From assembly GCA_000974665.1 (NCBI GenBank), contig BBSY01000002.1:1674001-1738000 (forward strand): DNA of 64,000 bases, given 5' to 3'. This stretch comes from an alpha proteobacterium U9-1i. GTDB taxonomy: Bacteria; Pseudomonadota; Alphaproteobacteria; Caulobacterales; Aquidulcibacteraceae. The notes below the pieces were generated by a model that saw only the letters and a list, made by a program, of their open reading frames with translations, had not been told where the DNA came from and did not search any database. Position 1 is the stretch's first letter. Each line of letters opens with the position of its first letter. Below, in pieces: positions 1-64,000 of the stretch. The translations under genes were made by a program, and so were the position numbers.

Positions 1-174
1 GGTGCTTCGGTGGCCTTGCCGGCCGCGATGATGAACCCCGGCACCAGCATCATCATGACCGAAGCGCGATACGACTACGAAGCGCCCATCGGCTTCCTGT
101 TCATTGGCGGAACGACGCTCGATCACACCGCCTATCGTCGCTCGCGCTTGGTGGACCCGATCCCGCGCGTCTAA
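1..174 (+). CDS. TadE/TadG-like pilus assembly protein, C-terminal end
   Basis: Only the last 57 residues are in the window; the 5' part lies upstream. The visible tail runs ITMTEARYDYEAPIGFLF-like and ends with an AYRRSR-type stretch. This resembles the C-terminal end of TadE/TadG minor pseudopilins, where an RYDY motif is followed by a hydrophobic segment and a Y-R-x-R ending. Such proteins are secreted by the Tad (tight adherence) Flp pilus machine. A Tad link fits the CpaE-like gene 15 kb further on. The assignment rests on the short motif only. Confidence 0.55.
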   Translation, partial: GASVALPAAMMNPGTSIIMTEARYDYEAPIGFLFIGGTTLDHTAYRRSRLVDPIPRV

Positions 175-219
175 TCGCAAGCTCTTGACGGCAGGGGCGG
201 TGCGCGCGGAAACTCGCGC

Positions 220-1665
220 ATGAAGACCAAGAAACTCAGTCCGGCGGAAGCCGTAGACGCCCTCGAAGAATTGCATTCCACCGCCGTCGCCGCATTGTTG
301 GCGTCCGTACGGCGCTTTGCCGAAACCGGCGTCCCGCCCACGATCGAGGAGCGCGCCAAGTTCCGCTATCCGGAATTGCGCGTGACCTACGAGCCGAACG
401 GCCCGATCCCCAAACTCTCGCGCGCCTACGGCCAGCTAAGCTGGCCGGGCGAATACGCCGTGACAATCACACAGCCGTCTTATTTCCGGCCTTACATCAC
501 AGAGCAGCTGACGCATCTGACGAAGGACTACAACGTCGAGATCAATGTCCGCGTCAGCGAGACGGAGCTGCCATATCCGTTTGTGCTCGATCCAAAGGAA
601 GCCGCCGCCTATCAAAGCGTTCCGGCCGAAGTGCTCGCGCGCCATTTCCCGACGCCGCGTCTGGCGCAAGTGGGCGACGCTGTCGTCGATGGCATCAAGA
701 TCGATCGCCTCGATCGTTCACGTCCGTTGGCGCTCTTCGACGCGCCCCGCATCGATTATTCGCTGAAGCGTTTGCAGCACTACACCGGCGCGCCGTGGCA
801 GGATGTGCAGCCCTGGATATTGTTCACGAACTACCAGCGTTACGTCGAGGAATTCGTGCGCTGGGCGGCGGAAGGCGTGAAGAACGGCCCGAAAGGGTGG
901 GCGCTATCCTGTCCCGGTGGCGTGCGCATCGAAAGCGGCGATCCTGACGGCGAACGCAAAGCGCTCGATGCGCCCTGGCGCAAATACCAAATGCCAGCCT
1001 ACCACCTCACGACGCCGGATGGAGACGGCGTCACGCTTGTGAACATTGGCGTCGGGCCATCGAACGCCAAGAACATCACCGACCACCTCGCGGTGCTGCG
1101 TCCGCATTGCTGGTTGATGGTCGGCCATTGCGGCGGCCTCCGGCACACGCAGCGCATCGGCGATTACGTGCTCGCCCACGCCTACCTTCGTCGCGACAAA
1201 ATCCTCGACGATATCGTGCCGTTGGAAATCCCCATCCCGGCGATCGCGGAAGTGCAGGTGGCGTTGCAGGAAGCCGCTGCGCGTCTCTCTGACGACAAGG
1301 ATGACCTCCGCCGTCGCCTGCGTACCGGTACAGTCGTCTCGTACGCCGATCGGAACTGGGAGCTGAACTACAATCACGAACGTCAGGTGATCAATCAGTC
1401 GCGCGCCGTTGCGGTTGATATGGAAAGCGCCTGTATCGCCACGCAAGGCTTCCGTCTGCGCGTGCCCTACGGCGTGCTGCTCTGCGTGTCCGACAAACCC
1501 ATCCACGGCGAGATCAAGCTGCCGGGTGTCGCCGACAAATTCTATGAAAGCGCCATCGCATCGCACCTGCGCATTGGGCTTGAAACGATCACTCTGCTCA
1601 AAACCAATCGCGACACTTTGCACTCGCGCAAACTGCGCGCCTTCGACGAGCCGCCGTTCCGCTAA
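220..1665 (+). CDS. amn: AMP nucleosidase
   Basis: Hydrolyses AMP to adenine and ribose 5-phosphate in purine salvage; cytoplasmic. The 481 residues match the usual length of about 480. An N-terminal AMP-nucleosidase domain (about residues 1-170) is followed by a nucleoside-phosphorylase-type catalytic domain. That domain shows GVGPSNAKNITDHL near residue 275, a VGHCGGL motif, VDMESA near 400 (the purine-contacting Met-Glu) and SDKPIHGEIKLPG near 425. The upstream Shine-Dalgarno is weak, but no better start is seen. It converges on the next gene, with the two stop codons overlapping by 4 bp. Confidence 0.93.
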   Translation: MKTKKLSPAEAVDALEELHSTAVAALLASVRRFAETGVPPTIEERAKFRYPELRVTYEPNGPIPKLSRAYGQLSWPGEYAVTITQPSYFRPYITEQLTHLTKDYNVEINVRVSETELPYPFVLDPKEAAAYQSVPAEVLARHFPTPRLAQVGDAVVDGIKIDRLDRSRPLALFDAPRIDYSLKRLQHYTGAPWQDVQPWILFTNYQRYVEEFVRWAAEGVKNGPKGWALSCPGGVRIESGDPDGERKALDAPWRKYQMPAYHLTTPDGDGVTLVNIGVGPSNAKNITDHLAVLRPHCWLMVGHCGGLRHTQRIGDYVLAHAYLRRDKILDDIVPLEIPIPAIAEVQVALQEAAARLSDDKDDLRRRLRTGTVVSYADRNWELNYNHERQVINQSRAVAVDMESACIATQGFRLRVPYGVLLCVSDKPIHGEIKLPGVADKFYESAIASHLRIGLETITLLKTNRDTLHSRKLRAFDEPPFR

Positions 1666-2246
1666 GGGGCCCAATAGGGCGATTGAAAATTGAACTCCGC
1701 GCGCAAGCCGTTGACCGCCGCGCTGCTGGCGTCGAGCGCTTCGCTGCTCTCGCACGCCTTGGCCGCAAGCACTGTGCGGCCTCCGGCCATCGGTTGAAGC
1801 GCGGCCTGGTTGCGCACGTGGTAGCGCCCGTTGGCGTCTTGCCAGTCCCAAACCAGCACCAATGCCGTTCCGGTGCGCCGCTCGCTGAGCGGGGAAATGC
1901 GTCGCGCGGTTGCGGCCAGCTGCTCGCGCTCGGCGCGCGTGCGTTCAAGTGTTTGCGCATTGATCTCTTGGGCGCCGCCGTCGGCGTCAGGCGCATTCGT
2001 CACGCTGAAATGGCATCGAAGCGCCCCGGCGCGATAGGTCGCGGCGAATGCGCGATCGTCGCCAGAAACTTGCTCCAGCGTCCAGTCCGCGCCGCCATTG
2101 ATGCGAAAGGCGCCGCCCCAAACGCTTACGGCGTTGCTGCCCGGTTCAACGGCGAAGTGGGCTACGGCGTTCGGTTGCGGCGTTGTCTCGTGGGCGCACG
2201 CGCTGACAATCAAGGCGATCGCGGCGGAGGCGATCACCTTGCCCAT
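1662..2246 (-). CDS. Putative lipoprotein, unknown function
   Basis: 194 residues starting MGKVIASAAIALIVSAC, a lipoprotein signal peptide with the lipobox VSAC (Cys17), so the product is probably anchored to a membrane and faces the periplasm. The remainder is a soluble domain with two further Cys (near residues 78 and 165) and no recognised motif. The open frame extends further upstream, but that part lies inside the preceding hydrolase gene. The Met at 2246 sits 5 bp after that gene's stop, so the two are probably one transcript with coupled translation. Function unknown. Confidence 0.7.
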   Translation of the reverse strand: MGKVIASAAIALIVSACAHETTPQPNAVAHFAVEPGSNAVSVWGGAFRINGGADWTLEQVSGDDRAFAATYRAGALRCHFSVTNAPDADGGAQEINAQTLERTRAEREQLAATARRISPLSERRTGTALVLVWDWQDANGRYHVRNQAALQPMAGGRTVLAAKACESSEALDASSAAVNGLRAEFNFQSPYWAP

Positions 2247-2251
2247 GCCGC

Positions 2252-3208
2252 TCACGCCGCGCGTCGCGCATTGATAAAGCCCGCGATCGCGTCGCGCACG
2301 GGGCTTTGTTCCTGATCGCGCAACTCGAAGAACAGCGAGCGGTGGGTGTGTTCGCGGAAATGCCGGAAGCTCACCAAATGCTGGAGGTTCGCCGCCGCAA
2401 CTTCTTCCTCGAACCAATGATTGTAGATGTACGTGTCGCCCTCGGAGACCACGAGCATCGGTATCTCGCTCTGGGCGATGTATTGGTTGGGGGAGGCCGC
2501 AACCAACGCCTCCATCGAGCCGAAGGCGCCCAGTTCCATCAAGTGTCGATCGGCGAAGGCTTGGCCCGCTTCTTCCACCTGGTTGTGATAATAGCGCACG
2601 AGATCGAAGCCGCCGCACGCGGGCACCGCGCCGCGAATTTGCGAACGCTGCACGCCAACTTCGGCGAGATAGCGCGGGTCCATCGCCATCAAGGCCGCGA
2701 GGTGCGAGCCTGACGAAAAGCCGCCAATGAACACGTTGTTCGGATCAAGATTGTATTGGTGCGCATTGGCGATGAGCCACGCTGTCGCGCGCGCGCAATC
2801 GTTGATGTGGGCGGGATGGCGCACGCCGCGCGGTTGTGGCGTTTCCGGGAACGGGTTCATGCTCATGCGGTGGTCGATCGCGGCCGTGGCGATGCCGACA
2901 TTGGCAAGGCGCCGCGCGACGTTCGTCTCGGCGCGCCGAGAGCCCGTCGCCCACGCTCCGCCTGGAAACCACGCGAACACCGGCGCCAGGCGTTCCGCAC
3001 TCGCGTTCGGCGGCACGAGCAAGTTCAGCTTGTGGCGCTGCGGATCGGCGTCCGGCCCTGTGTAATAGTCGAGGTCCAAATGCTCCCGCACGCTCGGTAG
3101 GGGCGAAGCCGGCGGCGCCGGCGTTTGCTGCGCATTCGCGAGCGAAGGTGCGATCAAGCCCGCCGCTGATGCGGCGACAAACAAACGGCGCGAAAAGCGA
3201 GAATGCAT
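2252..3208 (-). CDS. Exported alpha/beta hydrolase (esterase/BD-FAE-like)
   Basis: 318 residues. The start at 3208 follows a good GGGAGAT ribosome binding site and begins MHSRFSRRLFVAASAAGL..., a twin-Arg-like or Sec signal peptide ending around SLANAQ. The mature part is an alpha/beta hydrolase: an oxyanion-type FPGGAW motif, the nucleophile elbow GFSSGSH, then a C-terminal EGDTY (acid) and FREHTHRSLF (His). The HGG-equivalent FPGG and the SxxHL pattern resemble carboxylesterases/feruloyl esterases. Substrate unknown. Likely co-transcribed with the downstream lipoprotein. Confidence 0.82.
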   Translation of the reverse strand: MHSRFSRRLFVAASAAGLIAPSLANAQQTPAPPASPLPSVREHLDLDYYTGPDADPQRHKLNLLVPPNASAERLAPVFAWFPGGAWATGSRRAETNVARRLANVGIATAAIDHRMSMNPFPETPQPRGVRHPAHINDCARATAWLIANAHQYNLDPNNVFIGGFSSGSHLAALMAMDPRYLAEVGVQRSQIRGAVPACGGFDLVRYYHNQVEEAGQAFADRHLMELGAFGSMEALVAASPNQYIAQSEIPMLVVSEGDTYIYNHWFEEEVAAANLQHLVSFRHFREHTHRSLFFELRDQEQSPVRDAIAGFINARRAA

Positions 3209-3348
3209 TTTGATCTCCCACGCCACCTTGAAGGCGCGGCGGGCGAACGCCAAAGCCTCTGTCGATAAGGCGCGCTTTCGTGTGGACGAGCAGCCGGCCA
3301 GGGGCCGCAGCTTTTGACCTAAGCGCGCAAGGCTGACAGAACCGCGCC

Positions 3349-4125
3349 ATGCACGACAGGCTGATCAAATTCGACCGCATTCTGAATTTTCGCGACTTCG
3401 GCGGCTGGGACACCGTTGATGGCGGGCGAATCCATCGCGGCGTCTTGTTTCGTTCGGCGGCGTTCCACGACGCGAGCGATGCCGACATCGAGAAGCTCAA
3501 CGCCATGGGTGTGCGCTTTCTCGTCGATCTGCGCCGGCCCGAGGAGCGCACGCACGAGCCGAACAAATGGCCGGGCGAAACAACGCGCTCGATCTTCAAC
3601 GAGGATGGCTACGGCGCGGCATTGCCGCCGCACCTGCAAGCCTTGTTGCAGGATGACCTCACCGCAAAAACCGTGCGCGATTACATGCTGCACATCTATC
3701 GCGCTTTCGCGTTCGAAGCGCGCCACATCGATCTCTATCGGTCGTGGTTTCGTGAGCTCGCCGAGGGCGGCCCGGCGATCATCCATTGCGCCGCCGGCAA
3801 GGACCGCACGGGCCTCGGATGTGCGCTCACCTTGCTGACGCTCGGCGTGCCGGAGGAGGCGGTGTTCGCCGATTACGAGTTCACCAACCAAGCAGTCGAC
3901 ATCGAAGCGCGCCTGCCGCGCATCAAGGCGCGTATGGAAGAGCGCCTGCAGCGCAAGCTGGACGCTGACGCGCTACGCCCGATGCTGGGCGTCCACGTGG
4001 ATTATCTGCGCGGCGCGCTCGACGAGATCGCGGAACGGCACGGCAGCGTCGAGGCGTACATGCGCGATGTACTCGGCGTCGGCGCGCGCGAGCGCGATGC
4101 GCTGCGCGCGCGACTGAGAGGCTAG
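3349..4125 (+). CDS. Tyrosine/serine protein phosphatase family (Y_phosphatase3)
   Basis: 258 residues, cytoplasmic, no signal peptide. It carries the Cys-based phosphatase P-loop HCAAGKDRTG at about residues 146-155, with Cys147 as nucleophile and Arg153 binding phosphate. The N-terminal NFRDFGGW and the RS-F-x-D-L-R-RPEER stretch are typical of the bacterial LipA/Siw14/IphP-like family. Such enzymes dephosphorylate tyrosine, phosphoinositides or small phosphoesters; the substrate here cannot be told. It ends 4 bp before the convergent nrdB stop. Confidence 0.88.
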   Translation: MHDRLIKFDRILNFRDFGGWDTVDGGRIHRGVLFRSAAFHDASDADIEKLNAMGVRFLVDLRRPEERTHEPNKWPGETTRSIFNEDGYGAALPPHLQALLQDDLTAKTVRDYMLHIYRAFAFEARHIDLYRSWFRELAEGGPAIIHCAAGKDRTGLGCALTLLTLGVPEEAVFADYEFTNQAVDIEARLPRIKARMEERLQRKLDADALRPMLGVHVDYLRGALDEIAERHGSVEAYMRDVLGVGARERDALRARLRG

Positions 4126-4129
4126 CAGC

Positions 4130-5158
4130 TCAGCTCGCAGCCTTCCGCTTTTCCATCAGCGTATCGAAGTTCGACCACACGCCTTCGCCGCCGTGCCAAT
4201 CGCCCTTGGTGGCGGCCTTGGAATATTCCGTCGCGCGCGCTTCGAAGAAGTTCGCGTGCTCGACGCCGTTGAGGATCGCGCTTAGCCACGGGATCGGGTG
4301 TTCCGTCACGCCGTAGATTTTCGGTAGGCCCAATTGGCCCAGTCGCCAATCGGCGATGTAGCGGATGTATTGCTTGATATCGTCGGCGGTCATGCCCTGC
4401 ACCGGGCCCATCTCGAACGCCAGGTCGATGAACTTGTCTTCCATGCCGACAACCGTGCGGCAGCATTCGGTGATGTCGTCCTTCACCTCTTGCGTCAGCG
4501 CGTTGGTTTCCTTCGCGTAGGCGTGGAAAAGCTTGATCATGCCTTCGCAGTGCAGGCTTTCATCTCGCACCGACCACGTCACGATCTGGCCCATGCCCTT
4601 CATCTTGTTGAAGCGCGGGAAGTTCATCAGCATCGCGAAAGACGCGAACAGCTGCAGCCCTTCGGTGAACGCGCCGAACATCGCCACCGTGCGCAAGATG
4701 TCAGCGTCGGTCTCGACGCCGAACTTGCCCATGTAATCGTGTTTATCGCGCATGGCCTGGTAGTCGTAGAAAGCGGCGAACTCGCTTTCGGGCATGCCGA
4801 TCGTCTCAAGCAGCAACGCATACGCAGCGACATGGATCGTCTCGATGTTCGAGAACGAGGCGAGCATCATCTTCACTTCGGTCGGTTTGAAGACGCGCGA
4901 ATAGCGCTCCATGTAATTGTCGTTCACCTCGATGTCGGACTGGGTGAAGAAGCGGAAGATCTGCGTCAGCAGATTGCGTTCCTGGTCGTTGAGCTTGGAC
5001 GCCCAATCTTTCACGTCCTCGCCGAGCGGCACTTCTTCCGGCATCCAGTGGACTTGCTGTTGGCGGCGCCAGAATTCGTAGGCCCAGGGATAGCGAAACG
5101 GCTTGTAGCCAACCGATGGGGTGCGGAGCCCCGTCAATTTACCGTTCGTCGCACCCAT
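4130..5158 (-). CDS. nrdB: Class Ia ribonucleotide reductase beta subunit
   Basis: Houses the diiron-tyrosyl radical that starts reduction of ribonucleotides by the alpha subunit. 342 residues from the ATG at 5158, chosen because GGAG lies 8 bp upstream; a GTG two codons earlier is the alternative. Diiron ligands are visible: Asp75, Glu106, His109, Glu166, Glu200 and His203. The radical tyrosine is Tyr113 in the ETIHVAAY motif. No nrdA lies on either side, so the alpha subunit is encoded elsewhere. Two NrdR-like boxes stand just upstream, suggesting repression by NrdR when dNTP/ATP is high. Confidence 0.95.
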   Translation of the reverse strand: MGATNGKLTGLRTPSVGYKPFRYPWAYEFWRRQQQVHWMPEEVPLGEDVKDWASKLNDQERNLLTQIFRFFTQSDIEVNDNYMERYSRVFKPTEVKMMLASFSNIETIHVAAYALLLETIGMPESEFAAFYDYQAMRDKHDYMGKFGVETDADILRTVAMFGAFTEGLQLFASFAMLMNFPRFNKMKGMGQIVTWSVRDESLHCEGMIKLFHAYAKETNALTQEVKDDITECCRTVVGMEDKFIDLAFEMGPVQGMTADDIKQYIRYIADWRLGQLGLPKIYGVTEHPIPWLSAILNGVEHANFFEARATEYSKAATKGDWHGGEGVWSNFDTLMEKRKAAS

Positions 5159-5188
5159 CGACACGTCTCCACTCTCGAACCGAAATGA

Positions 5189-5236
5189 ACCCTAGATTTG
5201 GGGATACTGGGACGCATGCGCCACCATATCTAGGCA
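5189..5236 (-). promoter_or_regulatory. Tandem NrdR-like boxes upstream of nrdB
   Basis: Two imperfect palindromes of the same type. Box 1 at 5189-5205 reads ACCCTAGATTTGGGGAT. Box 2 at 5221-5236 read on the minus strand is TGCCTAGATATGGTGG. Both contain CCTAGATWTGG, close to the known NrdR consensus built around ATAT with flanking CTAG/GTG. Their centres are about 31 bp apart, three helical turns, the spacing known for NrdR box pairs. They start 31 bp upstream of the nrdB ATG. A GANTC site (GAGTC) lies at 5247-5251. Confidence 0.75.
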
Positions 5237-5384
5237 ATTAGCGGTCGAGTCTCGTTTAAGAATGGTTACCGGCCGAGCACCATGGAGCGATTCATGGGGC
5301 GGGAAAGCCCAGGCGCGCGACGGCGGCTGTGGAGAAGGCTGGTTGAAGCTTGGAAGGGCCGGTGAAAGCCGGAAATTGGCGGCT

Positions 5385-6044
5385 TTAGCGCCGCATCGTC
5401 AGGGTGACGCCTGCGAAGCTTTCGTTTCGGCTAATGGTTTCGATGCCCACGGTGCTCGAAATCTCGCGTTCCACATAGGCCAGCGAGGCCTGGACGCCGT
5501 TGCGTTCATAGGTGACGCCGGCCGACATATCGCCGACTTCAACGCGGTCCTGCATGGCCAAGGACGCGCCCCGGCCGCCAAATTCGCTGCGCGTGCCAGG
5601 CTGCCACGTCACGGCTTCATCGTCAGAGGCGGCGAAAACGTACCAACGCGGATCACGGCTGCCTTCGTCGCGGGCCAAACCCTGGCCCAGACGGGCTTCG
5701 ACGCCTCGGCCCTCGCGGGAAAGATCACCCTGGCTGTCGGCGCCAATCGAGGCGCGGGGAGCGATGGAAACATCAACCGGCACGCCGGCGCGATCGCCGT
5801 TCGCAGCCAATTCAATTTGAACCGCGCGCTCGTCGGTCCCGTCGGGGTTCAGGCCGAGCTCTTGGAACCGTTCGTCAGAGCGGCCGCGAACCTGAAGGCT
5901 CAGGGTGGAGGCGGGGCTTTCGCCGGGCGCTGCGGATGGGTCAACAAAGGAGACCCCGCTGGTCTGGGCAAAGGCGCTGGCGGCAATCGCCGAGGCGCCC
6001 AAGATGGCGCCCAAGAACGCGCCGGTTTTGATCGTCTTGGACAT
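5385..6044 (-). CDS. Exported protein of unknown function (paralogue 1)
   Basis: 219 residues with a Sec signal peptide (MSKTIKTGAFLGAILGASAIAASAFAQ). No known domain recognised. The C-terminal half shares long stretches with the neighbouring upstream gene: a VFAASDDEAVTWQPG-type block, QDRVEVGDMSAGVTYER, and ASLAYVEREIS, ending in TLTMRR. Alternating hydrophobic residues and the terminal strand ending suggest a beta-rich periplasmic or outer-membrane protein; this is inference. Start preceded by GAGAGG at a somewhat long spacing. Confidence 0.72.
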   Translation of the reverse strand: MSKTIKTGAFLGAILGASAIAASAFAQTSGVSFVDPSAAPGESPASTLSLQVRGRSDERFQELGLNPDGTDERAVQIELAANGDRAGVPVDVSIAPRASIGADSQGDLSREGRGVEARLGQGLARDEGSRDPRWYVFAASDDEAVTWQPGTRSEFGGRGASLAMQDRVEVGDMSAGVTYERNGVQASLAYVEREISSTVGIETISRNESFAGVTLTMRR

Positions 6045-6174
6045 CGTGCCAGCCTCTCGTCACCACCAATGCCCGCTCATCCCGATAACCTTGATCATTC
6101 GAACAGGTTCCCGGATGGGGAAATTGACGATGAATCCTTCTGCAAACGTCGTCGTCCCAACCACTGATGCAGTT

Positions 6175-6870
6175 TCAATGCCGCATCGTCAGCGTCAACC
6201 CGGCAAAGCTCTCGTCGCTCGAAATCGTATGCGATCCGGCCGTCCGAACCGAAATCTCACGTTCAACATAAGCCAGTGAGGCCTGCATCCGGCCGCGTTC
6301 ATAGGTGACGCCAGCCTGGATATCGCCGATCTCGACTCGGTCCTGCAGGGCAAAGCCTGAAGGGGCCGCGCCGAACTCACGCCGGGCGCCGGGGCGCCAA
6401 ACCAAAGCTTCGTCATCCGAGGCGGCGAAGAAATACCAAACCGGCGTTTTCGACGGCTGATCACGGCGCATGTTCGCCAAGCCGCGCCCGAGCCGGAGTT
6501 CCGACCCTCGGCTCTGCCCGGCGATGTCGCCGTTCTCGTCCACCGCCAGCGCGCCGCGCTGCGAGAATGAGACGTCCGCGAACCGCGTCGAGGCCGTGAC
6601 GGCCACTTCGTAGCCGCGCCGGTCATCCGCCTCAGGTGTTTGGGGATCATTGTTCAGCGCGCTGAAGCGAGCGTCGGCGCTGTCGATGAAGCTGATGTCG
6701 AGGCGTCCGCCTTGGGCGAAGCTCCTCTCCTCGGCAGGATCGGCGAAGCTCACGCCATTGAGCGCGGCGTAGACTGGAGAGGGGCCGACCGCATCTTCGG
6801 CGGTTGCGACGTTGAAAGCCAGACTTGCGAGTCCCACCAAGCCAACGACCACGAAATTGCGTAAGCGCAT
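6175..6870 (-). CDS. Exported protein of unknown function (paralogue 2)
   Basis: 231 residues from the ATG at 6870, which has an excellent GGAGG 6 bp upstream; an in-frame Met 8 codons earlier is less likely. Signal peptide MRLRNFVVVGLVGLASLAFNVATA. It is a tandem paralogue of the gene downstream (5385-6044): both have the FAASDDEA-x-x-W-x-PG block, QDRVEIGDIQAGVTYER, ASLAYVEREIS and a C-terminal TLTMR-H/R. The pair is separated by 130 bp. Function unknown; probably secreted and beta-rich. Confidence 0.75.
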   Translation of the reverse strand: MRLRNFVVVGLVGLASLAFNVATAEDAVGPSPVYAALNGVSFADPAEERSFAQGGRLDISFIDSADARFSALNNDPQTPEADDRRGYEVAVTASTRFADVSFSQRGALAVDENGDIAGQSRGSELRLGRGLANMRRDQPSKTPVWYFFAASDDEALVWRPGARREFGAAPSGFALQDRVEIGDIQAGVTYERGRMQASLAYVEREISVRTAGSHTISSDESFAGLTLTMRH

Positions 6871-6964
6871 CGCGATCCTCCAACTTGTAAGCATGAGGAT
6901 GCGGTAATCGTGATTAATGGAGTGTTGACGTCGCTGGCTGGCGCCCAGTCCTAGACCATCTCGC

Positions 6965-7495
6965 CTAACTGGTACGCGGCGGAATGCGGCGCTGCATGAT
7001 CACGACATCGAGCACGCGCCCAAACTTTTCGCCGACGCCCTTCAAAAGGCCCGCCGGCTCAAAACCCGCCTTCTTGTGGAGCGCGATCGACGCGGCGTTT
7101 TCGCTATCGCCGATCACGGCAAGCGCTTCGCGAACGCCGTCGCCGCGGAGCATGGTCAGAAGTTCGCCCAGCAACATCACGCCTGCGCCTTGGCGCTGCG
7201 AAGAAGGGGCGACATACACCGAGACTTCGAACGTCTTCGCGTAGCCCGGCCGATCGCGAAACTGCGTGGCGTAAGCATATCCGAGCACGCGGCTGAGATC
7301 ATGCGTCGGCGTCGCCACCAGAAACGGCCAGCCCTTCTCGACAATGCGCGTCCAGCGCGCGGTCATCTCTTCGAGATTGGGCGGGTCGAGTTCAAACGAG
7401 CCCGTCCCGGTGGTGACGTGGTGGGCATAGATCAGTTGGACTGTGCCGAGGTCCTGCTGGAAGCACGGGCGAACGAGGAGGGCGGGGCGTGACAT
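6965..7495 (-). CDS. GNAT-family N-acetyltransferase (phosphinothricin acetyltransferase-like)
   Basis: 176 residues. An acetyl-CoA binding motif SSQRQGAGVMLL stands at about residues 96-107 (R/Q-x-x-G-x-G/A), preceded by the EVSVYVAPS strand. The N-terminus (IYAHHVTTGTGSFELDPP) and the SIALHKKAGF motif near the C-terminus are typical of the Pat/Bar/YncA group, which acetylates phosphinothricin-like or amino-acid amine substrates (for example methionine sulfone). The real substrate is not deducible. Start weakly supported by its ribosome binding site. Confidence 0.83.
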   Translation of the reverse strand: MSRPALLVRPCFQQDLGTVQLIYAHHVTTGTGSFELDPPNLEEMTARWTRIVEKGWPFLVATPTHDLSRVLGYAYATQFRDRPGYAKTFEVSVYVAPSSQRQGAGVMLLGELLTMLRGDGVREALAVIGDSENAASIALHKKAGFEPAGLLKGVGEKFGRVLDVVIMQRRIPPRTS

Positions 7496-7509
7496 CGTTT
7501 TCGGGCTAG

Positions 7510-7590
7510 TTGTTCGGGATTAGGGATTAGAGAACGAAACCGGCTTCGGCCATTCCAATCCCCTTTTCCCGATCCCCAATCCTTACTGCC
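7510..7590. repeat. Intergenic inverted GGGATTAGGGATT-type element
   Basis: Between the divergent GNAT and CHAP genes, a stretch with GGGATTAGGGATTAG on one side faces CCCGATCCCCAATCC on the other, roughly 45 bp apart, so the two could pair imperfectly. It resembles short intergenic palindromic elements of GC-rich bacteria. No second copy was noticed in this window. Confidence 0.35.
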
Positions 7591-7645
7591 TTACAAATCC
7601 GCCATTCATTTGATACTCACCCGAAATGGATAATCTGCGTTTGTC

Positions 7646-8227
7646 ATGGCGGGATTGTTTGTTGGCGGGCGGGCCGTTTGGCTCAGCATTGGCTTATTGG
7701 CGTTGACGGCGTGCGCGAGCGCGCCTGCGCCAGTCGCGACGCGTTGGCCGTCACCCTCCGCGCCCTCAACCGCTTGGGACAACACCGATCCGGGCTTCGC
7801 GCTTTATGAAGCGCCTAGAGTGTTGGAAGGCGTAGCGCCGCTTCAGTGCGTGCCCTTCGCACGGTCGGCGTCCGGCATCGAAATCTACGGCGACGCAGTC
7901 ACTTGGTGGGCGCAAGCCGAAGGCAAGTACCCCAGATCAAATCTCCCAGCGCCGGGGTCGGTATTTGTGCTGCAGGGATATAATGACGCATCCCGCGGCC
8001 ACGTGGCCGTCGTGGCCTCTATCGTGTCTCAGCGCGTCATTCGCGTAGACCAGGCGAATTGGCTCAACAGCGGCGAAACCAGCCTCGGCGTGCCCGTTCT
8101 CGATGTTTCCCCGGCAAATGACTGGACCGAGGTACGGGTGTGGCACATCCCCGGCGGCCATTGGGGCGGGCGCGTCTATCGCGCCGACGGGTTCATCCAT
8201 AACTTCCTTTTGGCGAGTTCCAGCTGA
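7646..8227 (+). CDS. CHAP-domain lipoprotein, putative cell-wall hydrolase
   Basis: 193 residues. The N-terminus ends in LALTACASAP, a lipobox with Cys near residue 26, so the product is probably a lipoprotein. It is followed by a CHAP (NlpC/P60-like cysteine amidohydrolase) domain: catalytic Cys in LQCVPFAR (about residue 67), His in RGHVAVV (about 119) and a polar residue in VDQANW. CHAP enzymes cut peptidoglycan peptides or amide bonds. The next gene is a clear paralogue. No good Shine-Dalgarno is seen before the ATG. Confidence 0.82.
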   Translation: MAGLFVGGRAVWLSIGLLALTACASAPAPVATRWPSPSAPSTAWDNTDPGFALYEAPRVLEGVAPLQCVPFARSASGIEIYGDAVTWWAQAEGKYPRSNLPAPGSVFVLQGYNDASRGHVAVVASIVSQRVIRVDQANWLNSGETSLGVPVLDVSPANDWTEVRVWHIPGGHWGGRVYRADGFIHNFLLASSS

Positions 8228-8369
8228 GCTTTTCGCCGTTAAGAAGTATTCGCCTCCATTACACTTCAGCCATTAACCATTCGCGTGGTTGCCAATAGAA
8301 CAACATCGTGTGTTTTCGGGCCGATGTTTACCATATTGGGACAACACTACGTGTTCTTCATCCGCTCAT

Positions 8370-8384
8370 TTAAGTCTTCTTTAA
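8370..8384 (+). promoter_or_regulatory. CtrA binding box (TTAA-N7-TTAA)
   Basis: TTAAGTCTTCTTTAA is an exact match to the full CtrA consensus TTAA-N7-TTAA. It lies 54 bp upstream of the second CHAP gene's likely start, the right distance for a promoter element, and does not lie in a better-supported coding frame. In Caulobacter-type bacteria CtrA~P activates or represses cell-cycle genes from such sites. Confidence 0.75.
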
Positions 8385-8437
8385 GCTCGATCCGGCGATC
8401 TGTTCACCAGACTGGGGTTAAACGCCTCGCCTGGAAC

Positions 8438-9094
8438 ATGTTGATCATGTCGCCTCGCGCTATCCTTCTCGCGGCCTGCACCGCGGCCGGTTTCACTGCT
8501 TCCGAAGCGGAAGCGCTGACGCCGCTCGCGTTCGAAGCATCGATCGATCCGTCGATGGACGGCGCATCGATGTATGCGACGCTCGCTCCGCAATCGTTTG
8601 AGCGTCTGCCGGACGCCGCCTACGAACCGACCGCCTACGTCGCCAATGCGCGCGCCGGCAAACAATGCGTGCCGTTTGCGCGTGAAGAATCTGGCGTCGA
8701 GATTTTTGGCGACGCCAACACCTGGTGGCAGCAAGCGCGCGGCAAATATGAGCGCGCCGAGGCGCCCGAAGAAGAATCCGTGATGGTGCTGCGCGGCTAC
8801 GCCACCGATGCGCGCGGCCACGTCGCCGTCGTGCGCGAGATCGTTTCGCCGACCTTGATTATCGTCGACCACGCCAACTGGCTGAACGGCGGTGAAATCA
8901 CCCGCAACGTTCCCGTGCGCGACGTGTCCGCCAATGGTGACTGGAGCCAGGTGCAAGTCTGGCATGTTCCCGGTCAGCATTGGGGCTCGCGCACCTATAA
9001 CGTGCAGGGCTTCATTCAGGATCTGGTGCAGGATGTTCGCGACCAAGTCGCGGGCGAGCGCCAAGCGCCCGCCGCCGAAGCTCTGGTAGGCTAG
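8438..9094 (+). CDS. CHAP-domain exported protein, putative cell-wall hydrolase under CtrA control
   Basis: 218 residues from the Met at 8438. The open frame extends back to 8285, but that longer version would run through the CtrA box and has no better ribosome binding site. The N-terminus (MLIMSPRAILLAACTAAGFTASEAEA) looks like a signal peptide. CHAP domain: Cys in KQCVPFAREESGVEIFGD, His in RGHVAVV, then VDHANWLNGGEI. It is closely similar to the preceding gene from that point on. Likely a peptidoglycan hydrolase used at a defined cell-cycle stage (inference from the CtrA site). Confidence 0.82.
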   Translation: MLIMSPRAILLAACTAAGFTASEAEALTPLAFEASIDPSMDGASMYATLAPQSFERLPDAAYEPTAYVANARAGKQCVPFAREESGVEIFGDANTWWQQARGKYERAEAPEEESVMVLRGYATDARGHVAVVREIVSPTLIIVDHANWLNGGEITRNVPVRDVSANGDWSQVQVWHVPGQHWGSRTYNVQGFIQDLVQDVRDQVAGERQAPAAEALVG

Positions 9095-9378
9095 CCTTTA
9101 GAGCTATTCTCGTCGCCATTGGGCGCAGGCGCGTGAGGCGCGGCGCCATCATGCGGTGCCGTAGCGCCTTCCCCAGCGCCGATAACGCCGAAGTCGCGCG
9201 AGTGCTGGCCGGCCGCGGCGAGGTTGAATCCCTCTGCCGCCAAGCCACGCTTGAGCAGCTCGCGAACAGCCGCCGCGCGGCTGGGCATGCGCTTCTTAAA
9301 GCGCCAATCATCAAGGACTTGCAGCTCGTCAGGGGTCAACATGATCTGGAGCCGCTCCCCGCGGGTCAGGTCATTCAT
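9091..9378 (-). CDS. Small ribbon-helix-helix-like protein
   Basis: 95 residues from the ATG at 9378 (MNDLTRGERLQIML). The segment RLQIMLTPDELQVLDDWRFKKRMPSRAAAVRELLKRGL has the strand-helix-helix layout of CopG/Arc/MetJ-type DNA-binding proteins. A disordered Ala/Pro/Gly-rich tail follows. A longer frame to 9432 exists but adds no motif. It overlaps the end of the convergent CHAP gene by 4 bp and is divergent from the histidine kinase gene. Probably a small regulator; target unknown. Confidence 0.7.
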   Translation of the reverse strand: MNDLTRGERLQIMLTPDELQVLDDWRFKKRMPSRAAAVRELLKRGLAAEGFNLAAAGQHSRDFGVIGAGEGATAPHDGAAPHAPAPNGDENSSKG

Positions 9379-9617
9379 TTGGTATCTCGCTACGCGCCCG
9401 GGCGGGGACGCTCCATGATCACAATGCGCCACTTACTCATTAGTTCCCTTTTCCTGCGCTGGCGTCGATTACATCGGATACTCAGAAGTATAAAATTGAA
9501 CAGAAGCTGACAAACTAGTTATGTTCAAATATTCACACCCCAAGCCACAAATATCTATATCGCGCGGGTTGATTAACGACTATGGTCTGGTCTCGGGTTT
9601 GGCCGGGAATGCATGTC

Positions 9618-10307
9618 ATGGAACGTTTAGACGTCCCCGCGAAGCCGATGGTTTCGCTGGAAGAGGACCTTTCCCCAGAGGAATTGCGTGTCCGCGAAGC
9701 GCATCACCGCATCGCCAATGATCTGGCCGTGCTGTCGACAATGGTGCGCCTTCAATCCATGGGACTGGAGGACGGCGGGGCGCTTCTCCTGCCGGCAGAC
9801 GGCCGTCAGATGCTGGCGGAAGTCGCCGGCCGGATCGACGCCATCAGCCGGCTCCACCGGGCGCTATGCGCCAACCTCAACGGCCAAACGCCCACGATCT
9901 TTATCGAGGACATCTGCGCGGAGGCGTCCAAGATCGCCGCTGGGCGCGGGGTCGAGGTCCGTTGTCAGGCGGCCGTGCAAGGACACGTTCCGATGGAGCA
10001 GCTCCGCAGCGTCGGCCTGCTGATGCACGAGCTGATCATGAACTCGCTCAAGCACGCCCATCCAGCCTGCGCCCAAGGTACAATCAACGTGCGCTGCCAG
10101 TCCGAGCCTGACGGCAGCCTCTCCTTGGTTGTCGAAGACGATGGCGTTGGATTGCCGGTCGGCTTTAACCCCCACACCGCGCAAAGCTTCGGTATGCGCC
10201 TGAGCCGCAAACTTGCTGCTCAATTGGACGGCGAACTGAGCTTTGAATCCAACGATCTCGGGCTCACCTGCCGCTTTCGCACCGCACCCACAAAGGTTCA
10301 GTCCTAA
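9618..10307 (+). CDS. Soluble sensor histidine kinase (HisKA_2/HWE-type) without sensor domain
   Basis: 229 residues if the ATG at 9618 is used; Mets at 9609 and 9582 are alternatives. The dimerisation/phosphoacceptor motif VREAHHRIANDLAVL places the phosphorylated His at about residue 30. The ATPase domain shows HELIMNSLKHAHP (N box), VEDDGVGLP (G1) and SFGMRL (G2). No transmembrane segment, PAS, GAF or receiver domain is present, so signal input must come from a partner. This family serves many alphaproteobacterial stress and light pathways and often pairs with a response regulator encoded elsewhere. Confidence 0.85.
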   Translation: MERLDVPAKPMVSLEEDLSPEELRVREAHHRIANDLAVLSTMVRLQSMGLEDGGALLLPADGRQMLAEVAGRIDAISRLHRALCANLNGQTPTIFIEDICAEASKIAAGRGVEVRCQAAVQGHVPMEQLRSVGLLMHELIMNSLKHAHPACAQGTINVRCQSEPDGSLSLVVEDDGVGLPVGFNPHTAQSFGMRLSRKLAAQLDGELSFESNDLGLTCRFRTAPTKVQS

Positions 10308-10393
10308 TCCCGCCCCGGCGCGGTTTTCTCCCGCCACGCCAGCGCGTAAGGTCGCCCCCGCCGGGGTGAGGGCCCCGGCGCAAGGATTGAGGC

Positions 10394-11302
10394 GTGACCA
10401 TGGGGAACGGCGCAGCACCAGCGGCCGGCGGGCAGAATGCCGCGAGCGGAACGAAGTCGACGCGGCGAGAGGGCGGCATCGCGTTCTTCCGATGGCTGAC
10501 GAAGAACCCGATCTGGGACGGCTTCATCTTGCTGTGCATCATCGCAAACGCGGCGATCCTCGGTTACGACGCGCACTTCGGTGAGACCAACCAATACCAC
10601 GACCAAATCGAGCTCTGGAACAACTACTTCCTCTACATCTTCACCGCTGAACTCGTGCTGGAGTTCTGGGCGCAGGGGCCGCGCAAGTTCTTCGGCAGCG
10701 GCTGGAACTGGTTCGACATGCTCGTCGTCGGCATTTGCTATGTCGCGACGAACCCGGCGATCTCCGCGCTGCGGACGCTGCGTGTCATGCGCGTGTTCCG
10801 TTTGATCAGCGCGGTGCCGCAGATGCGGCGCGTGGTCGAGGCTCTCTTCAGCGCGTTGCCCGGCATCATGGCGACGTTCGCGATACTCTCGATCGTGTTT
10901 TACATCGGCGCCGTAATGGCGACGACCTTGTTCCACAACGAGGTCGGCTTCCGCGATCTCGGCGAGAGCGCACTCAAGCTGTTCGCCCTGACCCAGTTTG
11001 ACGGCTGGGGGGACACCATCAGTCAGCTTCAGCCCAACTATCCCTGGGCGTGGGCCTTCATCATGGGCTTCACGATCATCGCCGCGTTTGCTGTGTTGAA
11101 CCTGTTCGTCGGCGTCATTGTCGAAGCCGTTCAGGCCGCGCCGCAAGAAGAGTTGAAGCAGGATTTGGCCGACGTTGAACAAGACGTGGAAGATGTCGCC
11201 CAATCGCAGGAAGATTCAGCGAAAGTGCAACAGCGTATCCTTGATGAGGTGCGTGCCCTTCGCGCCGAGATCGCAAGTCTGCGCGGCGCGCCGCCAGGCT
11301 AA
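10394..11302 (+). CDS. Voltage-gated cation channel, one-domain (NaChBac/BacNav superfamily)
   Basis: 302 residues; six membrane segments and a C-terminal coiled coil. S1 starts near residue 38 (WDGFILLCIIANAAILGY). S4 carries an Arg every third residue (RTLRVMRVFRLI, about 125-137). The pore helix and filter read LTQFDGWGDT at about 199-208, followed by S6 (FTIIAAFAVLNLFVGVIVEA). The filter position that is Glu in NaChBac (TLESWAS) is Asp203 here, followed by Gly204, with a second acid, Asp207, where NaChBac has Ser. The C-terminal heptad region should form the usual tetramer coiled coil. Confidence 0.88.
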   Translation: MTMGNGAAPAAGGQNAASGTKSTRREGGIAFFRWLTKNPIWDGFILLCIIANAAILGYDAHFGETNQYHDQIELWNNYFLYIFTAELVLEFWAQGPRKFFGSGWNWFDMLVVGICYVATNPAISALRTLRVMRVFRLISAVPQMRRVVEALFSALPGIMATFAILSIVFYIGAVMATTLFHNEVGFRDLGESALKLFALTQFDGWGDTISQLQPNYPWAWAFIMGFTIIAAFAVLNLFVGVIVEAVQAAPQEELKQDLADVEQDVEDVAQSQEDSAKVQQRILDEVRALRAEIASLRGAPPG

Positions 11303-11859
11303 CGTCCAGCGTTACCCGCTCGGCCCGCGACCAGCACAGGCGGGCTCAGCACCGTGTTGATCCCTTGGATCACGCCATTGCTGGCGCTGACGTCCTGCAT
11401 AACCACCAGCTCATCGTTCACCCGCAGCCCATCGCGGCCGTCGACTTGCACGTAGTCGCCGCTGGTGGATTCCTCGCGCACATTCGCGCCTTCCGCCGTT
11501 TCAGTGGTCACCCGTTCGGCCACCACATGATAGCTCACAAAGGCGATCAGATCGTCGTGACGCCGGGGATCCATCAACCGCGCCAATTGGCGTTGATCCA
11601 TCGCGCGGAACGCCGCGTCCGTAGGCGCAAACACTGTGAACGGGCCTTCGCCGCGCAACGTCTCTTGCATGCCAGCGGCTTCAACGGCGCGCAGAAACGT
11701 CGTGAACTGACCGGTCGCGGCGGCGACCTCAAGCACGTCGCCTTCGGCGCGCGGTTCGGTCGCTGCGCTAATCTCAACAAAAAACGGATCGGGCGCGCTG
11801 GCGGCGATCGTGGGGGCGGCAAACAATGCCGCGGCGAGGAGGGCGGTGCGAAATGTCAT
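11299..11859 (-). CDS. Fasciclin (FAS1) domain exported protein
   Basis: 186 residues from the ATG at 11859, where a signal peptide begins (MTFRTALLAAALFAAPTIAASA); an upstream Met at 11913 is the alternative. The FAS1 fold shows its H1 and H2 motifs: FTVFAPTDAAFRAM near residues 70-85 and the C-terminal VSASNGVIQGINTVLSPP (usually NGVIHVIDxVLxP). FAS1 proteins mediate adhesion or act as periplasmic scaffolds. The His of the usual VIHVID is Gln here. The 3' end overlaps the convergent channel gene by 4 bp. Confidence 0.87.
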   Translation of the reverse strand: MTFRTALLAAALFAAPTIAASAPDPFFVEISAATEPRAEGDVLEVAAATGQFTTFLRAVEAAGMQETLRGEGPFTVFAPTDAAFRAMDQRQLARLMDPRRHDDLIAFVSYHVVAERVTTETAEGANVREESTSGDYVQVDGRDGLRVNDELVVMQDVSASNGVIQGINTVLSPPVLVAGRAGNAGR

Positions 11860-11998
11860 GGATCTGGAACGGCCAAGCGCCGGCAGGGTTGCCGTGTCTG
11901 GCTGAATTGTCATGGTGAATGGCTACGCGGCGTGACGTCGGTCACAGAACTCGCACGCGCGGATGTGGTGTCTGGCGCTTACCGCGTGGGAGCACGGC

Positions 11999-12097
11999 AT
12001 GCTGAAAATGAAGATGAGCCCGGAGCAAATGTTGGCGGCATCGCTTGTGGCGTGCTGGCTGCTTGGCGCGCTCACCCTGCTGATCAACGGCGTCTAG
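11999..12097 (+). CDS. Candidate 32-residue single-pass membrane protein
   Basis: ATG at 11999 opens a 32-codon frame ending with TAG at 12095-12097. A GGGAG sequence stands about 7 bp upstream. The product begins MLKMKMSPEQM and continues as one strongly hydrophobic helix (AASLVACWLLGALTLLI) before a short NGV tail. This is the typical build of a bacterial membrane microprotein. No homologue is known to me, so reality depends on conservation or expression data. Confidence 0.42.
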   Translation: MLKMKMSPEQMLAASLVACWLLGALTLLINGV

Positions 12098-12162
12098 TCG
12101 TCACATTTCTATGATGACAGGGGTGCTGGCGCCGGGCCGCAGTATCAGCGAGAATACGGCTT

Positions 12163-12858
12163 ATGACTTCGGTTTGGACCCGCATTGTCGATCTTGCGCA
12201 GCGCGCGTTCGATCCAGAGGCCGATCCCCCAGAATTCGCCGAAGAGTGCGCGCCGCGCCCTAATGACGTGGGCTTCACCGCCGCTGTGATCGGTCTCGCC
12301 GCCAAAATGGCGCGCGCTGACGGGCACACGACGGAGGCCGAGATGCAGGCCGCTGCTCAGGTGTTCCGCCCGCCGCCGGGTGAAGAGGGCGCGTTCAAAC
12401 GCGCATTCATCTTGGCGCAGCAAACGGTCCTAGGATTCGATTCCTACGCCAAGCAGATCGGTCGCAAATACCGCGCACGCCCTTGCCTGCTGGAAGACGT
12501 GCTGGACGGTCTCTTCCACATCGCCATGGCCGATGGGCGCGTGGGGCCTGCCGAAATCGCTTACCTCGAGCAAGTCGCCACCCATTTCGGTTTCTCCGAA
12601 ATGGAATTCCGCCGCATCAAGGCGACCAATCTCGGCCCCGAGGCTGGCGATCCATACGCCGTGCTCGGCCTCATGCCCGGCGCGGGCATGGACGAGGTGC
12701 GTCAGACGTGGCGCAGGCTTGCCGCGGAAAACCATCCCGACCGCATGACCCAGCGCGGCGCCCCGCCCGAATTCGTGGCGATCGCGCGCGAAAAAACAGC
12801 AGCGATCAACGCCGCATACGCCCAAATCCGCGAGGAACTCGCCGTTCCGGCCGAATAA
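12163..12858 (+). CDS. TerB/DjlA-like J-domain co-chaperone
   Basis: 231 residues. The first part (about 25-150) is a TerB/DjlA-N type helical domain with two acidic repeats, AKMARADGHTTEAEM and IAMADGRVGPAEI. The C-terminal J domain begins at DPYAVLGLMPGAGMDEVRQTWRRLA and contains the essential HPD motif in ENHPDRM (about residues 191-196). E. coli DjlA has an N-terminal membrane anchor; none is seen here, so this is a soluble version. It should stimulate DnaK ATPase for unknown clients. Confidence 0.87.
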   Translation: MTSVWTRIVDLAQRAFDPEADPPEFAEECAPRPNDVGFTAAVIGLAAKMARADGHTTEAEMQAAAQVFRPPPGEEGAFKRAFILAQQTVLGFDSYAKQIGRKYRARPCLLEDVLDGLFHIAMADGRVGPAEIAYLEQVATHFGFSEMEFRRIKATNLGPEAGDPYAVLGLMPGAGMDEVRQTWRRLAAENHPDRMTQRGAPPEFVAIAREKTAAINAAYAQIREELAVPAE

Positions 12859-12951
12859 CACGCCCGGCGCGCGAGCCGCCTAACAGGCGCCGCATTGCAT
12901 CGCGATGGTTGAGCGCTGATATACCAAGGACGTCTGGAGGCCTCCGCACCG

Positions 12952-13215
12952 ATGCCCAACACCGCAACCTTTGACACCGCTGCGTCCACTGCTCTGACCA
13001 TGCTTGGCCGCGCGCTCGCGCTGGCGGCGGTGTTTGTTGGCTTGGCCTTGCTGGCAGTGTTTACGGCGGCGGCTGCAATGGTGGCGGGGCTCTTGGTGTT
13101 GGGCGCGGTTATTGCGATGCGGTTTGCGCCCAAAGCACAGGCCCGCGGCGGCCCAGAGACCCTCAACGCGCACCGCACGCCTGACGGCTGGGTGGTCGAG
13201 ACGCGCTTGCGCTAG
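12952..13215 (+). CDS. Small two-segment membrane protein
   Basis: 87 residues preceded by CTGGAGG about 11 bp before the ATG. Two adjacent hydrophobic stretches (roughly 20-38 and 40-58, ALAAVFVGLALLAVFTAA and MVAGLLVLGAVIAM) suggest a membrane hairpin, with short charged ends. No family recognised. It precedes the amidase gene by 25 bp on the same strand and could be co-transcribed. Confidence 0.6.
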   Translation: MPNTATFDTAASTALTMLGRALALAAVFVGLALLAVFTAAAAMVAGLLVLGAVIAMRFAPKAQARGGPETLNAHRTPDGWVVETRLR

Positions 13216-13240
13216 GCGCGAAACGCCGGACAGTGCGCCC

Positions 13241-14008
13241 ATGAGCGCACTGCGATTCATCGAACGCCCTTCGCCCAATTTCGACATCCGAACACGCGGT
13301 GTCGAACTGGTGGTGCTTCACTACACCGGCATGCAGGATGGCGAGACCGCGCTCGCACGTCTCTGCGATCCCGCGCCGGTCGCAGGCAATTATCCTGGGC
13401 CCTGGCAAGAGCAGAGCGTCGCGCCCGCGGCGCCGCTCGCACGCGTCAGCACGCACTACGTCGTCGGCGAAGCGGGAGAAATCTATCGCGTCGTCGAAGA
13501 AAATGCGCGCGCCTGGCATGCCGGCGTATCGAGTTGGAAGGGCGAGGGCGATGTGAACGCGCGCGCCATCGGCATCGAGATCGTCAATGGCGGTCACGAT
13601 TTTGGTCTGCCGGATTTTCCGGATGCGCAGATCGATGCGGTTATCTTGCTCGTCGCCGATATTCTTCAGCGCCGCGCGCTTTCTCCCGGAAGCGTCGTCG
13701 GCCATTCCGATGTCGCGCCCGACCGCAAACTCGACCCCGGCGAGAAATTTCCATGGAAGCGTTTGGCCGACGCCGGAGTTTCTGTCTGGCCCAAAACAAT
13801 CCCGCTCACGCAAAGTTCGGACGACAAGATCGGCGCACTGCAGCAGCATCTCGCGGCGTTCGGCTACGACGTGTTGACCTCCGGCGTCATGGACGCGCAA
13901 ACCAAAGCCGCGTTGATGGCGTTCCAGCGCCGCTTTCGCCCGTCGCGGATCGACGGCGTCGCGGATGAGGAAACGCGTGGCCTGTTGGCGGGATTGGTGA
14001 GCGGATGA
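13241..14008 (+). CDS. N-acetylmuramoyl-L-alanine amidase (Amidase_2 + peptidoglycan-binding)
   Basis: 255 residues; start at MSALRFIERPSPNFD. The Amidase_2 domain spans about residues 5-175, with zinc ligands likely at His in VVLHYTGM and His in VGHSDVAPDRKLDPG, and the conserved Asp nearby. It resembles AmiD/AmpD. A C-terminal PG_binding_1 domain (about 185-250) contains LQQHLAAFGYDV and TKAALMAFQRRFRP. No signal peptide is visible, so it may be a cytoplasmic AmpD-like recycler or be exported by another route. Its stop overlaps the next start (ATGA). Confidence 0.88.
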   Translation: MSALRFIERPSPNFDIRTRGVELVVLHYTGMQDGETALARLCDPAPVAGNYPGPWQEQSVAPAAPLARVSTHYVVGEAGEIYRVVEENARAWHAGVSSWKGEGDVNARAIGIEIVNGGHDFGLPDFPDAQIDAVILLVADILQRRALSPGSVVGHSDVAPDRKLDPGEKFPWKRLADAGVSVWPKTIPLTQSSDDKIGALQQHLAAFGYDVLTSGVMDAQTKAALMAFQRRFRPSRIDGVADEETRGLLAGLVSG

Positions 14009-14409
14009 GTGCTGAAGTGAAGTGCCTCTGTGGCGCGGCGACGATGAAAGTATCTGGCGCGCCCGTTACCCAATTTTTCTGTCACTGCAAGGATTGCAGG
14101 CGCGTGTTTGGCGCCGCCTACACGTTGGAGGCCATGTATCCGGCTTCAAGCGTCGAAGTGATCGGCGAAACCTCATCGATCACATTGAAAACGACGCCAC
14201 GTGTTTCTTGCGCAAGCTGCGGCACGCGCCTCTATTCGGATTTGCCCGAGGCGGGTTTGCGCGGCGTGAACGGCGTGCTGATGCCGGACTTTAAAGCCGC
14301 GCTTCACATCAATTGCGAAAGCGCGATCGCGCCCGTACGCGACGATCTGCCGAAATATCGGACGGCGCCCAAGCCGTTCGGCGGCGATGGCGTGCTCGTC
14401 GAGTGGTGA
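14005..14409 (+). CDS. GFA-family zinc protein (glutathione-dependent formaldehyde-activating enzyme/CENP-V-like)
   Basis: 134 residues starting inside the amidase stop (ATGA). Zinc-binding Cys clusters are visible: CLCG near residue 7, FCHCKDCRR near 31 and CASCGTRLY near 70, the pattern of the GFA/CENP-V fold. Most members have unknown substrates; formaldehyde-glutathione activity is proven for few. Translational coupling to the amidase suggests a shared transcript rather than a shared function. Confidence 0.85.
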   Translation: MSAEVKCLCGAATMKVSGAPVTQFFCHCKDCRRVFGAAYTLEAMYPASSVEVIGETSSITLKTTPRVSCASCGTRLYSDLPEAGLRGVNGVLMPDFKAALHINCESAIAPVRDDLPKYRTAPKPFGGDGVLVEW

Positions 14410-14489
14410 AGCACGTCACTCGAAATTGTGTTTCGCAAAGCGCCGCGCTTGTCTAAGCGCCGTACCGCGATCATCGCGGGAGGCGTTTC

Positions 14490-15029
14490 ATGCAGCGAAA
14501 TGTGGGTTTTCTTGCGGGCGCTTGCGCGCTGCTCTTCGCCCTCGCGTTCAGCGCGTCTCCCGGCGATGCGCAACCAGCGGCAGATCAAACGCTTTCGCGT
14601 CCCGCCGATCTCGCGCTCTGGCCGTCGCTCGGCACAACGGTGCGCACCGATCCCACGAACCCAACGCTGCCGCGTCAGATGCGGCACGTGCAAATGGCGC
14701 CCAGCGCGTACGAGAATCTGGTGCGCACCCTGCAGCTCGCCGATGGCGCCACGTTCGCGGTGACGTTTTACGGCGTCGAGCATGACACCACCCACACGCC
14801 GTCACTCTATTTCGCGCAACGCGAGCAGGCGCTGGCGCTTGAGGTGATCGATCGCGCCCATCCTGATGGGCGGCGCTTCTACGTCCTGCCAGCAGGCCAA
14901 CCCAGCGCCGCGCCGCTGCCCCCCGGGAACGAATGCGCGGTCTGTCACGCAGAGCGTGGCAGCTTCGATGGAACCTTCGCGCACATGTACCCAACATTGA
15001 GGCCGCTCAATCTGTCTAACGCGCGTTAA
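14490..15029 (+). CDS. Cytochrome P460-like periplasmic c-type haem protein
   Basis: 179 residues. Signal peptide in the first 30 residues (GACALLFALAFSASPGDAQ). A haem c motif CAVCHAE stands near the C-terminus (about residues 149-153). The body (LWPSLGTTVRTDPT..., GATFAVTFYGVEHD, RFYVLPAG) matches the cytochrome P460 domain, which in known members oxidises hydroxylamine or handles NO. The usual lysine cross-link cannot be judged here. Single gene, no related neighbours. Confidence 0.75.
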   Translation: MQRNVGFLAGACALLFALAFSASPGDAQPAADQTLSRPADLALWPSLGTTVRTDPTNPTLPRQMRHVQMAPSAYENLVRTLQLADGATFAVTFYGVEHDTTHTPSLYFAQREQALALEVIDRAHPDGRRFYVLPAGQPSAAPLPPGNECAVCHAERGSFDGTFAHMYPTLRPLNLSNAR

Positions 15030-15180
15030 GCGCCGCCCGCGCAGCGCGCGAAAGCGTTGTACGTAAACGCGCGTTAGCAATGCTTGCTCATTCCTTTTCA
15101 AGATTTTTGCGTCATGACTGGTCCCGTGCGCGGCGCTGTTTCGCTGTCGGGGGACAAAACGCACGAAGGCGCGCGGGGCC

Positions 15181-17940
15181 TTGATACAATTTGCTCAGAA
15201 AAGCGCGACGCCCACGTCGCGGCGGAAACGCTTGCGCCTCCTGGTGAGCCGCTCGCGGCGCAATCGCCTCGTCGCGGTCGCCGCCGGCGAAGCCGAGGAC
15301 GATGGCGTGCTCGATCTGGTGACGCCGGAGGCCGATGCGCCGGGCGCGACGATCGTCGCGCTCGATGTGGCGTGTGATGATGAGCCGCCCTTCGATCCGC
15401 CCGATGCGGACGATGATATTTTCCTGGGCGCCGAGCCGAGTGTTGAGGAAACCGATCTGCCCGAGGCGGCCAATGACAGCGCGCCCGAAGCCGAGGCTGA
15501 AACCGAGGCCGAAGCCGAGCCCGAAGCCGCACCAGAACCAACGCACGTCGCCGAACGATCATCGCAGACCCTCGACGAGGAGCCGCCATTCGACGCCCCA
15601 GACGCGGACGATCAACTCTTCGCCAGCGGCAGCCTGAAGCGTGGCGCCCAGGTCGAACAATTCACGTCGGACGTTGAAGTCTCCGCCGACATTGTACCGC
15701 AAGGCCCAGCGGACCGTCGTTCCCCGGTCGCGACCGAGCGCCACGAAGAAGCGCGTGCGGTTGAACAACCCATTCCGGCGATCAAGATTTACGCCAGCTG
15801 GGATCGTGAGAAGATCGGCGAAACGCTCAATCGCTTAAGCGACGATCCACGCATGGCGCGCGCCGACATCGAGGTGGAGCGGGGCGGCCTCGATCGCGCC
15901 ATCGCCCGCTTCAGCGAGCGCTCAAGCCCCGATCTCCTGATCCTCGACACCGAACTGAACGATTCCGAAATGCTCGCTGGCCTCGACCGGCTGGCGCACG
16001 TCGTCGAAGGCGGCGCCAAAGTCATTGTCGTCGGCGGCGTGAACGACATCGCCCTGCTGCGCGAACTCGCGGTGCGCGGCGTCAGTGATTACATGGTGGC
16101 GCCGATGCGCCGCGACGATCTCGCGCGCGCCATCTGTGCGCTTTACACCGGCGATTCCAATTCGCGCGTGATCGCCGTCATCGGCGCATGCGGCGGCGTT
16201 GGCGCCTCCACCATCGCCCACAATCTCGCCTGGTCGATCGCCGAACGCCAGGAAAGCGGCGCGACGCTGATCGACCTCGACCTCTCGTTCGGCACCGCCG
16301 CCTTTAGCTTCAAGCACGACCCCGGCCAAACCGTGGTCGATGTGCTTGCCGCGCCGGAAAGCGCCGACGACAGCGTGCTCGATCAGGCCATCGCCAAGCC
16401 AACGCGGCGCTTGCGTGTGCTATCGGCGCCGGCGAGCGTTGCGCGCGAATATCAGATCGAGCCGCAGGCGCTCGATCTGCTCATCGCCCGCGCGCGCCGA
16501 ACCAGCCCGTTCGTCGTGCTCGACCTGCCGCATGAGTGGAACTCTTGGGTCAAACACAGCTTGATCGCCGCCGATGACGTCGTGGTCGTCGCCGGGCCTG
16601 ATCTCGCCAGTCTGCGCAACACCAAGAACTTCCTCGACCTCATGCGCCATGCGCGCCCGCACGCCACGCCGCCCGCCGTCGCGCTCTCCATGGTCGGTGT
16701 GCCGAAGCGGCCAGAGATCCTTGCGAAGGATTTCGCGCAAAGTCTGGGCATCGAGCCCGCCGCATCGTTTGCATTTGAACCCGCGCTTCACGGCATGGCC
16801 GCCATCAATGGCCGTTTGATCGGCGAAGACGCGCCGGACTCAAAGGCGGCGCTGACGATCGATGCGCTCGCCGCATCTTTGACAGGCCGCCGTCCCGTCG
16901 ACGCCAAACGCGCACAGAGCCGCCCATCGGAGTTCAGTGTGCGTCGGCCCGCTGAGGGCGCGCCGCGCCCGGCGCCGATTCTACCTCTCGCCAAACCGGT
17001 TGCGCCTCTCGCGCCAGCGGCGGCGAACGCGCTCACTCACCAGCCCGAGCTGCCGTTCGCCGCCGCGACTCCTTCGGAAGCACTGACATTGGACCGCGTC
17101 GTCGAAGCGCCGCCTGAGCCGCAACGCGACTATATCGAAAAGGCGCGCGACGCAGCGCTTGCCGAAGCGAAGCCCGTTCGCGTCAAGGCGCGCCGTCGCC
17201 GCCGCTATCGCGGCGCCAGCTACGCGCTCGCGGCGGCGTTGGTCCTATGCGCGCTGCGCGTGGAAACAGATCGCCACACGATAAATCGTACGCCGCAATC
17301 GGCCGAATTGATGTCGCTTGCTGTTGTAACGCAAGCGCCAGCGCCGGCGTCCGCTCCGCGGAATCCGGACGCCGACTACGCCGCCGCATTGGAGCATCTC
17401 AACGCTGATCGCGCCGAAGCCGCCGTCACGCTTCTGCGTCAGGCGGCCGAGAGTGGCCACGCCATGGCGCAATATCGCTTGGCTCTGCTCTACGAACGTG
17501 GCGAAGGCGTCGGCGCGAACATGGCTCAGGCGCGCGCATATACCGAACGCGCCGCCGCCAGTGGCAACCGAATGGCGATGCACAATCTCGGCGTCTATTT
17601 CGCGCAGGGCGAGGGCGGGCCGGTCGACGAAGCGGCGGCCTTCCGCTGGTTCCGCCAAGCCGCCGAGTTCGGCGTCGCCGACAGCCAATATAACCTCGGC
17701 GTGCTTTACCAACGCGGCCGCGGCGTCAACGAGGACAAGAACGAAGCCTTGTTCTGGTTTTTGCTCGCCGCGCGCCAAGGCGACACGCAAGCCACCGCCC
17801 GCATCACCGAGATCGAAACCTTGCTCGCGCCGGCCGATGCTCAACACGCGCGCGCCCGCGCCGACGCTTTCCGCCCCCGCGCCGCCAATGCGCTGGCGAA
17901 CGGAGAGCCTCCGCAAGAGCAAGTTGCGTCCACTGGCTGA
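15181..17940 (+). CDS. CpaE/TadZ-like pilus-localisation ATPase fused to PodJ-like membrane and Sel1-repeat tail
   Basis: 919 residues in one uninterrupted frame. Residues 1-190 are acidic and low-complexity. About 200-320 is a receiver-like domain (DLLILDTELND). About 327-560 is a ParA/MinD-type ATPase with a deviant Walker A, GACGGVGASTIAHNL, and VVLDLPHEW, as in CpaE/TadZ, which places Tad pili at a pole. A Pro/Ala linker is followed by DYIEKARDAAL and an Arg-rich stretch, one membrane helix (about 677-695), then at least three Sel1 repeats (about 730-885). That tail copies the C-terminus of PodJ. The start is uncertain: TTG 15181 is used, and GTG at 15244 is possible. Confidence 0.8.
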   Translation: MIQFAQKSATPTSRRKRLRLLVSRSRRNRLVAVAAGEAEDDGVLDLVTPEADAPGATIVALDVACDDEPPFDPPDADDDIFLGAEPSVEETDLPEAANDSAPEAEAETEAEAEPEAAPEPTHVAERSSQTLDEEPPFDAPDADDQLFASGSLKRGAQVEQFTSDVEVSADIVPQGPADRRSPVATERHEEARAVEQPIPAIKIYASWDREKIGETLNRLSDDPRMARADIEVERGGLDRAIARFSERSSPDLLILDTELNDSEMLAGLDRLAHVVEGGAKVIVVGGVNDIALLRELAVRGVSDYMVAPMRRDDLARAICALYTGDSNSRVIAVIGACGGVGASTIAHNLAWSIAERQESGATLIDLDLSFGTAAFSFKHDPGQTVVDVLAAPESADDSVLDQAIAKPTRRLRVLSAPASVAREYQIEPQALDLLIARARRTSPFVVLDLPHEWNSWVKHSLIAADDVVVVAGPDLASLRNTKNFLDLMRHARPHATPPAVALSMVGVPKRPEILAKDFAQSLGIEPAASFAFEPALHGMAAINGRLIGEDAPDSKAALTIDALAASLTGRRPVDAKRAQSRPSEFSVRRPAEGAPRPAPILPLAKPVAPLAPAAANALTHQPELPFAAATPSEALTLDRVVEAPPEPQRDYIEKARDAALAEAKPVRVKARRRRRYRGASYALAAALVLCALRVETDRHTINRTPQSAELMSLAVVTQAPAPASAPRNPDADYAAALEHLNADRAEAAVTLLRQAAESGHAMAQYRLALLYERGEGVGANMAQARAYTERAAASGNRMAMHNLGVYFAQGEGGPVDEAAAFRWFRQAAEFGVADSQYNLGVLYQRGRGVNEDKNEALFWFLLAARQGDTQATARITEIETLLAPADAQHARARADAFRPRAANALANGEPPQEQVASTG

Positions 17941-17965
17941 ATGGGCGCCGATGGGGTATAGCGGC

Positions 17966-18362
17966 TTCGCCAGTCGGCCGGACGGCCGCGGGCGCAAACT
18001 CGAAAGGGTGCGTTCGAGGAAAGTCCGGGCTCCACGCGGATGCGACGGCGGGTAACGCCCGCCGAGAGCAATCTTAGGGATAGCGCCACAGAGAACAGAC
18101 CGCCTGCCGGAGCCTTTGGCGAAGGTGGGTAAGGGTGAAACGGTGGGGTAAGAGCCCACCGCCGCGACCGTAAGGAAGCGGGCACGGCAAGCCCCGTCGG
18201 GAGCAAGACCGAATAGGGACGCACGTTCTCCGCAAGGAGAACAGGTTCATCCGCGAACCGCGTCCGGGTTGGTCGCGAGAACCGGTCAGCAATGGCCGGT
18301 CCAGAGGAATGGTCGTCACCTCGAAAGGGGTACAGAACCCGGCTTACAGGCCGACTGGCTCT
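17966..18362 (+). ncRNA. rnpB: RNase P RNA (bacterial type A)
   Basis: Catalytic RNA that trims tRNA 5' leaders. The universally conserved segments are present: GAGGAAAGTCCGGGCTCC at about 18014, AGAGCAATCTTAGGGATAG-type P10/11 sequence, the AGGGTGAAACGG element, and near the 3' end CAGAGGAATGGTCGTCACC followed by ACAGAACCCGGCTTACAGG. Terminal helix P1 pairs GCCAGTCGGCC (17969-17979) with GGCCGACTGGC (18349-18359). A -10-like TATAGC lies at 17957-17962, so transcription may begin inside or next to the preceding gene's end. Ends are approximate. Confidence 0.95.
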
Positions 18363-18424
18363 CTATCTCTCGGACTCGCTGTAGAGTCGCCGGGAGATGT
18401 CCGTCACCGCAACATTAACAAACA

Positions 18425-18582
18425 CCGTCATTCCGGACGCGCCCTCCGATCGCTCCGCGATCGGCGTCGCAAAAATCCGAAATCGAGCTTACTCGATTTC
18501 GCGGGCGATCCGGAACCCAGGGCAAACGCACAGCCCTGGGGCCCTGGGTTCCGGGTATCGCTTCGCGATCCCGGAATGACGG
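18425..18582 (+). repeat. Dispersed palindromic element, copy 1
   Basis: Begins CCGTCATTCCGGACGCG and ends GATCCCGGAATGACGG, giving perfect 12-bp terminal inverted repeats. An inner inverted pair GGAACCCAGGG / CCCTGGGTTCC flanks GCAAACGCACAGC. About 158 bp; compared with copy 2 it has an extra 50-60 bp in its left arm. The right end contains the rsmH ATG. Resembles REP/BIME-type repeats. No coding capacity. Confidence 0.85.
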
Positions 18583-19571
18583 AGAAAATTGTGTCCCACG
18601 CGCCCGTCCTCCTGAACGAAGCGATCGAAGCGCTCGCGCCAGCGCCGGGCGCGCTCATGCTTGACGCCACCTTTGGCGGCGGCGGCTACACGCGCGCCTT
18701 GTTGGAGCGGGGGGCGCGCGTCATCGCCTTTGACCGTGATCCGGCGGCCATCGAACGTGGCCAAAGTCTTAAAGCCGCCTTTCCGGATCGGTTGACGCTT
18801 GTTCATGCCCGCTTTGGCGAGATGGGGGCCCATGTCAACGAAGCCTTAGCGGGCGCCGTGTTCGATCTCGGCGTCTCGTCCTTCCAATTCGACGAAGGCG
18901 AGCGCGGATTTTCATTTCAGGCGGACGGCGATCTCGACATGCGCATGGATAGAGCCGGACCCAGCGCGGCGGACGCCGTGAATAAGCTCTCCGAGCCGGC
19001 GCTCGCGCAGCTCATTTACGCCTATGGCGAAGATGACGATAGCCGCCGTATCGCGCGCGGCATCGTCCAGGCCCGCGCCGCCGCGCCGATCACACGCACG
19101 ACCGCGTTCGCCGAAATCGTCGAGCGCGCCGTTGGCGGGCGCAAAGGCGCGCGCATTCACCCAGCGACGAAAACCTTTCAAGCGCTGCGCATGTTGGTGA
19201 ACGACGAGCTTGGAGAACTGGCGCGCGGCCTTTCCGCCGCCGAGCAAAAACTCGCGCCGGGCGGCCGGCTTGTCGTGGTGTCGTTTCACTCGCTCGAAGA
19301 CCGCATGGTGAAGCGCTTCATCGTGGAGCGCGCCGACGCGGGCGGTCGCGGTTCGCGCTACGCCCCCGACGCACCGCCGGAGCGTACGCCGAGCCTTGCT
19401 CTTGAGCGCAAACGCTCAACCGCGCCGAGCGACGAGGAAGTTGCGGCCAATCCGCGCTCGCGTTCGGCGAGCCTCCGTTGGGCGACACGCACGGAAGCGC
19501 CGGCGTGGGACGATCTCGATCCGCCATCGCTCGCCCCAGTTGCGGAGGCCGAATGGCAAAAGCTCAGCTAA
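18576..19571 (+). CDS. rsmH: 16S rRNA (cytosine1402-N4)-methyltransferase
   Basis: Methylates C1402 of 16S rRNA with SAM; the usual first or second gene of the dcw cluster (also called mraW). 331 residues. Motifs: HAPVLLNEAIEAL at the N-terminus, SAM-binding DATFGGGGYTRALLERG, FDLGVSSFQFDEGERGFSF, HPATKTFQALRMLVNDEL and VVSFHSLEDRMVKRF. The ATG at 18576 lies in the end of the palindromic repeat and has no proper ribosome binding site. GTG at 18591 is preceded by GGAG with good spacing and gives a start of MSHAPVLL, equally plausible. No mraZ precedes it. Confidence 0.94.
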   Translation: MTEKIVSHAPVLLNEAIEALAPAPGALMLDATFGGGGYTRALLERGARVIAFDRDPAAIERGQSLKAAFPDRLTLVHARFGEMGAHVNEALAGAVFDLGVSSFQFDEGERGFSFQADGDLDMRMDRAGPSAADAVNKLSEPALAQLIYAYGEDDDSRRIARGIVQARAAAPITRTTAFAEIVERAVGGRKGARIHPATKTFQALRMLVNDELGELARGLSAAEQKLAPGGRLVVVSFHSLEDRMVKRFIVERADAGGRGSRYAPDAPPERTPSLALERKRSTAPSDEEVAANPRSRSASLRWATRTEAPAWDDLDPPSLAPVAEAEWQKLS

Positions 19572-19873
19572 GACGCACGCTGCATATCATTGCCGCGGTG
19601 CTGATCGTCGTGCTGGCGATTGGGCTTTACAAAGCCAAGAGCGACGCCGCGCGCACCGAAGCGCACGTGCGCGCGCTTGAGCGCGAGGCGAGCGATACCG
19701 AGGCCGACATGCGCCGCTTGCGCGCCGAAATCGCCGGACTCGAAACTCCCGAACGTGTGGAAGCCTTGGCGGAAGAAGAGCTCGGCATGCGCGTCGGTTC
19801 GGAAGGTCGCGCATTGCCGCAAGCCGCCATTGACGATCGCCTGCCGGCGCCCCGCGCGAGCCCGGACAATTGA
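19553..19873 (+). CDS. ftsL: Cell division protein FtsL
   Basis: 106 residues, start preceded by GGAGG 5 bp upstream and overlapping rsmH by 19 bp. A short cytoplasmic end, one membrane helix (IIAAVLIVVLAIGLYKAKS, about residues 10-28), then a leucine-zipper-like coiled coil with heptads (about 30-70), and a Pro-rich tail. This is the FtsL layout; the sequence itself is poorly conserved in the family, so position between rsmH and ftsI is part of the evidence. FtsL bridges FtsQ, FtsB and FtsWI in the divisome. Confidence 0.85.
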   Translation: MAKAQLRRTLHIIAAVLIVVLAIGLYKAKSDAARTEAHVRALEREASDTEADMRRLRAEIAGLETPERVEALAEEELGMRVGSEGRALPQAAIDDRLPAPRASPDN

Positions 19874-21489
19874 GGCCGTTTTCCGCCAGCGCGCTCGCGC
19901 CGAGCTTTGACGCGCCCGCGGCGGAAGTCGCGCCCGCGCGCAATCGCGTTCGTTTTTTGGCCATCGGCATTCTCGCGGTGCTCATGTTGCTCACCGGTCG
20001 CGCCGTGCAACTCGCGTTCTCCGGAGACCCGATCGCCCGCCAACAGCGCGCCGCCCAACACGTGATCCGCGCCGATCTTGTTGATCGCAACGGCGTGCTG
20101 CTCGCCACCACGGTGCGCGCCTACGCGTTGACGGCCGCGCCCGCCAATGTTCGCGATCCGGAGGCAACCGCCAACGCCCTGATCGCTTTGCTGCCGCGCC
20201 TCAACCGCGAGGACACGATGCGCCGGCTCACCGATGCATCGCGGCGCTCCATCTTCCTCACGCGTGGGCTCACGCCGGAGGAGCGTGCTGCGGTCGAGGC
20301 GCTGAATTTGCGCGGTATCGGCTTTGAAACGCAGGACAAGCGCGTCTATCCAAACGGAACGCTGGCCGCGCACGCGCTAGGCTTCACCGATGTCGACCTC
20401 AATCCGCTCGCCGGCGCCGAGCGCGGCCTGGACGAAGCGATCCGCGAAGCGAGTCAAGCTGGCCATCCGCTCGCGCTGTCGCTCGACATCCGCATGCAAT
20501 ATGCGCTCGAGACCGAACTTGAAGCCTCCGCCCGCGCCATGGGCGCGACAGGTGCTGCGGCAATTCTGCTCGATGGCCGCAGCGGTGAAACCTTGGCGCT
20601 CGCGTCTTGGCCGGCGTTCGATCCCAATGAAGCCGGCCGCTCCGGCGAGGCCGCGCGGCGTGACCGTGTTTCGGGCGACGTGCACGAGCTTGGCTCCACA
20701 ATCAAACCCTTCACCGTGGCGATGGCGCTGGAAGCGCAAATGACGAGCGGCGCGGAAGTGTTCGATTTCTCGCAACCGTTCGCCATCGACGGCAATGTCA
20801 TTCGCGATCACGAGCCGGCCGTGCATGGCCTTGCGGGCTTGCGCGAAATCATGACGCATTCCTCAAACATTGGCGCCGCGCGGCTGGCCCTACGCCTCGG
20901 CGCCGATCGTCAGCGGGACTATCTGGGACGGCTTGGCCTGCTTGCGCCGTCGCCTCTCCAGACTGGCCGCAACCAGGCGCCGCTCGCACCTGCGCCGCGC
21001 TCGCGCCGCGACGTCGCTGGCGTTGGCTTCGGCTACGGTCTCGCAACCACGCCTGCCGCGCTCGCCGGCGCCTACACCATCTTCGCCAACAATGGCGCTC
21101 TGGTCGCGCCCACCTTGCTGCATAGCGAAAGCGGCGAAGCGCCTGAGCGCATTCCGGTGTTCTCCGCGCCGGTCACGCGTCAGGTCCTTTCTTACATGCG
21201 CGCGGCGGTCGTATCCGGCACCGGGCGCGCCGCCGACGTGCCGGGCCTCGCCATCGCTGGAAAGACCGGAACCGCTGAAAAGCTGGGTGAGGACGCCGAA
21301 TACGACGATAGCCGCAATTTCTCCTCGTTCGCGGGCGTATTTCCGGCGCAAGACCCGCGTTATGTCATCGTCGTCTCGCTCGACGATGTCGGCGCCGGCG
21401 AGGCAGGCGGGGTGGCCGCCGCGCCGGTCGTGGCGCGCACGCTCCGTCGTATCGCGCCGATGCTCGGAATGAATGTGACGCGGGATTGA
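19870..21489 (+). CDS. ftsI: Peptidoglycan D,D-transpeptidase FtsI (PBP3)
   Basis: Cross-links septal peptidoglycan with FtsW. About 539 residues from a TTG that overlaps the ftsL stop (TTGA), an unusual but well-placed coupled start. Membrane helix at about 35-55 (FLAIGILAVLMLLTG), dimerisation domain, then the transpeptidase: active-site STIK (Ser276, Lys279), SSN (331-333) and KTGT (465-468). The domain order matches class B PBPs. Slightly shorter than the usual 570-590, mainly in the N-terminal cytoplasmic part. Confidence 0.94.
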   Translation: MRPFSASALAPSFDAPAAEVAPARNRVRFLAIGILAVLMLLTGRAVQLAFSGDPIARQQRAAQHVIRADLVDRNGVLLATTVRAYALTAAPANVRDPEATANALIALLPRLNREDTMRRLTDASRRSIFLTRGLTPEERAAVEALNLRGIGFETQDKRVYPNGTLAAHALGFTDVDLNPLAGAERGLDEAIREASQAGHPLALSLDIRMQYALETELEASARAMGATGAAAILLDGRSGETLALASWPAFDPNEAGRSGEAARRDRVSGDVHELGSTIKPFTVAMALEAQMTSGAEVFDFSQPFAIDGNVIRDHEPAVHGLAGLREIMTHSSNIGAARLALRLGADRQRDYLGRLGLLAPSPLQTGRNQAPLAPAPRSRRDVAGVGFGYGLATTPAALAGAYTIFANNGALVAPTLLHSESGEAPERIPVFSAPVTRQVLSYMRAAVVSGTGRAADVPGLAIAGKTGTAEKLGEDAEYDDSRNFSSFAGVFPAQDPRYVIVVSLDDVGAGEAGGVAAAPVVARTLRRIAPMLGMNVTRD

Positions 21490-21510
21490 TGTTGAGCGAT
21501 TTCTATTCTT

Positions 21511-21614
21511 CCGTCATTCCGGACGCGCGGAGCGCGATCCGGAACCCAGGGGCAAACGCACAGCTCTGTCACCCCCTGGGTTCCGGGTATCGCTTCGCGA
21601 TCCCGGAATGACGG
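21511..21614 (+). repeat. Dispersed palindromic element, copy 2
   Basis: 104 bp from CCGTCATTCCGGACGCG to GATCCCGGAATGACGG. Same ends as copy 1 and the same inner pair GGAACCCAGGGG / CCCCTGGGTTCC around GCAAACGCACAGCTCTGTCA. It fills nearly the whole gap between ftsI and murE, and its right end holds the first ATG of murE. Confidence 0.88.
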
Positions 21615-23059
21615 AAACTTGGATGCGTCTCAGAGACCTTTTCCCGGAAGCAAACACGGACGTTGAGATCACCGGTCTGACCGCGGACTCGCGCCGCGTG
21701 AAGCCCGGCTTTCTATTTGCGGCGCTCAAAGGCGTCGCCGCGCACGGGCGCGACTTTGTCGAAACCGCGAAGGCCAACGGCGCGGTCGCGGTTTTGAGCG
21801 CGGGCGATCTCGGCGCCGATCCCGGCGTGCCTCACGTCATCGCCCAAGAGCCGCGCGCCGCGTTCGCGCTAGCGGCGTCGGCGTTCTATCCGCGCCGGCC
21901 TGAGACCATCGTCGCCGTCACCGGAACCAACGGCAAAAGCTCCACCGTCGATTTTCTCCGCCAAATTTGGATGCACGCTGGGAAGAACGCCGCCAGCGTC
22001 GGCACGCTCGGCGCAATCACGGCGAACGGCGTCGTCGATCTCGGCCACACGACGCCCGATCCTGTCGCGATCCACGCGACATTGCAGGAGCTCGCGGACC
22101 AGGGCGTGACACACGCCGCGATGGAAGCGTCGAGCCACGGGCTTGAGCAGCATCGCGTCGATGGCCTCACCTTCGACGCTGGCGCCTTCACCAATCTCAC
22201 GCAGGACCATCTAGATTATCACATCGATATGGCCGGCTATCGCGAAGCGAAGCTCAAGCTTTGGGCGCGTGTGAAAGCCGGCGGCGTGGCTGTAATCAAT
22301 GCGGATGCTGGCGAAGCGCCGGCGTTCGAGAAAGGCGCAACGCAGCGCGGCTTGAAACTGGTCCTTTGTGGTTGGCGCGCGCCGCGCGCGGACTCGCTGA
22401 AGATTGTCGAGATCGCACCGCGCCCGAATGCGCAATCATTGACGCTGAGTTGGAACGAACACGAAGCGCAGGTCGAGCTGCCGCTCATCGGTGAGTTTCA
22501 GGCGCTCAACGCCGTCTGCGCTGCGGCTCTTGCACTATCGCTCGGCGAGAAGCCCGAGGCAGTCTGGGCTGGCATGGCGAAGCTCAAGCCGGTGAAAGGC
22601 CGCATCGAGCATGTCGGCGCCACGAAGGAGGGCGCGCACGTGTTCGTGGATTACGCCCACACGCCGGATGGCCTCGACGTGTTGCTCCGCGCCGCGCGAC
22701 CACACGCTCCTGGGCGGGTGATCGCGGTGTTTGGCTGCGGCGGCGATCGCGATGCGGGCAAGCGCCCGAAGATGGGCGCGATTGCCGCGCGTCACGCCGA
22801 CGTGGTGATCGTCACCGACGACAACCCGCGCAGCGAAGATCCCGCAGCGATCCGCGCGCAAGTGATCGCCGGCGCGCCCGGCGCAACAGAGATCGGCGAT
22901 CGCGCCGAGGCGATCCGCGCGGGCGTCGCCATGTTGCGCGCTGGCGATGCGCTGCTGATCGCTGGCAAGGGCCACGAGACAGGCCAAATCATCAAAGGCG
23001 TCGTGCATCCGTTCGCGGATCAGGATGTGGCGCGCGCTGCGTTGGACGCTCAGCGTTGA
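21608..23059 (+). CDS. murE: UDP-MurNAc-L-Ala-D-Glu:meso-diaminopimelate ligase
   Basis: Adds the third stem-peptide residue in the cytoplasm using ATP. 483 residues. ATP-binding VTGTNGKSSTVDF near residue 102; substrate-binding HTTPDPVAIH; EASSHGLEQHR; and DNPRSEDPAAI near 404, the DNPR signature that marks meso-DAP (not lysine) specificity. The ATG at 21608 lies in the repeat end and lacks a spaced ribosome binding site. The Met five codons later (21623, MRLRDLFPEA) has ACGGAAA upstream and may be the true start. Confidence 0.96.
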   Translation: MTETWMRLRDLFPEANTDVEITGLTADSRRVKPGFLFAALKGVAAHGRDFVETAKANGAVAVLSAGDLGADPGVPHVIAQEPRAAFALAASAFYPRRPETIVAVTGTNGKSSTVDFLRQIWMHAGKNAASVGTLGAITANGVVDLGHTTPDPVAIHATLQELADQGVTHAAMEASSHGLEQHRVDGLTFDAGAFTNLTQDHLDYHIDMAGYREAKLKLWARVKAGGVAVINADAGEAPAFEKGATQRGLKLVLCGWRAPRADSLKIVEIAPRPNAQSLTLSWNEHEAQVELPLIGEFQALNAVCAAALALSLGEKPEAVWAGMAKLKPVKGRIEHVGATKEGAHVFVDYAHTPDGLDVLLRAARPHAPGRVIAVFGCGGDRDAGKRPKMGAIAARHADVVIVTDDNPRSEDPAAIRAQVIAGAPGATEIGDRAEAIRAGVAMLRAGDALLIAGKGHETGQIIKGVVHPFADQDVARAALDAQR

Positions 23060-23075
23060 TTCACCTAACTACCAT

Positions 23076-23183
23076 CGCCATCCCGGCCGGAGCCGCGCAG
23101 CGGCGTAGAGCCGGGACCCAGGGGGTGAAGGAACTCGTCGTTTGCCCCTGGGTCCCGGATCGCGCTCCGCGCGTCCGGGATCA
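23076..23183 (-). repeat. Dispersed palindromic element, copy 3 (inverted orientation)
   Basis: On the minus strand this stretch reads CCCGGACGCGCGGAGCGCGA then TCCGGGACCCAGGGGCAAACGACG, matching the left half of copy 2, and continues to CACCCCCTGGGTCCCGGCTC. It is therefore the same family in reverse orientation, more diverged at its far end. It fills the murE-murF gap. The murF start codon lies outside it. Confidence 0.78.
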
Positions 23184-23210
23184 CGTGCGTGTCTGTTTCG
23201 AGGTTTCGCT

Positions 23211-24614
23211 ATGAAGCAGTTGATTTGGAGTGCTGTTGAAGCCGCCGGCGCGACCGGCGGCAAGCTGCTGCACGGCGAAGGTTGGAGCGCCAGCGGCATC
23301 TCGATCGACACGCGCACGTGTGAGCCCGGCGATTTGTTCGTCGCGCTCAAAGATGCGCGCGACGGCCACGACTTTCTGGCGCAAGCGTTCGTGAGCGGCG
23401 CGAGCGCGGCGCTTGTGTCCGACGCGAACAAAGCCGATGGCCTTGGGCCGGTTCTGGTGGTTGGCGACGTGCTCGACGGCCTGCGTAAGCTCGCGCATGG
23501 CGCGCGCAACCGCAGCGACGCCAAGCGCATCGCCGTCACCGGCTCGGTCGGCAAAACCTCCACCAAGGAGGCGCTCGCGCATTGCCTTGCCGCAAGCGGG
23601 CCGACACATCGTTCGGTGAAAAGTTACAACAACCATTGGGGCGTGCCGCTCACGCTCGCGCGTATGCCGGCGGACGTACGTTTCGCCGTCTTCGAGATCG
23701 GCATGAACCATCGCGGCGAGATTCTACCGCTCACCAATCTTGTGAAGCCGCACGCCGCGCTCGTCACCAATATCGCGCCGGCGCACGTGGAGAACCTGGG
23801 CTCGCTCGAAACGGTGGCGGACGAGAAGGGCGACGTTTACGCCGGCCTTGAGCCCGGCGGAGCCGCACTCATCCCCGCCGACGCTCCCCATGCAAGCCGC
23901 CTGATCGACGCTGCCGAGCGCAACGGCGCCAACATCATTCGTTTCGGTCGCGGCGAAGAGTGCGAGGCGCGGCTCTTGAGTTTCGTGATGGACGAACAAG
24001 GCTCGCTCGCCGAAGCCGACATTCTCGGCCGCGTCGTCCGTTATCGCATCGGCGCGGAGGGCGCGCATTGGGCGCTGAACTCTGTCGCAGCACTCGCAGC
24101 GTGCGATGTCGTGGGCGCTGACGTGGACGCAGCAGCGGATGCACTTGCGCACTTGCGCGCCGTCGATGGCCGCGGCGCCGCGAAATCCATCAACGCCAAT
24201 TTCGGCGCCTTCCTGCTTGTGGATGACGCCTACAACGCCAACCCAGCGTCCATGTCGGCGGCGTTTTCCACATTAGCTGCGCGTAAGCTTCAGCCCGGCG
24301 GACGGCGCATCGCAGCACTTGGGGATATGTTGGAATTGGGCCCCGATGAGCGCGCGTATCACGCCGGGCTTGCTCCACAACTGGAACAAGCGGGGATCGA
24401 TCTGGTGTTTGCGGCTGGGCCGCGCATGGCTGCACTCATGGAAGCGCTTCCGCCCGCGCTTCGCGGCGGCTATGCCGAGAACAGCGAAGCTCTGATTCCG
24501 ACGCTGACGAATTCGTTGCGCGCTGGAGACATTGTTCTCGTGAAGGGATCGAACGGGTCACGCATGGGCAAGGTCGTTCAGGCCTTGGCGGGGCTCGGCG
24601 CGGGAGAGACTTAA
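23211..24614 (+). CDS. murF: UDP-MurNAc-tripeptide:D-alanyl-D-alanine ligase
   Basis: Adds D-Ala-D-Ala to the DAP-tripeptide precursor, the last cytoplasmic Mur ligase step. 467 residues from the ATG at 23211 with GAGG 8 bp upstream. Motifs: [16 protein letters not shown]-loop [14 protein letters not shown] (about 108-121), [22 protein letters not shown] and [11 protein letters not shown], all MurF-specific. Its stop shares one base with the mraY start (TAATG). Confidence 0.96.
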
Positions 24615-25756
24615 TGCTCGAATGGCTTGGACAATTTGAAGAGCGCTCGCAATTCTTCAATTTGTTCAACTACATCACCTTCCGCACCGGCGGAGCTATG
24701 TTCACGGCGATGATCTTGGCGTTCGCGATTGGCGCGCCGTTCATCACCTGGCTTCGGAAAAAACAAGGCAAGGGCCAACCCATCCGCAGCGATGGGCCGG
24801 AAGGGCATTTGTCGAAGAAGGGCACGCCAACCATGGGCGGCCTCATCATTCTGATCCCAATTACAATCTCGACGTTGCTCTGGGCAGATCTTGAGAACGT
24901 CTATGTCTGGGCGGTGTTGATCGTCACCCTCGGCTTCGGCACGATCGGCTTCATTGATGATTTCGCCAAGGTCACCAAGCAACACCATGGCGGCCTGTCC
25001 GCGAAGGTGCGGCTGGCGGCGGAGTTCACGATCGCGCTCGGCGCGGCGTTGGCGATGCTGGTCGCCGAATGGATCGCGACCACGCCCGATCAAGCCCATG
25101 ACGTTGCAGGCTTCTTCAACGCCTTGATGGCCGGCGATCCGATAACGGCGGTGGCGCTGCCGTTCATCACCGGCTGGGGCATTCAGCTTTTGGCGTTCTA
25201 CGTCATCTTCGCGATGATCGTGATCGTCGGCTTTGGCAACGCCGTGAACCTCACCGACGGCTTGGATGGCCTTGCCATCGTGCCGGTGATGATCGCCGCC
25301 GGCACGTTCGGGATGATCGCCTACCTCGTCGGCCGCGTTGACTATTCGGCTTATCTCGGCATTCCACACGTCGCCGGCGTTTCCGAACTCGCCACAATCC
25401 TCGGCTCGCTCTTGGGGGCCTCGCTCGGCTTTCTTTGGTACAACGCGCCGCCCGCGCGCGTGTTCATGGGCGATACCGGGTCGCTCGCGCTTGGCGGTTT
25501 GCTCGGCGCGGTTGCCGTGGCGACGAAGCATGAAATCGTTCTCGCGATCGTCGGCGGTCTTTTCGTGCTCGAAACTTTGTCTGTCATGGTGCAGGTGGCG
25601 GTGTTCAAGCGCACCGGCAAGCGCGTGTTCCTGATGGCGCCTGTGCACCACCATTTCGAAAAGCTCGGCTGGCAGGAGCCGACGATCGTCATCCGTTTCT
25701 GGATTATTTCGGTGATTTTCGCGCTCGCGGGGCTGGCGACGCTGAAGTTGCGCTGA
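24614..25756 (+). CDS. mraY: Phospho-MurNAc-pentapeptide translocase (lipid I synthase)
   Basis: Transfers phospho-MurNAc-pentapeptide to undecaprenyl phosphate in the inner membrane. 380 residues with about ten membrane helices. Signature motifs: [24 protein letters not shown] (catalytic Asp pair), [25 protein letters not shown] and MAPVHHHFE near the end. Translationally coupled to murF. Confidence 0.97.
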
Positions 25757-25865
25757 GCGCACGCCGGTAATCTTGCGTTAACGGCGCGAAGCAGCGCACA
25801 CCGGGCGCTCTTGGTTCGCACCTTGGAGCATCGTTTGAAAATGCGCGCGCAAGTTTTCGCCACGC

Positions 25866-26024
25866 CAACCCTCCCCTGGAGGGGGAGGGCAGGGAGGGGT
25901 GAGAGCGTAAAGTGCGGCGCCTCAAGTGCTGCGACGCGCACGCGTTCGGAATTGTGGACGCGCACCTCACCCTCCTCCTTACCTCCTCCCCTCCAGGGAG
26001 GAGGAGCGGCTCGCGGGGAGGCTA
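25866..26024. repeat. Long CT/GA-rich inverted repeat between mraY and murD
   Basis: Left arm 25869-25904 (CCCTCCCCTGGAGGGGGAGG and on to GGGGTGAGAG) faces a right arm at about 25964-26012 (CTCACCCTCC to CCCCTCCAGGGAGGAGG). Each arm is itself a small hairpin, and the arms can pair with each other across about 55 bp. Resembles the CTCCCC/GGGGAG intergenic palindromes common in alphaproteobacteria. Purine-rich sequence at its 3' edge provides the murD ribosome binding site. Confidence 0.7.
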
Positions 26025-26028
26025 GCCA

Positions 26029-27459
26029 GTGATTCCGATCACGGAATTCAAAGGCCGAGACGTCGCGGTGTTCGGCTTGGCGCGCACGGGTCTCGCGGCG
26101 GCGCGCGCGCTCACCGCCGGCGGCGCGCGCGTTCACGCGTGGGACGATAGCGACGTCTCGCGCGCCAAGGCCGAAGCCGCCGGCGTGCCGACGAGCGACA
26201 TCAACAGCCGCGACTGGCGGAGCTTCGCCGCGCTCATTCTCTCACCGGGCATTCCCCTTACCTTCCCGCAGCCGCACCGCATGGTGACGCTCGCGGAAGC
26301 GACAGGCGTGCCGGTGCTGGGCGACATCGAATTGTTCGCCCGCGCCGTGAATGCACTGCCGGCGACGCAGCGCCCGAAGCTGATCGGCGTTACAGGCACC
26401 AACGGCAAGTCCACGACGTCGGCTTTGATCGCCCACATCCTGAAAGAAGCCGGCAAGGATGTGCGCCTCGGCGGCAATATCGGCGAAGCCGTGCTCGAAC
26501 TGGCGGACCTGCACGCCGGCGCCTATTACGTGATCGAGCTCAGCTCGTTCCAACTCGAACTCACCGCGTCGCTTCGCCTCGACGTGGCGCTGTGGCTCAA
26601 TACAACGCCTGATCATCTCGATCGCCACGGCGACATGGCCGGCTATGTCGCCGCCAAGAAGCGCATCTTCGCCAATCAAGGCGCGGCCGATTGGGCGGTG
26701 ATCGGCGTCGACGATGCGTATTGCGCGCAGATCTGTACCGAACTCACGCGCGGCGGCGCGCAACACGTGGCGCCGATCTCGTCGGGTCAGGCATTGGGGC
26801 GCGGCGTCTATGCACTCGGTCCTAAACTGTTCGATGCGCTCAACGGGCGCACCGAGCCCGCCGCGGATCTCAGCGAAGCGCCGGCGCTTGCCGGTAAGCA
26901 CAACGCGCAAAACGCCTGCGCGGCGTTCGCGGCTGCGCGCGCGCTGGGCGTCGATCCGCGCATCATCGCTCAGGCGCTCACCACCTTCGGCGGCTTGCCG
27001 CATCGCCTGGAGCGCGCTGGCACGATTGCCGGCGTGCGCTTCATCAACGACAGCAAAGCCACCAACGCCAACGCCGCAGCACAAGCGCTCGCAGTTTACC
27101 CGCGCGTCCATTGGATCGCTGGCGGCGTGGCTAAGGATGGCGGCATTGACGAGCTCGCGAACTTCTTTCCACGCATCAGCCGCGCGTATCTAATCGGGCA
27201 GGCCGCGGGCGAATTTTCCGACACGCTGCGCAACAAGGCGCCCGTGACCATGGCCGGCGATCTCGACAACGCCGTGCGCCTCGCCTTTGAGGACGCGAAG
27301 AAAGCGCAAGAGCCGCATCCGGTGGTGCTGCTGTCGCCCGCGTGCGCGTCCTACGATCAGTTCCGGGACTACGAGGATCGCGGCAACCAGTTCAAGGCCG
27401 CCGTCGCCAAGCTCGCGGCGGAGAACCCCGACGCGAAAAAGAACGGGAGCAAGAAATGA
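26029..27459 (+). CDS. murD: UDP-MurNAc-L-alanine:D-glutamate ligase
   Basis: Adds D-Glu to UDP-MurNAc-L-Ala. 476 residues from GTG at 26029, with GGGGAGG 7-8 bp upstream. N-terminal Rossmann-type FGLARTG, central P-loop GVTGTNGKSTTSALI (about 121-135), NIGEAVLEL, ELSSFQLE, NTTPDHLDRHG and the C-terminal INDSKATNANAA motif. The C-terminal CASYDQFRDYEDRGNQF is family-typical. It overlaps ftsW (ATGA). Confidence 0.96.
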   Translation: MIPITEFKGRDVAVFGLARTGLAAARALTAGGARVHAWDDSDVSRAKAEAAGVPTSDINSRDWRSFAALILSPGIPLTFPQPHRMVTLAEATGVPVLGDIELFARAVNALPATQRPKLIGVTGTNGKSTTSALIAHILKEAGKDVRLGGNIGEAVLELADLHAGAYYVIELSSFQLELTASLRLDVALWLNTTPDHLDRHGDMAGYVAAKKRIFANQGAADWAVIGVDDAYCAQICTELTRGGAQHVAPISSGQALGRGVYALGPKLFDALNGRTEPAADLSEAPALAGKHNAQNACAAFAAARALGVDPRIIAQALTTFGGLPHRLERAGTIAGVRFINDSKATNANAAAQALAVYPRVHWIAGGVAKDGGIDELANFFPRISRAYLIGQAAGEFSDTLRNKAPVTMAGDLDNAVRLAFEDAKKAQEPHPVVLLSPACASYDQFRDYEDRGNQFKAAVAKLAAENPDAKKNGSKK

Positions 27460-28598
27460 GCGCGATCGCCGAGCGCTTCGGCGCCGCGATCGACCGCGCG
27501 CGGACGTATGATCGCCCGCTGCTGGTGATCGCCGCGATCCTGTTTGCGCTCGGCATTTTGTTCTCGATGGCGGCGAGTCCCGTCGCCACCGCCCGCATCG
27601 GCATCGAGGAAGCGTTCTACCTCGCCGGCCGTCAGGCGATTTACGCGGTTCTCGGCGTCATCGTCATGTTTGCTGCCGCTTCGCTTGAAACGCGCGTGCT
27701 GCGCCGCTTCGCCACGCTCAGTGCTGCGATCATGCTGCCGCTCTGCGCGCTCGCGGGTCTGTTCGGCGAAGAGATCAAGGGCGCGCAACGTTGGTTCGAT
27801 TTCGGTCTCTTTTCCTTGCAGCCCTCGGAAATTCTGAAGCCGACGATCATCGTCGTCTGGGCGTGGATGTTGAGTGAAAGCATCAAGCGTCCGGGCTTTC
27901 CGGGCCGCGCCGTGACGATTGCGCTCTACGGCCTCGCCGCCGCCGTACTGCTGTCGCAACCCGACATCGGTCAGACCGCATTGCTCGGCCTCGTGCTCGG
28001 GCCGATGCTGTTGCTCTCAGGCATGGCGCTCCGCTGGATTCTCGGCGGCGCAGTGTTCGCGGGCGCCGCGGCGTGGGCGATCTATTCGTTCTACCCGCAC
28101 GCGCGGGACCGTGTGGACGCGTTCCTCAATCCCGAAGGGCCGGCTGGCTACCAGGTCAACCGCGCGCTCGACGCGATCGCCGCCGGCGGCGCGTTCGGGC
28201 GTGGGCCGGGCGAGGGCGTGATCAAACGCTCACTGCCCGATGCGCACGCGGATTTTGTTTACGCCGTCGCGGCGGAAGAATTTGGCTTGCTCGCTTCGAT
28301 AGGCCTTATCGCCGTGTTTGGCGCGCTCGCGTTCCGCGGTCTTTCGCGCGCCAGCCGCTTGAACGATCCGTTCGAACAACTCGCCGCCGCGGGCCTCATT
28401 ACTTTGCTCGTCGCCCAGTCGGCCATCCACATCGCCGTGAATTTGTCGCTGCTGCCAGCCAAAGGCATGACGCTGCCGTTTATCTCATTTGGCGGTTCGT
28501 CGATGATCGGCTCGGCGCTTGCGCTCGGTTTCTGCATGTCGCTGCTGCGCGATCGGCCCGGCGCGTTTCTCTACGTCGGAAGGGCGCAAGTCGCATGA
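27456..28598 (+). CDS. ftsW: Septal peptidoglycan glycosyltransferase FtsW
   Basis: SEDS-family polymerase that works with FtsI at the septum. 380 residues from the ATG at 27456 (GGGAG upstream), overlapping the murD stop by ATGA. Multiple membrane helices; SEDS signatures GAQRWFDFGLFSLQPSEILKP, the catalytic Asp region SQPDIGQTALL, PDAHADFVYAVAAEEFG and the terminal LPAKGMTLPFISFGGSSM. It overlaps murG in turn. Confidence 0.96.
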   Translation: MSAIAERFGAAIDRARTYDRPLLVIAAILFALGILFSMAASPVATARIGIEEAFYLAGRQAIYAVLGVIVMFAAASLETRVLRRFATLSAAIMLPLCALAGLFGEEIKGAQRWFDFGLFSLQPSEILKPTIIVVWAWMLSESIKRPGFPGRAVTIALYGLAAAVLLSQPDIGQTALLGLVLGPMLLLSGMALRWILGGAVFAGAAAWAIYSFYPHARDRVDAFLNPEGPAGYQVNRALDAIAAGGAFGRGPGEGVIKRSLPDAHADFVYAVAAEEFGLLASIGLIAVFGALAFRGLSRASRLNDPFEQLAAAGLITLLVAQSAIHIAVNLSLLPAKGMTLPFISFGGSSMIGSALALGFCMSLLRDRPGAFLYVGRAQVA

Positions 28599-29686
28599 CC
28601 AAGAAAGTCGTCGTCATCGCCGCCGGCGGCACGGGCGGGCACTTGTTCCCCGCCGCCGCGTTCGCGGAAGAAATGCGTCGTCGTGAATGGCGCGTGGTGC
28701 TGATGACTGACGCGCGCGGGCGCCGTTACGCGGAGAATTTTCCCGCCGAGCGCGTGGAAGATGTGCCCGCCGCTAGCCTGACCGCGAACCCGATCAAAGC
28801 CATCCCTGCGCTTTTGAAGATTTCGCGCGGCGTCAACGCCGCCAACAAGCGTTTCCGTGAATTGCAGCCGGCGCTCGTCGCCGGCTTCGGTGGTTATCCA
28901 TCATTTCCCGCTTTGATGGCCGCGCGCGGCCAGAAAATTCCGATCCTGATTCACGAGCAGAATTCCGTGCTTGGGCGCGTCAACCGCGCCATGGCCGGCA
29001 GCGCCGCTGCGGTGGCCTGCGGCTTTGAACGCCTCGATCGGCTTCCTGAAAGCGCGGCTGGCCGCAAGCACGTCGTCGGCAATCCGGTGCGGTTGCCGAT
29101 CCTGGCCGTGCGCGAGAAGCCTTATCCGTCGCCGGCCGCCGGCGGACGCCTCAACGTTCTTGTCATCGGCGGCAGCCAAGGCGCGCGCATCTTCGGCGAA
29201 GTGATCCCCGTCGCCATTGAGCTCTTGCCAGACGATCTGCGCGCGCGCCTCGATGTTTCGCAGCAGGCGCGCGAGGAGCAGGTCGCGTCCGTGCGCGCGC
29301 TCTATCAGCGCGCGGGCGTCAACGCCGATATCGCGCCGTTCTTTTCCGATATGGGTGATCGCCTCGGCCGAGCCCATCTCGTCATCTCGCGCGCCGGCGC
29401 TTCCTCCGTCACCGAACTGCAAGCGGCTGGTCGTCCTGCGATCCTGGTGCCGTTCGCGGCCGCCGCTGACGATCACCAGACCGCCAACGCGGAAGGGTTA
29501 ACCAGCGTCGGCGCCGCTGACGTGTTGAGCGAGCGGGAAGCGACGCCCGAAGCTGTGGCGGCCATCTTGCAGCAAAGGCTTTCTGACCCGCACGGCCTCT
29601 CCGTGCGTGCCGCAGCGGCACGCGCGGCCGGTAAACCCGAGGCGGCGAAAACGCTGGCGGACTTGGCCGAGAGCCTCGCCCGTTAG
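28595..29686 (+). CDS. murG: UDP-GlcNAc:lipid I N-acetylglucosaminyltransferase
   Basis: Makes lipid II at the inner face of the membrane. 363 residues; start overlaps the ftsW stop (ATGA). GT28 family: N-terminal GGTGGHLFPA (about 11-20), GFGGYPSFPAL, HEQNSVLGRVNRA, central GGSQGARIF, and the UDP-GlcNAc-binding SRAGASSVTELQAAGRPAILVP with DDHQTANA. Confidence 0.96.
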   Translation: MTKKVVVIAAGGTGGHLFPAAAFAEEMRRREWRVVLMTDARGRRYAENFPAERVEDVPAASLTANPIKAIPALLKISRGVNAANKRFRELQPALVAGFGGYPSFPALMAARGQKIPILIHEQNSVLGRVNRAMAGSAAAVACGFERLDRLPESAAGRKHVVGNPVRLPILAVREKPYPSPAAGGRLNVLVIGGSQGARIFGEVIPVAIELLPDDLRARLDVSQQAREEQVASVRALYQRAGVNADIAPFFSDMGDRLGRAHLVISRAGASSVTELQAAGRPAILVPFAAAADDHQTANAEGLTSVGAADVLSEREATPEAVAAILQQRLSDPHGLSVRAAAARAAGKPEAAKTLADLAESLAR

Positions 29687-29707
29687 CCAAGCTAACGGAG
29701 ATCCGCC

Positions 29708-30109
29708 ATGGCGGAATTGGTGCGCGAGTTTTGGTGGCTGATTTTCCCGGTGTTCGGGATGGTGATGGCCTTGTGGGGCATGGCGCAGAGCGAAGGCCGC
29801 GCCAAATCAACCATGTCCATGCTGCGCGCCTACGCCGAGCACGGCAGAGAGCCGCCGGCCGAACTGGTGCAGCTCGCACGTCAAAGCATGGACGAATTCG
29901 GCGGCGCCAGCCTCGGCGGCGACAAGGACGAAAACGCCAGCTTCTGGACGTTCGTGGTGTTCGCAGCACTCACCGCCGGCTTTGGCACCGCATTCGCGAT
30001 GACGAAGGGCGAGCAATGGGCGTGGGTGTTCCTCGCGGTCGCCGTGGCGATGGGCGTGATGAGCGCCGGCGCTGGCTGGGTGCTCGTCAAAGACAAAATC
30101 AAACCCTGA
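29708..30109 (+). CDS. Small membrane protein in the dcw cluster, unknown function
   Basis: 133 residues, ATG with GGAG 9 bp upstream, 21 bp after murG. One N-terminal helix (WWLIFPVFGMVMALWGMA), a soluble charged segment (about 25-72) and two helices near the C-terminus (FWTFVVFAALTAGFGTAF and WVFLAVAVAMGVMSAGAG). No family recognised; an alphaproteobacterial envelope protein is possible. Likely co-transcribed with the wall genes. Confidence 0.75.
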   Translation: MAELVREFWWLIFPVFGMVMALWGMAQSEGRAKSTMSMLRAYAEHGREPPAELVQLARQSMDEFGGASLGGDKDENASFWTFVVFAALTAGFGTAFAMTKGEQWAWVFLAVAVAMGVMSAGAGWVLVKDKIKP

Positions 30110-30114
30110 CGCCC

Positions 30115-30381
30115 ATGGACGCCGCCGGCATTCCCGCCCGGATCGTCGCGCCTTGGCGACGTCCATCGAGCGTCCGCCGCGCGGCCTTGCGCTTCCTCGT
30201 CTTCGCGGCCCTAGGCGCCGCCGTGTTCTACGCCGCCGCGCACGGCGCCAACGCAGGTCGAGTGGCGCCGATCATCGCCTTCCTCGCGGCGCTTGCGGCC
30301 GCGTTCCTGTGCGTCGGCTTGGTGCGCCCCGGTTTACGCAAATTGCTAGCGAGCGCACGCAAGGCGCTGCGGGGCGCCTAA
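30115..30381 (+). CDS. Small two-helix membrane protein, unknown function
   Basis: 88 residues from the ATG at 30115, 5 bp after the preceding stop. Basic N-terminus, then two helices (ALRFLVFAALGAAVFYAAAHG and VAPIIAFLAALAAAFLCVGL) and a basic tail. The open frame extends upstream through the preceding gene, but the spacing and hydrophobic layout favour this start. No clear ribosome binding site, so coupling to the previous gene is likely. Function unknown. Confidence 0.55.
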   Translation: MDAAGIPARIVAPWRRPSSVRRAALRFLVFAALGAAVFYAAAHGANAGRVAPIIAFLAALAAAFLCVGLVRPGLRKLLASARKALRGA

Positions 30382-30442
30382 ACCCGCCTTTGAGGCGCCG
30401 CGAAGCGTGTCTATAAGGGCGCTCGCTTGCTTGAGGGTTTAG

Positions 30443-31849
30443 ATGCTGCGTCGCGCCATTCCGTTTGACACCGGGCCCATCCATTTCGTCGGCATCGGCG
30501 GCATCGGCATGTCCGGCATCGCCGCTGTGATGAAAAACCTCGGCTACGAAGTGTCGGGGTCGGACGCGAAGGACGGCCCCAACATCGCGCGCCTACGTGA
30601 GCAGGGCATCCCCGTCACCATCGGTCACAACGCCGAAACTGCGGCTCATGCGGGCGTCGTGGTCATCTCCTCGGCGATCAAAGGCGGCAACCCGGAAGTG
30701 GACGCCGCGCGCGCCCGCGGCGCGCCGATCGTGCGCCGCGCCGAGATGCTGGCGGAGATCATGCGGCTGAAGTGGACGGTCGCCATTGGCGGAACCCACG
30801 GCAAAACAACCACGACCTCGATGATCGCCGCACTGCTCGACGCCGGCCAGAAGGATCCCACCGTCATCAATGGCGGCATCATCAACGCTTACGGCGCCAA
30901 CGCGCGCATGGGCGAGGGCGAATGGATGGTGGTGGAGGCTGACGAAAGCGACGGCACGTTCACGCGCTTGCGCGCCACCGCCGTCGTCGTCACCAACATG
31001 GACCCCGAGCACCTCGATCATTACGGTTCGGTCGAAGCCATGAACGCGGCGTATCGCACGTTCGTGGAAAACATCCCGTTCTACGGCTTCGCCGTGATGT
31101 GCCTCGATCACCCGCAAGTGCAGGCGCTCGCCGCACTCGTGCGCGACCGGCGCGTCATCTCCTACGGCTTCAATCCGCAAGCCGATGTCTGCGCCGTGAA
31201 TGTGCGCCCCTCGCGCGAGGGCTCGACATTCGACGTCGTCGCGCGCCGCCGTGGCGAAGGTCCGGGCGTCACGATGCACGATCTCTTCCTGCCGGTTGCC
31301 GGCCGCCACAATGTGCAAAACGCCGTCGCCGCCATCGCCGTAGCGCGCGAACTCGGCGTCACCGACGCCGGTATTCGCCAAGGCTTGAAAAAGTTCGCCG
31401 GCGTGAAGCGCCGCTTCACCACCACGGGCGTGTGGAACGAAGTGCGCATCGTCGACGATTACGGCCACCATCCGGTGGAGATCGCCGCCGTGCTCGCCGC
31501 CGCGCGCGAGATGACGCAAGGCCGCATCCTCGCCGTAGTGCAGCCGCACCGCTACACGCGCCTGCGCGATCTGTTCCAGGATTTCTCGACCTGCTTCAAC
31601 GACGCCGACATCGTCGCCGTCGCGGATGTGTACGCTGCCGGTGAAACGCCGATCCCAGGCTTCGATGCGGATACGCTCGTTTCAAGCCTCAAGAGCCACG
31701 GCCACCGCGACGCCCGCCGCCTCGCTAGCTTTGACGATCTGCCGGCCCTCGTGCGCGCCGAAGCGCAGCCCGGCGATATCGTGGTTTGCTTGGGCGCCGG
31801 CGACATCACCGCGTACGCGAACGCGTTGCCCGGAAAACTGGGCGCCTAG
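30443..31849 (+). CDS. murC: UDP-N-acetylmuramate:L-alanine ligase
   Basis: First Mur ligase step. 468 residues, ATG with GAGGG 7 bp upstream. N-terminal [15 protein letters not shown]-loop [13 protein letters not shown] (about 115-127), [32 protein letters not shown] and [12 protein letters not shown], all MurC signatures. The downstream genes up to murB are inserted relative to the compact order seen in relatives. Confidence 0.97.
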
Positions 31850-31905
31850 CTCACACCAAGCCGAAACGATTTGACCCCGCGCGCGACTCTGCGCAGCCCG
31901 TTGCA

Positions 31906-32781
31906 ATGGCTGACACCCACTCGCGCGGGCCCAAGAAGCCCGCTCCACTCCGCGCCGCCATCGTCTATGATTTCGACGGCACGCTCGCGCGCGGCAATCT
32001 GCAAGAGCGCAGCTTCATCCCCGACATCGCCGGCATGAGCCATGGCGATTTCTGGATGGAGGTGAAGCGTTTGGCCAAGGCCGAGGATGCCGACGAAATC
32101 CTCGTCTACATGCACCTGATGCTCGATCGCGCCCGCGCCGCCGGCAAACCGGTGACACGCGCGCAATTAAAGCAAAGCGGCCAGGATCCGGATTTCTTCG
32201 ACGGCCTCGATCATTGGTTCCAGCGCATCGATGCGTTCGGCGACGATCTCGGCCTGCAGCTTGACCACTACGTCGTTTCCTCCGGCATCTACGAGATGAT
32301 CGAAGGCTGCCCGCTGTTCACGCGTTTCCGGCAAGTGTTCGCGTCACGCTTTCTCTACGACAAGAAAACCGGCGAAGCGAAATGGCCGAGTGTGGCGATC
32401 AACTACACGACCAAGACGCAATTCCTCTATCGCATCAACAAGAGCATCGACAATGTGTGGGACACCGAAGCGGTGAACCGCTGGATGCACAACGATGAGC
32501 GCGAGCTGCCGTTCGAACGCATGATCTTCATCGGCGACGGCGACACCGACATTCCGGCGATGAAGCTGGTCACCAGCCAAGGCGGCTGCGCCATCGCCGT
32601 GCTCGACCCGTATCAATGGACAGAGCCGCGCAGCCTGGACAAAATCAGCCGCCTCATTGCCGAGGATCGGGTCAACTACGTTGCGCCGGCCGATTATCAG
32701 CCCAAAAGCCAGCTCGACGTTATCGTCAAAGGCGCGCTCGGCCGCATCGCGCTGCGGGCCGGCAATAAGATCGCGGTGTAG
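31906..32781 (+). CDS. HAD-superfamily phosphatase (phosphoserine phosphatase-like, subfamily IB)
   Basis: 291 residues; start at the ATG 31906 without a strong ribosome binding site. HAD motif I YDFDGTLARGN (nucleophile Asp near residue 22), motif II VVSSGIYE, a Lys region around TTKTQFLYR, and motif IV GDGDTDIPAMK. The family dephosphorylates small metabolites; an unusual bulky insert lies between motifs I and II. Substrate unknown; not a standard dcw gene. Confidence 0.82.
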   Translation: MADTHSRGPKKPAPLRAAIVYDFDGTLARGNLQERSFIPDIAGMSHGDFWMEVKRLAKAEDADEILVYMHLMLDRARAAGKPVTRAQLKQSGQDPDFFDGLDHWFQRIDAFGDDLGLQLDHYVVSSGIYEMIEGCPLFTRFRQVFASRFLYDKKTGEAKWPSVAINYTTKTQFLYRINKSIDNVWDTEAVNRWMHNDERELPFERMIFIGDGDTDIPAMKLVTSQGGCAIAVLDPYQWTEPRSLDKISRLIAEDRVNYVAPADYQPKSQLDVIVKGALGRIALRAGNKIAV

Positions 32782-32784
32782 CTC

Positions 32785-33168
32785 CTAGCTTCCCTGCGCG
32801 GCGCTTTCCTGTCCGCGATCGGGTCCACGCTCCACATTCGTGATGTAATAGGAGCGCACGGGCTGGCTGCCGACGATGCGCAGATCGGCCGGCGATCCGG
32901 TGCAAATCCATCCGGTCTGCGAGCGCACCGAAAGCACATGCGACCAGCTCAAGTGCTGCGCATTCCAATCTGTTGTCAGCACGTAATTGCGGCGCGCGCC
33001 GACGCGGACGTTGACGTGGTTCTCATCGACCACGCGAAAGCCATTGATGTCTTCGTTGCGGAAGCAATCGCGGTCGGCCGGCGCGGCGGCCGTCTGCGTC
33101 GTTGTGCCGGCCGCGGCGCACGCTGAAAGCGTCAGGGCCAAGCCGGCAAAGAAAATCGAGCGCAACAT
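32785..33168 (-). CDS. DUF6491-like lipoprotein (paralogue A)
   Basis: 127 residues from the ATG at 33168, with GGAG 7-8 bp upstream. Lipobox LTLSAC at about residues 13-18. The mature part is a small beta-rich domain with DCFRNEDINGFRVVDENHVNVRVGARRNYVL, a second Cys in WICTGS and a C-terminal RSYYITNVER. A near-identical layout is found in the next lipoprotein gene. Similar proteins are labelled DUF6491 in alphaproteobacteria; no function is known. It lies opposite to the dcw genes. Confidence 0.8.
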   Translation of the reverse strand: MLRSIFFAGLALTLSACAAAGTTTQTAAAPADRDCFRNEDINGFRVVDENHVNVRVGARRNYVLTTDWNAQHLSWSHVLSVRSQTGWICTGSPADLRIVGSQPVRSYYITNVERGPDRGQESAAQGS

Positions 33169-33290
33169 GAAAAGCTCCATCAATCGAGGAGCACAGTATG
33201 CGTGAGCGCGCCGCGCCCCGCGAGGGGCGAGGCGGTCACGTCGGCGTGGGGCGCGTCAAGTTTCCGTGATGCAGAAGCAGCGCGACGAGG

Positions 33291-33671
33291 TTAGCCGCCT
33301 TGGTGTTCGTGCGCTGTCGGCGAGGGGGTCGCCGCGCGGCTGATCGAACGCACGTAATAGTCACGCACGGGATCGCCGCCGACGATGCGCACGCCGAGGC
33401 CGTTGCCAGTGCAAATGAAGCTTGTCGGTGCGCGGATCGCGATCGCTTGGCTCCAGTCGAGGTCGCGTGCATTCCAATCCAGCGTCAGCGTGTAAACGCG
33501 ACTCGCGCCCACACGCACGTTGACATTGTGATCGTCGACGATCGTGTAGCCGTTGATCGAATCTGCAGCGAAGCAATCGCGTTCGCCGGGCGCGGCCGCG
33601 GTGGTCTGTTCGGCCGTAGCGCAGGCGCTGAGTGCGAGGGCGGCGCAGGCCGCGAGCAAAGTTCGGGTCAT
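33291..33671 (-). CDS. DUF6491-like lipoprotein (paralogue B)
   Basis: 126 residues from the ATG at 33671, with GGAG 8 bp upstream; a longer frame to 33779 would run into the murB promoter. Lipobox ALSACA near residues 13-18. Shares DCF-x5-INGY-x-VVDDHNVNVRVGASRVYTL, FICTGN and RDYYVRSISR with paralogue A. The two Cys (one near the start, one near residue 92) are conserved in both and could form a disulfide. Likely the product of tandem duplication. Confidence 0.8.
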   Translation of the reverse strand: MTRTLLAACAALALSACATAEQTTAAAPGERDCFAADSINGYTIVDDHNVNVRVGASRVYTLTLDWNARDLDWSQAIAIRAPTSFICTGNGLGVRIVGGDPVRDYYVRSISRAATPSPTAHEHQGG

Positions 33672-33781
33672 GGCGGGTCTCCGTTGGGGCGCTTTGCCCA
33701 CTATATGGCGCTGCGCGTCTGGTTGTACGAGCGGGCGCGATGCTTTGACGGGGACCTCGGTCACGATTAAGGCCGTCAACT

Positions 33782-34693
33782 ATGCGTGACCTCGAACTTC
33801 CGCCCGTGCGCGGCCAATTGCTACGTGGGGAAAAGCTTGCGCCGTTCACCTGGTTCCGCGTCGGCGGACCGGCGGACGCGGTATTCCTACCCGCTGACGT
33901 CGAAGATCTCGCGGCCTTCTTGAAGGCGCTTCCGGCCGACGTGCCCGTGCTGCCGATCGGCGTGGGCTCAAATGTAATCGTGCGGGACGGCGGTGTTGAT
34001 GGCGTCGTGATCCGGCTTGCGGGCCGCGCTTGGGCGCAAATCGAAGCGTTGGGCGAAGGGCGCATCAAAGCCGGCGCTGGCGCGCTCGATTCCATGGTGG
34101 CGAAGGCCGCGGCCAAAGCCGGCATCGCGGGCTTGGAATTCTATGTCGGCGTCCCCGGCACGATTGGCGGTGCGCTCACGATGAACGCGGGCTGCTACGG
34201 TCGCGAGACCCAAGACGTGTTGGTTGAAGCGACAGTGATGAACCGCGTCGGCGAAGTGGTAACTGTTCCCGCCAGCGAGTTCGGTTTCACCTACCGCCAC
34301 AACGCGCTGCCCGACGGGCTGATCTTTCTCGACGCGACCTTCCAGGGCGCTGCGGACGCACCAGAGGCCGTCAGCGCGCGCATGGCCGCCATCACCGCAA
34401 AGCGCGAAAGCAGTCAACCGATCCGAGAAAAAACCGGCGGCTCCACCTTCAAGAATCCGCTCGCTCCCAACGGCGACAAACTCTCCGCCTGGATGTGCGT
34501 CGATGAAGCCGGCATGCGCGGCGCCAAACGCGGTGGCGCACAAGTCAGCGAGCTTCACGCCAACTTCCTGATTAACACAGGCGAAGCCAGCGCTGCCGAC
34601 ATCGAAGGGCTAGGTGAGGACGTTCGCGCCGCCGTGAAGTCTCAAAGCGGCATCGAGCTGCAATGGGAAATTAAGCGGGTGGGGCGGCCGTAA
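33782..34693 (+). CDS. murB: UDP-N-acetylenolpyruvoylglucosamine reductase
   Basis: FAD/NADPH enzyme making UDP-MurNAc. 303 residues. FAD-binding region [56 protein letters not shown], and the catalytic Ser region [12 protein letters not shown] with a C-terminal ELHANFLIN. The GGSTFKNP and Tyr arrangement fits the alphaproteobacterial group. It starts divergent from the DUF6491-like gene. Confidence 0.96.
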
Positions 34694-34820
34694 GCGCTCC
34701 ATCGCTGGGGGTCGCTGCCTTTTGGTCTATCCCCGCCCAAATCACGCTGCCCGCCTTGCGCCACAAGCGCCCGCACAAAATTTATCCGACACCCCTCGCG
34801 TCGCGCGCATACTGCGTCGC

Positions 34821-35294
34821 ATGACATCCGCCCCATCCCTCAACACAGACGCGCTCCGCGCCATCGTCGCCCTCTTGCGACGTTGGAGCGGGTTCGCGCT
34901 GTTGTGGTTGGCGCGGTTGCCTATCCAACGCTCGCGCGCCGACATGCTGCGCATGGAGCGCCGCATTGCGCAGCTCATCTTCGCTAGCGCCGTCGTCGCC
35001 GGTTACGCACCCGGCGCACACCGCATGGGTTCACACCGCATCGGCCGTTCCTATCGCGGCAGTTGGCACAGTTTCATCTTGCGCAGCGCTTTGCCCAAGC
35101 TCAGCGCCTTCAATCGCGACCGCCTCGCGCGCATCAAGCACGTCGCGGCCAACATCGATCTCTACGTGAACCGCTTCAAGCAACGCCTTGCCCGTGGCTT
35201 GCTCATGCGCCGCAGCGCCAACCGCGGCCTTGCACCGCGCACGCTGATCTCGCGCGCTTCTGCGCTCGCCTGCGCGTTCGCCGACACATCTTAA
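34821..35294 (+). CDS. Hypothetical basic protein
   Basis: 157 residues from the ATG at 34821. Very rich in Arg, Ala and Ser, with a possible hydrophobic stretch at about 21-33 (WSGFALLWLARLP) and 49-60. No motif recognised. The frame is also open on other strands here, so coding potential is moderate; absence of a better gene in this interval supports it. Confidence 0.45.
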   Translation: MTSAPSLNTDALRAIVALLRRWSGFALLWLARLPIQRSRADMLRMERRIAQLIFASAVVAGYAPGAHRMGSHRIGRSYRGSWHSFILRSALPKLSAFNRDRLARIKHVAANIDLYVNRFKQRLARGLLMRRSANRGLAPRTLISRASALACAFADTS

Positions 35295-35369
35295 ATTCTC
35301 GCGTCGAGAGAGCCTGCAAACACGCGCCAGTCAAACCAGACTCGCGCGGCGCCCGCGTATGCACTGTCG

Positions 35370-35579
35370 CTAGCGGCGCAGATCCATCAGCGCTTGCTTG
35401 GCGCGCGCCATGTAATGATCGGGGAAATACGAAACCGACTTCGACCCCTGCCAAACGCGCGGCGGCGGATCGAAAACTTCGCGGCGGATATAGTTGCGAA
35501 GCGTCGTCACGGCGATGCCAAGCTCACCGGCGGCCTCGGTGATGCTGCGCTCGAGCCGTCCATTCACGCGGATGGGCAT
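35370..35579 (-). CDS. Small MerR/excisionase-type helix-turn-helix protein
   Basis: 69 residues: MPIRVNGRLERSITEAAGELGIAVTTLRNYIRREVF has the winged-helix pattern of MerR-type N-terminal or AlpA/Xis DNA-binding domains, with S/T-EAA-x-x-LG-I-x-x-x-T-L-R-x-Y-I. The C-terminal half lacks a ligand-binding domain, so it is a minimal regulator. It is divergent from the 67-residue gene at 35696, with a palindrome between them. Ribosome binding site weak. Confidence 0.7.
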   Translation of the reverse strand: MPIRVNGRLERSITEAAGELGIAVTTLRNYIRREVFDPPPRVWQGSKSVSYFPDHYMARAKQALMDLRR

Positions 35580-35637
35580 GTGAGGTCTGCCATGTTGATC
35601 AGGTCGCTAACGTTGAGCGTGTGTACTAACTATTCTA

Positions 35638-35669
35638 GGTTGCATAAGCAACCGAATTACACGTATAAG
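35638..35669 (+). promoter_or_regulatory. Promoter with overlapping palindromic operator
   Basis: GGTTGCATAAGCAACC (35638-35653) is a perfect 6-bp palindrome around ATAA. On the plus strand TTGCAT (35640-35645) and TATAAG (35664-35669) are separated by 18 bp, a good sigma70-type promoter. The palindrome covers the -35 box, so a protein bound there would block transcription of the 35696 gene. The MerR-like gene on the other side is the obvious candidate binder. Confidence 0.6.
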
Positions 35670-35695
35670 GGGAGATATAAACCAGGAGTTGCATT

Positions 35696-35899
35696 ATGGC
35701 CGGTGTACCCGAACGCGCCGATCCGCAAGAGGAAGATGATCGCCCCGCCCACGCGCAGGCCGACATCGCCGGCTATGCCAATTTGGCCGGCCTGGTCGGG
35801 TCGATGTTTTCAGCCTTCGAACGAAGCGGGCTTAGTCCCGAAGCCAAGACGAAAAAAGCACAGACCGTCGTTAGGCGGCTTTTTGCGCGCGCCAGCTAA
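35696..35899 (+). CDS. Small acidic-headed protein of unknown function
   Basis: 67 residues, ATG with CAGGAG 8 bp upstream and a good promoter. N-terminal half is acidic and probably disordered (PERADPQEEDDRPAHAQAD); the C-terminal half is helical with a basic end (TKKAQTVVRRLFARAS). No family recognised. Well-formed expression signals argue that it is real. Confidence 0.65.
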   Translation: MAGVPERADPQEEDDRPAHAQADIAGYANLAGLVGSMFSAFERSGLSPEAKTKKAQTVVRRLFARAS

Positions 35900-35937
35900 A
35901 CGCTGACACGCGCGGTGGATATCCAAGGGGGGGAACC

Positions 35938-36645
35938 TTGGTTAGGGAAGAACGCGCCGCCGTCCTGCGCGAAATCTACGCGCTGGACTCGGAATTGTTT
36001 CCGCTCGCAACCGAGGCTGCGAGCTATTACGTCGCCGCCTGCCGCGCACCACCCGCGAATTTCGCGGACAAGGTGGATGCCTACCGCCGCTTTACGCGCG
36101 CGGCGCATCCAGACCAATGCACGAGCCACGCGCAATCCTTCGAGTATCTTGGGCAGGCGCGTTTCGCGCTCGAAGAAAGTCTCGAAGAATCGTTGAGCGG
36201 ATCGACCGCCTGGCAGCTTCGCCAGGCAGAGCGCTTGCGCGGACGTATTCGCGTGCGCGCCGGTTCGTTGGCGCCGCACCTAGAGGCGCGCATCCATAAC
36301 GCCATCGCCGAAGCGCGCTCGATTAAGCGCGCCGATATCGATTTTCAACGGCGGCTTGAGCGGCTGGTGCTGCACTCCACGCACCTCGCAGACCTCGTTC
36401 AAGCGCTCGAAGACTATGAGCGCGAAACGTCGATCGGCGTCACGCACTGGCGATTGTTCGGCATCCGCGTGCGGTCTTTGCTTCTTGCATTGCTGTTTGG
36501 CACGGGAGGCTTTGCCGCGACTGTGTTCGGCGACGATATCGTTCCCCCACGCCTACAAGATTACGTGGCGCTCTGGTCGAACCAATTGATCAGCCAAGTG
36601 CTGCCCGCGCCATTGCCAGCGGAAGCGTGTGAGCCGTCTGCTTAA
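35938..36645 (+). CDS. Membrane-anchored helical protein, unknown function
   Basis: 235 residues from TTG at 35938, preceded by a strong AAGGGGGGGAA ribosome binding site. Largely helical, with long Arg/Glu/Ala-rich segments (about 60-165), a single membrane helix at about 180-200 (LLLALLFGTGGFAATVFG) and a short outer tail ending in Ala. No domain recognised. It overlaps the end of the convergent gene by 4 bp. Confidence 0.7.
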   Translation: MVREERAAVLREIYALDSELFPLATEAASYYVAACRAPPANFADKVDAYRRFTRAAHPDQCTSHAQSFEYLGQARFALEESLEESLSGSTAWQLRQAERLRGRIRVRAGSLAPHLEARIHNAIAEARSIKRADIDFQRRLERLVLHSTHLADLVQALEDYERETSIGVTHWRLFGIRVRSLLLALLFGTGGFAATVFGDDIVPPRLQDYVALWSNQLISQVLPAPLPAEACEPSA

Positions 36646-37208
36646 CCGGCAATGTCAGACATCATCGCCTGCGCCTTCGCCGCGACGCCATCAAGTGTTG
36701 CGGCGAAGCTCGGGGATGAGAAATAGCCAGCGGTTCCGGCGACGAGGCTCATCAGCAAAACCGCAACCAACGCGGTGATGCGGGACGTAGGCTGGCGCGC
36801 GCGGGCGTCAGCGGCTGCGGTGGCGGCGGGCATGTCGGTGTACTCCAGAAGACGTCGCCACGCGTGCGCCTGAGCGCGGCCGCGGGGCAAACTGATGGCG
36901 TCGGCGCCGCCGACGGGCGGGGGGGTGCGGTCGAGCCGCACGCCGGCAAGTTTGCCGGCGCGCAGCGCATGTTTGGCGGCGGCGCGAAGGGCTGGCGTTT
37001 TCGCGCCCTCGCGAGACCAGAGGACGACGTAACGGTGTGCGGCTGCGATCCGCTTGGCCCGCGTCCGGGCCGCCGACGCGCCCGGCGCGGTCACATCGCG
37101 GTCGATCGCGTAGCCGAGGCGCGCAAGCTGTGCGGCGATCTCTTCGACATCCGCGTCGGCGCCGGGCAGGTGCGCGAGGATCACAAGTAGCTGTGGGTTC
37201 GGAGCCAT
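36642..37208 (-). CDS. Membrane protein with TIR-like N-terminal region
   Basis: 188 residues. The first 95 residues have the alternating pattern of a TIR/flavodoxin-like fold (LLVILAHLPGADADVEEIAAQLARLGYAI, then AAAHRYVVLWSREGAKTPA). The glutamate that TIR NADases use after the SxxxxSxW segment is not visible, so catalysis is doubtful. A Pro/Ala linker leads to one C-terminal membrane helix (ALVAVLLMSLVAGTAGYF). The fold call is inference; the protein may be a structural or signalling factor. Confidence 0.55.
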   Translation of the reverse strand: MAPNPQLLVILAHLPGADADVEEIAAQLARLGYAIDRDVTAPGASAARTRAKRIAAAHRYVVLWSREGAKTPALRAAAKHALRAGKLAGVRLDRTPPPVGGADAISLPRGRAQAHAWRRLLEYTDMPAATAAADARARQPTSRITALVAVLLMSLVAGTAGYFSSPSFAATLDGVAAKAQAMMSDIAG

Positions 37209-37566
37209 AGGCGCTCACGCTCGCGGCGCCGGGCCCCCGCAACAAGCGCGCCCACATGTGCCCGTGTGAGGTAGGGCCTCGGCGCCTGATTTTAGGGCGC
37301 GGTGGCTAGAAATTAGGTTGGATGCGCTCGGGGCGTAAACGGTTAGCGCCGCCCCATCGGGTCACTCAGGGTTGCGAACCTGAAATCGCAATGCTTTGGA
37401 AACCGGAATGAATTTCCGATCCATCTCGGTGAACGCGAAATTCACTATAAAAAACAGCAACTAATGCGCTGCATGCTCACCTTGCCTTAACTCTAAAGCG
37501 TTTCATTGTGAGACCTTGGACGCGCGACGTTGGGGCGTGTCTGACAACAGATTTGAGGCGCAGAAA
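37209..37566. other. Intergenic stretch upstream of ddl (about 360 bp)
   Basis: No convincing gene on either strand. The half nearest ddl is clearly more AT-rich than its surroundings. It contains a TATAAA-like -10 candidate at about 37446, with no clear -35. A single TTAA half-site lies at about 37487, but no partner 7 bp away, so it is not a full CtrA box. It probably holds the promoter for the ddl-ftsQ-ftsA group. Confidence 0.5.
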
Positions 37567-38490
37567 ATGGCGCGGGTGGCGGTGCTTTTGGGCGGATTGA
37601 GCCCTGAGAGGCCTGTGAGCCTTTCAACCGGCGCGGGCTGCGCCGCGGCTCTGCGCCGGCTCGGCCACGACGCCATCGAGATCGACCCACAGGACGCTGA
37701 TTGGATGGACCGGCTGAAGGCCGCCAGCGTCGATGCCGCATTCAATTCGTTGCACGGTCCGTGGGGCGAGGATGGCTTCGTTCAAGGCGTGCTCGAGTAT
37801 CTGCGCGTCCCCTACACCCATTCCGGCGTGCTCGCGTCGGCGCTGGCGATGGATAAGGCCAAAGCGAAAGCTGTGTTCGCGCAAGCCGGCCTGCCGCTTG
37901 CCGAAGGCAAGCTGATGAACCGCATCGAAGCCGCGAAAGCGCACCCGATGGCGTTGCCGTATGTGGTGAAGCCGAACGCGCAAGGCTCGTCGGTCGGCGT
38001 GTTCATCGTCCGTGAAGGCGCCAACCGCCCGCCCGAACAATTGCTGGATCCAGACTGGACCTATGGCGAAGAGGTTCTGGTCGAGGAATTCGTCGCCGGC
38101 AAGGAGCTGACGGTGGCGGTGCTCGGCGAAAAGTCCGGCTCGCGCGCGCTCGCGGTGACGGAAATTCACCCGGCCGGCGAATGGTACGATTTCAACGCCA
38201 AGTATTCCGAAGGCGGCTCGCGTCACGAGCTGCCGGCGCAAATCCCGGCCGACATCGCCAAGAAAATGATGCGCGCCGCCGAGGACGCACACGACGCGCT
38301 TGGCTGCCGTGGTCTTACGCGCAGCGATTTCATGTACGACCCCACGCGCGGCAAGATCGCGTTGCTGGAGGTCAACACTCAGCCCGGCATGACGCCGACT
38401 TCGCTCGCGCCCGAGCAAGCCCAGCATCTCGGCATGAGCTACGATCAATTGGTGGCGTGGATCCTGGAGGACGCGTCATGTCAACGATGA
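37567..38490 (+). CDS. ddl: D-alanine:D-alanine ligase
   Basis: ATP-grasp enzyme that makes the D-Ala-D-Ala used by MurF. 307 residues from the ATG at 37567 with GAGG upstream; the frame extends 17 codons further without support. Motifs: [68 protein letters not shown] and the C-terminal [18 protein letters not shown]. It overlaps ftsQ by 13 bp. Confidence 0.96.
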
Positions 38491-39419
38491 GAGCGCGCCG
38501 TCCCGGCCGCAGCGCCGCTGAACCAACGCGCAAGGGGCGCGGCCGCCGCACGCCGCCGCCGCCACCGAGCGGCGAAAACATGCCGCGCCTGGCGCGCATC
38601 AAACTCTCCGGCGGTTTGGCGCCGGACGAAGTGCAGGTCAGCGGCAAAAGCCTCGGCATCGCGCTCGCCGGCATTTTGATTTTCGGCGGCGCGGCGATTG
38701 CCGGCGCGGCTTGGATGGGTTCGTCTCTGTTTGACGTGCGCGAAGCCGCTGCACGCACCGTCGATGTCGCCGCGGCCGACGTTGGTTTCCGCATCGACGA
38801 AGTGAAAATTCTCGGCGTCGCCGGCGCACGCGCGCAGGAAGTGCGCGAGCAGATCATCCCCGATGGGCGCCAGTCGATCCTCTCGCTCGATCCCGCCGAC
38901 GTGAAGGCGCGCATCGAGGCGCTGGATTGGGTCGCCCACGCTTACGTGCGCCGCTTATGGCCTTCGACAATGGAAATTCGCGTTGAGCGCCGCCAAGCGT
39001 ATGCGCGCTGGCAGGAAGGCGACGAGATCACCGTGATCGACGCCAACGGAGATCGCCTGCTGGCCGAGCAGGCCGCTGACCATCCCGAATTGCCTTTGGT
39101 GATTGGCGCCAACGCCGGCCCAACAGCGGAGCCTTTGCTGCTGGCGCTGGAAGAATTGCCGGAGGTGCGTGAGCGCCTGTCGTCGCTGGTGCGCGTGCGC
39201 GATCGCCGCTGGAACATGGAATTGACCAACGGCATGACCATCGCGTTGCCCGAGGCCGAACCAGCGATCGCACTGTCGCGCCTTGAAGGTTTGCAAACTC
39301 AACATCGATTGCTCGATCGCCCGATTGCAACGATTGATATGCGCGCGCCCGGACGCATGTCCGTGCGCGTGCGCCAGCAATTGACCGGCGGCAATTCTCC
39401 GCTTGCGGAGGGCGTGTGA
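38478..39419 (+). CDS. ftsQ: Cell division protein FtsQ
   Basis: 313 residues, ATG preceded by GGAGG with 8 bp spacing. An Arg/Pro-rich cytoplasmic N-terminus (about 1-50), one membrane helix ([21 protein letters not shown], about 58-78), a POTRA domain beginning [23 protein letters not shown], and the FtsQ C-terminal domain with [29 protein letters not shown]. Typical alphaproteobacterial FtsQ. Recruits FtsL/FtsB to the septum. Confidence 0.94.
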
Positions 39420-39421
39420 GC

Positions 39422-40744
39422 ATGGCGCTTCTCGACGTCGTCCGTCATCGCGAAGAAGAGATCGAGCCGCGCGGCGCGACGCCCTTGATCGCGTCGCTGG
39501 ACGTTGGCGTTTCAAAAACCGTGTGCCTCGCCGCGCGTCGCGATCCAGTGCTGGACCTGCACCCCGAGCGCCCGCTGCGTGTGCTCGGTGTCGGCCTGCA
39601 ATCGGCGCCGGCGTCCGCCAGCGGCAAGCCTGCTGACTTCGACGCCTGCGCCCGCGCCATCCGCGTCGCCATTGAAGACGCCGCCGAAATGGCCGGCGCG
39701 CCGATCAAGCGCGTGGTCGCAACGTATTCCGGCCCTGGCCTCAATTCCCGCATCGTCCGTGGCGCCGCGCGCGTCCGCGGCGCCGTCATCCGCGAGCGCG
39801 ATCTCGACGCCGCCATCAATGCGGCGATGCAATCCGTGCCCAGCCCGCAGCTGTCGTTCTTGCACGTTGAGCCGCTGCGCTACGTCATCGATGATGGCGA
39901 ACCGGTGCTCGATCCTGTCGGCCAGCCGGGCAAGATGCTCGCGGTTGAGGCTTGCGTGGTCACCGCGCCCACCGAAGCATTGAACGCGCTGAAGGCCTGC
40001 GTGCAGCAGGCCGGCGCCGAAGTCGAAGAAATCATGGCCGCGCCTTACGCAGCGGCGCTTTCGGCGCTGACGCCGGAAGAACGCGCCGCGGGCGCACTCG
40101 TCATCGATCTTGGCGCGGGCTCACTTGGCGTCTCCGTGTTCACCAGCGAAGGTTTGGTGCACGCGGAGACGATTTCCTGTGGCGGCGTCCGCTTGACCCG
40201 CGACCTTGCCATGAAGCTCGAGACCACCTTCGCCGCCGCAGAGCGCGTTAAGCTCGCCTTTGGCGCGGTGGGGCAGGCCTGCGATCCGCGCGAAGCGGTG
40301 CAAGCGCCCAAGCTCGGCCGCGACGGCCGCCTGGAAGCGTCCACCACCCTCAAAGGCGTCATCGCCGACACACTGACGCCGCGGCTGGCGGAAATGCTGC
40401 TCACGGCGCGCGATCGCCTCGCCCGCGCCGGCTTCAGCGGCGATACGATGCCGCCGCGCGCCATCATCGTTGGCGGCGGCGCCGCCATGCCTGGCGTTCG
40501 CGAGGTCGCCGCGCAGGCGCTGGCGATGCCAGTCCGCATCGGCCGCCCCTTCGAGCTTTGTGGGTTTGACCATGGCGAGGCGGGCCCCGCCTTCGCCGCG
40601 TCGGCCGGATTGCTCCGCTACCGTTTGGACACCCCAATGCTTGAGGACGTCGAGCGCTCCTTCGTGCCAAGCCTCCGCGACATCGCCCACGCCATGAAAG
40701 GCGGCGCGCGCGGCGCCTGGACCTGGCTGCGCGAAAACTTTTGA
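39422..40744 (+). CDS. ftsA: Cell division protein FtsA
   Basis: Actin-like protein that ties FtsZ to the membrane. 440 residues from ATG 39422 (GGAGGG 9 bp upstream); a GTG at 39416 is too close to that site. Actin-fold phosphate motifs ASLDVGVSKT near residue 25 and LVIDLGAGSLGVSVF near 225, the IIVGGGAAMPG adenosine motif near 350, and the terminal amphipathic anchor GAWTWLRENF. The central region has the 1C subdomain instead of actin's 1B. Confidence 0.94.
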   Translation: MALLDVVRHREEEIEPRGATPLIASLDVGVSKTVCLAARRDPVLDLHPERPLRVLGVGLQSAPASASGKPADFDACARAIRVAIEDAAEMAGAPIKRVVATYSGPGLNSRIVRGAARVRGAVIRERDLDAAINAAMQSVPSPQLSFLHVEPLRYVIDDGEPVLDPVGQPGKMLAVEACVVTAPTEALNALKACVQQAGAEVEEIMAAPYAAALSALTPEERAAGALVIDLGAGSLGVSVFTSEGLVHAETISCGGVRLTRDLAMKLETTFAAAERVKLAFGAVGQACDPREAVQAPKLGRDGRLEASTTLKGVIADTLTPRLAEMLLTARDRLARAGFSGDTMPPRAIIVGGGAAMPGVREVAAQALAMPVRIGRPFELCGFDHGEAGPAFAASAGLLRYRLDTPMLEDVERSFVPSLRDIAHAMKGGARGAWTWLRENF

Positions 40745-40842
40745 GCCGACCATCCCGTAAGGGGAGACGGCCACGATCGGCGCGCATCCGTCCACAACCC
40801 AACGCGCTTTAGCCCCAAATCCGCCGTGACCGTTTCAGACGC

Positions 40843-40857
40843 TTAACGAAGGGTTAA
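40843..40857 (+). promoter_or_regulatory. CtrA binding box upstream of ftsZ
   Basis: TTAACGAAGGGTTAA exactly matches TTAA-N7-TTAA. It lies 86 bp upstream of the ftsZ ATG. In Caulobacter crescentus CtrA represses ftsZ until the swarmer-to-stalked transition from such a site, so the same logic is likely here. Confidence 0.82.
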
Positions 40858-40901
40858 ACCCTTGCGGGCGCTTATGTGGATAGCGCCGCCAAGTGTTGGG
40901 C

Positions 40902-40915
40902 GAATCGTGAGATTC
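40902..40915. promoter_or_regulatory. Pair of GANTC (CcrM/GcrA) sites upstream of ftsZ
   Basis: GAATC at 40902-40906 and GATTC at 40911-40915 lie 28-41 bp before the ftsZ ATG. CcrM methylates the adenine of GANTC, and GcrA senses methylated sites to activate transcription. A close pair of such 5-bp sites between the CtrA box and the gene is consistent with methylation-dependent ftsZ expression. Confidence 0.65.
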
Positions 40916-40942
40916 GGTATCGCCTTGGGAAGCGGGATGTAG

Positions 40943-42277
40943 ATGTCTTATTCGAATGCGCCGTCATTGCATGAGCTGAAGCCGCGCATCGTCGTGTTCG
41001 GCGTGGGCGGGGCCGGCGGCAACGCCGTCAACAATATGATCGACGCGCGCCTTCAAGGCGTCGAGTTCGTTGTGGCCAACACCGACGCACAAGCGCTCAC
41101 GCGTGCGAAGACGCCGAACCGCATCCAACTCGGCCACTCGATCACCGAAGGCTTGGGCGCCGGCGCGCGCCCGGAAGTTGGTCAAGCGGCCGCGCAGGAA
41201 AGCCAGCCGGAAATTCTCGAAATGCTGGAAGGCGCGCACATGGTGTTCGTCGCCGCCGGCATGGGCGGCGGCACCGGCACCGGCGCGGCGCCCGTGATCG
41301 CCCGCACCGCGCGCGAGCGCGGCATCCTCACCATCGCGGTGGTGACGAAGCCGTTCCACTTCGAAGGCCAGCGCCGCATGCAACTCGCCGAGCAGGGCGT
41401 GCAGGAGCTGCGCAAGCACGTCGATACGCTCATCGTCATCCCGAACCAGAACCTCTTCCGCGTCGCCAATGAGCGCACGACGTTCGCGGAAGCGTTCCAA
41501 CTGGCGGATCAGGTGCTGTACTCAGGCGTGCGCGGCGTCACCGATCTGATGGTGATGCCAGGCCTCATCAATCTCGACTTCGCCGACGTCCGCACCGTGA
41601 TGGCGGAGATGGGTACGGCGATGATGGGCACCGGCGAGGGCGATGGCCCCAACCGCGCCCTCGACGCCGCCCACGGCGCGATCGCCAATCCGCTGCTCGA
41701 TATCGTTTCGATGCGCGGCGCCAAGGGCGTGCTGATCAACATCACCGGCGGCTTCGACATGACGTTGTATGAGGTCGATCAAGCGGCGAACGAAATCCGC
41801 GCCGAGGTTGATCCGAACGCCAACATCATCCTGGGCTCGACGTTCGATGAAACCCTCGAAGGCCGCATGCGCGTGAGCGTGGTGGCGACGGGGATCGATG
41901 ACGAGCACATCGTCGCCCAGCAAACCATCGTCCAGCCCGCGCGCCGCGCCGCCGATGCGCCGGTCGTGCGCACGCGCACGCCGATGCGCGAGGAGCCAGT
42001 GACGCGCCCCGCCGCGCACGCGATCAATCTCGACGATGAGCCGATCTACGAAGAGGATCGCCCAAGCTTTGCAAATGACGCCGAACCGGCCGTCGCCGAT
42101 AAGCGCGGCTTCAATCTGTTCGGTTGGATGAAGCCCGGCGCGACGGATGAAGCGACGCCGCGCCCCGTTGAACCTCCGCGCCCAACGCGCGCGCACGAAG
42201 ATATCGTCCGCGATCCCGCACTGGACGAGGAACTGGAGATCCCAGCCTTCCTCCGCCGCCAAATGGGCCCGCGCTAG
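40943..42277 (+). CDS. ftsZ: Cell division protein FtsZ
   Basis: Tubulin-like GTPase that builds the Z ring. 444 residues. GTP-binding [12 protein letters not shown] (about 21-32) and the tubulin signature [10 protein letters not shown] (about 108-117), T7-loop region [12 protein letters not shown] long linker (about 325-425) ends in the conserved C-terminal peptide [14 protein letters not shown] that binds FtsA. Expression is likely cell-cycle controlled through the CtrA and GANTC sites. The last 4 bp overlap the convergent gene. Confidence 0.98.
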
Positions 42278-42870
42278 CGCGTAACTGGCAAAGGTCGGCA
42301 CGCGCGCCCATACGCTTCAGCGTAAGGGCGATCGAAGCACGCGACGAGGCCGTCAACGACATCTAAGTTCAGCGGCCATTCCGGATTCCTCTGAGTAGGA
42401 AAGGCCGCTACGAAGCGCGCGCGGCCGGCGGCGAACGCCTCCGGCATCGGCACACGGCTCAATCTCTCGCGCGCTTCGATCAAGGCGGCGCGATCACGCC
42501 GAAGGAACGCGATCGTCGCATCGCGATAGGCCTGCATCTCCGGCGCTGTTTCGCTGGCGCGCACCTCCTCGAGCAACACCAATGCGGCCTCGGTCTGCCC
42601 GGCGGCGGCCCGCAGCTGCGCTTCGTGGTGCAACAGACCAAGGCGTTCGCGCTCCAGCCTTTGCGTGCGATAGGCGGCGATCAGATCGGCGGCGACGGCC
42701 TCGCACCCCGGCGTTTCGCCGACGACGCGCCAGCCGCTGTCCGGCGTACTGTCGAACACGCGTAAATCCAGCCGCATCATCGCGCTCATATCGTAGGCAC
42801 ACGCGCTCGGCGCTTCTTGCGCCAAGGCGCCCGGCGCAAGCAGAGTGAACGCAATCAGAAATGCCCGCAT
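42274..42870 (-). CDS. Periplasmic helical protein, unknown function
   Basis: 198 residues. Excellent AGGAGG 5 bp before the ATG at 42870 and a clear signal peptide ([18 protein letters not shown]). The mature part is helical with TPR-like texture ([43 protein letters not shown]). No domain is certain. Possible disulfides: Cys near 24, 56, 177 and 190. Function unknown. Confidence 0.72.
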
Positions 42871-43059
42871 GAGCGCCTCCTTTGATCAGCTTACGTCCAA
42901 TTCGCCGCCTTCGACACCGCCGTACATGACTGAAAGCTAATGCTGTGGTGTGACCTCGGACACATCGCTCGCCTTATTCGGCTCGCAGGATGATCGCGGC
43001 GAAGTGTGCGCGGCTCGGGAGAGCTTTCCGCGCCCGCTCGCGGGCAGCAGCGAGGGCTC

Positions 43060-44550
43060 ATGCAGAAACTCAACGTGGATCAACTCGATAAGGAGTTGCG
43101 CCTGGCCGAGCGCGGCACGCGTGACGGTCGTGCCGAAAAGCCGGCGACAGACGCGCAGCACCCGTCGGAAACCGAGATCGCCTTGGTGGAGCGCATCGAA
43201 GGCGCACTGGCGCAAAGGTCACGCGAATTGCTCGGCGTGGCGTCGGCTGAGGAATTCCGCAGCCTGCCGGAGGAACTTGAGGCGCTCGCCACCGAACCGC
43301 AGACGGTTTTGACGCAATTTCGCGGCAAGAAAGCGCGCGCGCAGAGCTCCGCACAAATCGAGCTGGCGAACGCGCAGGCCGATTTCGAGCGTTCCTACCA
43401 CGGCTATCGCAATTTCCGCCGCCAGCACGGCATCACCGATGGCGAACCGCGTTACGATGATGTGTTCTGGCGCAAAGTGTTTTGGCTCGCGTTGTTGTTC
43501 GTTGTTGAAGTTGTCGCCAATGGTTGGGTGATCGGCCAGGCGAGTTCAGGCGGGCTGGTGCAGGGCTGGACGACGGCGCTGCTGATCGGTCTGCTCGTTG
43601 TGCTCACAGGCTCGCTGCTTGGCGCTGGGCCGTTCCGCTATATGAATTATCGCGGCGAAGATGGGCGGGGGCATTTGCACCGCCTGTGGGCCATCCCGGC
43701 GATGGTGTTTGGCGTTATCGCGCTCATATTTTTTGCGTTTTACGTCGCGCATTATCGCGCCGCAGTCGCCAACGCGCCGCTAGACGCGCCCGTGCCCGAC
43801 AACATTCTTTCGTCGATTGGCAGCGCGCCGTTCGCGCCGTTTGAGCAGCTGGAATCGCTCGCCCTGTTCGTGATCGCGCTGATGATCGGCATCATGTCGA
43901 TCGGCCGCGCTGCCTATTGGGACGATCCCTATCCCGGCTACGGCCCGCGCCACCGCCGGATGATGCAAGCGCGCGATCGCACGCAGGAACTGGCGGTGCA
44001 ACTCGCCGAGGACATTGACGAGGCCAAGGACGTGGCGGACCAGGCGCTCTCTGACGTTTCCACCAACAGCCAGCGCGCGATCACAAAGATTCGCCAAGCC
44101 TTGTCGAAGGCGCAAGACAACGCTGCGGTCTGGGACGTGGAGGCCGCCGCCATCCTCGAAACAGGCCGTGACGCACTTGACGTTTATCGTGAAGCCAACG
44201 GCCAGGCGCGCGGCACAGCGGAGCCGCGTCACTTCGCCATCGACCCGTTCGAGCACATCGAAGTGGAATCAGGCGCCTCGATGGTGGCGGCGCTCGAAGC
44301 GGCGCTGTCGCGCTCAACCGCCGGCATCACCCAATGCAAGAGCCAGCTTGCGGGCGTGCGCGCGCAATTGGAGTCGGAATATCATTCCTTCTACGACGAT
44401 GAGTTGTCGCCATTTCTGCGCGGTGTGGCGGATTCCGCGGCAGCCAAGGTGAAAGACGAATTCGCCGATGTTCCGCTTGAGGATCGCCGCGCGCGCCGCG
44501 AGCAGGACATCGACCCTGAAGTCGTGCGCCTCAAGCGCGGAGCTGCCTGA
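43060..44550 (+). CDS. Four-helix membrane protein with cytoplasmic coiled coils, unknown function (module gene 1)
   Basis: 496 residues from the ATG at 43060 with GAGGG upstream. Residues 1-135 are helical and charged; four membrane helices follow at about 140-160, 168-190, 208-230 and 264-285; residues 290-496 are a long charged helical region (AEDIDEAKDVADQALSDVSTNSQRAITKIRQAL and on). The layout suggests a membrane assembly with large cytoplasmic domains at both ends. No family recognised. Its stop shares one base with the next start (TGATG), so the two products are probably made together. Confidence 0.72.
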   Translation: MQKLNVDQLDKELRLAERGTRDGRAEKPATDAQHPSETEIALVERIEGALAQRSRELLGVASAEEFRSLPEELEALATEPQTVLTQFRGKKARAQSSAQIELANAQADFERSYHGYRNFRRQHGITDGEPRYDDVFWRKVFWLALLFVVEVVANGWVIGQASSGGLVQGWTTALLIGLLVVLTGSLLGAGPFRYMNYRGEDGRGHLHRLWAIPAMVFGVIALIFFAFYVAHYRAAVANAPLDAPVPDNILSSIGSAPFAPFEQLESLALFVIALMIGIMSIGRAAYWDDPYPGYGPRHRRMMQARDRTQELAVQLAEDIDEAKDVADQALSDVSTNSQRAITKIRQALSKAQDNAAVWDVEAAAILETGRDALDVYREANGQARGTAEPRHFAIDPFEHIEVESGASMVAALEAALSRSTAGITQCKSQLAGVRAQLESEYHSFYDDELSPFLRGVADSAAAKVKDEFADVPLEDRRARREQDIDPEVVRLKRGAA

Positions 44551-45320
44551 TGCGCGACAAAGCCAAAGCAAATCGCCTTTATGCATCGATGACGGCTGGC
44601 GTGTTGGCCTCCGTCGCCTTGCTCAGTTTCGGGGTCTGGTATTTTCGCCCGCCGCTGCCCGATCCAGAAACCCTTTGCCCAACCAATCTGCCGCTCGCTG
44701 GCCACACGCTTGTGATCGTCGATCGCACTGACCGCTGGAATCCCACGGTTGCGCAAACGCTCACAGAGCTGATCGAAAGCGCGCAACGCGATACTGAACG
44801 CTATCAAAAATTCTCCATCGTCGCGCTCGATTCCAGTATGACGACGCGGCCAATCTTCTCGGTTTGCAATCCGGGCGAGCCGAACTTCATGACCGATCTT
44901 TATCGCGGCCGCCGCTTCACGCAGCGCGATTTTGACGAGAAATTTGTCGACGCGGCCGAGAACGTCGTGGCCACCATAAGCGCCCCAGGCGAAGCGCAAA
45001 CGAGCCCAATCGTCGAATACGCGCATCGTTGGTTAGGTCGTGATGATTTCAACGAAACAATTCCCAACCGCCGCATGATCCTGATCTCGGATATGCGTCA
45101 AAACTCTCCCCGCATCAGCGTCTACGATTCACCCAGCGGAGAAGATCTCGCGCGCGTGGTGGAGCAGGAGTTCGGAGAATCCGGTCGCACCGTGTCCTAC
45201 GACGTCTATTTCGTCGCCCATGGCCATGACGCCAACGTTCCGGAATCCACTGTACGCAACGCCTGGGACGCCGCTTTCCGCGGCTTGTCCGCCACCTACG
45301 AGTGGCGGCAGTTGGAATAG
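44550..45320 (+). CDS. Single-pass protein with VWA-like extracytoplasmic domain (module gene 2)
   Basis: 256 residues, translationally coupled to the gene before. One N-terminal membrane helix (about 13-32) then a periplasmic domain. LVIVDRTDRWNP resembles a degenerate VWA metal site, with the strand pattern FSIVALDS, RRMILISDMRQNSP and a C-terminal YDVYFVAHGHDANVP. The full DxSxS motif is not present, so a VWA-like Rossmann fold is inference. With its partner it forms a two-gene unit unlike any system I can name. Confidence 0.7.
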   Translation: MRDKAKANRLYASMTAGVLASVALLSFGVWYFRPPLPDPETLCPTNLPLAGHTLVIVDRTDRWNPTVAQTLTELIESAQRDTERYQKFSIVALDSSMTTRPIFSVCNPGEPNFMTDLYRGRRFTQRDFDEKFVDAAENVVATISAPGEAQTSPIVEYAHRWLGRDDFNETIPNRRMILISDMRQNSPRISVYDSPSGEDLARVVEQEFGESGRTVSYDVYFVAHGHDANVPESTVRNAWDAAFRGLSATYEWRQLE

Positions 45321-45325
45321 CGGCC

Positions 45326-47047
45326 CTACGGCCGCCAAAGCCGTTTGCGCAGCGCGGCGTCGCGTTCGGTGAGCGCGCCATCCTTGGCGAGCGTATCGAG
45401 GCGGCGCAGCGCGTTGGCGCGGTAATCTTGCGCGTGGACGCCGCCGAGGCCGGCAAGGTGCGCTTCGATGACGGCGCGGAAGCGTTGGCCTTCGCTGTCG
45501 TACTCCTCAGGGAACAGGCGCTCGGCCAGCGCGAGTTCGTCCTCCCAAACATGACGCGCGGTTTCACGATCGCCCTGCGCCTGCGCTGCGTAGCCTAGAT
45601 GATCGAGCGCGATCGCCAGATCGTACGCCGCCGCCGCGTCTCCCGGATGCGCTTCCGCGAACGCAAGGCGCAGGTTCGCCGCTTCTTCAAGCACGCGGCG
45701 CGCGGTGTTTGGCTCACCCAGATCGAGCGCCGCGCATCCGTATTTGATCAAGGCGGCGCTCAGGCGTTGCTGGTGAGCGGCGTCATCGGGGGCAGCGTCG
45801 CGGGCGAGGCGGCGAAACTCAGCAGCGCGCGCAAACGCGTCGATGGAATTGGCCTTTGCTTGCCGCGCCACTTCGCCCAAGCGGTCCCAGCACGCGCCAA
45901 CTTCGCCTAACCAGATGCTTGATGCGCCGTCCGCGCGGGCGAAAGCTTCCGCCCGCACCCGCGCGGCGTCGGCGGCGTCCTTTGCGCGGGCGATGTTGCC
46001 GGTGCGCAGGGCGTGGTCGGCCTCGTCGAGTGTCGTGTGGACGAGGAAGCGCGCCGGCGCTTCATCGCCCGGCCGCTCGGCGCAGAAATGCTCACCGAGT
46101 GTGCGCCCTTGGGCCAAGCTGTCGGCGGCGCCTTTCGCATCGCCGATCGCGGCCAGCAACGCCGCGCGGAGCCGCCACGTCGCCGCCAACGCCCACCGCT
46201 CGGACGCAAATGCGTTCGCAAGCTTCACGCGCAACGCCAGCGCTTTGTCCATCGCCGCGCGTGCTTGGCTGTGGGCGTCGCGCGCCAGATCGGCCTCCGC
46301 CGCCAACGCCCAGGTGTCGGCCAGCACCGCGCGCCAGTGCGGTTCGTTTGGCTCGGTGAGCATCAACGCTTCGTAGCGGCCAATGGCCTCGCCGAAGCGC
46401 CGCCGCGCCGCCGGCGCATCGCCCGCATCGAGATCGAGCGCGCCGAGGCGTTGCTCGGCGTCGGCGATATCCGCGGCAAGCACCGGCGGCTCGCCGGTCT
46501 GGGCCGCGCTGGCGCGGAGCAGGGCGAGCGCGCCTTCCGCGCCGGTGCGTGCGCGTGCCGGCTGGCCTTCCGCCAGGTCGAGATCGGCCAGCCGCCCCCG
46601 CGCGCGGGCGTACCAGCGCGCCGCTGCGGCGTCGCTGCGATTGGCGGCGAGCAGGGCGTCCTCGATTTGGAGCGTGGTGTGGTAGGCTGCGCGCGCAGCG
46701 GCGCGGTCATTCTCCACACGCGCCAGTTCGCCCAGCATGAAGGCGGCGCGGGCGCGGGCCGCCTGATCAATGGCGTCGGCCAGGATCGCCTCGGCTTCGG
46801 ATCGGGCCGCCGCGGTCTCGCCCGCCTCTGCCTTGAGCCGCGCCAGAGCTAGACGAGGGGCGGGGTCCAGCGGTTCGAGCTTGGCAGCCAAGGTCAGAGC
46901 GTGTCGCGCGCGCATCGGATCGCGTGTTTCAGCGAGCGCGGCGGCGCGTCGGGCGGCCTTCGCCGCATTCGGGCCGCCCGCCTCTGCCAGGGCGAAAAGG
47001 CGCTCCAGATCCGTGAAATTACTCGCGTCGGGCGTATTTGGCGGCAC
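45326..47047 (-). CDS. Large TPR-repeat protein
   Basis: 573 residues from GTG at 47047, with AAGGGA just upstream. No signal peptide. Nearly all is helical repeats of Ala-rich TPR type (ARHALTLAAKLEPLDPAPRLALARLKAEAGETAAARSEAE and many similar units), including AFMLGELARVENDRAAARAAYHTTL and a C-terminal block with LDHLGYAAQAQGDRETARHVWEDELALAERL. A soluble scaffold; partners unknown. Divergent from lpxC. Confidence 0.8.
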   Translation of the reverse strand: MPPNTPDASNFTDLERLFALAEAGGPNAAKAARRAAALAETRDPMRARHALTLAAKLEPLDPAPRLALARLKAEAGETAAARSEAEAILADAIDQAARARAAFMLGELARVENDRAAARAAYHTTLQIEDALLAANRSDAAAARWYARARGRLADLDLAEGQPARARTGAEGALALLRASAAQTGEPPVLAADIADAEQRLGALDLDAGDAPAARRRFGEAIGRYEALMLTEPNEPHWRAVLADTWALAAEADLARDAHSQARAAMDKALALRVKLANAFASERWALAATWRLRAALLAAIGDAKGAADSLAQGRTLGEHFCAERPGDEAPARFLVHTTLDEADHALRTGNIARAKDAADAARVRAEAFARADGASSIWLGEVGACWDRLGEVARQAKANSIDAFARAAEFRRLARDAAPDDAAHQQRLSAALIKYGCAALDLGEPNTARRVLEEAANLRLAFAEAHPGDAAAAYDLAIALDHLGYAAQAQGDRETARHVWEDELALAERLFPEEYDSEGQRFRAVIEAHLAGLGGVHAQDYRANALRRLDTLAKDGALTERDAALRKRLWRP

Positions 47048-47189
47048 TGGGTTCCCTTACGGCGCGTCGTTCAGCGGTTTGGTTAACGGTCACAAACCGT
47101 AACGCAACGTGTGTTGAGGCGCCCCAGGGGCCTGCTTAGATCACGGACGGGTCGGGGGACCCAGTTCGGATACTGGCGGGGGACGTCGG

Positions 47190-48122
47190 GTGGTTCAATT
47201 GCGTCGTCAACGTACCATTGCTGGTCCTGCCATGTGCGCGGGTGTGGGTGTCCACTCCGGCGCGCACGTGCGCCTGGTGCTGCTGCCGGCGCCGGTGAAT
47301 TCCGGCATCGTATTCGTGCGCACTGATGTGCGCGACGCCGACAACGTGATCGCCGCCCACGCCGATAGCGTCGGCGCCACCAAGAACGCAACCACGATCG
47401 GCAACGCCTCGGGCGTCGAGATCGCCACGGTTGAGCATCTGCTCTCGGCCTGCATGGGTCTGGGCATCGATAACCTGCTGGTTGAGGTGGACGGCGCGGA
47501 ATTGCCGATCCTCGACGGCTCGTCCGCTCCGTTCGTGCAAGTGCTGACAAATGCCGGATTGCGTGAGCAAAGCGTGCGTCAGCGCGTGATCCGCATTATC
47601 GAGCCGATCGAAGTCCGGATGGGCGCCAAAAGCGCGGCTTTGCTGCCGTCGAATGGTTTCGATGGCCTCGACCTCGACGTAACGATCCGCTTCGCCGATC
47701 CCGCGATTGGCGTGCAACGCCGCCGTGTCGAACTGACGCCGGATTCGTTCCTGAACGACATCGCCGATGCGCGTACGTTTGGCTTCTTGGCCGACGCTGA
47801 AAAGTTGCGCGCTGCCGGCCTCGCGGGCGGCGCTTCGATGGACAATACGATCATTGTCGACGGCGCCCGTGTCGTGAACCCGGAAGGGCTTCGTTTCGAC
47901 GACGAATTCGTGCGCCACAAACTGCTCGATGCGATTGGCGATCTAGCCCTCGCGGGTGCGCCGATTTGTGGCCGCTTTGTGGCGGACCAGCCCGGGCACG
48001 CGCTCAATGCGCGCCTGGTGCGTGCTTTGCTGGACACGCCGGAAGCCTGGCGCTGGGAGGGCGAAGACGCCGTTTCGGTCCATGCCAGCGAGGTCGCGGC
48101 GCCGCTCTCAGCCGCCGTCTGA
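47190..48122 (+). CDS. lpxC: UDP-3-O-acyl-N-acetylglucosamine deacetylase
   Basis: Zinc enzyme committing step of lipid A synthesis. 310 residues from GTG at 47190, with GGGGGA upstream. Zinc ligands: His in VEHLLSACMGLGIDN (about 82), His and Asp in RHKLLDAIGDL (about 243 and 247). Also GVGVHSG, DARTFGF and GHALNARLVRALL. The catalytic His is in the last motif's Gly-His. Placed next to bamD as in relatives. Confidence 0.95.
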   Translation: MVQLRRQRTIAGPAMCAGVGVHSGAHVRLVLLPAPVNSGIVFVRTDVRDADNVIAAHADSVGATKNATTIGNASGVEIATVEHLLSACMGLGIDNLLVEVDGAELPILDGSSAPFVQVLTNAGLREQSVRQRVIRIIEPIEVRMGAKSAALLPSNGFDGLDLDVTIRFADPAIGVQRRRVELTPDSFLNDIADARTFGFLADAEKLRAAGLAGGASMDNTIIVDGARVVNPEGLRFDDEFVRHKLLDAIGDLALAGAPICGRFVADQPGHALNARLVRALLDTPEAWRWEGEDAVSVHASEVAAPLSAAV

Positions 48123-48246
48123 TTTCCACACTCGTGCAACAGCCGCAGCCGCTTTGCGGCGCGGATTTTGTCCTGTATCACCCGGACGCCGGTTCGGGGC
48201 GGGGGACGCTTCGAGCTGAAAACGAGCAGGATGAGGCCCGGCCAGA

Positions 48247-49125
48247 ATGACCCTTCGCAAGACGTATCTGCAGCGGGCCCACCTTCACCGGCCAAAACTC
48301 TACCAGACTTTGGGACTTGCCTTGCTGGCCTCCAGCGTCGCCGCCTGCGGGGGCAATCGCGCGCGTGAGTCCGTGCAGTTCGTGGACGAGCCGGTGGCTC
48401 AGCTCTATGGCCGCGCCGCTGAGTACATGGATCGCGGCCGCTATACGGAAGCGCTCGCCGGCTTCGAGGAAGTCGAACGCCAGCACCCGTATTCGTCCTG
48501 GGCGCGCCGCGCGATGCTGATGGAAGCTTATGTTCAGTATCAAGCGAACGATTACGACGCAGCGATCGAGGACGCCCAGCGCTTCCTCTCGCTGCATCCG
48601 GGCAACGAGAACGCGCCCTACGCTTATTATTTGATCTCGGTATGCCATTTCGAGCGCATCCTGGACGTGGGCCGCGACCAAGCGACGACGGAACGCGCGC
48701 TCGGTGCGCTGCAGGACGTCGTGCGCCGCTATCCCGAGAGCGATTACGCGCGCGACGCGCGGCTGAAGATTGACATGGTCTATGACCAGCTGGCTGGCAA
48801 AGAGATGGAGATCGGCCGCTTCTATCTCACGCGCGATCAGCATCTGGCGGCCATCAACCGCTTCCGCAACGTGGTCGAGAACCCAAACTTCCAACGCTCC
48901 ACCCACGTGGAAGAAGCGCTGCATCGTTTGGTCGAGGCTTACGTCGCCGTCGGCATGCGCGAGGAGGCCCAGCGCATGGGCGCGATCCTCGGGCACAATT
49001 ATCCGGGCGGGGAATGGTACCCCCGCACGTACGCGCTGATGGAACAGTCCGGCATCACCCAAGTGAGCGCCGACGAAGCCGAGCGCCGGGGCTGGTTCGG
49101 CCGCACGTTTGGCGCGGTGTTCTAA
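48247..49125 (+). CDS. bamD: Outer membrane assembly lipoprotein BamD
   Basis: Essential BAM complex lipoprotein (formerly ComL). 292 residues; long basic N-terminus, then the lipobox LLASSVAAC (Cys34). TPR units follow: QLYGRAAEYMDRGRYTEALAGFEEVERQHPYSSWARRAML, QANDYDAAIEDAQRFLSLHPGNENAPYAYYL and a C-terminal pair with HVEEALHRLVEAYVAVGM. Fits BamD in length and order. The preceding lpxC is a common neighbour. Confidence 0.95.
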   Translation: MTLRKTYLQRAHLHRPKLYQTLGLALLASSVAACGGNRARESVQFVDEPVAQLYGRAAEYMDRGRYTEALAGFEEVERQHPYSSWARRAMLMEAYVQYQANDYDAAIEDAQRFLSLHPGNENAPYAYYLISVCHFERILDVGRDQATTERALGALQDVVRRYPESDYARDARLKIDMVYDQLAGKEMEIGRFYLTRDQHLAAINRFRNVVENPNFQRSTHVEEALHRLVEAYVAVGMREEAQRMGAILGHNYPGGEWYPRTYALMEQSGITQVSADEAERRGWFGRTFGAVF

Positions 49126-49177
49126 GGCGCTCGCGCGCTCGTCGTTTCCCGCTGATTTACGCTCAATCGGTTGCTAA

Positions 49178-51523
<2,346 letters not shown>

Positions 51524-51563
51524 CGCCGACCGCGCCCCCACGAAAATCAGCAAGAATCCCCTG

Positions 51564-51592
51564 TTGACAGCGCACGCCCAAAAACATAACTA
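51564..51592 (+). promoter_or_regulatory. Strong sigma70-type promoter of the ArsR-led operon
   Basis: Perfect -35 TTGACA at 51564-51569, 17 bp spacer, -10 TAACTA at 51587-51592, placing the start of transcription near 51599, about 20 bp before the arsR-type ATG. An AT-rich stretch (AAGTAGATATATAACC) around the start is a plausible operator for the ArsR protein. Confidence 0.7.
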
Positions 51593-51619
51593 AGTAGATA
51601 TATAACCGATAGGCGATTA

Positions 51620-51976
51620 ATGAACGCTGCCGAACGTCTCGACGCCACGTTTTTGGCCCTCGCCGACCCGACGCGGCGCGCGATCCTCGCGCGGCTCGCG
51701 GAAGGGGAGGCGTCGGTCAACGAACTGAACGCGCCGTTCGATATGAGCCAGCCGGCCATCTCCAAGCATCTCAAAGTGCTGGAGCGCGCGGGCCTCGTGT
51801 CGATCGGGCAGGACGGGCAGCGGCGTCCGCGTCGCTTGGAGGCCGAGCCGTTGAAGCAAGCCGAAGCATGGATCGAGCGTCACCGCGCGATCTGGGAAGC
51901 AAACTACGCGCGTCTCGACGCGTTGTTGGAAGAGTTGCAAGCCGCGCAGCCGAAGAAGCCGCGCAAGAAAAAATAG
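51620..51976 (+). CDS. ArsR-family winged-helix repressor
   Basis: 118 residues. The winged helix-turn-helix shows FLALADPTRRAILARLAEGEASVNELNAPFDMSQPAISKHLKVLERAGLV (about 10-60), the recognition helix being SQPAISKHLKVLE. The metal-binding ELCVCDL Cys motif of arsenic sensors is absent, so it is one of the metal-independent ArsR regulators often found with AHSA1/SRPBCC genes. It probably represses its own operon. Lys-rich C-terminus. Confidence 0.9.
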   Translation: MNAAERLDATFLALADPTRRAILARLAEGEASVNELNAPFDMSQPAISKHLKVLERAGLVSIGQDGQRRPRRLEAEPLKQAEAWIERHRAIWEANYARLDALLEELQAAQPKKPRKKK

Positions 51977-51985
51977 GAGATCAAG

Positions 51986-52423
51986 GTGGGTAAAATTACG
52001 CCGTTCCTCTGGTTCGACGGTCAGCTCGAGCAAGCCGTGAAATTCTACACGTCCGTCTTCAAGGACTCACACGTCGTGAGCATCAACCCGATGACCGCAA
52101 GCTTCGTGCTCGAAGGTCAGGAATTCATGGGCCTCAACGCGGGGCCAATGTTCAAGTTCAACGAAGCGGTTTCGTTCTTTGTGAAATGCGAGACGCAAGA
52201 AGACGTCGACTATTACTGGAGCGCGCTCACCGCCGATGGCGGCAGCGAAGGCCAATGCGCGTGGCTCAAGGATAAGTTTGGCCTTTCCTGGCAGATCGTG
52301 CCGACCACGCTCGGCCGCTATCTCGGCGATGCTGATCGCGCGAAGGCCAATCGCGTCATGCAAGCGATGATGAAGATGAAGAAGATCGTCATCGCCGATT
52401 TGGATGCGGCGGCCGCCGGATAA
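51986..52423 (+). CDS. VOC/PhnB-like protein
   Basis: 145 residues from GTG at 51986, with GGAG 8 bp upstream. PhnB-type glyoxalase-fold domain: FLWFDGQLEQAVKFYTSVF at the N-terminus, then EFMGLNAGPMFKFNEAVSFFVKCETQEDVDYYW and GQCAWLKDKFGLSWQIVPTTL, the usual C-terminal block. Substrate unknown; commonly next to ArsR and SRPBCC genes. Confidence 0.88.
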   Translation: MGKITPFLWFDGQLEQAVKFYTSVFKDSHVVSINPMTASFVLEGQEFMGLNAGPMFKFNEAVSFFVKCETQEDVDYYWSALTADGGSEGQCAWLKDKFGLSWQIVPTTLGRYLGDADRAKANRVMQAMMKMKKIVIADLDAAAAG

Positions 52424-52513
52424 CGCAAACATTTCAGCGGCGATGTCGGAATAGGCCGCCGCTCTTCGTCCTTCGGACGAACACAAAATGAGTGGGACCA
52501 AGGAGAAAACAAC

Positions 52514-53008
52514 ATGTCAGCTAGCAGCATTCAATTGAAGAACAGCCAGCTCAAGGTGGAGCTTCCTTCCGACCGTGAAGTGCGCGTCACGCGCGCGTTC
52601 GCCGCGCCCGCACAGCTTGTGTGGGATGCGCATACGAAGCCCGAATTGGTGAAACGCTGGATGCTTGGTCCTGACGGATGGAGCATGCCTGTGTGCGAGA
52701 TCGATCTGCGCGTTGGCGGCGCCTATCGCTATCGTTGGCGCAATGATGCTGACGGGAGCGAGTTTGGCTCGAGCGGCATTCACAAGGAGGTCGTCACGCC
52801 AACGCGGATCGTCACCACGGAGCGCATGGAAGGCTTCCAAGGCGAAGCCATGAACACGATGGTGCTGCACGAAGCTGGCGGCAAAACCGTGCTGACGCTC
52901 ACCATGGATTTCGGCAGCAAGGAAGCCCGAGACGGCGCGGTGGCGACGGGTATGACCGACGGCATGGAACTCGGCTATCAACGCCTCGACACGATGTTCG
53001 CGGCCTGA
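52514..53008 (+). CDS. SRPBCC/AHSA1-domain protein
   Basis: 164 residues, AAGGAG upstream at good distance. AHSA1 (activator of Hsp90 ATPase-like, START-fold) domain: VRVTRAFAAPAQLVWDAHTKPELVKRWMLGPDGWSMPVCEIDLRVGGAYRYRWRN, with ERMEGF and a C-terminal helix GMELGYQRLDTMF. Binds hydrophobic ligands or acts as a small chaperone-like protein; ligand unknown. Middle gene of the operon. Confidence 0.88.
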   Translation: MSASSIQLKNSQLKVELPSDREVRVTRAFAAPAQLVWDAHTKPELVKRWMLGPDGWSMPVCEIDLRVGGAYRYRWRNDADGSEFGSSGIHKEVVTPTRIVTTERMEGFQGEAMNTMVLHEAGGKTVLTLTMDFGSKEARDGAVATGMTDGMELGYQRLDTMFAA

Positions 53009-53031
53009 ACAAGCCAAGGCAGGAGGGCGTG

Positions 53032-53403
53032 ATGTTCAAGAAGGTTGCTTTCACCATGTACCCGGCGACGGACGTGCCGCGTGCGCGCAAATTCTATGAA
53101 GAAGTGCTGGGCTTCAAAGTCGGCTCGCATGGCAATCATGGCGGTGTGTGGTGGGTTGAATACGATCTGCCGGGCGGTGGGTGCTTTGCCATCACCAATG
53201 CGACGCAGGATGCGCCAAGCGCCGCGGCGGGCGGAACGGTCGCGTTCGAAGTCGAAGACCTCGATGCGTTGATCGCCGACCTGAAGTCGAAGAACGTCGA
53301 GTTCAAAGGCGATATGATCCACAGTCCGGTGTGCCGCATGGCCGTGTGCGTCGATACGGAAGGCAACTCGATCTTGCTGCATCAATTGAAGCCGAAGGAC
53401 TAA
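53032..53403 (+). CDS. VOC-family (glyoxalase/bleomycin resistance-like) protein
   Basis: 123 residues from the ATG at 53032 (AGGAGGG 5 bp upstream; the GTG three bases earlier is too close). Two beta-alpha-beta-beta-beta units: YPATDVPRARKFYEEVLGFKVG near the start and GGTVAFEVEDLDALIADLKSKNVEF in the second. A terminal EGNSILLHQLK carries the likely metal-ligand Glu. Substrate not known. Third cassette of the operon. Confidence 0.86.
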   Translation: MFKKVAFTMYPATDVPRARKFYEEVLGFKVGSHGNHGGVWWVEYDLPGGGCFAITNATQDAPSAAAGGTVAFEVEDLDALIADLKSKNVEFKGDMIHSPVCRMAVCVDTEGNSILLHQLKPKD

Positions 53404-53405
53404 AC

Positions 53406-54125
53406 GTGGCGAGAGCGGTGGCCAAGAAATCATCGGCAAAGGCGAAGTCGGCTAAGGCGCCGGCTTCGCGGCCGACCCTTGCCGCCGTCATCGCGGACCT
53501 CAAGCGCAATGGCTCGTCGCAGTTTCGTCTCGACATGGCGCGTCGTTACGGGATTGTGACGGGCGACGAAACGTTCGGAACGCCGATGGCGAAGATCAAA
53601 GCCATCGCCAAACCGCTCGGTAAGAACCACGCGTTGGCGCAGGAATTGTGGGATAGCGAAATCTACGACGCGCGCATTCTCGCCTCGATGGTTGGCGATC
53701 CAGATGTGCAAAGCGCGGCGGAGATGGATCGCTGGTGCAAGGCCTTTGACAATTGGGGCGTGTGCGACACGCTGTGCTTCAACCTATTCGACCGTTCGCC
53801 GCACGCTTGGGCGAAGATCGATGCGTGGGCCAAGCGGAAGCCGGAGTTTGAAAAACGCGCTGCGTTTGCGTTGCTGGCGACGATGGCGTTGCACAGGCGT
53901 GGAACCGAATCGGACTTTCTCAAGAGATTGCCGCTGATTGAAGCTGCAGCAACGGATGAGCGTAATTTCGTGAAGAAGGGCGTGAACTGGGCGTTGCGCG
54001 CCATGAAGCGTGGCGGGCCGAAAGTGCGCGCCGCGGCGATCGTGCTGGCGCGGAAGCTGGCGGACTCGGACGACAAAACCGCGCGCTGGATTGGCAAGGA
54101 TGCGCTGCGGGATTTGACGAAGTAG
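53406..54125 (+). CDS. DNA alkylation repair protein (AlkD-like HEAT repeats)
   Basis: 239 residues from GTG at 53406, with AAGGA upstream. A Lys/Ala-rich head then an AlkD/AlkC-type alpha-helical HEAT-repeat domain: MARRYGIVTGDETFGTPMAKIKAIAKPLGKNH, ELWDSEIYDARILASMVG, WCKAFDNWGVCDTLCFNLF, and NFVKKGVNWALRAM. AlkD removes bulky or charged alkyl lesions. The operon with detox-type VOC and SRPBCC proteins fits a response to reactive chemicals (inference). Confidence 0.85.
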   Translation: MARAVAKKSSAKAKSAKAPASRPTLAAVIADLKRNGSSQFRLDMARRYGIVTGDETFGTPMAKIKAIAKPLGKNHALAQELWDSEIYDARILASMVGDPDVQSAAEMDRWCKAFDNWGVCDTLCFNLFDRSPHAWAKIDAWAKRKPEFEKRAAFALLATMALHRRGTESDFLKRLPLIEAAATDERNFVKKGVNWALRAMKRGGPKVRAAAIVLARKLADSDDKTARWIGKDALRDLTK

Positions 54126-54130
54126 CGCGC

Positions 54131-55084
54131 CTAGACCGCTAAACCTTTCACCACGCGCGCGTCCATCGCCGCGCGCGCTTCCGCCGAAGGCGAGATCGCC
54201 TTACGCGTCACGGTGTCGAACGTCAGCGCCAGTGCTTCCAGGCTCGCCCACGCAGTACCCGTCGCCGGATCGACGACCCAATGCACCAAGCGGAGCGTTT
54301 TCTCGCCAACCTCGGCGATGCCGCTTCGCACTTCGATCAAATCGCCAGCGCGCGGCCAGCGGCGGAAGATAAGCCTTGCTTCGACAACCGCACCGGCCGG
54401 CTCAAGATTGCCGCCTGCCGCGGCCTGCCGCCAGGACGACAATATGTTCGACACCGAATCCGAAACCCGGCCAAAGATGTGTTCGCCGCGCAAGCGGCCA
54501 AACGCATCGCATTGGTCCGGCGTTACATACGCGCCGCCAATGCGTGTCAGACCGAGTGCATCGGCGCGCGCAATGCTCGCATCGCTGGGCCCCTTGCTCA
54601 GGTCAATTGATCGCTCTTTGGCGTGATCCGGTTGTACGCAGGAGAGCCGCGCTGCCGCCGCGCGTGTGCGGGACGACCACGGAAACGGCTTCATCACGCG
54701 CGGATCGACGTGCGCCACCTTCACGCTAAAAACCGAGGAGGGCGCGCCATCGGCGTGGCGCATGTCGACGCAGAGGCGCGCGTCGGTCTCGCCCAGGTCC
54801 AGCACGCCGCCATGCATCACCAGAGGCGCCCCCGGGCGCGCCTCCTTGAGAAACTTCGCGTGCAGCTCCAACGGCAAAATTGTACCCGCCGCGCCCGCGC
54901 TCATCGCGCGCGGCATCGCCAAAGCGTGCGCCATGAACGCAATGCCGGACATCGCACGTTCGAGATGGAATCGGACATTCAAATGCCCGCCCTCATCGCA
55001 TTCCCAAGTGTTGACGCTGCCCTGATAGAGGGGCGCGGGTAGGGCAGGCGGATGGGCGCGTGCGGTCACGCTGCCGCCTGGCAT
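54131..55084 (-). CDS. Double hotdog acyl-CoA thioesterase-like protein
   Basis: 317 residues. Two hotdog domains in tandem: the first with VNTWECDEGGHLNVRFHLERAM (about 22-45, the D-x-GH-x-N/NV 4HBT motif) and the second with YVTPDQCDAFGRLRGEHIFGRVSD (about 190-213). Such double-hotdog proteins hydrolyse acyl-CoAs, but the acyl group is not known. The start overlaps the end of zur by 19 bp; ribosome binding site weak, so the exact start is unsure. Confidence 0.8.
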   Translation of the reverse strand: MPGGSVTARAHPPALPAPLYQGSVNTWECDEGGHLNVRFHLERAMSGIAFMAHALAMPRAMSAGAAGTILPLELHAKFLKEARPGAPLVMHGGVLDLGETDARLCVDMRHADGAPSSVFSVKVAHVDPRVMKPFPWSSRTRAAAARLSCVQPDHAKERSIDLSKGPSDASIARADALGLTRIGGAYVTPDQCDAFGRLRGEHIFGRVSDSVSNILSSWRQAAAGGNLEPAGAVVEARLIFRRWPRAGDLIEVRSGIAEVGEKTLRLVHWVVDPATGTAWASLEALALTFDTVTRKAISPSAEARAAMDARVVKGLAV

Positions 55085-55536
55085 TCGCCGCAGAGGCCTG
55101 AGACTTCGATCATGGTGCGGCGGATCTTGAAGCCGTCCTTGCTGGCGGCTTCGGTGAGATCGACAAGCGCATGGCCGGCGTCAAATTCTTCCGCGCCGCC
55201 GCATTGCTCGCAAATCAGGAAAATCGTCGATCGCGCGCAGGCGCCGATGTCGCACGCAACGAACGCGTTGAGGCTTTCGATGCGGTGGGCGAGCCCCATG
55301 CGAACCAGGAAGTCGAGCGCGCGGTACACAGTCGGCGGCTTCGCCGGCCCATGGTCGCCGCCAAGTTGCGGCAAGAGATCATAGGCCTTCGCGGGGCCAT
55401 GGTGATCCATCAGCAGCTCGAACACCCGCCGGCGCAGCGGCGTGAAGCTTTCGCCGGCGGCGCTGCAGCGCGCTTCGGCGTCCCGCAATTGCTCGGGGCG
55501 GCTCATCATTGGCGCGTGAGAATGGTCGTGCGGCAT
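55066..55536 (-). CDS. zur: Zinc uptake regulator Zur (Fur family)
   Basis: 156 residues from the ATG at 55536, with AGAGG 4 bp upstream; the frame reaches further but without domain. The winged helix (ESFTPLRRRVFELLMDHHGPAKAYDLLPQL, then KPPTVYRALDFLVRMGLAHRIESLNAFVAC) is followed by the structural zinc site CEQCGG and CGECQ near the C-terminus. Histidine-rich start (MPHDHSHAP). Zur represses zinc transporter genes when zinc is plentiful; targets not in this window. Fur itself is not excluded. Confidence 0.85.
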   Translation of the reverse strand: MPHDHSHAPMMSRPEQLRDAEARCSAAGESFTPLRRRVFELLMDHHGPAKAYDLLPQLGGDHGPAKPPTVYRALDFLVRMGLAHRIESLNAFVACDIGACARSTIFLICEQCGGAEEFDAGHALVDLTEAASKDGFKIRRTMIEVSGLCGECQAAA

Positions 55537-55610
55537 TGCCTCTATGATCGCAGGTGTGACGGTTGCGCGAAAGATGGGGTGCGACCCTCGTGTTTTCAGC
55601 GGCTTATGAG

Positions 55611-55666
55611 ATGGAACTTTACAAGAACATCGCCTCACGTTATCCATGGAACATAGATGGAACATG
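55611..55666. repeat. Direct repeats ATGGAACAT between zur and the next gene
   Basis: ATGGAACTT at 55611-55619, ATGGAACAT at 55647-55655 and again at 55658-55666, the last two 11 bp apart. They lie in the divergent gap between zur and the gene at 55684. Could be a binding site for a regulator that sits on one helix face, or a chance repeat. Confidence 0.35.
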
Positions 55667-55683
55667 ACTGAGGGGATGAAGCG

Positions 55684-56052
55684 ATGAACGAAGTGATTTT
55701 CCGTGGCGCGTCGGGCCGTTTGCATCGCTTCAGCGCGCATCGCCCGACGGAGCAATTCGCTGAATCTGCGGCGGTTTATTGCTTTGCCCGGCCTGGCCCA
55801 GGCGGCCGTGGCTGGACGCCTCTGTTCCTTTCGCGCACCGCCAATTTGTCCAAGCGCCTCGCCAGCCACGAGCAATGGCCGGAGGCGCAGCTTTTGGGCG
55901 CGACGCACATCCTGGTTCACCAGCGCGACGAGCGCGACGTCCGTGAGTTTGTTGAAGCCGACCTTGCCCAGTCATTGAGGCCCGCCATGAACGGCCCGAT
56001 GCTCGAAGGTGAAGTCGAAGCGGGGGTCGTGCAGCTGATCCGCGCGGCGTAG
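55684..56052 (+). CDS. Hypothetical protein
   Basis: 122 residues; ATG with GGGG/GATGAAGC upstream, GAGGGG at 11 bp. Mixed helix/strand: VIFRGASGRLHRFSAHRP, AVYCFARPGPGGRGWTPLFLSRTANLSKRLASHEQWPEA, THILVHQRDERDVREFVEADL. The middle part with a basic W-x-P-L-F-L-S motif recalls small nuclease-like (GIY-YIG-type) folds, but nothing certain. No known operon partner; a terminator follows. Confidence 0.7.
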   Translation: MNEVIFRGASGRLHRFSAHRPTEQFAESAAVYCFARPGPGGRGWTPLFLSRTANLSKRLASHEQWPEAQLLGATHILVHQRDERDVREFVEADLAQSLRPAMNGPMLEGEVEAGVVQLIRAA

Positions 56053-56077
56053 GCGCGACTTCGCGGCTTGAATTCAT

Positions 56078-56110
56078 GCATGAAAAAGGGGGCGCTTGCG
56101 GCGCCCCCTT
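56078..56110 (-). terminator. Intrinsic terminator between convergent genes
   Basis: AAGGGGGCGC (56084-56093), loop TTGCG, GCGCCCCCTT (56099-56108): a perfect 10-bp stem. Read on the minus strand it is followed by TTTTTC, so it ends the VWA gene's transcript; on the plus strand it can also stop the 55684 gene. Confidence 0.85.
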
Positions 56111-56132
56111 GAGTTGGTTGCGATGTTCGGAG

Positions 56133-57884
56133 CTAGCGGCGCGGCCGGGGTTCCGGACGCGGTGCGTTTTGCGCGGTTGGCAGGGCTGCCGCCGTTTGCG
56201 CGTTGCGGGCCAGTTGCACGAACTCGGCGCGCCAGCCGAATTCATCGCGTCCACGCGCGCCTTGCGCGAGACTGATCACGTCATCCCAGCCGTACGTCTG
56301 CGACAGGAACGCATCGCCGCGCAGCAATTGCCCGTAACCGGCGACGGCGGTGGCCCAACGCGCCGATTCATTGGCTTGGCCTATGTTGGTCACGGCGTCG
56401 GCTTGTGTGATCGGACGTTCGATGAGGCGCGAGGTGTCTTGACCAGGCAGTTTGTAGCGGATGCGCAGGAACGCGAGTTCGCTGGCGGTGCTCGGCGTGC
56501 GATCAGCGGATTGCTGATAGCGCAGCGGATCGTTGAAGGTGCGCCCGCCGACCGGCACGATCTCGTAGATCGCCGTCACCGCGTGTCCCGCGCCGATCTC
56601 GCCAGCATCGACCGCATCGTTGTTGAAATCCTCGCGGCGCAGCATGCGCGTCTCGTAGCCAATGAGGCGATATTCCGCGACGCGGTTCGGGTTGAACTCC
56701 ACCTGAATTTTCACGTCATTGGCGATCGAGAACATGTTCGACGCCATTTCATCGCGCAGCACCCGGCGCGCTTCGTTCAGCGTATCGATGTAGGTCGCCA
56801 CGCCATTGCCGTTCTGCGCGAGGCGTTGCATCAGTGCGTCATTGTAATTGCCGCCGCCAAAGCCGAAAACCGAAAGATAAATGCCGGTTTCACGCTTGCG
56901 CGAGACGAAGTCCTGCAATTGCTGCGGGTCGTTGATGCCGACGTTGAAGTCGCCGTCGGTGGCGATGATGATGCGGTTGACGGCGTTGCGATTGAAGTTT
57001 TGCTCTGCCAACGAATAAGCGAGGCGCAGGCCTTCGCCGCCCGCTGTCGAGCCGCCGGCGCTCAGATTGTCGAGCGCAGCGAGAATGCGGCCGCGCTCGT
57101 TTCCAGGCGTCGGTTCAAGCACTGCGCCGGCCGCGCCCGCGTACACCACGATCGATACGCGATCGCGGGCATTCAATTGATCGATAAGCAAGCGGAAGCT
57201 CTGTTGCACGAGCGGCAGCTTGTTCGGCTCGCCCATCGAGCCTGAGACGTCGAGCAGCATCACCAAATTCAGCGGCGGGCGCTCGCGCGGCACGATGTTG
57301 TAGCCTTGCAGGCCAATATGGACGAGTTGCCGTCCCTCCGCCCAAGGCGAAGGCGCAACCGTCACGTTGGTCGAGAAGGGTTCGTTGCGCGTCGCCGGCA
57401 GCGGGTAATCGTAACGGAAATAGTTGATGAGTTCCTCGATGCGCACGGCATCGCGTGGGGGCAGACGGCCTTCGCCGAGGAAGCGGCGCACGTTTGAGTA
57501 CGATGCGGTGTCGACATCAATCGAAAACGTCGAAACGGGATCGGTCGCCACGACGTGGATCGGGTTTACTTCGGCGTGATCATATTGATCGCGATCGACC
57601 GTGCCCGGCATCGGCTGTGGGGCAGTTTGCGCGTAAGGCGCGCCGGTTGGCGCCGCTAAACCACCGACACGCATTTCAGCGCGGCCGCGGCTCAGCTGAT
57701 CTTGCGCGACCACGGAAGGCGGAGGCGGCGGAGGCGGTGGAGGCGGCGGATACGGGGCGCTTTGCTCTTCGTCGGCGCGGCGATTGCCCTCGACGACCGG
57801 CTCAGTGGGCGATTGCGCTGCGCACGCCACGAGCATCAAGGCGCACAAAGCTAACCCGGCGCGCCGCCACGGCTTGGTATGCAT
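56133..57884 (-). CDS. VWA-domain lipoprotein (YfbK-like)
   Basis: 583 residues; excellent GGGAGGG before the ATG. Lipobox LMLVACAA near residue 21. A proline run of eleven residues at about 46-58 is followed by a VWF_N-type segment (VSTFSIDVDTASYSNVRRFLGEGRLPPRDAVRIEELINYF), the VWA domain with MIDAS DVSGSM near residue 213, and a C-terminal DUF3520-type region (LAFLRIRYKLPG and on). The family is outer-membrane or periplasmic; role unknown in any species I can name. The terminator lies just downstream. Confidence 0.88.
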   Translation of the reverse strand: MHTKPWRRAGLALCALMLVACAAQSPTEPVVEGNRRADEEQSAPYPPPPPPPPPPPSVVAQDQLSRGRAEMRVGGLAAPTGAPYAQTAPQPMPGTVDRDQYDHAEVNPIHVVATDPVSTFSIDVDTASYSNVRRFLGEGRLPPRDAVRIEELINYFRYDYPLPATRNEPFSTNVTVAPSPWAEGRQLVHIGLQGYNIVPRERPPLNLVMLLDVSGSMGEPNKLPLVQQSFRLLIDQLNARDRVSIVVYAGAAGAVLEPTPGNERGRILAALDNLSAGGSTAGGEGLRLAYSLAEQNFNRNAVNRIIIATDGDFNVGINDPQQLQDFVSRKRETGIYLSVFGFGGGNYNDALMQRLAQNGNGVATYIDTLNEARRVLRDEMASNMFSIANDVKIQVEFNPNRVAEYRLIGYETRMLRREDFNNDAVDAGEIGAGHAVTAIYEIVPVGGRTFNDPLRYQQSADRTPSTASELAFLRIRYKLPGQDTSRLIERPITQADAVTNIGQANESARWATAVAGYGQLLRGDAFLSQTYGWDDVISLAQGARGRDEFGWRAEFVQLARNAQTAAALPTAQNAPRPEPRPRR

Positions 57885-58036
57885 GATTTTCCCTCCCGCA
57901 CGAGAGCCGGACTCGATGTCAACGGCTCAGCGCACCGAGCGAGCGCCCGGATCGCGGCGGAGATGCGGCGCATGCGCGGCGGCTTTCGCTACCGCCGGGC
58001 GGATGTGTGAACTCACGAACTTGTGTCGCGTAAGCC

Positions 58037-59914
58037 TCACTCGCGTCGGGCGCGTGCGGCGGCGCGTTGTCGTTCCGGGATCCACGCGCGCACAAGCTCG
58101 GCCAATACGTTCAGAGGCACCTCGCCGTTCAAGAGCACGACGTCGTGAAAGCCTTTGAGGTCGAAGTCTGGTCCAAGCGTGGAGCGCGCTTCCTCGCGCA
58201 GCGCCATGATTTGGCGGCGCCCAATTTCGTAGCTGCAGGCTTGCCCGGGCCACACAATGTAACGATCGACTTCGGTGGCGATCACGCCCGGTGCATCGCC
58301 GGTGACGCTGCTCATGTAGTCGATGGCCTGTTGGCGCGTCCAACGTTTGGCGTGCAGTCCGGTATCGACCACCAGCCGCGCCGCGCGCCAGAGTTGCCAA
58401 CGCAAGAAGCCGATGCGTCCGACCGGATCGCCTTCATGAAAGCCGAGCTCATCGGCCAATTCCTCGGCATAGAGCCCCCAGCCTTCGCCGTAAGCGCCAA
58501 ACGCGGTGAGCCGGCGCAACAGCGGCGTGTCGGTTTGCTCTTGCGCCAGCGCCATTTGGAAATGGTGGCCTGGCACAGCTTCATGGAAGTCCTGCGTTGG
58601 CACGTCGATGCGCGTCATCTCGCCGAGGTTGCGCAGGTTGATGTGGTAGACGCCCGGTGTTGAGCCATCGAGCGACGGGGCGGAATACGAGGCGCCAGGT
58701 TGGCTCGCTTCCGCGAAGGCGGGCACGCGCTGCACTTCAAAGCGCGCCCGCGGCAACGTGCCGAACCATTCCGGCGCCCGTTCCAACACGCGCGCCATCC
58801 GCGCGCGGATATCGGCGAGCAATTGCGCGCGGCCTTCGTCGCTGTCGGGATATTGGTAGCGCGGATCGGCCGTGATGAGGGCAAGGCGCTGGCCAACTGG
58901 ACCTTCGGTTTGGCCGATGCGGCGAAGTGCTACGTCTAGCTCACGCGTCAATACCGCGACCCGCTCGAGGCCGATCTGGTGGATTTGATCAGGTGTGAGA
59001 TCGGTCGTGGTTTCGATGCGCAAAGCAGCGCGATAATAGTCTTCGCCTTGAGGCAGGCTCCACATTCCCCCTTGTTCGGGCGCGTTCGGGCGCACGCTGC
59101 GCAGCCATTGCGCCGCGCGCTGGTGAGCGGGGATGATGTCGTCGCGGACAATCGCTTCCGCGCGCGCCAACACGCCTTGCGTACGCATTTGCAATTGCGC
59201 GCGCGCGTTAGCGTCACTTTCAGCGGCGACGAGCGCGTCGAGCTTTCCGCGAAAACCTGAGATGTAAGCCTGCTGGCCAACCGGCTGGCTGGCGATGAAG
59301 TCGAGTTGCTGGATCGTTGTGTCGATGATGAAGCGCGGCGGAACAACGCCAAGCTGTGCGTCGGCGCGCGAACGCGCCGTTTCCGCGTCAAGCGCCGGCG
59401 CCACGGCTTGCAACCGAACGATATAGTTTTCAGCATCCGTCAAATTGGTGACGGCATGGCGATGTTCAAGAAAATCCGGCAGCTCAAGATAGGCGCTGTC
59501 GAGTTGGTTCAGGACGTAGGGTTGGATTCCGCCTTGCGAGAAGTCGCCGTAATTGAACGCGGCGCCAGCGGCGTCGTTTTCGAACTTCACCCGCAGCACC
59601 GAAACCGTGAGCTGTTCGCTGGCGTCGAAATCGTTGGCGTCGAGTGCAAGCAGTTCGGCGTAGCGCCGCAATGCAGCGCTGCGGCGCGCTTCGACGGCGA
59701 TGGCGCTGCGATCATCCAGCCGATCCGCATACGGACCACCAGCAATCTCCGCCGTCACGCCGGCTTGACTGGCGAGCTCTGGGCTGTCGCGCAGGATTTC
59801 CTGCGTCCAATCGGCGAGGCGACCCTCGAAAGCGCTCATCGGCGCGTTCGCTCCAGGACCGCACGCGGTAAGCGCCACAACCGCACCGAACCAAGCCCAA
59901 TGTGCGAGCCGCAT
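58037..59914 (-). CDS. DUF885-family lipoprotein (putative metallopeptidase)
   Basis: 625 residues; GGAGGGG before the ATG. Lipobox ALTACG at about residues 15-19. The long helical DUF885 fold carries the conserved HEAVPGHHFQ motif (about residues 441-450), a zinc-type HExxPGHH site, and the nearby GEGWGLYAEELADELGF (second Glu region). The family is thought to be M3/M32-like carboxypeptidases of the periplasm; activity not shown for most. Tail ends in basic residues. Confidence 0.88.
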   Translation of the reverse strand: MRLAHWAWFGAVVALTACGPGANAPMSAFEGRLADWTQEILRDSPELASQAGVTAEIAGGPYADRLDDRSAIAVEARRSAALRRYAELLALDANDFDASEQLTVSVLRVKFENDAAGAAFNYGDFSQGGIQPYVLNQLDSAYLELPDFLEHRHAVTNLTDAENYIVRLQAVAPALDAETARSRADAQLGVVPPRFIIDTTIQQLDFIASQPVGQQAYISGFRGKLDALVAAESDANARAQLQMRTQGVLARAEAIVRDDIIPAHQRAAQWLRSVRPNAPEQGGMWSLPQGEDYYRAALRIETTTDLTPDQIHQIGLERVAVLTRELDVALRRIGQTEGPVGQRLALITADPRYQYPDSDEGRAQLLADIRARMARVLERAPEWFGTLPRARFEVQRVPAFAEASQPGASYSAPSLDGSTPGVYHINLRNLGEMTRIDVPTQDFHEAVPGHHFQMALAQEQTDTPLLRRLTAFGAYGEGWGLYAEELADELGFHEGDPVGRIGFLRWQLWRAARLVVDTGLHAKRWTRQQAIDYMSSVTGDAPGVIATEVDRYIVWPGQACSYEIGRRQIMALREEARSTLGPDFDLKGFHDVVLLNGEVPLNVLAELVRAWIPERQRAAARARRE

Positions 59915-60078
59915 GGCCCCTCCGTCTTTCGCCCCAATGCCCAGGGCCGGGCCTCATAGCATGACGCAGGTGTGAGAAAATCCCGAAGGTCGGCTGGGGA
60001 TTTGCGCTGGACTGTTGCGAACGGGGCGCTTTCGTGGTTGAGAGCCAGCCCTGTGGTAGGGAACTCGCGGAGACACCC

Positions 60079-60882
60079 ATGACGACCGGCGGCCAAACCC
60101 TTGGCCAGATCCTGTTTTATCGCCAGCTTGAGCCGCTTTCGGTCGAAAAGCATCGCGGACTGGGCGTCAGCCAGGTGGCGAACCCGTTCTCATTCTTGGC
60201 CGACACGCATCTGGTGCCGTTGACGGTCGATGAGTTCGGCCTAGCCGCGGTCTGCTATCCGATCATTTTCGACACCCAGTCCAAGACGCCCTTGGCGGTC
60301 ATGGGCTTGCGTCCAGGCATGAACGTGTTCCTGGGCGCGGACGGGTCGCTCGATCCGGAAGTCTATTTGCCGGCCTTCGCGCGTCGCTACCCGTTCCTGC
60401 CGGTGATCGCGCCGCCGCAGCCGAACGCGCCGACCCCGACCGACGCCGAAGCCGAGCGCCTGCTGGTTTGCATCGACCGCTCCGCGAAGATGCTCTCGAA
60501 CAAGCCGGAACAGCCATTTTTCGATGGCGACCAACCGTCGCGCTTCACGCAGGAAGCAATCCAGTTCTGCCGCGAGTTCGACATGCTCGGCCGTCGCACG
60601 CAGGAATTCGTCAAGCTGATGGACCAGCACGGCCTATTCGAGCTCACGCCACTTGCGCTGCCGCGCATGAAGAGCGACGGCACGCCGGACGAGCCGCAGA
60701 AAATTGGCGAGTATCTCCGCATTTCGGAAGCCAAGCTGAACGCGCTGCCGAAGGAAACCTTCCTCGACCTGCGCGATCGTGGCGTCACGGCGGTGATGCA
60801 CGCCCACCTGCTGTCGCTCGGCCTCTGGCCGAAAATCCTCAGCCGTGCGGCCCGCATCCAGGCGGCGACCCCCCTCAGCTGA
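60079..60882 (+). CDS. sapC: SapC-family protein
   Basis: 267 residues from the ATG at 60079 with GGAG 8 bp upstream. The SapC domain (named for an S-layer-linked protein in Campylobacter) shows FYRQLEPLSVEKHRGLGV, FLADTHLVPLTVDEFGLAAVCYPIIF, ALMGLRPGMNVFL-type stretch and a C-terminal helical part (EYLRISEAKLNALPKETFLDLRDRG). Common in Caulobacterales and Sphingomonadales; function obscure. A terminator follows. Confidence 0.85.
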   Translation: MTTGGQTLGQILFYRQLEPLSVEKHRGLGVSQVANPFSFLADTHLVPLTVDEFGLAAVCYPIIFDTQSKTPLAVMGLRPGMNVFLGADGSLDPEVYLPAFARRYPFLPVIAPPQPNAPTPTDAEAERLLVCIDRSAKMLSNKPEQPFFDGDQPSRFTQEAIQFCREFDMLGRRTQEFVKLMDQHGLFELTPLALPRMKSDGTPDEPQKIGEYLRISEAKLNALPKETFLDLRDRGVTAVMHAHLLSLGLWPKILSRAARIQAATPLS

Positions 60883-60934
60883 TCGCAAAATCTGGTGCAA
60901 CCGCTGTTGCATCTCGTGCGTATGACCTAACTAG

Positions 60935-60970
60935 CAAGCCGCGCCTTCACCGGCGCGGCTTGTGTGTTTT
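60935..60970 (+). terminator. Intrinsic terminator after sapC
   Basis: CAAGCCGCGCC (60935-60945), loop TTCACC, GGCGCGGCTTG (60952-60962): a perfect 11-bp stem followed by TGTGTTTT. It separates sapC from the DsbD-like gene, whose ribosome binding site begins directly after. Confidence 0.8.
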
Positions 60971-60980
60971 GGGAGCGTTG

Positions 60981-63041
60981 ATGGGGTTCCGGTCGTTTTT
61001 TGCCGCGCTGACGGTTGTGTTCGCGTTGAGCGTTCCAGCCATCGCGCAGCCCGTTCGCACGGACAACGTGGAAGTGGAATTCCATTCCGCCCGCGCCGCC
61101 ATCGCGCCCGGCGAAACCTTCACGATCGTGCTGCGCCAAAACATCCGAGAGCATTGGCACACCTATTGGCGCAACCCCGGCGATAGTGGTGAGCCGACAG
61201 AGATCACCTGGTCGCTGCCGCCGGGCTGGAGCGCCGGCGACATCCAATGGCCGGCGCCGGAGGCCATCCCGTTCGATGTACTGGTCAACTACGGCTACTC
61301 TGGCGAAGTTCTGTTCCCGGTGACGCTTACGGCGCCCGCGAACCTGCGCCCTGGCGAAAACGTCACCCTCAGCGCCAACGTCTATATGCTCGTCTGCTCC
61401 GACATTTGTATCCCGGAGGAGGCGGATCTCACGCTCACGCTTTCGGTCGACGCGCAGGGGCGCGACGATACGATTTGGGCGCCGCGCATCGCTGAAGCGA
61501 TCGCCGCGTTGCCGCGGCGCGACGACAACATCGCAGCGCGCGTCACGCCAGGAACGCCGCCGCGCTTGAGTGTGGCCATCGCCAATCTAACAGACGTAGG
61601 CGACGCGCATTTTTTCCCATTCAGCCGCGACGCGCTCGATCATGCCGCGCCGCAATTGCCAAGCGCTGGCGAGAGCGGCGTGAGCTTTACGCTGAAAGCT
61701 GGCGTCGCCGAAAATTTGGGCGCAGCGCCGCTCGAAGGCGTCGTCGTTGTCCAGACCGCGAACGGACGCCGTGCCTATGAGATCAACGCCGAGCCAGGCG
61801 AGCCGCTGCCGGGCACGAGCGGTGGCGCGGTTGGCGTTGCGCCTGTTGAACCTTTGGCGCTGCCGGCATTGCTCGCAGCACTGGGCTTTGCATTTCTCGG
61901 CGGCCTGATCCTCAACATCATGCCGTGCGTGCTGCCGGTTCTGTCGATCAAGGCGCTTTCGTTGGCGGGGGGCGCTCATTCGGGCGAAGCCAAGCGGCAC
62001 GGCCTGATTTATCTCGCCGGCGTATTGGCGACATTCCTTGCGCTCGCGGGCGGATTGATCGCGCTTCGCGGCGCGGGCGAAGCGGTGGGGTGGGGTTTCC
62101 AATTGCAGGCGCCCTGGGTGACGGCGGGGCTCGCGCTGTTGTTCTTCGTGATTGGCCTCAATCTCGTTGGGCTCTTCGAGGTCGGCGGTTCGTTGCAGAA
62201 CGTCGGCGGTGGTTTCGCGCAACGTGGCGGCGATGCCGGCGCGTTTTTCACGGGCGCGCTTGCGGTCATCGCGGCGACGCCTTGCACGGCGCCTTTCATG
62301 GCTGGCGCAATCGGCGCGGTGCTCACGCAATCGGCCGGCGTCACTCTCCTGGTGTTTGCGATGTTGGCGCTCGGTTTCGCGCTGCCGCTGGTGGCGCTTT
62401 CGTTTGCGCCGGGCTTGCAGCGTTTGATGCCCAAGCCTGGCGCTTGGATGGAGCGCGCCAAGCACGTGCTGGCCTTTCCAATGTTCGCGGCCGCCGTGTG
62501 GATGGCGTGGGTGTTGACGGAGCAGGCCGGCGCGAGCGGCGCGCTCGCTCTGCTGTCGCTGACGCTCGCGCTCACGTTTGCGATTTACGTCGCGCGTTGG
62601 GGCCGTGTGTGGCTTGCGGTTGGCGCGATTGTGCTTGTCGCTACCGGCGCGATGTTCTGGCGGCCATTGCTCGGGCAGGAGCAGGTGGCGATCATCCCGA
62701 AAGAAGAATGGAGCCCCGCCCGCGTCACTGAATTGCGCGGCGAAGGCCGTGCGGTGTTCGTGAATTTCACCGCCGCCTGGTGTGTCACCTGCAAGGTCAA
62801 CGAAGTGACAGTGTTCAGCGATCCCGACGTCGCTCGGGCGTTCGAGGAAGAAAACGTCACATACCTCGAGGCGGATTGGACCAATCGCGACGAAACGATC
62901 GCCGCTGCCTTGGCTGAACATGGCCGCGCCGGCGTACCGCTCTATTTGTTCTATCCAGCTGACGGCGGGGCGCCGACCGTCTTGCCTCAATTGCTGACTG
63001 AAGCTCTAATCACGCAAACAATCGTCGGAGACACGCCATGA
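60981..63041 (+). CDS. DsbD/ScsB-like thiol:disulfide interchange protein
   Basis: Carries electrons from cytoplasmic thioredoxin to periplasmic thiol proteins. 686 residues from the ATG at 60981 (GGGAG upstream). Signal peptide, then an N-terminal DsbD-like domain with Cys139 and Cys143 (CSDIC), an eight-helix DsbD membrane domain with redox Cys316 (MPC) and Cys435 (TPC), and a C-terminal periplasmic thioredoxin domain with CVTC (601-604). Overlaps the next gene by 4 bp. Confidence 0.93.
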   Translation: MGFRSFFAALTVVFALSVPAIAQPVRTDNVEVEFHSARAAIAPGETFTIVLRQNIREHWHTYWRNPGDSGEPTEITWSLPPGWSAGDIQWPAPEAIPFDVLVNYGYSGEVLFPVTLTAPANLRPGENVTLSANVYMLVCSDICIPEEADLTLTLSVDAQGRDDTIWAPRIAEAIAALPRRDDNIAARVTPGTPPRLSVAIANLTDVGDAHFFPFSRDALDHAAPQLPSAGESGVSFTLKAGVAENLGAAPLEGVVVVQTANGRRAYEINAEPGEPLPGTSGGAVGVAPVEPLALPALLAALGFAFLGGLILNIMPCVLPVLSIKALSLAGGAHSGEAKRHGLIYLAGVLATFLALAGGLIALRGAGEAVGWGFQLQAPWVTAGLALLFFVIGLNLVGLFEVGGSLQNVGGGFAQRGGDAGAFFTGALAVIAATPCTAPFMAGAIGAVLTQSAGVTLLVFAMLALGFALPLVALSFAPGLQRLMPKPGAWMERAKHVLAFPMFAAAVWMAWVLTEQAGASGALALLSLTLALTFAIYVARWGRVWLAVGAIVLVATGAMFWRPLLGQEQVAIIPKEEWSPARVTELRGEGRAVFVNFTAAWCVTCKVNEVTVFSDPDVARAFEEENVTYLEADWTNRDETIAAALAEHGRAGVPLYLFYPADGGAPTVLPQLLTEALITQTIVGDTP

Positions 63042-63679
63042 CTATGAACAAGCGGACATTTCTTGTCGGCGCGGCGGCGCTTGCCATCGTCGCAGGCGCG
63101 GGCGTTTCCATCTTCACCCGTGAGGCGGAAGCTGCTGTCCAAACCGGCGCGCAAGCGCCTGCGTTCTCGGTGCGCGACGCGAGCGGCGCGACGCGCACGC
63201 TGGCCGAATTCGCCGGCCGCACCGTGGTGCTGGAATGGACGAACCATGGCTGCCCGTATGTGCGCAAACATTACGACGCGGGGAACATGCAAATGCTGCA
63301 GCGTGAGGCCGCTGACGCCAACGTCGTTTGGCTGCAGGTGATTTCGTCCGCACAAGGCGAGCAGGGGTATCTGGATGGCGCTGGCGCGCAGGCGCGCGTG
63401 CGCACAGACAACGCAGCGCCCGCGGCGACTTTGCTTGATCCGACGGGCGTGATGGGCCGCGCCTATGGTGCGCGCAACACGCCGCACATGTACATCATCA
63501 ACGGCCAAGGCCGATTGGTGTATCAAGGCGCGATCGACGATCGTCCCAGCGCGCGTCCGAATACGCTTGAAGGCGCCAACAATTACGTGCGCGCCGCGTT
63601 GGCCGACATCGCGGCTGGCCGGCCGGTCGCGACAGCGGAAACCACGCCGTACGGTTGTTCGATCAAGTACGCGACCTAA
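63038..63679 (+). CDS. Exported thioredoxin-fold (redoxin/AhpC-type) protein
   Basis: 213 residues starting inside the DsbD-like stop (ATGA). Signal peptide or anchor MTMNKRTFLVGAAALAIVAGAGVSIF. The redoxin fold (APAFSVRDASGATRTLAEFAGRTVVLEW) carries a lone active Cys72 in HGCPYVRKHY, where a CxxC is normally found; the C-terminus has a second Cys (YGCS). It may be reduced by its DsbD-like partner as a 1-Cys-type peroxiredoxin or peptide thiol protein. Partner role is inferred from coupling. Confidence 0.85.
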   Translation: MTMNKRTFLVGAAALAIVAGAGVSIFTREAEAAVQTGAQAPAFSVRDASGATRTLAEFAGRTVVLEWTNHGCPYVRKHYDAGNMQMLQREAADANVVWLQVISSAQGEQGYLDGAGAQARVRTDNAAPAATLLDPTGVMGRAYGARNTPHMYIINGQGRLVYQGAIDDRPSARPNTLEGANNYVRAALADIAAGRPVATAETTPYGCSIKYAT

Positions 63680-64000
63680 CGAGAGGCCATATCTTGGCGC
63701 ACCGCCACGTCGGCGGCGGCGCCAGCGGCCATCGGCGCGAGCAGGATCGCATCGTCCAAGAGCGCCTTGAGGCCGTTGAACGCCATCGTGCGCTCTGTCG
63801 CGGTGTCGGCCGCCTGGAATTCTTCCACGCGTTCGCGGGCGTCCTCGGAAATGCCGCGGAAGATGCAGGGCATGTCCTGCGTGACCCCGGCTTCCCGGAG
63901 CGAGTCCGAGAGGCGGAGGGCGTCGCTGGAGAAATCCTCCAGGCCGGCGATGAAGGTCGCGTTTACCTCAGTCTGAGCCGCCAAGGCGCGGGCGTCGCCC
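63676..64000 (-). CDS. Hypothetical helical protein, 5' part outside the window
   Basis: Frame is open from 63676 to the end of the window; the true start is beyond it (a TTG at 63984 is possible but unlikely). About 107 residues visible, mainly helical, with AAQTEVNATFIAGLEDFSSDALRLSDSLREAGV and DDAILLAPMAAGAAADVAVRQ. No domain recognised. Its stop overlaps that of the convergent redoxin gene by 4 bp. Confidence 0.5.
   Translation of the reverse strand, partial: GDARALAAQTEVNATFIAGLEDFSSDALRLSDSLREAGVTQDMPCIFRGISEDARERVEEFQAADTATERTMAFNGLKALLDDAILLAPMAAGAAADVAVRQDMASR

Follow-up and report, generated by a model that had tools for sequence, protein, structure and literature searches.

CpaE (TadZ) and PodJ are among the closest described systems for the gene analyzed here. 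Caulobacter CpaE is thought to be placed at the inner membrane by a C-terminal amphipathic helix, and a ring of six CpaE dimers has been fitted round the CpaF motor (PMC13170226, which also cites TadZ from Eubacterium rectale). PodJ recruits CpaE through a cytoplasmic disordered region (PMC9684454), and CpaE then promotes the localization of CpaC (PMC5182063). The scaffold and client-binding parts of PodJ are held in its coiled-coil and N-terminal region (PMC9684454, PMC10127582); its periplasmic part is dispensable for polar localization of PodJ and is reported to modulate pili (PMC9684454).

The window, a stretch of 64,000 nucleotides (G000:C2:1674001-1738000) from a genome of 4.05 Mb, contains a gene that joins a CpaE-type ATPase to a PodJ-type C terminus, as an earlier note on this DNA had claimed and as the single frame and a domain search of both halves bear out (Table 1). 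The frame of 919 amino acids has no internal stop, and its start codon is uncertain, since other in-frame candidates exist besides the TTG at 15181. An assembly chimera or a frameshift joining two genes was dismissed because 13 other genomes of the same genus carry the single open frame. We conclude that this is a real, conserved, and lineage-specific fusion gene. The earlier note knew of no description of it, and no protein combining CpaE with a PodJ tail was found in the titles and opening lines of abstracts of the open-licence literature searched.

Table 1. Features of the fusion gene (positions within the window)
Feature	Position	Strand	Basis or detail
Whole fusion gene, CpaE paralogue with PodJ-type tail	15181..17940	+	919 codons; TTG start; stop 17938-17940
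Basic N terminus and acidic, Pro-rich region	15181..15741	+	Alignment
First acidic motif, PPFDPP	15385..15401	+	Pattern search
Second acidic motif, PPFDAP	15583..15599	+	Pattern search
CpaE-type pseudo-receiver domain	15742..16149	+	PDB 4n0p match; Pfam Response_reg below cut-off
MinD/ParA-like ATPase domain, CpaE/TadZ type	16159..16920	+	AAA_31, TIGR03815
Deviant P-loop, GACGGVGAST	16183..16212	+	Alignment, pattern counts
Pro/Ala-rich linker, lacking the canonical CpaE KIPFLKR-like end	16921..17127	+	C-terminus pattern counts
PodJ-type juxtamembrane motif, DYIEKARDAALAEA	17128..17169	+	Pattern counts
Short hydrophobic helix after Arg-rich stretch, putative inner-membrane anchor, N-in/C-out	17212..17262	+	Hydropathy
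Three Sel1 repeats, PodJ type, expected to be periplasmic	17362..17916	+	Pfam; identity to PodJ tail of the same genome

The first half of the protein has the arrangement that CpaE/TadZ requires, an atypical receiver followed by a MinD/ParA-like ATPase with a deviant Walker A motif. The ATPase is covered by Pfam AAA_31 (residues 329-490, E 1e-8), and the top NCBIfam match of the fusion is the CpaE homologue family TIGR03815 (residues 254-539, E 2.6e-21), under its equivalog cut-off. For the receiver, the Pfam match stays under the curated cut-off (residues 240-318, E 0.0016), and the best match in the PDB is 4n0p, “Pilus assembly protein CpaE” (residues 188-323, E 2.3e-20). Descent from cpaE follows from the trees discussed below and from the core, which is 58% identical to that of the CpaE encoded in the tad operon of the same genome.

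Both ends of the CpaE half differ from canonical CpaE, with three incomplete canonical rows (G037, G052, and G058) left out of the motif and C-terminus counts. The N-terminal region, probably disordered judging from its composition, keeps R24 and R26 in at least 90% of 21 aligned paralogue rows. The acidic motif PF[DEA][PA]P occurs once or twice in 20 of the 21 paralogue N termini (doubled in 13) but in 0 of 24 canonical CpaE, 21 of which have a single PPF[DE] instead. Two further matches to PPFD[PA]P in the window's genome were set aside, as their frames have just 34 and 87 codons. At the C terminus, [KR][ILF]xFLKx closes all 24 intact canonical CpaE of the family (a KIPFLKR-like end), whereas a pattern search for [KR][ILF]xFLK found it in 0 of 21 paralogues, the fusion thus lacking a feature of CpaE membership. 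Elsewhere in the order, 20 CpaE with long open frames end 10 to 58 residues past the core, mostly in a short end rich in Ser, Leu, Phe, and Lys.

The second half resembles PodJ. Three Sel1 stretches were matched by Pfam (E 1.1e-24), and residues 728-909 are 65% identical to the C terminus of the PodJ-like protein (1240 residues) that the same genome encodes, compared with 35% for the next-best Sel1 protein; within this genome the tail is therefore closer to PodJ than to unrelated Sel1 proteins, as the earlier note had supposed. Ahead of the helix, DYIEKARDAALAEA is the counterpart of DYLxxARxAAQA in PodJ, and a single juxtamembrane pattern picks out 37 of the 38 uncut PodJ rows and 9 of the 15 fusion rows but none of the 27 rows of canonical CpaE. 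As in PodJ, a single membrane helix precedes the Sel1 repeats. This helix is weak in the window copy, whose best 19-residue Kyte-Doolittle mean of 1.35 is the lowest of the 13 same-genus fusions scored (1.44 to 2.23 in the 12 others, with G034 outside the scored set), and it aligns with the clearer helices of relatives. The Arg-rich stretch before it suggests an N-in/C-out orientation. Before the helix, the fusion has its CpaE half where the PodJ of this genome has about 900 residues; the fusion includes neither the N-terminal coiled coils of PodJ nor the disordered region by which PodJ binds clients.

The same genome also encodes both proteins separately. Its normal cpaE, a frame of 481 residues matched at C2:1666818-1668293, is located beyond the window and 21 kb from the fusion, between cpaD and cpaF in a tad operon. 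This operon encodes CpaB and CpaD, both above their NCBIfam cut-offs, a CpaF/TadA-type ATPase just below its cut-off, a secretin that is CpaC by position, and two further frames, taken as TadB/TadC from their position and size, of which one matches HofC weakly and the other has no match. The fusion gene lies outside it. A full-length PodJ-like protein of 1240 residues is encoded on contig C5. We presume this to be PodJ, since a 910-residue frame from Caulobacter sp. 17J80-11 matches it in order (1-194, 430-673, and 828-1219); the profile libraries gave no PodJ model. Given these separate copies, replacement of cpaE and podJ by the fusion was dismissed, and we conclude that the fusion gene is an additional CpaE paralogue. 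The earlier note had read the gene as a scaffold and its client hard-wired in a single protein that would fix the pilus ATPase to a pole. The hard-wiring does not hold: the tad-operon CpaE, 53% identical to the fusion, is present alongside a full-length podJ, and the other 13 fused same-genus genomes likewise have matches to both. Polar fixation does not follow from the parts either, because the fused piece of PodJ lacks the CpaE-recruiting region and is not the scaffold.

All 60 genomes of the family of the window's genome matched the query, and 14 of the 30 same-genus genomes, its own included, carry both halves in one frame (G000, G031, G033, G034, G036, G038, G040, G042, G043, G046, G050, G052, G055, and G056). 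All 14 have separate cpaE and podJ matches; operons were read for the window's genome and matches alone for the other 13, where podJ of G036 runs off a contig and the cpaE frame of G052 breaks near its end. In G053 the paralogue gene is broken into several frames, and its canonical cpaE is split as well, which points to the assembly of that genome. In seven of the 30, a membrane helix follows the CpaE half but there are no Sel1 repeats (G032, G039, G044, G045, G054, G058, and G048, the last cut by a contig end), and four have the helix and Sel1 repeats without CpaE (G035, G047, G051, and G049, the last again cut). No paralogue gene was found in G037, which is only 57% complete, G041, G057, or G059. 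That the Sel1 part might be a separate gene beside the Sel1-less copies was dismissed, since no Sel1 match was found upstream in G045, G032, or G054; comparison stretches upstream in G042 (fused) and G041 held none either.

Outside the genus but within the family, G011 has a CpaE-Sel1 frame without a clear helix, and a Sel1 piece at a contig end in G010 groups with it in the Sel1 tree. No stop-free match joining both halves was found among 343 genomes of three sister families (105, 119, and 119), searched at E up to 1e-50 with usually 7 or 8 candidates scored per genome. Matches at E 1e-50 or better came from 101 of 105, 84 of 119, and 107 of 119 of these genomes, two of which had a second row; two matches that reached 700 and 727 contain stops. 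None of 20 long stop-free CpaE frames (17 from sister families, 3 from the own family) holds a Sel1 match. A search of 398 genomes of the order is weaker evidence, as two candidates per genome were scored among the matches listed. Within the limits of these searches, the fusion looks private to the family of the window's genome. In a named collection, which may leave out records near this genome, 8 of the 80 loci retained matched from the CpaE half past residue 890 (e.g., CP096134.1), and all 8 are titled as metagenome assemblies. The carrier group consists of Caulobacter relatives known largely from such assemblies.

In the tree of the ATPase half, one branch splits 21 paralogue cores from 26 canonical CpaE (the G037 canonical core, with a run of N, was omitted), with a support of 75/86 that is not strong. 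This one-sided placement fits a single duplication. Paralogue lineages mostly span 0.5 to 2 changes per site, compared with at most 0.28 on cpaE end branches; the paralogue thus evolves much faster than cpaE. The G011 core branches next to the canonical rows, with a branch length of 2.07, and an independent origin of its CpaE-Sel1 frame is possible. With long branches making all clade tests tentative, a clade of fused tails alone was rejected in the Sel1 tree (p-AU 0.0017), one of fused and tail-only tails together was not rejected (p-AU 0.38), and one of fused cores that excludes both G011 and the Sel1-less forms was rejected (p-AU 0.008). The G053 pieces were left out of both trees, its PodJ tail being kept, and a duplicate PodJ row (L011) was also left out. 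Three of the four tail-only genes bear the paralogue motif PF[DEA][PA]P, suggesting descent from a fused ancestor by loss of its central ATPase; alternatively, they may represent the form before the fusion. The extra fused copy beside two normal proteins points to a young gene.

The window copy has no close relative in the set, and estimates of dN/dS accordingly refer to relatives. For the fused pair G036/G050, the whole gene gave 0.12, its core 0.065, the Sel1 part 0.015, the linker and helix together 0.33, and the N-terminal region 0.28; the corresponding figures for G031/G052 were 0.16, 0.10, 0.083, 0.27, and 0.16. Because these are low, both halves are kept by purifying selection in these two pairs. 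Selection is looser in the Sel1-less forms, with core values of 0.15 (G054/G045) and 0.30 (G039/G044) compared with 0.06 for canonical cpaE, estimated for these pairs only.

Our tentative explanation, to which we give a probability of roughly 0.42, is that a duplicated CpaE with a PodJ tail, kept beside cpaE and podJ, tethers the Tad machine or its CpaE ring to the envelope. CpaE would have been duplicated and its C-terminal end exchanged for two elements of PodJ, its membrane helix and its periplasmic Sel1 domain. The N-terminal ATPase half would remain cytoplasmic and might pair with itself or with ordinary CpaE through a MinD-type dimer and receiver contacts, the helix would make fixed a membrane contact that is peripheral in CpaE, and the Sel1 repeats, extending into the periplasm, would bind a partner in the envelope. 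The outcome would be a Tad pilus machine, CpaE ring, or pole marker tethered to the envelope, with the fusion acting as an adaptor in addition to PodJ and CpaE. The natural partner of such a protein is the Tad machine, because one CpaF-type ATPase adjoins a cpaE in this genome, which holds six other T2SSE-family ATPases. Since the fusion lacks the client-binding part of PodJ, any polar position must have another source, such as pairing with CpaE. Counting against an adaptor are the missing linkage to tad, the weak helix of the window copy, the G011 frame without a clear helix, the variable sets of modules (7 of 30 without Sel1, 4 of 30 without the ATPase), the fast evolution, and the 4 of 30 genomes in which no paralogue was found. 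It is doubtful that the protein goes further and forms a trans-envelope clamp, in which a trans-membrane CpaE subunit in the ring round CpaF would hold periplasmic partners through its Sel1 repeats; such a clamp is described for no Tad system in the parts of the open-licence literature searched.

The genomic neighborhood bears on a second explanation, namely that the protein has left the pilus and become a positioning protein, an anchored CpaE-derived ATPase that marks the pole or the division plane for other cargo. In the window's genome the gene is unlinked to the tad genes. Its 3' neighbor is the RNase P RNA gene (rnpB, 17970-18362), followed by rsmH and by frames that read by eye as ftsL, ftsI, murE, murF, and mraY; another subclade has the paralogue gene between ftsK and lolA. 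Division or envelope genes thus adjoin it in two lineages. Its fast divergence from cpaE and doubled N-terminal acidic motif would also suit such a role, and under TIGR03815 the CpaE homologues of actinobacteria are called septum site-determining protein Ssd. However, paralogue neighborhoods differ among subclades: the dcw-type neighbors are not conserved, and other subclades have reductase-, enolase-, and hydrolase-like neighbors (by eye), which makes the location look incidental. Across the aligned paralogues, moreover, many residues of the core are invariant. On balance we consider a positioning role somewhat unlikely. An operon partner was dismissed, since upstream neighbors are unrelated across subclades except inside one. 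With regard to regulation, what we take to be a CtrA-like box was found with at most one mismatch upstream of 5 of 24 paralogue genes (mean 0.66 and maximum 3 in 200 shuffles) and not upstream of the window's fusion gene. With two mismatches the count was 13, the shuffles averaging 6.8 and reaching 13 at most; for a control spacing of 6 the two counts were 2 and 19. Cell-cycle control of the paralogue genes by CtrA is a weak lead.

A third explanation starts from the P-loop, where the window copy has a Cys at a signature position that is Arg in all 20 other paralogue rows and in all 27 rows of canonical CpaE, of which 26 were scored by pattern and one, from G040, was read directly from the sequence. 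Because Cys replaces Arg, nucleotides may be handled differently by the window copy than by its relatives. If ATP handling were altered, a membrane-locked CpaE could form mixed dimers with ordinary CpaE and act as a brake that limits or ends pilus assembly, such dimers being plausible for MinD-type ATPases in general. The Cys is found in the window's genome only, however, and the Arg kept by all other paralogues makes a brake improbable. Still less probable is the hard-wired fusion replacing the PodJ-CpaE interaction: its domain content resembles such a protein and CpaE is a PodJ client in Caulobacter (PMC9684454), but separate cpaE and podJ exist in all 14 fused same-genus genomes and the fusion does not include the part of PodJ that forms coiled coils and binds clients. 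That the gene is a functionless duplicate in decay, or an assembly error, is very improbable despite the high rates on paralogue branches, the module missing in 11 of 30 genomes, the broken G053 copy, and the looser selection in Sel1-less pairs (0.15 and 0.30 compared with 0.06), since the frame is open in 14 genomes, dN/dS lies well below 1 in both halves of two pairs, and the canonical cpaE of G053 is split too.

The gene is a natural experiment on how CpaE gets to the membrane and the pole. The C-terminal end of CpaE has been exchanged for the anchor of its own recruiter, the old parts have been kept, and sister lineages differ in their modules. It is an example, within one bacterial family, of a new protein arising by duplication and by fusion of two interacting partners. 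If the adaptor works with the Tad machine, it would offer a built-in handle on what the periplasmic domain of PodJ does for pili.

Among known systems, CpaE/TadZ is like the fusion in having a pseudo-receiver followed by a MinD/ParA-like ATPase with a deviant P-loop, the core being 58% identical to the CpaE of the same genome. In contrast to CpaE/TadZ, the fusion lies outside the tad operon, has no KIPFLKR-like end, gains a helix and Sel1 repeats, and carries a doubled PPFD motif and, in the window copy, the P-loop Cys. With PodJ of the Caulobacterales it shares the juxtamembrane DYxxxARxAA motif, the single membrane helix, and the Sel1 repeats (65% identical tail), but not the coiled coil or the PodJ-type N-terminal region. 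With MinD, MipZ, and Ssd it shares an ATPase of the same fold family; those positioning ATPases are peripheral or cytoplasmic, whereas the fusion is predicted to be anchored by a helix and to carry a periplasmic domain.

Seven CpaE paralogues without Sel1 repeats (L066, L067, L068, L070, L071, L072, and L247, the last from a locus truncated at a contig end) carry a membrane helix near the C terminus, with few residues beyond it; judged by sequence, they are CpaE proteins with a predicted transmembrane anchor of their own. Short PodJ-tail proteins, comprising the helix and Sel1 repeats without CpaE, are encoded at loci L074, L075, L076, and L077. Three of these four tail-only proteins retain PF[DEA][PA]P, the N-terminal motif of the paralogues, and a CtrA-like box (a putative cell-cycle regulator site) with one mismatch lies some 40 to 55 bases upstream of all three uncut tail-only genes. 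The tail-only gene of genome G049 is located upstream of an ftsK homologue. In a related subclade, a CpaE paralogue sits between ftsK and lolA; the ftsK-lolA gap of G049 holds no CpaE match.

In another genus (genome G011), a CpaE-Sel1 frame was found in which a clear membrane helix is absent between the two halves, and which may be a fusion that arose independently or has been altered. In genome G052, the frame of the canonical cpaE is broken close to its end, and an overlapping second frame likewise matches CpaE.

Coordinates of the fusion gene's P-loop and flanks and of features at related loci
Feature	Location	Remark
Small protein	window 14490-15026	directly upstream of fusion gene; sub-threshold cytochrome P460 match
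P-loop of fusion gene	window 16183-16212	
RNase P RNA (class A)	window 17970-18362	directly downstream of fusion gene, upstream of rsmH
CpaE-Sel1 frame, other genus	L065 6199-8709	
G049 locus (tail-only gene, ftsK-lolA gap)	L074 2-8007	
Canonical cpaE frame, G052	L087 5652-7243	

The P-loop of the fusion gene, GACGGVGAST, features a cysteine at a position that is occupied by arginine in the other paralogues (20/20) and in every canonical CpaE compared (27/27).
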